Shown: positions 1-28,402 of the stretch, piece after piece
Layout of the letters: each line of letters starts with the position of its first letter
Numbering within the stretch: the first letter of the stretch is position 1
Origin: Jaapia argillacea MUCL 33604
Lineage: Eukaryota > Basidiomycota > Agaricomycetes > Jaapiales > Jaapiaceae
Length of the DNA: 28,402 nucleotides
Reading direction: 5' to 3'
Assembly (NCBI GenBank): GCA_000697665.1
Contig: KL197723.1
Coordinates: 754,854-783,255, forward strand
Made by a program: the position numbers and the translations under genes
The notes under the pieces: generated by a model
What the model saw: only the letters and a program-made list of their open reading frames with translations
Told to the model about the DNA's origin: nothing
The model's database searches: none

Positions 1-419
1 TAAATCACAGGTGTGCAACCAATATGGAGAGTCCCATCCTGTTTGTTTGCATTTCTTTCTACATCAGGATGGACTCTAGATTTACAAGTAGAAGATAAGG
101 CTATACAATATACCAAGCTAGTCAGATTAGACTGGAGTATGCTTCAACCTCGAGTATGGAAACCTACATCTTACCTTACCTTCCATCTTCCATATGCTGG
201 ATATATCAATAACACAAGGAAACTCCAGTCACTTTCTTCTTTCAGCATAGTACACAGGCAGTGGATCTACTGGTAATACATGCAAATAAATCTATTGGTA
301 GGATATGAAAACTATGGGCTAAGATCCTCCAACCATATCTCCACCCCCACTTCAAAATCCCACATGTTGCCTTACATGCTTCATTCACCAAGTTGTATGG
401 ATGGTGGACCCACTTCCAA

Positions 420-1375
420 GACATGGAAAATAAATACTATGGGGTAAGATCTTCAGCCCAGAGCATCTCCGAGTCTGGGAAGCATTCAATGTGCAGATGT
501 CCACCTCCCACAGAGAGTTCCAGCTCTGCTTTGCACAATTGTTTGAAAATGGTGCACAGACTCTAGATCTAATTTAAATACATGGATATACTATATTGTA
601 GGCCAAGACTTTCGGCCCGGAGCATCTCCGAGTCTGGGAAGCATTCAATGTGTAGATATCCACCTCCCACAGAGAGTTCCATCTCTGCTTTGCACAATTG
701 TTTTGAAAATGGTGCACAGACTCTAGATCTAATTTGAGTGCATGGGAATACTATATTGTAGGCCGAGATTCTCTGCCCGGAGCATCTCCGAGTCCAGGAA
801 GCATTCAATGTGTAGATGTCCACCTCCCACAGAGAGTTCCATCTTTGCTTTGCACAATTATTTGAAAATGGTGCACAGAATCTAGATCTAATTTAACTAC
901 ATGGAAATACTATATTGTAGGCCGAGACTTTCGGCCTGGAGCATCTCCGAGTCCAGGAAGCATTCAATGTATAGATGTCCACCTCCCACAGAGAATTCCA
1001 TCTCTGCTTTGCACACTTGTTTGAAAATGGTGCAATGACTCTAGATTTAATTCAAATACATGGAAATACTATATTGTAGGCTGAGAGCCTCGGCCCGGAG
1101 CATCTCCAAGTCTGTGAACCCTATAAAGCTGTAGATGTACACCTCCAACAGAGAATCCCTCCTCTGCATTGCATACTTGTTTGAAAATGGTACACAGACC
1201 CTGGACCAACTTTCAGGACATGCACAAACTATATCGTGGGCCGAAATTCTCGGCCTGGAGCATCTCCGAGTCTGGGAAGCATTCAATGTGTAGATGTCCA
1301 CCTCCAATGGAGAATTCCATCTCTGCCTTGCACACTTGTTTGAAAATGGTGCACAGACCCTGGTCTTCATCAGTC
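420..1375. repeat. Tandem array, ~160-bp unit, six copies
   Basis: Six consecutive units begin near 420, 577, 737, 898, 1057 and 1216, judged by the recurring anchor CCGAGTCTGGGAAGCATTC at about 468, 627, 787, 946, 1107 and 1266 (spacings 159-161). A more diverged unit probably precedes them at about 265-419. Each unit carries two adjacent short inverted repeats: GGCCGA...TCGGCC, followed at once by CGGAGCATCTCCG. Each also has an AGATCT-centred palindrome near its end. Copies differ by scattered substitutions, and the fifth is the most diverged in its centre. No coding function is evident. The unit length is close to a nucleosome repeat, but any chromatin role is inference. Confidence 0.92.
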
Positions 1376-1429
1376 TTTACTCAATCCATTCATTTAACTG
1401 TTTGATGTACTGCACCCATAAAGCCGAAT

Positions 1430-1690
1430 GTCTCAGGGCCTAGGGTTTAGCACACAAGCTTCAGAGCCTGAGTTTCGGGGTATTTGTTTCAGGGCCAAGT
1501 TTTGTTTTAGTTTCTCAGAGCAACTCAATGTGCTGGGTGGATAGATTTCAAAGTGTTGGCAAGACCCATTGAGCTCCTTGTTTCGGGGCTGAGCTTTCAG
1601 ATGACAATTTGGGGCCCGAGTTTCGGGGTTGTTGCTTTGGGGCCAAGTTTTGTTTGAGTATTTTCAGGCAATTACAGGACCCTGTTGGCT
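1430..1690. repeat. Short tandem duplication, ~149-bp period
   Basis: Two related blocks at about 1462-1519 and 1611-1668 share GAGTTTCGGGG, then GGCCAAGTTTTGTTT, then a TTTCAG-like end. They are offset by about 149 bp. The array lies directly between two longer tandem arrays and shows no coding sense. Confidence 0.7.
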
Positions 1691-1746
1691 ACATTTTGGA
1701 GGGTTGGATTGATAGATTCTTTCCCCTTGGCCCACTCTGATCTCAA

Positions 1747-2525
1747 TCGACCCAGCAGCCGACAGGTTGATAACCTAAGTGACCGAAACAACTCTCTTGT
1801 ATTTGATGATTCCCACTACACAGCTATCACCACATACTATTTGCTGGATTTCTCGCAGGATGACATTTAGTCCTGTGTGGGTCGGCCAATGGGTTAACAA
1901 CCCGAGCGGCTGATGGGTTGATAGACCAGGCAGCAAGAGAAACCCATTTTTATTGAACAATTCTGAACACTTACTTGTAGAGCAACCCTTACCACTTCAT
2001 TTCTCGTTGCATCACCTCCCATTTCTACCCAAAACCTGGCCTTCTGGAATGGTCAGCTGATGGGTTAATAACCCTGGTGGCCGACAGGTTGATAACCCAG
2101 GGAGCCTGCGTAGCCTCCTTTTATTCGATACTTCAGAATCCATAGCTATCAAATACGCATATACACTTGTTTTTTTGCTGGATTACATTCAGTTTCTATC
2201 CAGGACCCGACTGTCTTTGGGTGTTGGCCGACAGGTTACCAACCCCAGTGGCTGGTGCATTGATAACCCACGCAGTTTGAGGACCTCACTTTCATTGAAT
2301 ATTCGCCACCATACAGCTGTTGTATCATTTTAGACAGACCCTGAATATGCGTATCTCTGATTGATATAACAGAATTTTCATCCAGGACCTTATTTTCTTG
2401 ATGTGTCAGCTGACCGGTTATCAACCGGCGCCGGCTGATGGGTTATTAACCCCCATCAGCCGATGTCAGTTGGCTCGTTAATAACGGCGTTTTGCTCCAT
2501 CGGTTGGTGGGTTAATAACCCAAAA
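1747..2525. repeat. Tandem array, ~171-bp unit with paired palindromes
   Basis: The palindromic core GGGTTAATAACCC and its variants recur in pairs about 25 bp apart. Pairs start near 1891, 2063, 2234 and 2414, giving a period of about 171-180 bp. A single motif near 1767 precedes them and a dense cluster follows at 2440-2520. Each motif is preceded by CCGACAGGTT or GCTGATGGGTT. The roughly 120 bp between pairs is less conserved but shares landmarks such as TTTATTGAA and CAGCTATCA-like words. The strongly conserved palindromes could be protein-binding sites; that is inference. Confidence 0.85.
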
Positions 2526-2549
2526 AAAGGCTGAATGGGCTGCTCACCT

Positions 2550-4644
2550 CGTCCATAGATGTTACCGCCATTGGTATTGGGACTACTGCAATCTATTTGA
2601 TTCTTCAACCCATCGCCGGCGACATGGGAATACCACTTTCAACCTCAATGCAGGAACTGGTTACAGTACATCCCAATCATCTTTCCTTTTTATTTCAGCT
2701 CTCATCATACTGTTGTTCATCAGTGTTCCTCCGTAAGCTTTTCTAGGGCCATCCTTTCAGGATGCTGATCATAGCTTCGTTCCCCATCCTTGAATTCCTG
2801 AAACGGTCTTGGGATGGGGAGCGCCGATAAACGGTCCTCTCGCCCCGCCCTTCGAAAAGCTTGGGATGTACCTGATCTCAATCGTCAGAAATATCGTGAG
2901 TTCCTGTCTACCTGTCTTTTTGGTTTCCTTGGCCCTACTCGTTTCTAGTGCATGTGCATATAGGCTCCACATGTCAAGACAAATGGACAATGATATGTGA
3001 TTGAGTTTTTCATCAGTGGGAATAGTCATTCTGAAGTTTCAACCAAGGCTTGCAAGTAAGATTATCCAGGGTAAGATCCTCTTTCTGCCCCATGAATCCT
3101 TACTTATTCTTTTTTGATAGGATTTCTATGCACTCCTGTGGAATCGCTCTGCAAAGTATCCATCACTGATGTTGTGCGTATTCGTTACTGTCCTCCCCTT
3201 GCCTTCCTCACTCATTGATGCATCAGTTCTTTGCCCATGAACAAGGGACATACATTGGGTTATACACTCTATTCTTATTCGGGTGTGTCGACTCTTCCTA
3301 CCCATCTTGATCTCATATCAGACACATATTCGAACAGGTCCAACTACATAGCTCCGATCATCACAGGAGTAAGGCACTATGAATCCCTCACCTTTGGGAC
3401 CAACACTGAGTTGGATGTCCTAGTTCATATATGACAGTCAGGGATGGCACTGGGTCATGTACTGGTGCATGATCATCAATGGTGCCACTCTCTGTATACT
3501 TCTCTTCTGCATGGAAGAAGTCAGCCTCCACCCCCTTCACTCTCGCGCCTTTTCATCTAACGACATTTCCTTTGTGTCTCAGGCAACATACCTCTGAAGT
3601 AAGACAGAAGCATTGGAGAGACACCAAGCAGATTCTCCAGTCAACAACAACAAGAAAATCTCAACATTTGATGTACAAGTGACAAGAGCTGATGATTCGT
3701 TGGATGGGAATAGTGTGGTTGGGACGCCGAAACCCAAGACTTACATTCAACGACTATCTTTCTTTGATACGAGATATACAGATACCAAAATGATTTTTAC
3801 GACGATGTATCTCCCACTGCTTCTACTCTGGTTCCCCATTGTTTTCAGGTACATTGGAGTCTGTTCTCTGTCCCCTGATATCCTAAGATTCACTTGTTGG
3901 CAGGGCTGGATTCCAGTATGGCAGCTGTTTGGTGTGGTACAATGTCCTCAACGCCACTGCCTCGTTGATCCTCAGTACACCTCCCTACAGTTTCTGTGCA
4001 AGCTCAGTCAGGCTAATGTACTTCGCCCCTTTAATCGGTATCATGAGCAGGCATTCTCACCCCACTGACTCCTTCCTCCACTTCTCATCCCATTTTATCT
4101 GAGAACCTGAACATCAATTATGGCTTATGCTTATATTGTTGATCTTGTGTCTGAGTTCGTTGATACTTTGGGGTGTTGGTGCTTTGAAGGGGATTAGTTG
4201 GGGTGGGTTGGTGGTGGGTATGGGTGTTATTTCTTGTTCAATGGGGATAGGGTCTTTGCTTTCATTAGGATATGCTTTGGATTCATATAAGGATTTGAGT
4301 GGGGAGGTTATGATGACTGTCATCATCGTTCGGGTATGTCATTTTCTTGATTTTTTCGATGGGGGGTATGCATGCTGAGATTGATAACACCCTTTTGTTT
4401 GCAATTGTGAGTGATCTTCTTTGGATCACTGGTTGAATATGTCCTCATTTCATTTATATAGGGTTATGGAATCACGCCTTGGTTGACGATGGGACTCCAG
4501 AACACGTTCATCACCACTGGATTTGTCGGGTTTGTGATCACTCTTAGTTTTCTAGGAGTGATTAGGTGGGGTAAAAGTTGGCGAATGAGGAGTCGGGAAA
4601 CATATTGGCGATATGTTGCTACTAGGTCAAGTGTTGCGCATTAG
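2550..4644 (+). pseudogene. MFS transporter (DHA1-like) pseudogene
   Basis: Spliced segments match the order of a fungal 12-TM MFS drug:H+ antiporter-type permease: NLNAGTGY (~2650), LGWG and PPFEKLGMYLISI (2806-2890), APHVKTNGQ (~2960), PVESLCKVSITDV (~3135), FFAHEQGTYIGLYTLFLFG (3227), SNYIAPIITGV (3337), QGWHWVMYW (3440), an acidic cytosolic loop (3583-3848), VLNATASLILSTPPY (~3945), DSYKDLSGEVMMTVIIVR (~4280), and GYGITPWLTMGLQNTF to the TAG at 4642-4644. Introns include 3520-3582, 3849-3903 and 4334-4461. Damage: a frameshift near 2645, TAG and TGA replacing Trp near 2960-2990, TGA at 3595-3597, TGA at 4100-4102 just before EPEH, and apparent loss of one loop/TM segment between about 4036 and 4099. 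The Arg of the usual HERGTY motif is Gln. The family is clear; the substrate cannot be named. The gene is probably dead. Confidence 0.85.
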
Positions 4645-5446
4645 GGGCATTGTAGTGGGCTAGCTTGACAGTTGATAATGATGTAGACATCACATTCAGC
4701 CGTACGTCGCAGTGGAAGAAAGGTGTGAAGTAAATCTGTTCTTGCCTATTTATGATATGGTTCTTTTTTATCCTTCTTCGTCTTTTGTGTGGTCAAGCTT
4801 CGATGTCAAAACGACAACTACGAACAATCATGCTCATGGTTGATGTCCTTAAAGGTGAAACCAAATTATCGCGATGGGTGATCAAATCTACCCTTGCATC
4901 ACTGGCTCTTGTTTGCCTTGTCTCGTGGACAGTGTGGTCTATGTCTTCAATTCCATGAACAATGGCCACTGTCATGTTTCCAAACAACACCTTGTCTGGT
5001 ACTTGTCCCAGAGTGGGACGATTAACTGGTAAGAGCATGTGAATATCATTCTTCTTGCTTTGGCGTGGCGGGTTGAGGAACCATTAGCCCTTATTTTGTT
5101 GGCCCTGCTAACGCGGCTGTGGTCCAATCCTGATCTGAAGGAGCTTCTCCCACTGCCATACAGGTGGGGTGGGGTGTTCGAATGCGTAGTTGCCCAAACC
5201 TTCGCTGGACTGACATCAGAGAGAAGTTATCAAGCGGTTCTTGCAAATGGATAGCTCATCAGAGTGGTACGAGCAGATCAATTAGGTATATATCCCCAAT
5301 AGCAATAGCAATGGAAGTTCGTATTCATTTACACGATAGACAAAGATAGATAGGTGAACAACATCAAGGGCTCACACTCAGCAGTAACGGGACTCCATAG
5401 CATCACACTCAGTGCACATTGGGATCCCACTTGGTTGTGACATATA
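4645..5446. other. No recognised gene
   Basis: Short open stretches exist on both strands (for example minus 4793-5038 and plus 5039-5254). None has a recognisable domain, and they break in every frame without convincing splice sites. The segment holds the 3' flank of the MFS pseudogene and the 5' flank of the repeat-protein gene. Nothing further is supported. Confidence 0.5.
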
Positions 5447-5458
5447 GTGTACACTAGG

Positions 5459-6259
5459 ATGATTTCTACAAAGGGTTCCAAGGAGACAGCTGAATCTAAA
5501 TGGGTAGTGTATCAGGTCTACGAAGGGAAGAATAAGAACAACATACGACAGGGGAATGAACAGGGCGCGGTTGTGAGTTGTGACTCGATTGATGACTACT
5601 ATGAGGGTGACCAAGAGGGGAATTCAGATGAGAAGGTGATGGGTTCGGATAGCCAGCAGGAGCATTTGGTTGGCCGTCAAAGGCAATCAGCTGAATACCA
5701 GAAGCTGGTGGCGCAAATTGGTGGGGTGTCCTTAATCCTGGCAAGTTCTGACCTGGTGTTCCGCGGCTGCCATGAGAGTGACTATGAGAAGAATTCGGAT
5801 GAGAAGGGTGTGGCCTCAGGTGGCCAGGAGGGGTATTGTGTTGGCTGCCAAGGGCATTTGGCTCACTACCAAGAGCTGGTGGCGCAAATGGGTGGGGTGC
5901 CCCTAATCCTCGTGGGTCCTGACTCAGCATTCTGCGGCCGTGATGAGAAAACCCACGAGAAGGATTCTGATGAGAAGGTGGTTGACTCCAGTAGCCAGCA
6001 GGGGTATTGTGTTGGTCGCCAAGGGCATTCAGCTGATTACCAGGAGTTGGTGACACAAATTGGAGGGTTGCCCCTAATCCTAGCAAGTCCTGACTCGGTG
6101 TTCCGCAGCTGCGATGAGGATGACCACTCAGAGGATTCTGATAAGGAGGTGGTGGACTCCGGTAGCCAGCAGGGGTATTCGGTTGGGCACCAAATGCATA
6201 TGGCTGCCCTGGCAGTGGAACTTGGTTGGCTATCCTCTGCCGTCACAACTCCTGACTAG
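5459..6259 (+). CDS. Internal-repeat protein with four ~57-residue repeats
   Basis: An uninterrupted frame from ATG 5459 gives about 266 residues. After a 50-residue leader rich in charged and Tyr residues, four tandem repeats begin at 5621, 5792, 5963 and 6134, exactly 171 bp apart, so the frame is kept. Each repeat has an acidic start (NSDEK or DSDEK), a Gln/Gly part (SQQGYCVGRQGH), a likely amphipathic helix (YQELVAQIGG), a hydrophobic PLILASPDS stretch and an acidic linker. The last copy is divergent and ends the protein. There is no signal peptide or TM segment. It matches no family I recognise. It is the only long gene here without a nonsense change, although the repeat period itself helps keep frames open. 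Expression and function are unknown; an upstream exon is possible. Confidence 0.6.
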   Translation: MISTKGSKETAESKWVVYQVYEGKNKNNIRQGNEQGAVVSCDSIDDYYEGDQEGNSDEKVMGSDSQQEHLVGRQRQSAEYQKLVAQIGGVSLILASSDLVFRGCHESDYEKNSDEKGVASGGQEGYCVGCQGHLAHYQELVAQMGGVPLILVGPDSAFCGRDEKTHEKDSDEKVVDSSSQQGYCVGRQGHSADYQELVTQIGGLPLILASPDSVFRSCDEDDHSEDSDKEVVDSGSQQGYSVGHQMHMAALAVELGWLSSAVTTPD

Positions 6260-6283
6260 GTATCCCAGCAGCTTTCGAATTGC

Positions 6284-6331
6284 GATAGATGGTGATAGTA
6301 GAATCCGGATAGATGGTGATAGTAGACTTTG
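6284..6331. repeat. 24-bp direct repeat, two copies
   Basis: GATAGATGGTGATAGTAGA occurs at 6284 and again at 6308, just past the stop codon of the repeat-protein gene. Confidence 0.8.
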
Positions 6332-7219
6332 GATCTGCGTAGATTAACTTGTTTGACGGCGGTGCTAGGGCAAGGACATCTGAGTTGGATTGACATCTTC
6401 TGCCAGGAGTTGGTGCCTGTTGTTGCCAGAGGTCCCAAGCACTCGGATTCATCTTGGATGAAAGTCGTGAGTAGTAGGGTGAGGTGCGAGATGTGAATGA
6501 TGAATGATGAGGTGGAAGGTGGTAGTTATAGCAAAGATAGGAAAGGGGTGCAGGTGATGCAACTGAGACCTGATTCTCCATGGTTTTATAGTCGAAATCA
6601 ATGACTGTGCACTCCAGAAACCCATGTGGAATCTGTCTCAAAAGTAAACCGAGCCATAAGCCACTTTGTTCATGTACCGAGTTCTGAATACTGATGGTCA
6701 ATGGGGACAATGCCTTTACGAATGGAAGATCGATGAGAAGAGTGGTTGTGGCGAGTGGGAGACTAGGGAGGTGGGATGTGGTAGAACTTCCACAGCAGTG
6801 CTCAGCCAGAAGAGAGGCACCAATATTTCGAGGAATTCAGTGATGCCTAGTTTTGATCCATAGTAGCCATACACCAACTAGATCGCATTCAGATATCCGA
6901 GAACTTATGCATCATCTCGTATTCCTCCTAAACGCGGTTGTATGAACACGAGAAGCTTGGTCTGCAATTACATTCAAGTGGCCCACGGACGAAAAGCAGA
7001 TCCGACACGAGTTTTCCAGAGTGTAGTTGGACATCAACACAGTGGCAGGGAGTGCAAAAAGACACATACCCGCATTCAGAAACAGATCTGAATGTGCCAT
7101 GCCGAGTTGAGTGATGTGCAAAACTGAATAAATGACTTACTCAAGGTTCCTGAGACCTTCGTCAACCACATACGCCAAGTTGATCAACCTCTCCCAATAC
7201 TTCAATTTCTCAAAAGCCC
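6332..7219. other. No recognised gene
   Basis: A minus-strand open stretch (6243-6710) contains a Ser/Pro/Tyr-rich sequence but no domain I recognise. Another at 6912-7121 looks spurious. No tRNA-like or repeat structure was noted apart from the 24-bp repeat at its left edge. Confidence 0.45.
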
Positions 7220-7368
7220 ACTGTGATGAGGAGTGGAGACAAGGATCAAGTCTCATGCGCATGTGGCACTAGTTTTCGGCGGGGCCACCAGCCACATAGA
7301 CACAGGATCATAGGAACCACAAAGGCAGAAAAAATCTTGCATGTTGCAGTGCATGATCAATCTGAGTG
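7220..7368. repeat. Diverged partial copy of the 12.4/17.3-kb transposon end
   Basis: About 145 bp align with the outer part of the inverted repeats at 12398-12530 and 17160-17289. Shared words in the same order include AGGAG, GTCTCATGC, CATGTGG, TCGG, ATAGACA, GGATCATAGGAAC, AAGGCAGAA and ATGTTG. Similarity stops near 7368. It lies in the orientation of the left repeat. It could be a solo transposon end, or one end of another decayed element whose partner is not recognisable here. Confidence 0.65.
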
Positions 7369-8235
7369 TCGACTTCCGACTTGTGCACCACGTGGGCTTG
7401 GCAGTCACTTTTCAGCTCCAAGGATAACAGCCCAGGAATATTTGGATCTTGCTTTCATCTCCAGGGAATGGCCCCTCTGTCCTTTTATCCCTTACGCTAC
7501 TCATTGCAATTCACCATCAATTAACTTGACTGAGGACTCAAAGGAAATGGGGACTCTCCAATGGGTCCAATTGCTCTCCAGATCTATTGCCACCTTTTTC
7601 ACCAGTGGCCCTTGAGTGGAACCTCACTGGACCTTGAAGGAGAACATCAAGGATAATGGACATTCTTCAAAGATGTCGTGATTTTGATATCGACTTACCC
7701 ATGATAATCAACTGCGCACATTTCTAATGGGTCACAGCAATCCAGTGCTTCCGGTCATTCAAGCTTGTTGATTTGTTGTGGTCGATGATTATGACGAGTC
7801 GTTCACCCCTTCTTCGGTTTTCAAGTAATCCTTCCCCCGACAGCAAAGCCATTGCACTGAAAATGTGCTTCCTTCCTCTGGAGATCACTTCTAGTCTTTG
7901 GTTGCCTCATCCTCAATTTCTGGATCCATTTCAGCACACTCATTTCCGTCTGCTACACAACCCACATTCATGTGTAATGTACACCAATTCGCGTCAAAAC
8001 GAGTACCACCTCCCTTCGCTCGTCAGTCCATTCGACTGCAGATAGTGTTCCACGTCTTCATTTGCCAGAACTTACTCACTATGTACACAGGAATCATATC
8101 CCTCACTAGCAGTCAGGTCACCTGGCAGCTGATGCCTCAAAGTTGTATTGTCATATCTTGTTAGCTGGCGCACAGGTGCCACTTCACGCTTCAAGAGGCT
8201 CTCTCTGTGTTCAGATGATTGCTCTGAGCACACCT
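7369..8235. other. No recognised gene
   Basis: Pyrimidine-rich stretches and short open frames on both strands, none with a recognisable domain. It is the 3' flank of the minus-strand gene that ends at 8236. Confidence 0.45.
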
Positions 8236-9083
8236 TCACCTTGCAATAATGCTACACTCATCACAAAATATCCCTGTCGCAGCCTGACGATCTTTGCCAG
8301 AAATGGTGTGGCGCATGCAACCAGTAATGCTAAACCCAAGTACATAGTAAATTTGGTGCTGTAACTGGGTAGTGGCAACAAAATGAAGCCACACACCTGT
8401 TATACCAATACACATCTCCACCATCCCATCCTTCAGATGGATGGATCTTCCCAACCAATACATGCAGAAGACCTGGCTCACGAAAATGTGACATCATGCC
8501 CAAAGGAAGGCTTGACAGTTGAAGGTCTTCAGTGATTGAGAAAACATGTATGACATATGTGATCAGGTCTGAGAAACCTCCAATATACTCCTTCTTCCTG
8601 TTCTCATCAATTGAGCCAACAATTGCATGATACCTTTGATCTTTTATCACTTGCCTCTCAAATTCAGCTATGGGGAGCCAGCACACGATGTCCTCCTGCC
8701 CGTCACAGACAAGGCATTCTATCACTTTGAATGCTTGGACTTGCATGTCGAGCGATGTCATACCATGTGTTCCAAAGACCTAGATCAACATGAACCTCAG
8801 TAACTCTACGTCGAGAAGGATTCTGAAAACTGGATGCTTACTTTGACAAGACCATTAGATCCTGGGTACAGCAGTTGACCATCCATACACACAGCTCGAG
8901 TCACACCAATGCAATGGTCTGAGAGATGACGCTCTTTGTCAAATGGTAGGAGTGGTGGAGCAACATCCTGCAGGGCGTCCAAGAGTAGTTGTATGATATA
9001 ATAAAGCTGCCTGGCTGACTCTCCCTGGGCTTGGTGAGCATGGTATCAGAGCTGATGCAAGATTTCATCTCGACAATCACCAC
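8236..9083 (-). pseudogene. Broken multi-exon gene of unknown family
   Basis: Three exons read coherently on the minus strand: about 9083-8842, 8779-8397 and 8329-8236. They are separated by introns 8780-8841 (62 bp) and 8330-8396 (67 bp) with GT...AG ends. Joined, they give roughly 230 residues. An N-terminal helical part holds GESARQLYYIIQLLLDAL; a middle part holds CDGQEDIVCWLPIAEFERQ; the C-terminal part has CMRH and FCDEC, four Cys/His ligands that could form a zinc ribbon (inference). Damage: an in-frame TGA near 9048 where Arg would fit (CTC TGA TAC), and no start codon was found, so the 5' end is missing or displaced. I do not recognise the family. The pattern of short conserved exons next to a transposon-end copy would also fit a transposon-encoded gene. 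Confidence 0.5.
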
Positions 9084-9278
9084 CCCTTCAGATAATCTCT
9101 AGGAGGTTGCTTGGAGAACATTCTGATCTATAAACGAACCAAATAAACCTTGTGTCACCAGACTTGGGTGATAAGAATGGACACCACCTCGAGACAAGGA
9201 TCAGAAGTTGGTGCAATAAAACCCTTAATCTTTTTTGCCCAATCACCCAAAGAGGAATCCGGATTCCAGGTCACCCCT

Positions 9279-9893
9279 TCAACCATGCCAGGCCATCAAA
9301 TTGCCACTCGCAAGAGAAAGCACATTGTAACTGGAATAGTGGGTCCACCCAAACCTTGACCCAGCCACATCACAGTCAAATCTCAGAAAAGGATTCTCGA
9401 TATCCCAAGGCATGTCGTTGATCGAGATGGATTTCAAAGTACTGGACACCACATTGAATGCATTGAGCACCTCCCACTCCTCGAGGTCATTAAATGTGCA
9501 ATGCAGCTCCCATATTGGCAGTGTAACCAGGCAAACAGATGTCCAGCCAGTACCTATGGACCTGAAGTAGTGAAGATTGGGCAAATCTCCCTCAGCGAGA
9601 TATTGGAGTGAATAAGGACTGCCAAGTGCTACATACTCGAGGGTACTGTTGAGGTGGAGGAAGTGGGACAAGGTAGGTGGACTGGCAAACGTGAAACTAT
9701 GGAGGGTGAAAGATGTAACGGATGGCAAAAAAGCCTCCCCAAACTTGTCACCAAATGGTGAGATATGATCTGCCAACACTTCCCAGATACTCAGGCTTAG
9801 CTTCAGACTCTGCAATGATGTGAGATATGATCTGCCAACCCCACACACCCCGTTGCCTTTTGTACAACCAGCCACGATACTGTCATTATACAT
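9279..9893 (-). pseudogene. LRR part of an F-box-type protein, fragment
   Basis: The minus-strand frame encodes leucine-rich repeats: SLQSLKLSLSIWEVL, LPSVTSFTLHSF, FLHLNSTLEYVALG, AEGDLPNLHYF, VCLVTLPIWELHC, VLNAFNVVSSTLKSISI. It aligns with the C-terminal half of the F-box pseudogene at 22247-23488 (there: FLHCNKSIKDLEI, VEGDLPHLQCL, ICLVRPPLHALDVEL, VFQAVSGTLQTLDI). The F-box itself is absent; sequence upstream of about 9845 is inserted DNA, and a short diverged copy of the first LRR lies at about 10501-10530. It is therefore a truncated paralog. F-box/LRR proteins usually act as substrate receptors of SCF ubiquitin ligases; this fragment cannot bind Skp1 without its F-box. Confidence 0.7.
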
Positions 9894-9978
9894 ATTTCAG
9901 CAGCTGCTTACAAGCTGCTCTGTGTCTGTACTCTTAGTTAGTGCGTAGCGGTTCTCTAGAACTCATCATCATCATCAT
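9845..9978. mobile_element. Probable short insertion with (TCA)n tail
   Basis: On the minus strand an LRR-coding segment is broken here. Copies of GATCTGCCAAC / GATCCACCAACAC flank about 130 bp that end in (TCA)5 at about 9968-9983. The segment contains an imperfect palindrome GCAGCTGCTTACAAGCTGC near 9904. The family is unknown; a SINE-like or solo-LTR origin is a guess. Confidence 0.35.
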
Positions 9979-10011
9979 CATATGATCCACCAACACTTTC
10001 CAGATACTCAT

Positions 10012-10500
10012 ATCTCACTCTTCCCCACTTTGCTGGGAAGTTCACTGATGCTGGGCTACTGTTCAGAGGGCTGCTTGCTGAGAGAAAGATCACAGCCTTA
10101 TTGGCAAAGCTGGCTTATGATGTCTTGGAGGTTTATGACAGTGTACCAATGCTGTTAATTGACCCCACTCTGTAAGCTTGATCTGTCCAGGCTCCTGTGA
10201 GTATCGTACATGCAAGTCCCAAAGGGAAAGACTGGTTTCTCTCCCAGGCCAAGATTGGGGGGATTGCTTTTCCAAGGGTTTTTATATTTTTCCCTTGGTT
10301 TTTGCATCCCTGCTGCTTGAGGCAAGCCCAATTGTTGTCCCCTGGGGTAGGAGGACTCTTCGACCCCCTGATGAAGGCTTGTGTGCTCTGTAGTTGTATT
10401 GGCAGGATAGAGTTACCTGCTTGTATAGTGTACAGTAAACTGATTGTTCCAATTATGGGACCTTGTCAGTATGATACACTCCTCCTCCTCCTCCTCCTCC
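10012..10500. mobile_element. Probable ~490-bp insertion with (CTC)n tail
   Basis: The words CCAGATACTCA (~10001-10011) and TCAGGCTTAACTTCAG (~10501) are contiguous in the undisturbed LRR copy at 9784-9800. The intervening ~490 bp are therefore inserted, with a possible 3-5 bp target duplication (ctca). The insert ends in about eight CTC units (10479-10502). No coding domain is visible. A 3' microsatellite tail is typical of SINE or non-LTR elements, but no clear pol III box was found. Confidence 0.45.
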
Positions 10501-10530
10501 TCAGGCTTAACTTCAGACTCTGCAATGATC

Positions 10531-11299
10531 ACCAGTCTCGACTTCAGTGAATCTCGCAAATTGCAAGGTGCCTTTGCGTTCGCGTTTCGGGTCGCTAGCT
10601 GTCAGTCCATGGCTGTTGACTGAAATCCACCCCTCCAAATTCTGGGCCCCGCATCCGCATCCTTCACTCAAGTTTTTTTTCCTTCACACTTTGGATTCCA
10701 GTCTCTGACGACTCCAGCCCTTCAGCCTATCAAAGCAGCACCATCTCTCTTCTTTATTTTACCCAAATTTCTCCCCCCTTCTTCGTTTCTACATCAGTTT
10801 GGCCCACCCCACATCAAAGATGGAGCTCCCCTTCCTGGTGGCCTCCTGTCCATAATGCTCATGTCCAATGTCAAAGAGTGCTATCTTGGCATACCCAACT
10901 CAAAAATCCCACTGAAGAACACAGGAGTGATGGAGACTTTACAAAATATATCAGCTCAAGCTCCCACTTGTTGTAGTAGGAAATGGACCTCACCATCTGC
11001 GTTACCCTCGTTGCCCAACCTTCCTCAAAACGGCAGTGGGGTGTTGAAACTGGACCTCTCTAATGTAGTAACCAAATGATTTGTTCGTAGCTGTAGATAC
11101 TGGCTCTGTACCAACATAGACTGTGATTAGTGATGTGCAGAGCTTGAGGTTCATGTCCTGTACGCATTGGGAGTATGGAGCAAAACGTGATAATAAAGCA
11201 AATTTGTAATGTCTGGGCCATCTCAATGAGGAAGGTCCATGTCCTATCCCAGTTTCTGGGGATCTTATGGACTTTTGAGGATGATGTCTTGAAACTTTT
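10531..11299. other. No recognised gene; pyrimidine-rich stretch
   Basis: The segment 10670-10810 is rich in C and T on the plus strand, like many fungal promoters and 5' leaders. It is followed by ATG codons at 10820 (12 codons) and 10855 (74 codons, no domain). Neither open frame is convincing. Confidence 0.4.
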
Positions 11300-12300
11300 T
11301 TCTGTCCACCTCTTGATGAAACTCAGGTACTATTAGTTGGAAGCAAAATTTCAGTCTTGGTGATCAGGGCAAACAAAGTGCCCTTCACCGCTCAAGCTGG
11401 ATTCACACTGGCCCTCAGAGGTTAACCGGCCTTAGTCACCATTTGATTCGAATCTTTACTGCCCCTGCCCATCCAAACCGATCCTTTCAACCTGACTCCA
11501 AGCTCTCTGTCGTCATCCAAAACCTCCTTCATTGCTCAAATCATATCTAAGCTCCATCAAAGTCAAACTCAGAACCCATGCCCATATGCCAATTCCAAAC
11601 TCATGTCACCACTCGATTCCCCATTAACTCCCATTCGCAGCCCAACATAAACTCCTCCTTTCCCCTCAAGCCCACCAAATAGTATACTGCTCAACTCCGC
11701 GTCACACCTAAAGTCATCGCGTGAAACTCGAGTGTGGTTACGAAGACGAGCTGTTGGCAGTCACATTGTCACGGTGGATAGTCTGACTGCCAAGATAGCA
11801 TGGCCAACATTCGTCCATCCATGGGTTGGAATGCCAAAATATAAGTGTTGGATAAGATAGACAGAGGAGATGGGTGAATGAGGTTGCACTGTCTGGATGT
11901 TACAGTAGAAATGGGATTTTTTTAAGGTTTGCTTGCACCGTCAACTTTGCTGATGGATTGTGATCTGCAGGGTGGCTTGCCTTTGAATAGTCGTGTTGTT
12001 CGATGGGGTACTGGGAATGACTTTGTCCCAGGAGCATTACTTTTGAAAAAGAGAAAAGCCAGTGAACAAACTGAGGGAGAAAATGATGGGTGAAAGACAG
12101 TACATCAGAGTAAGGATGTGTATGCCCTATCCCACCACTGCTCAAGCTGTCTGCCAGTCAGTGCAAGCCCAATTCTTTGTTGAAAGGAAGGCCGTACTCA
12201 AACCTGCCATGGCCTGCAACTCGGTCAGAGGGAAGTGTTGAGAGCAATACAAGTGGCCACGATTGGTTCTTCTGAGAGATATGAGGCAGTGACCAAATGA
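11300..12300. repeat. Diverged direct duplicate of 21245-22010
   Basis: Collinear blocks match the second copy: GATGAAACTC...GTACTA (11317 / 21257), TTTCAGTCTTGGTGATCAG versus TTCCAGTCTCGGTTATCAG, TACTGGGAATGA (12009 / 21650), AACTGAGGGAGAAAA (12068 / 21712), CTGCTCA(A/G)GCTGT and GTCA(G/A)TGCAAGCCCAA (~12140-12172 / 21783-21820), and GGTTCTTCTGAG (~12265 / 21955). The middle 600 bp of this copy is largely unmatched. Both copies lie in the same orientation near F-box pseudogenes, so this may be flanking DNA duplicated with them or an old repeat. Confidence 0.7.
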
Positions 12301-12397
12301 AAAGCAGCGAAAAGCGGACCAGATTATTACTCACAAGCTCACCAGCTGAATTTCCCTAGAAATAAGTAAGCATCCTGGTCACGTTGACTTGAGTGGG

Positions 12398-12950
12398 GCA
12401 AGGAGCAGAGGCGAGAATCAGGTCTATGCATATGTGGGACTGGATATCGGTGGTGTCATTTGTTATATAGACAGGGAATCATAGGAACTGAAGGCAGAAG
12501 CGACTTTGGATGTTGTAGACCATGGCACTCCAGACGGGTGAGGATAACCCCCCCTGACATATTGTTGGCAAAGCCATCATAATTTGACCAAAATATACCT
12601 GTCTGTGGCTTGGGAATGTAGCCAACTGCATAGTTTAGTTATACCATTCAGTATTCCTGAGTGCCTTAGTCACATGGCAGAATTCAAACTATATCCTCAA
12701 AATATGCTGCCTGCCTGTGTCAAGAAAACATATTATAAAATAGTCCTAAGGATATACCCCAAGGATGAAGCCATGTGGTAATTTTTGAATAACTTGGTAG
12801 CATTGCAAGTAGCAGGACAACTGGTGAGGAGAGGGGAGATAATTAGCATGCCAACTTATTCAAAAATTACCACATGGCTTTGTCCTTGAGTCATATTATA
12901 AAAATGACCTGACAGCTACCTGCAAAACGATAGACATTTCAGAAATTCAA
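12398..12950 (+). repeat. Left terminal inverted repeat (with MITE inside)
   Basis: Reverse complement of 16909-17289 over its whole length, for example CATATTGTTGGCAAAGCCAT, AATATACCTGTCTGTGGC, GTCAAGAAAACATAT and GATAGACAT near its inner edge. The two arms differ by scattered substitutions. After GTCAAGAAAACATAT the match is interrupted by about 165 bp holding a MITE, then resumes at CAGCTA.CTGCAAAA.GATAGACAT. Confidence 0.85.
12755..12891. mobile_element. MITE inserted in the left inverted repeat
   Basis: About 137 bp with ~41-bp inverted ends: CAAGGATGAAGCCATGTGGT (12760) and its mirror ACCACATGGCTTTGTCCTTG (12869-12888), continuing through a perfect AATTTTTGAATAA stem. The direct repeat CATATTATAAAA flanks it at 12729-12740 and 12892-12903, and the right arm of the host transposon has neither the MITE nor the second copy. 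About 14 bases between the left direct repeat and the inverted end are unpaired, so the duplication could instead be the TA inside it. No coding capacity. Confidence 0.75.
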
Positions 12951-14273
12951 CGTGTGATCCTGATTTGGAAAGTAGGCCGAAAGCAGAAGGTGATTGCCAC
13001 AACGCTCACCCACCCAAACGACTGCTGGCCACCTGCTAAATCTACGATGATTCTCACTCGTCTTTGTTGCGGTGGCCATGAGCAACCACCGTCACATCCC
13101 AGAGGAGCAAAAGTACTGATCCCCATCATGTCTGCTCACCTCAAGACTTGGCAAATAGCAGCTGTGACTGGATTCAGCTTGTGTACTGTCCAATGTGTCC
13201 TTGAGCTTTGGCGGAACACAGGTGGTGTTGTTCAGGTTCCTCTGCAAAATGGGTGGCCTTGAGAGCTGACTGCTGTTGATGTTGCAGTAAGTGTTTCATT
13301 TTTTTTAGTTCTCATTTGCTCACAGTGTCATAAGTAGTATCTTGAGTCACTTATTGAGTGAACACCTGACCTGTACCTCTCAGAGCTGCGAGATGCACTC
13401 TGGGAGGCCCACCACATTGATGTTGACAAGACTACCATTTCCCATACTCTCAAGCGTCATGGTTTCTCTCGAAAGCATGTGAGTTGCTTGCTGCCACTCC
13501 ATATCCATTTGAATACTCAATGTTCGAGTTATTTTGATAGCTGACACAAGCGGCTAGAGAACAGGACAAAGAAAAACGTGATGCCTACCAGATGCTGGTT
13601 GGTGAGCACTACCCTCCCAAAACTCTCATGTTTGTGGATGAGGCTGCCTGCAACTGCCACACCTCCAAGTGCACCAAGGCCTGGGCTCCAATTGGAGACT
13701 GTGCTTGATACCATGATTTCTTTGTCTGAGGAATGCGGTAAGTCTCGCTTCGTCTCACTTTCTATTCACTCTGATGGATGTGACAGTTTCTCGATCCTTC
13801 CTGCCATTTCCCTTGATGGAGTCCTCCACCTGGATATTCTGCTAGATCATGGACTGGTGTCGAGTTCTCACACTTTGTAGATGCCCTCCTGGACAAAATG
13901 AATCCTTATCCACAGAAGAACTCTGTCCTGGTAATGGATAATGCTAGTTCCCATCATTTTGAGGGCTTTGAGAATTAGTTGAAGCTCGGTATGTCTCTAT
14001 CTTGCTCCAGATTTTTTTTTTGCTGAATATCTAGTCATGTGCAGTGGAATGAGACTCTTATACCTTCCAGCATACTCTCCAGACTTCAACCCAATCGAAG
14101 AAGGCTTTTCTGCAATGAAGGCTTGGATTCGTCAGAATAGGGACTGGGTTCTTGGTGAATTGTCAGGGGAAGAGACTTGTGATCCTTATGGAATGCTTTA
14201 GCATGCTGTTTTTACTTCTATGACCACAGAGAACATCACTGGATGGTATAGGGATTGTGGTTATGTAGTGTAG
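12927..14273 (+). pseudogene. Tc1-type DDE transposase pseudogene
   Basis: Fungal DDE transposases of this type cut and paste the element by its ends. The N-terminal part has helix-turn-helix-like sequence (12927-13260, MSAHLKTWQIAAVTGF). Then come LSELRDALWEAHHIDVDKTT, ISHTLKRHGFSRKH, QAAREQDKEKRDAY and LMFVDEAACN (first catalytic Asp, ~13632), LPAISLDGVLHLDI, VDALLDKMNPYPQKNSVLVM followed by DNASSHH (second Asp), and YLPAYSPDFNPIEEGFSAMK (catalytic Glu). Counting across the frameshift, Asp-to-Glu spacing is about 34, as in Tc1. Introns: ~13479-13541, 13738-13786 (49 bp) and ~13990-14045. Damage: TGA at 13260, 13706 and 13727 where CGA fits, TAG at 14199, and frameshifts near 13848 and 13972. 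The in-frame codon at 12927 is ACG where the right inverted repeat has ATG. Inactive as it stands. Confidence 0.88.
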
Positions 14274-14509
14274 AGCCAATGGTATTATATGTATTGATGA
14301 TTGTGAGTCATGGGAACTCTGGGCAAGTAGCACAGCCACTTGGCGAATTCTCCCACCTCTATCAGTCTTGAATTTCATTGACAAACTGATACTCATAAGA
14401 AATGATATTGCAGTGGTAAAGACAGTAATGATCAAATGAGTGCAGTGACAGGTTGAGCTGACACTGGAACAGAAAAAGAAGGCAGGGCAAAAATGAGTGT
14501 TAATTTTAC

Positions 14510-16786
14510 TTAGGTTGGATTGATGTTCTCATCGCCAGCAACCACACTGACATCCTCACACCTTGCATACTTCGCTCGATGATCCCCTTTCCCAGCTTTG
14601 TTCACCATCTTCTTCACCTTGCAACGAAAGTCCTTCACAATACCTTCCGGCATTCCAACCTTCTCAACATAAAACTTGGACTTGAAGTGGGTCACACTGC
14701 GAGCATAGATAACACCTTGCTTGATTAAAGCATCAGCATACTCAGGATAATTCACAAGTGGGAGGGTCTCGTGAAGGGTGGCGAGAACCTCTTGGATAGG
14801 AATGGGGGTGGGAGTATCGTCATCATCAGACTTCAACTCCAAGCTAGAATCGTCACCAGATTCATTGGATCGGCAGCGCTTACGTGAGGAGGAAGGAGTG
14901 TTGTTTTGAATGTCACGAAGGGGGGACTCAATGTGAATGTGGATGGGGGGAAGTGTGGAACCACAACGGGATTGCTTCCTCTTGCATGTGAGGACACGCT
15001 GAGTGTTCGCCTTGAGATTTTCAAAGTTGAGCATGTTTGGCATGACATTACAGGTATCAGGTACTTGTTTGTCGTGTTGCAGGTCAGATGGACATGAGTA
15101 CATACCACACCAATGAAGAGACGAGGTACTCACGATCATCCTTGCCCACAATGTGATTTCTGACAATCTAAGGAACACATGCTAGTCTTCGTCATGGGGT
15201 GCGTCAGGGTTTACATAGCACCAGCAGTTGGGATTACTAACACTGTGTGTCTTGCAGCAAAGCTTTTCCTTGACAAGGCGCAGTTCGGCCATATACCCCA
15301 TCTCTGTAAGGACGGGTTCCTTATCCTTTTTTCCATTCTTGTCCTTGGGGTTGTATGCCTATAGACAGGCATCAATCATCAAGATCCCACAGATTTACAC
15401 ACAGGCAGAACTGCTCACCATATTTGAAATCTCAAGAACTACTTTGTTCTTGATCGCCTGGCATTGCTTCTCGACAACATCACCAATCGCACGCCCAACA
15501 TCAGCATCAGTGTTGAGAGTATGCCAGGGGTCACGCTTTGGTTCTCCAGGGAGCTTGTAGCCAAGGCAAGCTCTGGCACGTGGGATATCCATGTGAGCAC
15601 AGAGGCGGGAAAGGAAGTCCTCAGGGCTAAGATCCGTCTTGAACAGAACGATGTGTGTTGTTACTGGTTGGTCGGAATTCAGAGCAGTGTTGAGGGGGAT
15701 CAGAAGGTCAATCTCCCCAATGTGTTCTTAGCAGAACTTCAGTCATTACTATCACTCAGGGAGTTCTTCACCAGCCGTATCAATCTTCACCAACCACTAT
15801 TTCGCTGCTTGCACCTTCCACACTCAACTGACTCCTTCAGTACTTGGTATATAGCACCCTTAGCTACTCCCTGAAGTGTCTACATACTCAGAATAATAAA
15901 ATTCCATTACATCGAAATACGGGAAGCAAAAAGATTTGCATACACCCTTGTGAAAAATCGAGTATTTGTGAGATCCTCTGGGCTTAGCTTGCTCGATCAG
16001 GCTGAAATACAGGAATTCAATGTTAAATGTAATACTGTACACACTGGCACCATCCGATTGGCAGCCTGCCCTGCAGAAGGCACTCAGTGGATGGGATGAA
16101 GGGCAATCTTCACCAGGCCAGCCACCAAGCATGACACATTCAATGTCCGCCCATTTTCCCATATGCCATGTGAGGTCTATCGGTTACCTTTTACGGTTGT
16201 CACAAGACCAAGGGGCAGTGACCTGCATGTGATGGCTTGGTGAAGAACTATACTGGTGTATTGAGAATCCTGCCAAGGTCAGTATTTTGCTGCTGATGGG
16301 CTCCCTGTCCACATTTCCCTTAGACAATCTTAGTAGAGTTTGTAGAACATCATATCTTGCATAGGTTTCCATTGAACCAAAACCCATACACAGGAAACTG
16401 ACGGAGGGACAGGGAAAACATCACTTCTTGGTGGGGAACTCCCTGAGTGATAGTATCCCCCAAAAAGTCTGCAAGTACTCACCTTCCCTTCTGTTCGGAA
16501 CAGGAGCAGGGGGACTGACAAACTGGAGTCGTGGATCAATGTTGGGATCAAGCCCAAATTGGTGTTGTTGGTCCATCTGAGCAGCATAGAAGTGTGCAAC
16601 GGCGATGTCTTGTGGTCGAGGGGGTGGCATCAGACCCATACCAAGCAAGAAGGCCCTGAGCTGTCCAGGCTGATACTGGGGTTGAGGCGCTGCGGGGTTG
16701 GCAGGTTGGCCCATCTGCCCAGGTGGATACTGGTGCTGAGTGGGTTGGTTACCATATGCATACTGGGGGTAAAACGGAGCAGCCAT
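14510..16786 (-). pseudogene. Transposon passenger gene: PB1/ubiquitin-like plus SAM-like protein
   Basis: The minus-strand start ATG is at 16786, about 120 bp inside the right inverted repeat. Exon 1 (to 16483) encodes a Pro/Gln/Tyr-rich leader (QYAYGNQPTQHQYPPGQ) then RPQDIAVAHFYAAQMDQQHQ. A second block (~15715-15419) encodes THIVLFKTDLSPEDFLSRL and GRAIGDVVEKQCQ, suggesting a beta-grasp (PB1/RA-like) fold. Next exon 15358-15134 (AELRLVKEKLC, SEITLWARMI); intron 15359-15418. The last exon (~15075-14510) has a basic and acidic Ser-rich linker, then a SAM-like domain (YPEYADALIKQGVIYA, FYVEKVGMPEGIVKDF) and a basic tail. Exons between 16483 and 15715 are not resolved. Damage: TAG at 15182-15184, and Cys in basic contexts (RKRCRS, DFRCKVK, YARCED) where Arg would fit. 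I know similar multi-copy hypothetical proteins in Agaricomycetes; no function is established. Beta-grasp plus SAM recalls Ste50-like adaptors, but that is inference. Confidence 0.65.
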
Positions 16787-16908
16787 GGTAGTGAGATACG
16801 GAAAAGAGGGGATTTTTCATTTTATCACATCTCATCGTATCGTCGAGTGAGCGCAAGCGGTGGCATGAGCCCCAAATTAGGAAACTCTGCAAGCGACTGC
16901 AAACACTC

Positions 16909-17289
16909 AAGAAATTCTGAAGATGTCTATCATTTTGCAGTTAGCTGGAAGGATATGTTTTCTTGACATAGACAAGCAGCATATTTCGAGGATGTGGTTT
17001 AAGTTCTGCCACGTGACTAAGGCGCTCAGGAATACTGAATGGTATAACTAAACTATGCAGTTGGCTACATTCCCACGCCACAGACAGGTATATTTTGGTC
17101 AAATTATGATGGCTTTGCCAACAATATGTCAGGGGGGGTTATCCTCACCCGTCTGGAGTGCCATGGTCTACAACATCCAAAGTCACTTCTGCCTTCAGTT
17201 CCTATGATTCCCTGTCTATATAACAAATGACACCACCAATATCCAGTCCCACATATGCATGAGACCTGATTCTAGCCTCCGCTCCTTGC
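16909..17289 (-). repeat. Right terminal inverted repeat
   Basis: Uninterrupted partner of the left repeat, read on the minus strand from GGGCAAGGAGC at about 17289 to GACATCTTCAGAATTTC at 16909. Because it lacks the MITE it represents the state before that insertion. Confidence 0.85.
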
Positions 17290-17339
17290 CCTGGTCACAG
17301 CATCTCATGCGTCTGGCTATTCCTGCTGCTTTGGTGTGG

Positions 17340-18380
17340 TGTGACGATGGCAAGACGCTCGTCCATTATTCACTTTTCAGACCAGCTCTCGACCATGATA
17401 ACACAGCTATTGGGTTGGGTTACAAGGCCTATTAGCCTCGGTACATAAAATCCATGGGTGAGGTACTTCACACTTCGACAGGTTTCATTGCAAAGGTCTC
17501 ACCTTTTCCTTGGATGGAAGTGGATGCGGTTCGCGATGCCATGCTTGACTAGCCATGTTTTGTCTTTTTGCCAGACTTGACAGATATGCAATTGTGGTTA
17601 GAGTTTGGAGTGTCGTATTCACTTCATCTTTGCCTGTTTGGTTGGGTTACCAAACCCATTGGCCTCAGTACATGAAATCCACGTGTGATGGTGAGTACTT
17701 CACATTTCGATGCCTTTCATTGTAAAGGTCCACCCTTTCCTCTTAGATGGAAGTAAATGTCGTTCATGATGCCGTGCATGACTCAGCATTTTCTGTCATT
17801 TTAACCAGACTTGAAGATGCGCAGTCGTGGTTGGAGTGTCGCTATAGGGCGATGACATGCATGAAGCATTTCTTCCTCATGCGTAATTCGCGTTCTCTTA
17901 CACAGCCATGGGCCTTTATTACAATTTCTAGGAGGGCAGGCATGACAGCCACTGCATATAACCAGGCAAGGATGGAGGAGCCAGGAACAGTAAGACTCAG
18001 GATGGGCATCTTTTGAACCATTGTTTCGTGTCTGCGTTGCCTTATCCTGGAGGTAATGTGAGAATGGAGAGCTGGGGATAGGAAGCCTTGAATCACATGC
18101 TGCTGGATATCCGTGACAAGGAATGGAGGACTGGGTCTGAGAGAGAGACAACGAACCAACATGAGGCTGTTGTTGTCACATTCACTCCATCCTTTCCCTA
18201 TTGAGTTAGGTTATCAAACCTATTAGCCTTGGCACATGAAATCCACGTGTGAGGGTACTTCAAACCTTGTCAGGCAACCAGGTTTCATCATAAAATTCTC
18301 CCCTTCCCTTGGATGGAATTAGACACCACAAGCGTGGCACTGCCTATGGGTAACCAGGTCTCAACCTTGTGCTGTCAAAA
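17340..18380. repeat. Tandem array, ~228-bp unit, three copies
   Basis: Copies begin near 17406, 17638 and 18196 with GTT(G/A)GGTTA.(C/A)AA(G/A)CC(T/C)ATT(A/G)GCCT, then CATGAAATCCACGTG-like words, GTACTTCA, TTTCAT, and CTTGGATGGAA. A partial unit precedes at ~17340-17405. The first two are tandem; the third is displaced by about 320 bp inserted near the end of copy two. The array ends about 20 bp before the gene at 18398. Confidence 0.82.
17858..18176. mobile_element. ~320-bp insertion in the 228-bp array
   Basis: Copy two of the array stops at GGAGTGTCG (17834-17842) and the array resumes at ATTCACTCCATC (~18180), which are contiguous in copy one. The insert is open on the minus strand for 106 codons (18162-17842) with a hydrophobic stretch (ILAWLYAVAVMPALLEIVI). 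It may be a displaced exon or a short element. No terminal repeats were recognised. Confidence 0.45.
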
Positions 18381-18397
18381 TCACAGGAACAACAAAG

Positions 18398-19326
18398 ATG
18401 CCCAGGACTTGGTATAAAACCTTGCTCAATGCCCTCAAAGTGAGTTCACAACATTACCCTCACCATGCCTCCCACCACATCCGGAACCACGTCGAACTTG
18501 GCTCTTTTGTCGTTCCAAGTCCTGGATTGACTTTACAACACCCTGTCAGCCAGTGGTCTGAAGGAGTTCAGGGTGATTTTTTCAATAGAGGGGGGTTACC
18601 AGAGGATTGGGTCGTCACAGTTGTAGAACATTGCAAGCAAAAGGACGGCAAGAGACACGAATATCTTCGCTTTACACTTGAGCATTGCCACAATTACCAC
18701 GTTTTGTTCCTCTACGCCGACTGCACACCTGCGGAAGCTCTGGGAGCCAAACATGTCTCGAGCTCTTCATCCATGAAGGCCCACGACCGCATACGCATTG
18801 CATATACCCCGAGCATTAGCGACGAATCCATGATTACATTGTCTGACTTTCCCCCTGCGTCACGGTTCACATCTCTAGAACTCTCCCTTCTGTTGGAAGC
18901 AACATCCAATTTGAAACCAGACTATAAATTGTATAACAGCCAGTGTTACTGGTTTTGTGCAGTTGTGTGGAACGTCATCAAGAAGCAGTTTGGTGGAGTT
19001 GAAGAGAGGAATCATGCCGTCCGGGATGACCGTTGCACATATTGTACCGATTCCTTTGTCGGGAATGGGGATCTACGGCGTTCTGTGAAGAGCATATGCA
19101 GAACGTATCGCAAAAGCAGAGAGGAGTTCGAGAACCAAGTGCAGATTTTTGAGGTAAGGACACCGAGATCACGTTGTTGCTTCTCTCAATATGTCAATTG
19201 CCTTTGCAGCAGGAGCACTAACAAAATGAGAACATTCTGCAGTGACCAGCGAGCAAAGAGGCTGTTCTGCAGAGGGCAGGCATAGAAATGCGTCTGGGAG
19301 CCAACCAACGCGGCAACAGACGTTAG
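18398..19326 (+). pseudogene. Uncharacterised basidiomycete protein with QCYWF motif, C-terminally broken
   Basis: From ATG 18398 an open exon runs to 19153 (252 codons). Residues around 175-195 hold the hallmark DYKLYNSQCYWFCAVVWNVI, followed by FGGVEER; upstream are HEYLRFTLEH and HDRIRIAY. I recall this arrangement, with a buried Cys and Trp, from large families of hypothetical proteins in Agaricomycetes. The Cys/His pattern might indicate a papain-like fold, but no activity is known to me. An intron at 19154-19209 (GTAAGG...TTGCAG) leads to a last exon rich in Gln/Glu (coiled-coil type), containing TAA at 19219 and TGA at 19243 before the frame ends at 19326. If expressed, the protein would stop three residues past the intron and lose its coiled tail. 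A GTGAGT near 18440 could be an extra donor. The 228-bp array abuts its 5' end. Confidence 0.65.
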
Positions 19327-19599
19327 AGATGAGCGCATTGAATTCTGTTGTTTCCCCTCAATACTCACTCTTCCAGTGTGTGGTTGGGCACGGGAAAGAG
19401 ACTCAGAGGTGAGAGCCACAAATTGAATGATAGGATTGACGAGAGTGTGGACTCATTTCCATCCTTATCTATGTGGTGTCACACTATATAGACTCTCTAC
19501 CAGAGAAAACTGAGTGAGATGCTAGCCATTCTTTGCCTCTTTTTTGATCTAAGTACCCACCATACATAGCCCATCACTGTAATCCGTATGCTTGCTTTC

Positions 19600-19902
19600 T
19601 CCTCAGAATGACCAATAAACAACTCCGTCTCTTCTGTACGAGTGCCGTAGGTGTGTAAGAAAGGGTCTACATGATCCATATACGCACCCGTGACGCGAGA
19701 TTTACCACAGCATTGCCGCTTTAGACACTCACTGGTAATCAAGATTAAGGGAGGACGTCCAATTCAATCATTTGGGGGCGAGGGTCATTCTACAAAAGTG
19801 GTGGAGCCCCACGAGGCGCACATATGGATCATATAGACTCTTTCTTACATGCCTACGAGCGCCTATGGCACTCGTCATACAAGAGAGGGCATTCCAAGGA
19901 GA
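19600..19902. repeat. Inverted pair of exon-like sequences
   Basis: The minus strand of about 19600-19695 and the plus strand of about 19806-19902 share TATGGATCAT.TAGAC.CTTTCTTACA and then CCTACG...GCACTCGT...GAGGAGAAAG-like words, with a 12-base insertion in the right arm. Both arms read as related peptides (GAYMDHVDPFLHTY versus GAHMDHIDSFLHAY), so they are inverted copies of a once-coding sequence of unknown family. The spacer is about 110 bp. Confidence 0.65.
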
Positions 19903-20062
19903 AAGTCCAACACGATCAATCCAAGATGGGGTAATGGAGGTACGATTTTATGGAATGCCAGACAGCTGCAGCCTGGAGACATCAGTCGATCGGGCCACAG
20001 GTTCTTTCACCTGTCACACTCGTGTGCGTCACCTGCCATATCAGTCGGTCGATCGAGAAAGG

Positions 20063-20728
20063 CTAACTGGGATCTGCTTCTGCTTGGGTGCAATCGCCGA
20101 TTACTCTACCCTCGACCAATGATTCCAATGACTGACTTGTTGCCTCTCTGGCTCCATCCCATCCATTGCTGACCACTCCCTTCATCGATGAGACTTCACC
20201 TGTCATTTGCTGGCAATCTCTTCCAGCTAAAGCTTCTTCTTCGAGGACATTGACATTATCACAAAATTCAAGGTTACGAAGCTGAGGGCATGAGATGGTG
20301 GGGACATCCCAGAGCTGGTCATAACTGATGCGATTGAATGACCACGAACACGGACGACCATCCCACCACTCCAAGGTTACAAGCTGGGACATGTAGGTAA
20401 CCGCCCTAAGGAAAACCTCTTCGTGTTGTCCATTATCTTCAACACCTCCCTCCTCGATCCTCTTTGGCAACCTTTATGGCGAGTACCCTTCAGTGGCAAC
20501 CCGAAGTATATGGACCTGTCCAGAAAGACGGGCGTTCTCCACCAGGTGGTTCCCTAGGGATTGCGCTTCGAAGGGTGCTCTAATCTCATGGTAGTTGAGG
20601 ACTGAAGGAATGAGGTGTTTGTTGAGGGATCGGCAAGTTAGCGCCAACGAGAGTAGGTCTGAGCAACCATCAATCAAGTCAGTGACTGAATCAATCAGCT
20701 CAAGAGGAAGCAATAAAATAGCAAGCAT
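20063..20728 (-). pseudogene. F-box protein pseudogene (truncated)
   Basis: From ATG 20728 the first 40 residues form an F-box: LLLPLELIDSVTDLI, CSDLLSLALTCRSLN, IPSVLNYHEIRAP. F-boxes bind Skp1 in SCF ubiquitin ligases. The frame stops at TAA 20474-20476 (after ATEGYSP) and continues in the same frame with RLPKRIEEGG, VFLRAVTYMSQLVTLEWW and CPQLRNLEFCDNVNVLEEEAL to 20063. These segments align with the equivalent region of the paralog at 22247-23488, so CAA-to-TAA is the simplest cause of the stop. The C-terminal LRR half is missing. About 60 bp upstream a second short stretch (GLSLPLELVE) in another frame resembles an F-box start and may be a remnant. Confidence 0.75.
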
Positions 20729-20967
20729 GAATCTGATCGGTGTGAAGGTAGTATCGCAGCTGAAGTGAAGGCATTGTTTTCAACCAGCTCAAGCGGCAAA
20801 CTCAGTCCATGTGGTGGCAGGGTCATTTTGTCCACCCGTCCCCTCTCGCAGGTAGCCAGGCTGTAGATTCTCGGTACTTGGTGCATTACAATTCTCAAAG
20901 AACCTCGTGGATCCAATGTCTGTATATTCCAAGTTCACTAACAACCTCTTCCAAGTACGCAGTTTAA

Positions 20968-21160
20968 TCAGCCTTTATTGCCGCTTGCTCGATCCTTCAA
21001 GTTCTCATCCCAAGCCTGGCCTATATCCTTGAGACAATCATACTTCATGCAAATAATATAGAACCTTGCTGGAGAGTCCTCATTGACTTCTTTCCAATTA
21101 TTTTCAGGGTCCTTGTAATCCCAGATGAAGCACGAGACAATATCAATGAGAATGGGTGAT
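20968..21160 (-). pseudogene. C-terminal exon of an unrecognised protein
   Basis: The minus strand reads ILIDIVSCFIWDYKDPENN, WKEVNEDSPARFYIICMKYD and CLKDIGQAWDENLKD to TGA at 20968-20970. It has coding-like composition and a clean stop, but an in-frame TAA precedes it near 21175 and no upstream exon was found. It lies between two F-box pseudogenes. No family assigned. Confidence 0.4.
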
Positions 21161-21244
21161 GGGTTGGAAGGTTATGCAGAGGGAATAACGAGAATATCGG
21201 CCTACCTGACGCCGTCATATTCAATGCCTCAGAGCACAAGTTTT

Positions 21245-22010
21245 TCAACTTGTTGGATGAAACTCGTGTACTAATAATTGAAGCAAATTCCAGTCTCGGT
21301 TATCAGTGCACAAATGAGATACAGCAAGGAAAGTTCTAACCAGTTCTTCGAGGACCGTGCAGTCGTCCTGGCTCAGATACACAAAGATAGAGTCACCAAA
21401 TGTGAAACCTTCAATGCACTCTGTGATGCGTCCCCAGGACTTTCACCACACGGATGTCCAAACTACGGGAAAAAGGTTGGACAAGTAGGCTCAAAGGCGA
21501 AGGATATGATGGTGGAGGTGGGTGCGAAGAACCTCATCAATCCCATAGGAGTAAGGCAAGAACATTCCCTGAAAGCCCAAGAGGAACTCCGACGCCTTCG
21601 CCTCCCTCCAAGCGACCCAATCAATTGGACAGTCTCAATGGGATGGGATACTGGGAATGAACTTGGGTGCAGGAGTAGTACTTTCGAAAGGGAGAAGGGG
21701 GTGAGTGGATGAACTGAGGGAGAAAAGTAATGGCTAAAAGACATTATGTTCGAAGTCAGGACGTAAATGCCTATCCTACCTCTGCTCAGGCTGTACGCCA
21801 GTCAATGCAAGCCCAACTCTTCAAGTTCATCAAAAGGAGGTCATATTCAACCTTGCCATCGAATACAATTCGGTCTCAAATTCCTCATCGTTGCTTCACT
21901 CCTGTCCAAAATCCAGATGGAGGAATGGGTGGGGTGTGTTGGGAACAATGCTTGGTTCTTCTGAGGGATACGAGTTTGGAAGCTGTGAATAAACTGAATG
22001 GAGTTGGAAA
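21245..22010. repeat. Diverged direct duplicate of 11300-12300
   Basis: Second copy of the block described at 11300. Blocks are collinear and the similarity is strongest over 21640-22000. The plus strand has a 144-codon open frame (21278-21712) without a recognisable domain, and it is not conserved in the other copy, so it is not called as a gene. Confidence 0.7.
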
Positions 22011-22246
22011 GTAGATGAAGATACGACAATGAAGTCACGCCACTGCAAGGATTGGCACTCAATGGGCAAAGGACCAGTGGTTGGGTAAAGCAACCCAGTG
22101 ATTCTAGTCTGGAAGAGGATATACATGGGTTTAAATTGTTCAAACTTTGGTCTTCGGTGTCCAAAGACTGTACCTTCAGACCTCCATCCCTTCAGTGGCC
22201 ATCCTTGGGGCTCTCACTTTCCTAGTCCCAGTAATCTACTCCTGCA

Positions 22247-23488
22247 TTATCTCCACACTACCGCCGAAGGCACCCCCAAGCGCGTAGTCGACCGTATTGA
22301 GACTCCAGGCAATACTCTCCTGATAGCGTCCTCACAGTCGCGTGACGACGTCCAACAAAGCCAAAAGATGTCAAGGGTTTGCAACGTGCCAGAAACAGCC
22401 TGGAAAACCTCCAGCACACCATCCCTATCCCTAATGCGTTCGTACAATTCCACATCTAGTGCGTGAAGGGGCGGTCTGACGAGACATATGTCTTTCCAGG
22501 ATGAACCCTGGCAGCAAAGGCATTGGAGATGTGGTAGATCCCCCTCTACCAAAAGATCCAGAGGGTGTTTGTCGTTGATCTCGAGATCCTTGATGGATTT
22601 GTTACAGTGAAGGAAGAGGTAGAGTGTGTTTGGATCATCAAATGTGACTCTTGTGAGCTCCAGGATATGAAGGTATGGAAGATAAAGGTCGGCGAATTCG
22701 GTGCCCAGAGACATGGCACCTGAAGAGTTGCCTGGCTGGATAGAATAGATCAAGTGAACGGTGTGCAAGAACTGATTGGCTGACAAGAAGCCAAGAACGT
22801 AGGGCGTTTTGATGTTCGTGGCGTGAGCAGTTGGGATGAGCGGGTAGCAAAAGTATTGTGCACTTTGAATTTTGGAGAGCTGTGAGGGTCATTGTTAGCT
22901 ACGACATACGTATGATTGGGGGAACTCTCATCTCATACAGAAGCATTCTGCTCCATCAGCACCTCCTCAGTTTCATCCTCTATATATTGCGAGATATTGA
23001 GGCATGTGAGCCTGGAACATGCTTGGTGGAGAACATCGCCCAGGTTGTCGAAGATCTTGAAAGTGAGCAGCAAGGTGAGGTGTGTGAGGTTATGCATCCA
23101 TCTCAGCACTTCAATAAATAACTCTTTGACAATCTCCTGGCCACCTCCACGTCTAAATCATGCCCAAAATTCCACATCATGCTTGAACAACACTACCATA
23201 TCATCTGGTATCAGCAGGATCGCAGCAAGATCTCTTGGAAGCCTTTCAACATCATCCCCTGTGCAAAGGCGCAACCGGTGGACGTTAAGGGCCAAGTGGC
23301 GGTTCAGCGCAAGGTGCATCCAAATAGATATTGTATCCATGCACGTGGAGCTCTCGATAGTCCAAAACGGAGGGTATGGGGTGGGTTGCAAGAAATCGAC
23401 ATGTCATGGTGAGTGACAGGACATCTGAGTGTTCGTCCATGGCGTCCATGACTGCATCGACGATATCGAGTGGGATGGATCCCAGCAT
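22247..23488 (-). pseudogene. F-box/LRR protein pseudogene
   Basis: The minus-strand ATG at 23488 opens an F-box (LGSIPLDIVDAVMDAMDEHS, VLSLTMTCRFL, IPSVLDYREL). A one-base frameshift near 23335-23345 is needed to reach IWMHLALNRHLALNVHRLRL and LPRDLAAILLIPDD. TGA at 23158-23160 (after HDVEFWA) interrupts the frame, which continues with VKELFIEVLRWMHNLTHLTL and LTCLNISQYIEDETEEVL to 22939. An intron at 22880-22938 (59 bp) leads to the LRR exon 22879-22247 (YLHILELTRVTF, FLHCNKSIKDLEI, VEGDLPHLQCL, VFQAVSGTLQTLDI), ending in a normal stop. Length without the lesions is about 390 residues. A second GT...AG pair at 23501-23553 would be a 5'-leader intron. Its role would be an SCF substrate receptor; as read here it is broken. 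It is the most complete of three paralogs in the window. Confidence 0.8.
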
Positions 23489-24710
23489 TGGTGAAGAAAT
23501 CTGAGTACTAGAGTAGGTAGAGGTGAATGACACCAGGGAAACTGAGAACTTACCATGAGGCTCAACTGAGGCTCTGAGCAGGACAGATGTGACACATTGT
23601 GTCTCCAACTTGCACCAGCGTTCGACCATCATCTCAGCTTCGTCCTCTTTGTTTGTGTTCATTGCTTTCTCTTCCACCCCCAGCACACACATATCACCAA
23701 CTATAATCTCTTACTCAATCCTCGCAGGAAGATGAACATTGTAAGAGCACATCCCCATTGAACCCCTCGACCAAATATTCCGCTCAACTTCTCAATCAGC
23801 CCAGCTGTCCTTCTGCGGTCTCCAAAACTCACATCAGATGAACCTTCATCCTTCATATCCTAAAAACATGCACAAGGACTCACCGCCATCCATTCTTGTA
23901 TCGAGTTGCAGTCTCCTTCATCCCTGCCTGGAAAGCCTCTGATACGTCCTTATTATTGGGCCCTCCTTCGAACGCCGGACATGTAGAAGAAGTGGTGCAA
24001 GCTCTGATGAAGAGCGGCGAAGGTGTGTGAGATGGTAACTTTGCTCGAAGTGGATGGATTGGTTGGAGATGATTTTGGTTGGGTTGGCGTGTGTTAAGGT
24101 ATTAGGGATGCATGATGTTACCGAAGAGGGTATTGGTGATTCTACCAGGAAGGTATGTTTCTCTTATCGTCGTACTCTCACGTTGGGTGGTGTCACTGAG
24201 ATGGTCTAGTATTACCTCCGAGTGCTCGAAACAGTCCTTCTTTCTGTGATCCAAAGCTCTCGAAATGGTATACGTAACCTGCAACCCCGCCGTTTACAAT
24301 GAGCGTTGCATATTGATCTGCAGTGTCAGTTTTGTCAAAAATCTGCTTTGTTAGCAAAAAATGCTATATAAGGAGAGGTCACGCGTGGTTTCGTGGGATA
24401 GTTGCTATATGTGGGAATTTTCCAGCAAGCCAAACGTCGCTGCGCGGAATCGATACTGCACATTATTATGCAACGCACTGTAACATGGCTATGCTCAGCA
24501 GGGATTTAGACACTACAAGGATCTGGGGCGGGTTTGTTTTTGCACTTATCGCAAATCACGTTTCTTGGTACGTTCCCCCTCCCCACTTTCCATCTCTCCT
24601 GCCTCTCCCCGAGCCTTGTCACTTGCTCACCTGTCATCTTAGGTCCTATAACATCATGCCAGCTCCAACAGACCCTCCAGTTTCCAATGGGAGATGATGA
24701 GAGCATCGTA
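23489..24710. other. No firm gene; 5' flank of F-box pseudogene and unassigned DNA
   Basis: On the minus strand at about 23983-23886 there is a coding-like stretch (CPAFEGGPNNKDVSEAFQ, then MKETATRYKNGW) followed by GTGAGT, possibly an exon of an unidentified gene. On the plus strand TATATAAGG at about 24365 could be a TATA box, but the open frames after it (24323-24697) have no recognised domain. Confidence 0.35.
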
Positions 24711-24724
24711 CCGTGGTCGGTGTC

Positions 24725-24752
24725 GGGGGTGGTAGGGAGGGGGGTGGGGGTA
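24725..24752 (+). other. G-quadruplex-type G-run cluster
   Basis: Four or more runs of three to six G separated by one to five bases (GGGGGTGGTAGGG, AGGGGGGTGGGGG). More G-runs follow to 24835. This meets the usual sequence rule for a G-quadruplex; formation in vivo is not shown. Confidence 0.6.
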
Positions 24753-25344
24753 TCAGAGCTGATTGGGGTTGTGGGGAGGGCTTTGGTTTTGGTTGTTCAG
24801 AGGGAGGGGGGTGTAGGTGTAGGTGGATGGGGGGAAGATAGAGATGGAGGGGAACACAGAGCGTTTAGGGGAGAGGACGATGTGAAATGATGGAGATGGA
24901 GGGTGAAGGAGAGGAAGTTGACGAGATTTTATGTGAAGAAGATGGGCCTGAACACGAAGCAGATGCAGCTGAAAATGATGCGATTGAGTGATTGGATGAC
25001 CAGGATGATACAAGGTTCCTGGGTTGGGTGCTGAAGAAAGGGGGGGAGCATTGTAAGACAGCGTGGTTTGCGAGGGGGTGATCAGTGGAGATACTGGTGC
25101 TGCTAATGGATTGGATTCGAAATTGGAGGTGGGAGAATGTCACTTGTGTAATATGGAACGCCAATTGAGCACCGATGGGTTACCAACCAAATTACTCAGT
25201 GATGACTCCTACTTGGGCCTCTGATCTTCAAACCACATGTGTTGCGTCAATTTCACACTGCTTCGATGCTGTTGTGGCAAGGGAATAACCTGGGCACGCG
25301 ACACTAGCCAGAATAGGTAGTCTTCACACGAATGAAAGAACTGG
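24753..25344. other. No recognised gene; purine-rich strand
   Basis: The plus strand at 24753-25100 is G/A-rich, so the minus strand shows long Ser/Pro/His-rich open frames that reflect composition rather than a gene. Nothing else noted up to the LTR. Confidence 0.4.
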
Positions 25345-25604
25345 TGTAAGCTCTCTCTGTTCACAGTAGACTAAGGAACTCGAGTATACAACACAGTATG
25401 TACTTTATACACATAGCATAGGGTTGTGGGCATAGATGATAGATAAAGGAGCCCCACATGGTCCATAAGGCATAAGGAGCAACTGAATAGAGATATCGAG
25501 TAAAACAGTGTTTCAGCCACTTGAGACGGATTAGGAAGGTGCAGAGTCGGTAAGGAATGTGGGGTCAGGACGGGTTCTGGTAGGGACCGGACATGTTCAC
25601 GACA
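25345..25604 (-). repeat. Candidate 3' LTR of the gypsy element
   Basis: On the minus strand the segment begins TGTCGTGAACATGTCC directly after a purine-rich tract (GGGAGGGCGTA) and ends GAGAGAGCTTACA, giving TG...CA ends and 260 bp. It contains TATAAAGTACATACTGTG, a possible core promoter. Without a second LTR the ends are unconfirmed. Confidence 0.45.
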
Positions 25605-25764
25605 TACGCCCTCCCATGCACAACGAATGAGTGATGAGGAATGCATGGACCAAGTCGAATACGAGTGAAAAAATATTTTTGGATTTTTCGAGGTATGGGT
25701 ATCAGATATGGGTATCAAGTATGGTCGGATGTGATGATGCACCGAAAATTAAGCAGATAGGAAT

Positions 25765-27486
25765 TCAAACGGATGGAGGAGTGGATGATGATGATGATGC
25801 CTGGGTAGATGAGCCTGAAGCGGAAGGGGGAGTGGTAGGAGGTCGTGCGCCTGATTTCCCAGCCGCTGCCCTCGTCCTCTGTTTCTCCGCTCTCCTCTTC
25901 CTCTTCCAGGCTATCGATTCCTCATTGATTAGGTTCTCCTGTCCGTCCTCGTCGACCGAGATAGCGTTGCTCACATCAGGATCACCTATTTCTATGTCCT
26001 CCTCATCCAATTCCTTTCCCTTTCCTTTTCCGGTAACCGCATCATCACTGATCAAATTAACCTTTGCCTTCTTCTTCTTATTCTTCTTCTTTTTCCTTTT
26101 CTGTCCAACTTCCTGCACAGCCACCCCCGCATCATCCTCCTCAACCTTCCTCTTCTTCGACAAGCCAGCCACCTTCCTCTCCTCCTTCTCCCCCTGCCAC
26201 TTTGCCTCTCTATCCTCCTTCTTGATATAATGCTTCAATAACCGTCCTTCGTAATCCCTCAAGAGTGCCATCTCAGGTGAAACACATGGAGCCGGAGTAG
26301 TAGGAGTGGGTGTCGGAGCAGGAGGGGGTTGGTGATGGAGTGCGGGGACTCGAGAGACGTTGATAATGTCGGAGAGGATGGGGGTGGGGCCATGGATGTG
26401 TACTTTAGCAGTAGCGACATCGAGAGTAGAGAATTTGCTGGGGAAATCAAGTCGATTGTAAATTTCCACCCAGTTAAGATAGGATGCCGGAAGGACAAGA
26501 CCATCCGCAGTGACTTCTCCCAATCTGAGCATGCCGTCAAACTTGACAAAGCCCTTGATCATTATGGGGTGGAAGACAAGTGAGAAGTTATCCTGAGCGT
26601 GGACAGTAACGAACTGAGATCCGGAAACATAGTACTCCTCCTCAGTAGGAGGGGCCATAATTAGCCAGAGGGCAAGGGTATCGAAATTAGGGAGGGGGGA
26701 ATGAATATCCCCTTCCCCCGAACTTATTAACACCTCCGAATCGATTGAAACTGACCCCAGAAATATTTGGGGGTCAGTATTCAGGGGGGTACCCTTCCCA
26801 ATAGGTAGATCCCAAATTTTGTCGATCCCTAAGACCTCAAAATAAACGTCCAAGGCCTTCAGGCCATCGACTCAGGAGTATGGCATCCAGGAGACATCTC
26901 CAGACTTCCAGAGAACCTCAAAAATCGCTTTGGACTTCGATCCAGCGTGAGATAAAATCTTATCAGTAGCCCACTCAACTGATTGAGCCTCCGGATTAAT
27001 TATCTGAGCATCTAATCACCCAGGAAACAGTCGATCGTCGTTGGGATGAAAAACTCAGAGGAGGGACGCGTGGAAAATGTCGTGAACTCCTCTTTGTTTC
27101 AGATCCGAGGACAAATCGATCTTGTACGAATTATTCCTGAAGTCCTTAGTGATCCTATAGGGACCAATCCACTTAGGTACTAATTTCCTAGCTAGCCCCT
27201 TCGGGTAGGAAATATTCTTAGTGGACAAATAAACGAAGTCCTGCTCCTGGAAGGGAGAGGGCCATTGCTTTCTATTAGCTCCCTGAGTCTGCTTAACCCG
27301 GGCAGAGATAATACTATCATGTGCACCCATAATTGCCAGCTTCATTCGCTGGGCAAAAGTACGGATGCCAGGGTATTCAGCAGGACCAGGATCCTGCCAG
27401 TCAATTGCTCTAGGCATGCATTGTGGGGAACCCAATCCGCCTACTAACGGAATCGCACCATTATACCATTTCAACTGTAACTCCAT
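25765..27486 (-). pseudogene. Gypsy pol C terminus: integrase end, chromodomain-like module, basic tail
   Basis: Integrase C-terminal domain at 27486-27058: AHDSIISARVKQTQGANRK, DFVYLSTKNISYPKGLARKL, VPKWIGPYRI, LKQRGVHDIFHASLL. This part joins new cDNA to host DNA. TGA codons at 27055, 27016 and 26872 follow, each where CGA (Arg) fits. Between them is a chromodomain-like segment (VEWATDKILSHAG, FEVLWKSGDVSWMPYS). From 26871 to 25765 the frame is open for about 365 codons: a segment of unknown fold (SYLNWVEIYNRLDFPSKF), a Pro/Thr linker, two nuclear-localisation-like clusters (SKKRKVEEDD, KRKKKKNKKKKAKV), acidic stretches and a Ser/Thr-rich end. The tail could be one protein with the integrase or a separate product starting near IMAPPTEEEYY; the first is favoured because the frame is shared. 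Nonfunctional as read. Confidence 0.78.
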
Positions 27487-27489
27487 CAG

Positions 27490-28402
27490 GTCGAGCAGAC
27501 AGCATCCCTCTCTTCAGATCGAATCGAACTTGCTAGTTCCATACAGTTTCAGACCCGACATCCCATTCCCTCACTCCTGACAACCACACAGCACTCAGTC
27601 CCATCCCAAATGAAACTCGACTCTCAGTAATTCGCTCCCTCGTCGTTCCGAACTCGGAAATATCCAAACGTCCGAAGGCACGCCCAATTCTCCTAACGAT
27701 TCGATTGTATTCCGGATAACGTCGGATTTTCCTATCCGCTCCAACTCCGAGATTCCTCCCGAGACCAGATGTCCACCATTTCGCCTCCACGTTGCTCAGT
27801 ATCGGGATTTCCGATGTTCTACGATTAGGACTGTATTCGACCCGACGATACGATTCCGATGCACCCGATGCAAACGTTCATAGGAGTCCGGAACATCGGA
27901 ATTCGACTCAAGACTAGTTGTTCACCATCTCGCCTCCATGTCATTCAGTATTGGGAATTCCGACGTTATCAAGTTAGGACCGTATTCGTCCCGACGATAC
28001 AACTCCGATGCACCCGATGCGAACATTCCTAGGACTCCGAGACACCCGATTCGACTCAGATCTCCTCTTTCACCACCTTGGACTTACGACCTTGCACGTC
28101 CCTGGAATCTCGACAATCTTATCAGGAAGTTCTTTATCTCGATGATCCGAGTCCCCGATACACTGCCACATCGCGTTCCGATGATCTGATACTCCGGGAT
28201 TTACAAAGCACTTACATCACTCTCCACACCATCGCTTATCAACTTCTCCACCTCATGTCTGTGCTCTTGCACTGAGTCCTCGATCAGGAAGATATGTGCT
28301 TTAGGTTTCCAAGATTAACTACTATAGATCCTGCTCATCCTGAGGCTTCTGTGCACTTCCCCTTTCGGTCCGATACACCTCTGATAGGACTTCACTCGCT
28401 TC
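27490..28402. repeat. CpG-rich block with ~149-bp tandem repeat
   Basis: Two clear units start near 27769 and 27918 and share CACCAT.TCGCCTCCA, CAGTAT.GG, GTATTCG.CCCGACGATAC, CCGATGCACCCGATGC and TTCGACTCA. A weaker related unit precedes at about 27640-27768, and sequence after 28066 is less similar. CpG is frequent (about six to eight per 60 bases in many lines), whereas most lines to the left have zero to two. Open frames on both strands have no recognisable domain. It abuts the truncated gypsy integrase, so it is probably a separate, younger insertion or rearrangement; its type is unknown. Confidence 0.6.

Follow-up and report, generated by a model that had tools for sequence, protein, structure and literature searches.

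The locus analysed here raises the question of whether a Tc1-type transposase gene and an unrelated multi-exon gene, lying between long inverted arms in the basidiomycete Jaapia argillacea, form one mobile element, and where such an element would end. The window, the whole stretch of 28,402 bp from contig KL197723.1, contains inverted arms at 12396-12733 and 16953-17291 that are continuous over about 340 bp and 93-96% complementary. The original prediction described a single transposon bounded by ~380-bp inverted ends. Our analysis found the long inverted arms with the convergent genes between them, but the arms are not terminal repeats: in the test that the prediction itself had proposed, other copies of the repeat were found to flank neither gene, and the real ends measure 25 bp in the window element and about 100 bp and 215 bp in its full-length relatives, the C40 and C4 elements.

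From 12526 inward, the arm sequence is that of a dispersed fold-back MITE with at least 22 matches in the genome, both window arms included. In the window this MITE is about 600 bp long, carries the end CACTCCAGACGGGTGAGG and is divided by the two-gene element into a left part (12526-12912, plus strand) and a right part (16948-17161, plus strand). Besides the window, seven copies with both ends were identified (L021-L027), most of them about 600 bp in length (L022 about 510 bp, L026 about 1,040 bp), and all seven contain the inner arm sequence without the transposase or the second gene. The other copies start with CACTNNAGACGGGTG or a sequence close to it, and a perfect 3-bp duplication was found in six of the seven. 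The fold-back MITEs are named CACTA-like because of this start and these duplications, the CACT terminus and the 3-bp duplication being the features by which the class was checked. The window MITE is without a 3-bp duplication. At least two subfamilies are represented among L021-L027 and the two window parts, and the left and right arms of L025 and L026 are 94-96% alike.

In two of these MITE copies, L021 and L023, the sequence is uninterrupted where the window carries the insertion, and a preserved empty site, ATGACCTGAAGGATAT, can be read there. In the window this site is broken behind its GA, and a second GA follows the insertion. The empty sites therefore give the exact ends of the inserted element, 12913-16947 (plus strand), and its GA duplication at 12911-12912 (context T-GA) and 16948-16949 (context GA-A). 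An empty site is known for the window insertion only; elsewhere in this study, a duplication means identical flanking dinucleotides. The element is 4,035 bp long, or 3,328 bp after subtraction of a nested element and its TA duplicate, and has 25-bp inverted ends that differ at two positions, CAGCTACCTGCAAAACGATAGACAT at 12913-12937 (plus strand) and CAGCTAACTGCAAAATGATAGACAT at 16923-16947 (read on the minus strand). In-frame stops interrupt both genes, and the transposase gene is further disrupted by a frame break, so that the copy is dead. Judged on its sequence, 12913-16947 is a dead copy of a Tc1/mariner-type transposon with two convergent genes and short inverted ends, which inserted into the CACTA-like fold-back MITE with duplication of GA.

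A single element spanning 12396-17291 has in its favour the continuity of the arms, which are about 95% alike, and a 2-bp match, TG/TG, seen by eye beside 12396 and 17291. Chance alone would give such a match about once in 16 cases, however, and the outermost ends are unlike those of the other two-gene elements, which are CAGC. With the seven gene-free MITE copies and the two empty sites at 12913/16947, this candidate was rejected, and we give it next to no credence. The long arms derive instead from the fold-back structure of the MITE itself. Outside the MITE terminus lies a further inverted stretch of 130 bp (12396-12525 on the plus strand and its counterpart 17162-17291 on the minus strand), for which a DNA search of the genome matched no further copy. 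The window MITE arms differ at one of 103 columns in their outer half and at 10 of 105 in their inner half (Fisher p = 0.0098). L026 presents this contrast likewise (2/105 and 10/103), so that it is not peculiar to the window; the outer and inner differences are 11/103 and 10/102 in L021, 10/103 and 9/103 in L022, 9/103 and 10/105 in L023, 16/103 and 27/103 in L024, 4/105 and 5/101 in L025, and 15/103 and 15/104 in L027. When the window MITE is compared with L021-L023, the inner half of each of its arms is nearest to L021, left to left arm and right to right arm. A conversion-like event is the probable cause of the near-identity of the outer ~100 bp of the MITE and the 130-bp flank; one side together with its flank would have been copied onto the opposite side; the lack of a 3-bp duplication in the window MITE and the contrast between outer and inner identity fit such an event. 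We initially took the outer 130 bp for a palindromic MITE in its own right, about 260 bp long, whose centre, CCATGG, had received the CACTA-like MITE; the presence of CCATGG at the junction on both sides agrees with this. Such a MITE is nevertheless less likely than the conversion-like event, and unlikely in itself: the 3-bp duplication that is perfect in six of the seven other copies is missing from the window, the outer sequence has no other genome copy found, and identity runs unbroken over the junction and drops only within the MITE.

Analysis of the plus-strand gene (13078-14273) revealed a Tc1-type transposase with several exons, broken by in-frame stops and a frame break. One exon matches Pfam DDE_3 (1.5e-9), which bears out the predicted Tc1-type DDE transposase, and DDE_3 was also found in the transposases of the C4 (5.4e-29) and C40 (1.3e-32) elements. 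In the C4 transposase, the only one for which the spacing was computed, 34 residues separate the last two catalytic positions (DD34E), and the helix-turn-helix domains HTH_32 and HTH_33 score above their curated cut-offs. The nearest solved chain is Sleeping Beauty SB100X (E 0.00085). No further copy of the transposase gene came up in a DNA search of the genome; its relatives came from protein searches, which gave at least 19 places. The second gene is present at four of these (window, C40, C4 and C22), whose transposases cluster in the tree with modest support (0.845). The tree was built without C18 and C48, dropped beforehand for short coverage. Among the remaining places, C48 is a 5' transposase fragment (75% identity) with a terminal inverted repeat, where the second gene was looked for and not found; 13 are Tc1-type tree members with zero matches from three second-gene protein queries; and C9 lies outside the examined set.

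The second gene occupies 14510-16786 on the minus strand and is unrelated to the transposase, and the prediction of an unrelated multi-exon gene converging with the transposase between the arms was thus correct. Four exons were delimited by eye, the first three at about 16786-16483, 15726-15419 and 15358-15131 and the fourth ending with the stop at 14510; the gene has one in-frame stop. Introns 1, 2 and 3 lie at the same places, with phases 1, 0 and 0, in the window, C40 and C4 genes (by eye). A protein query from the window found the C40 homologue at E 5e-18 within the C40 locus and 2.5e-4 genome-wide, and the C40 query found the window gene at 1.8e-15 genome-wide. The second gene has no match in Pfam above a curated cut-off; the best weak match, FF_PRPF40A (E 0.0065), was obtained for one of four members, and the other hits were at 0.15 or worse. 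A profile search of solved structures gave a best E of 1.2, and single-sequence folds of two exons (pLDDT 44 and 43) were of no use. For the exon-2 part (alignment A1), a search of viral contigs and prokaryote genomes confirmed no relative. By eye, exons 2 and 4 had been read as PB1-like and SAM-like, but these readings received no support from Pfam, profiles or folds and are not put forward here. Basic clusters are seen by eye in three of the second-gene proteins.

A DNA search of the genome with the second gene found no other copy of the gene; the matches obtained were rejected as extra copies, since they match a nested element in its intron 1. This non-autonomous element (15749-16453, 705 bp) has the end CTATCACTCAGGGAGTTC and a TA duplication. 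Its pattern served as a target control and gave at least 14 matches, compared with 4 when the pattern was reversed; among the former were just four two-ended places (window, C63, C4:308656 and a 2,793-bp relative at C24), all four at TA and too few for a strong comparison. The C24 relative (C24:345239-348031; L035, L108) shares the ends of the nested intron element and contains a long ORF, the start of which resembles a pogo-type helix-turn-helix by eye. Elsewhere in the window, a minus-strand ORF at 27055-27513 resembles the integrase end of a Ty3-type retrotransposon (by eye). For the CpG observed/expected ratio, the nested elements give 0.18-0.47, the left flank a likewise low 0.42 and the right flank 0.63.

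It had been proposed that other copies might share the two-gene layout, the second gene being a constant partner. Within this genome, this is supported. Two full-length elements carry both genes in the same convergent order, one at C40:62458-65961 (3,504 bp, ~100-bp ends, TA) and the other at C4:1454083-1458195 (4,113 bp, ~215-bp ends, TA), and terminal inverted repeats are present in these two and in the window element. Decayed pairs of both genes, likewise convergent, were found at C18 and C22, where the transposase remains are short and no pair of terminal inverted repeats was found. In protein comparison within the locus, the C18 transposase remains give only weak matches (E 2.3e-5 and 0.006); a 117-bp stretch at C18 matches the C4 element at 75% (1.3e-16). 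All five second-gene homologues found with three protein queries (window, C40, C4, C18 and C22) face such a transposase, and the same queries found no second gene in this genome without a transposase nearby. The search covered one genome, and these counts are lower bounds. A single transposase gene, typical of Tc1/mariner though not strictly defining, is not what these five loci contain, each having a second convergent gene.

Derivatives of the lineage are more numerous. TIR-like 21-mers gave at least 43 matches, including the ends of the three elements, versus 2 for a reversed-pattern control. Seven MITEs have ends identical or near-identical to the C4 end (L089, L090, L092, L093, L094, L096 and L097), and L091 (C8:1471159-1471586) and L098 (C39:192804-193231) are 428-bp internal-deletion derivatives of a C40-like element (93-98% identical). 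A 3.28-kb carrier (L100, C12:536138-539419) has 27-bp C4-type ends and a TA duplication; the transposase and the second gene were both looked for in it and neither was found. One piece of this carrier has a weak, below-cut-off match to the C-termini of superfamily-1 helicases (UvrD_C_2, E 1e-4) and, on that similarity, is perhaps a captured gene fragment.

A total of 32 two-ended insertions sharing these ends were used for the analysis of target sites. TA was found on both sides in 15 (L073, L074, L075, L077, L084, L091, L093, L094, L095, L098, L099, L100, L102, C40 and C4), another identical dinucleotide in 15 and unequal flanks in two (L082 AA/GA, L104 TC/CC). The identical non-TA dinucleotides are CA (L072, L088, L101), GA (window, L096, L097), TC (L107, L114 and C12:115291, which joins L105 with L116), TG (L071, L090), TT (L089), AA (L092), AC (L081) and AT (L076). 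All 15 identical non-TA sites and both unequal sites have T at -1 and A at +2 (T-NN-A), and six of six one-ended non-TA ends agree on their remaining side (L083, L085, L103, L106, L111, L113). Two further one-ended sites are TA (L087, L112). TA sites lean towards a preceding T or a following A (18 of 28 sides, 14 TA sites counted). Five ends were first read once the rule had been noted (L111, L113, both ends of L114 and the right end of C12:115291). L086, with its ends lost, L078, and also L115 and L119, for which no second end was found, were left out of the count. Mutated flanks or misplaced ends could mimic non-TA duplications, as the unequal flanks in two of the 32 sites and L076, readable as TA with one extra base pair, might suggest. 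Such an artefact is nonetheless highly improbable: both sides are identical in 15 of 17 non-TA pairs, the outer T and A are kept in 17 of 17, which mutation of TA would not produce, and the empty site of the window insertion is itself TGAA. Since TA duplication, expected of Tc1/mariner, accounts for 15 of the 32 insertions and the rest are T-NN-A, we class the elements as a variant tied to Tc1/mariner through its transposase and not as an ordinary member. From the sequences compared here, it is quite likely that the lineage is of Tc1/mariner type, has an accessory gene as a constant part and uses a target core relaxed to NTAN or TNNA.

Comparison with known systems places this lineage near Tc1 in its transposase. 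Tc1 elements have ends of about 30 bp, a single ORF, a length of about 1,300 bp and a TA target, and some, for example Minos, have ends of several hundred bp, according to PMC7325037. The lineage has in common with Tc1 and Sleeping Beauty a DD34E DDE_3 transposase, helix-turn-helix domains, inverted ends, a 2-bp duplication and MITE derivatives; unlike Tc1, it measures 3.3-4.1 kb, carries two convergent genes and has TA at just 15 of its 32 two-ended insertions. Among Tc1/mariner relatives, TBE and Tec of ciliates have additional ORFs next to their DD34E transposase (PMC7325037). The likeness lies in these extra ORFs, whereas the ciliate elements differ in their three ORFs, the recombinase of Tec and their hosts. 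For Sleeping Beauty, PMC5801840 gives about 1.4% non-TA insertions, with CA, TG, TT, AA, GA and TC the commonest and an asymmetric consensus at such sites. On these figures, 13 of the 15 non-TA sites found here fall among its six commonest dinucleotides, but the proportion is very different, being 15 of 30 identical-flank insertions here, all of them T-NN-A. PIF/Harbinger and MuDR are two-gene DNA transposons, and the MuDR genes are convergent. They resemble the present lineage, as Kolobok does, in combining a DDE transposase with a second protein; their transposase superfamilies, targets and accessory proteins differ from those found here. Kolobok with KolX is described as a two-gene DNA transposon in PMC9587614. 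In the open-access literature searched, no description was found of a Tc1 element from fungi that has a second gene as a constant part or inserts at TNNA.

The DD34E transposase would cut and paste by the ordinary Tc1/mariner route, with a target pocket that may take the T.A pair of a 4-bp core either inside or at its outer position. Other DNA transposons also have a second protein, and by analogy the second gene may encode a transposition accessory protein, although this assignment is uncertain. It might be a nuclear component of the transposition complex acting in end or target binding, assembly or regulation; that it helps assembly or targeting is a guess to which we would give about equal weight for and against. 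The second gene could also be a passenger, a host gene captured once and without a role in transposition, and its lack of a recognised domain and the movement of the MITEs and the C12 carrier without the second gene in cis, as for any deletion derivative, agree with this. We consider a passenger possible but doubtful, given that protein similarity (1.8e-15 genome-wide) and three intron positions are kept where no DNA copies were found, that the gene occurs in three full-length and two decayed copies, and that no transposase-free copy was among the matches of the three queries. The retention of protein similarity and intron positions despite DNA divergence indicates that the second gene stayed coding across a long divergence. 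An anti-silencing or regulatory protein outside the transposition complex would suit an element in CpG-poor DNA (0.18-0.47, with 0.63 in the right flank), as methylation of mobile DNA would produce, and the basic clusters in three proteins, which suggest nuclear entry; the left flank is, however, equally CpG-poor (0.42), and this role appears rather unlikely. Returning to the accessory protein, a further step would be a separate Tc1/mariner lineage in which a dedicated accessory protein shifted the target from TA to an NTAN or TNNA core, a proposal that we regard as tentative. If true, it would constitute a two-protein cut-and-paste system with a 2-bp duplication and its own targeting rule.

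Tc1/mariner is the textbook one-gene, TA-target transposon, and genetic tools such as Sleeping Beauty rely on it. At this locus, nested insertions together with a probable arm conversion can mimic long terminal repeats. The lineage within them has retained its second gene over a deep divergence, with TNNA targets about as frequent as TA, which turns the contribution of an accessory protein to a Tc1-type transposase, and the contacts behind the TA rule, into testable questions.
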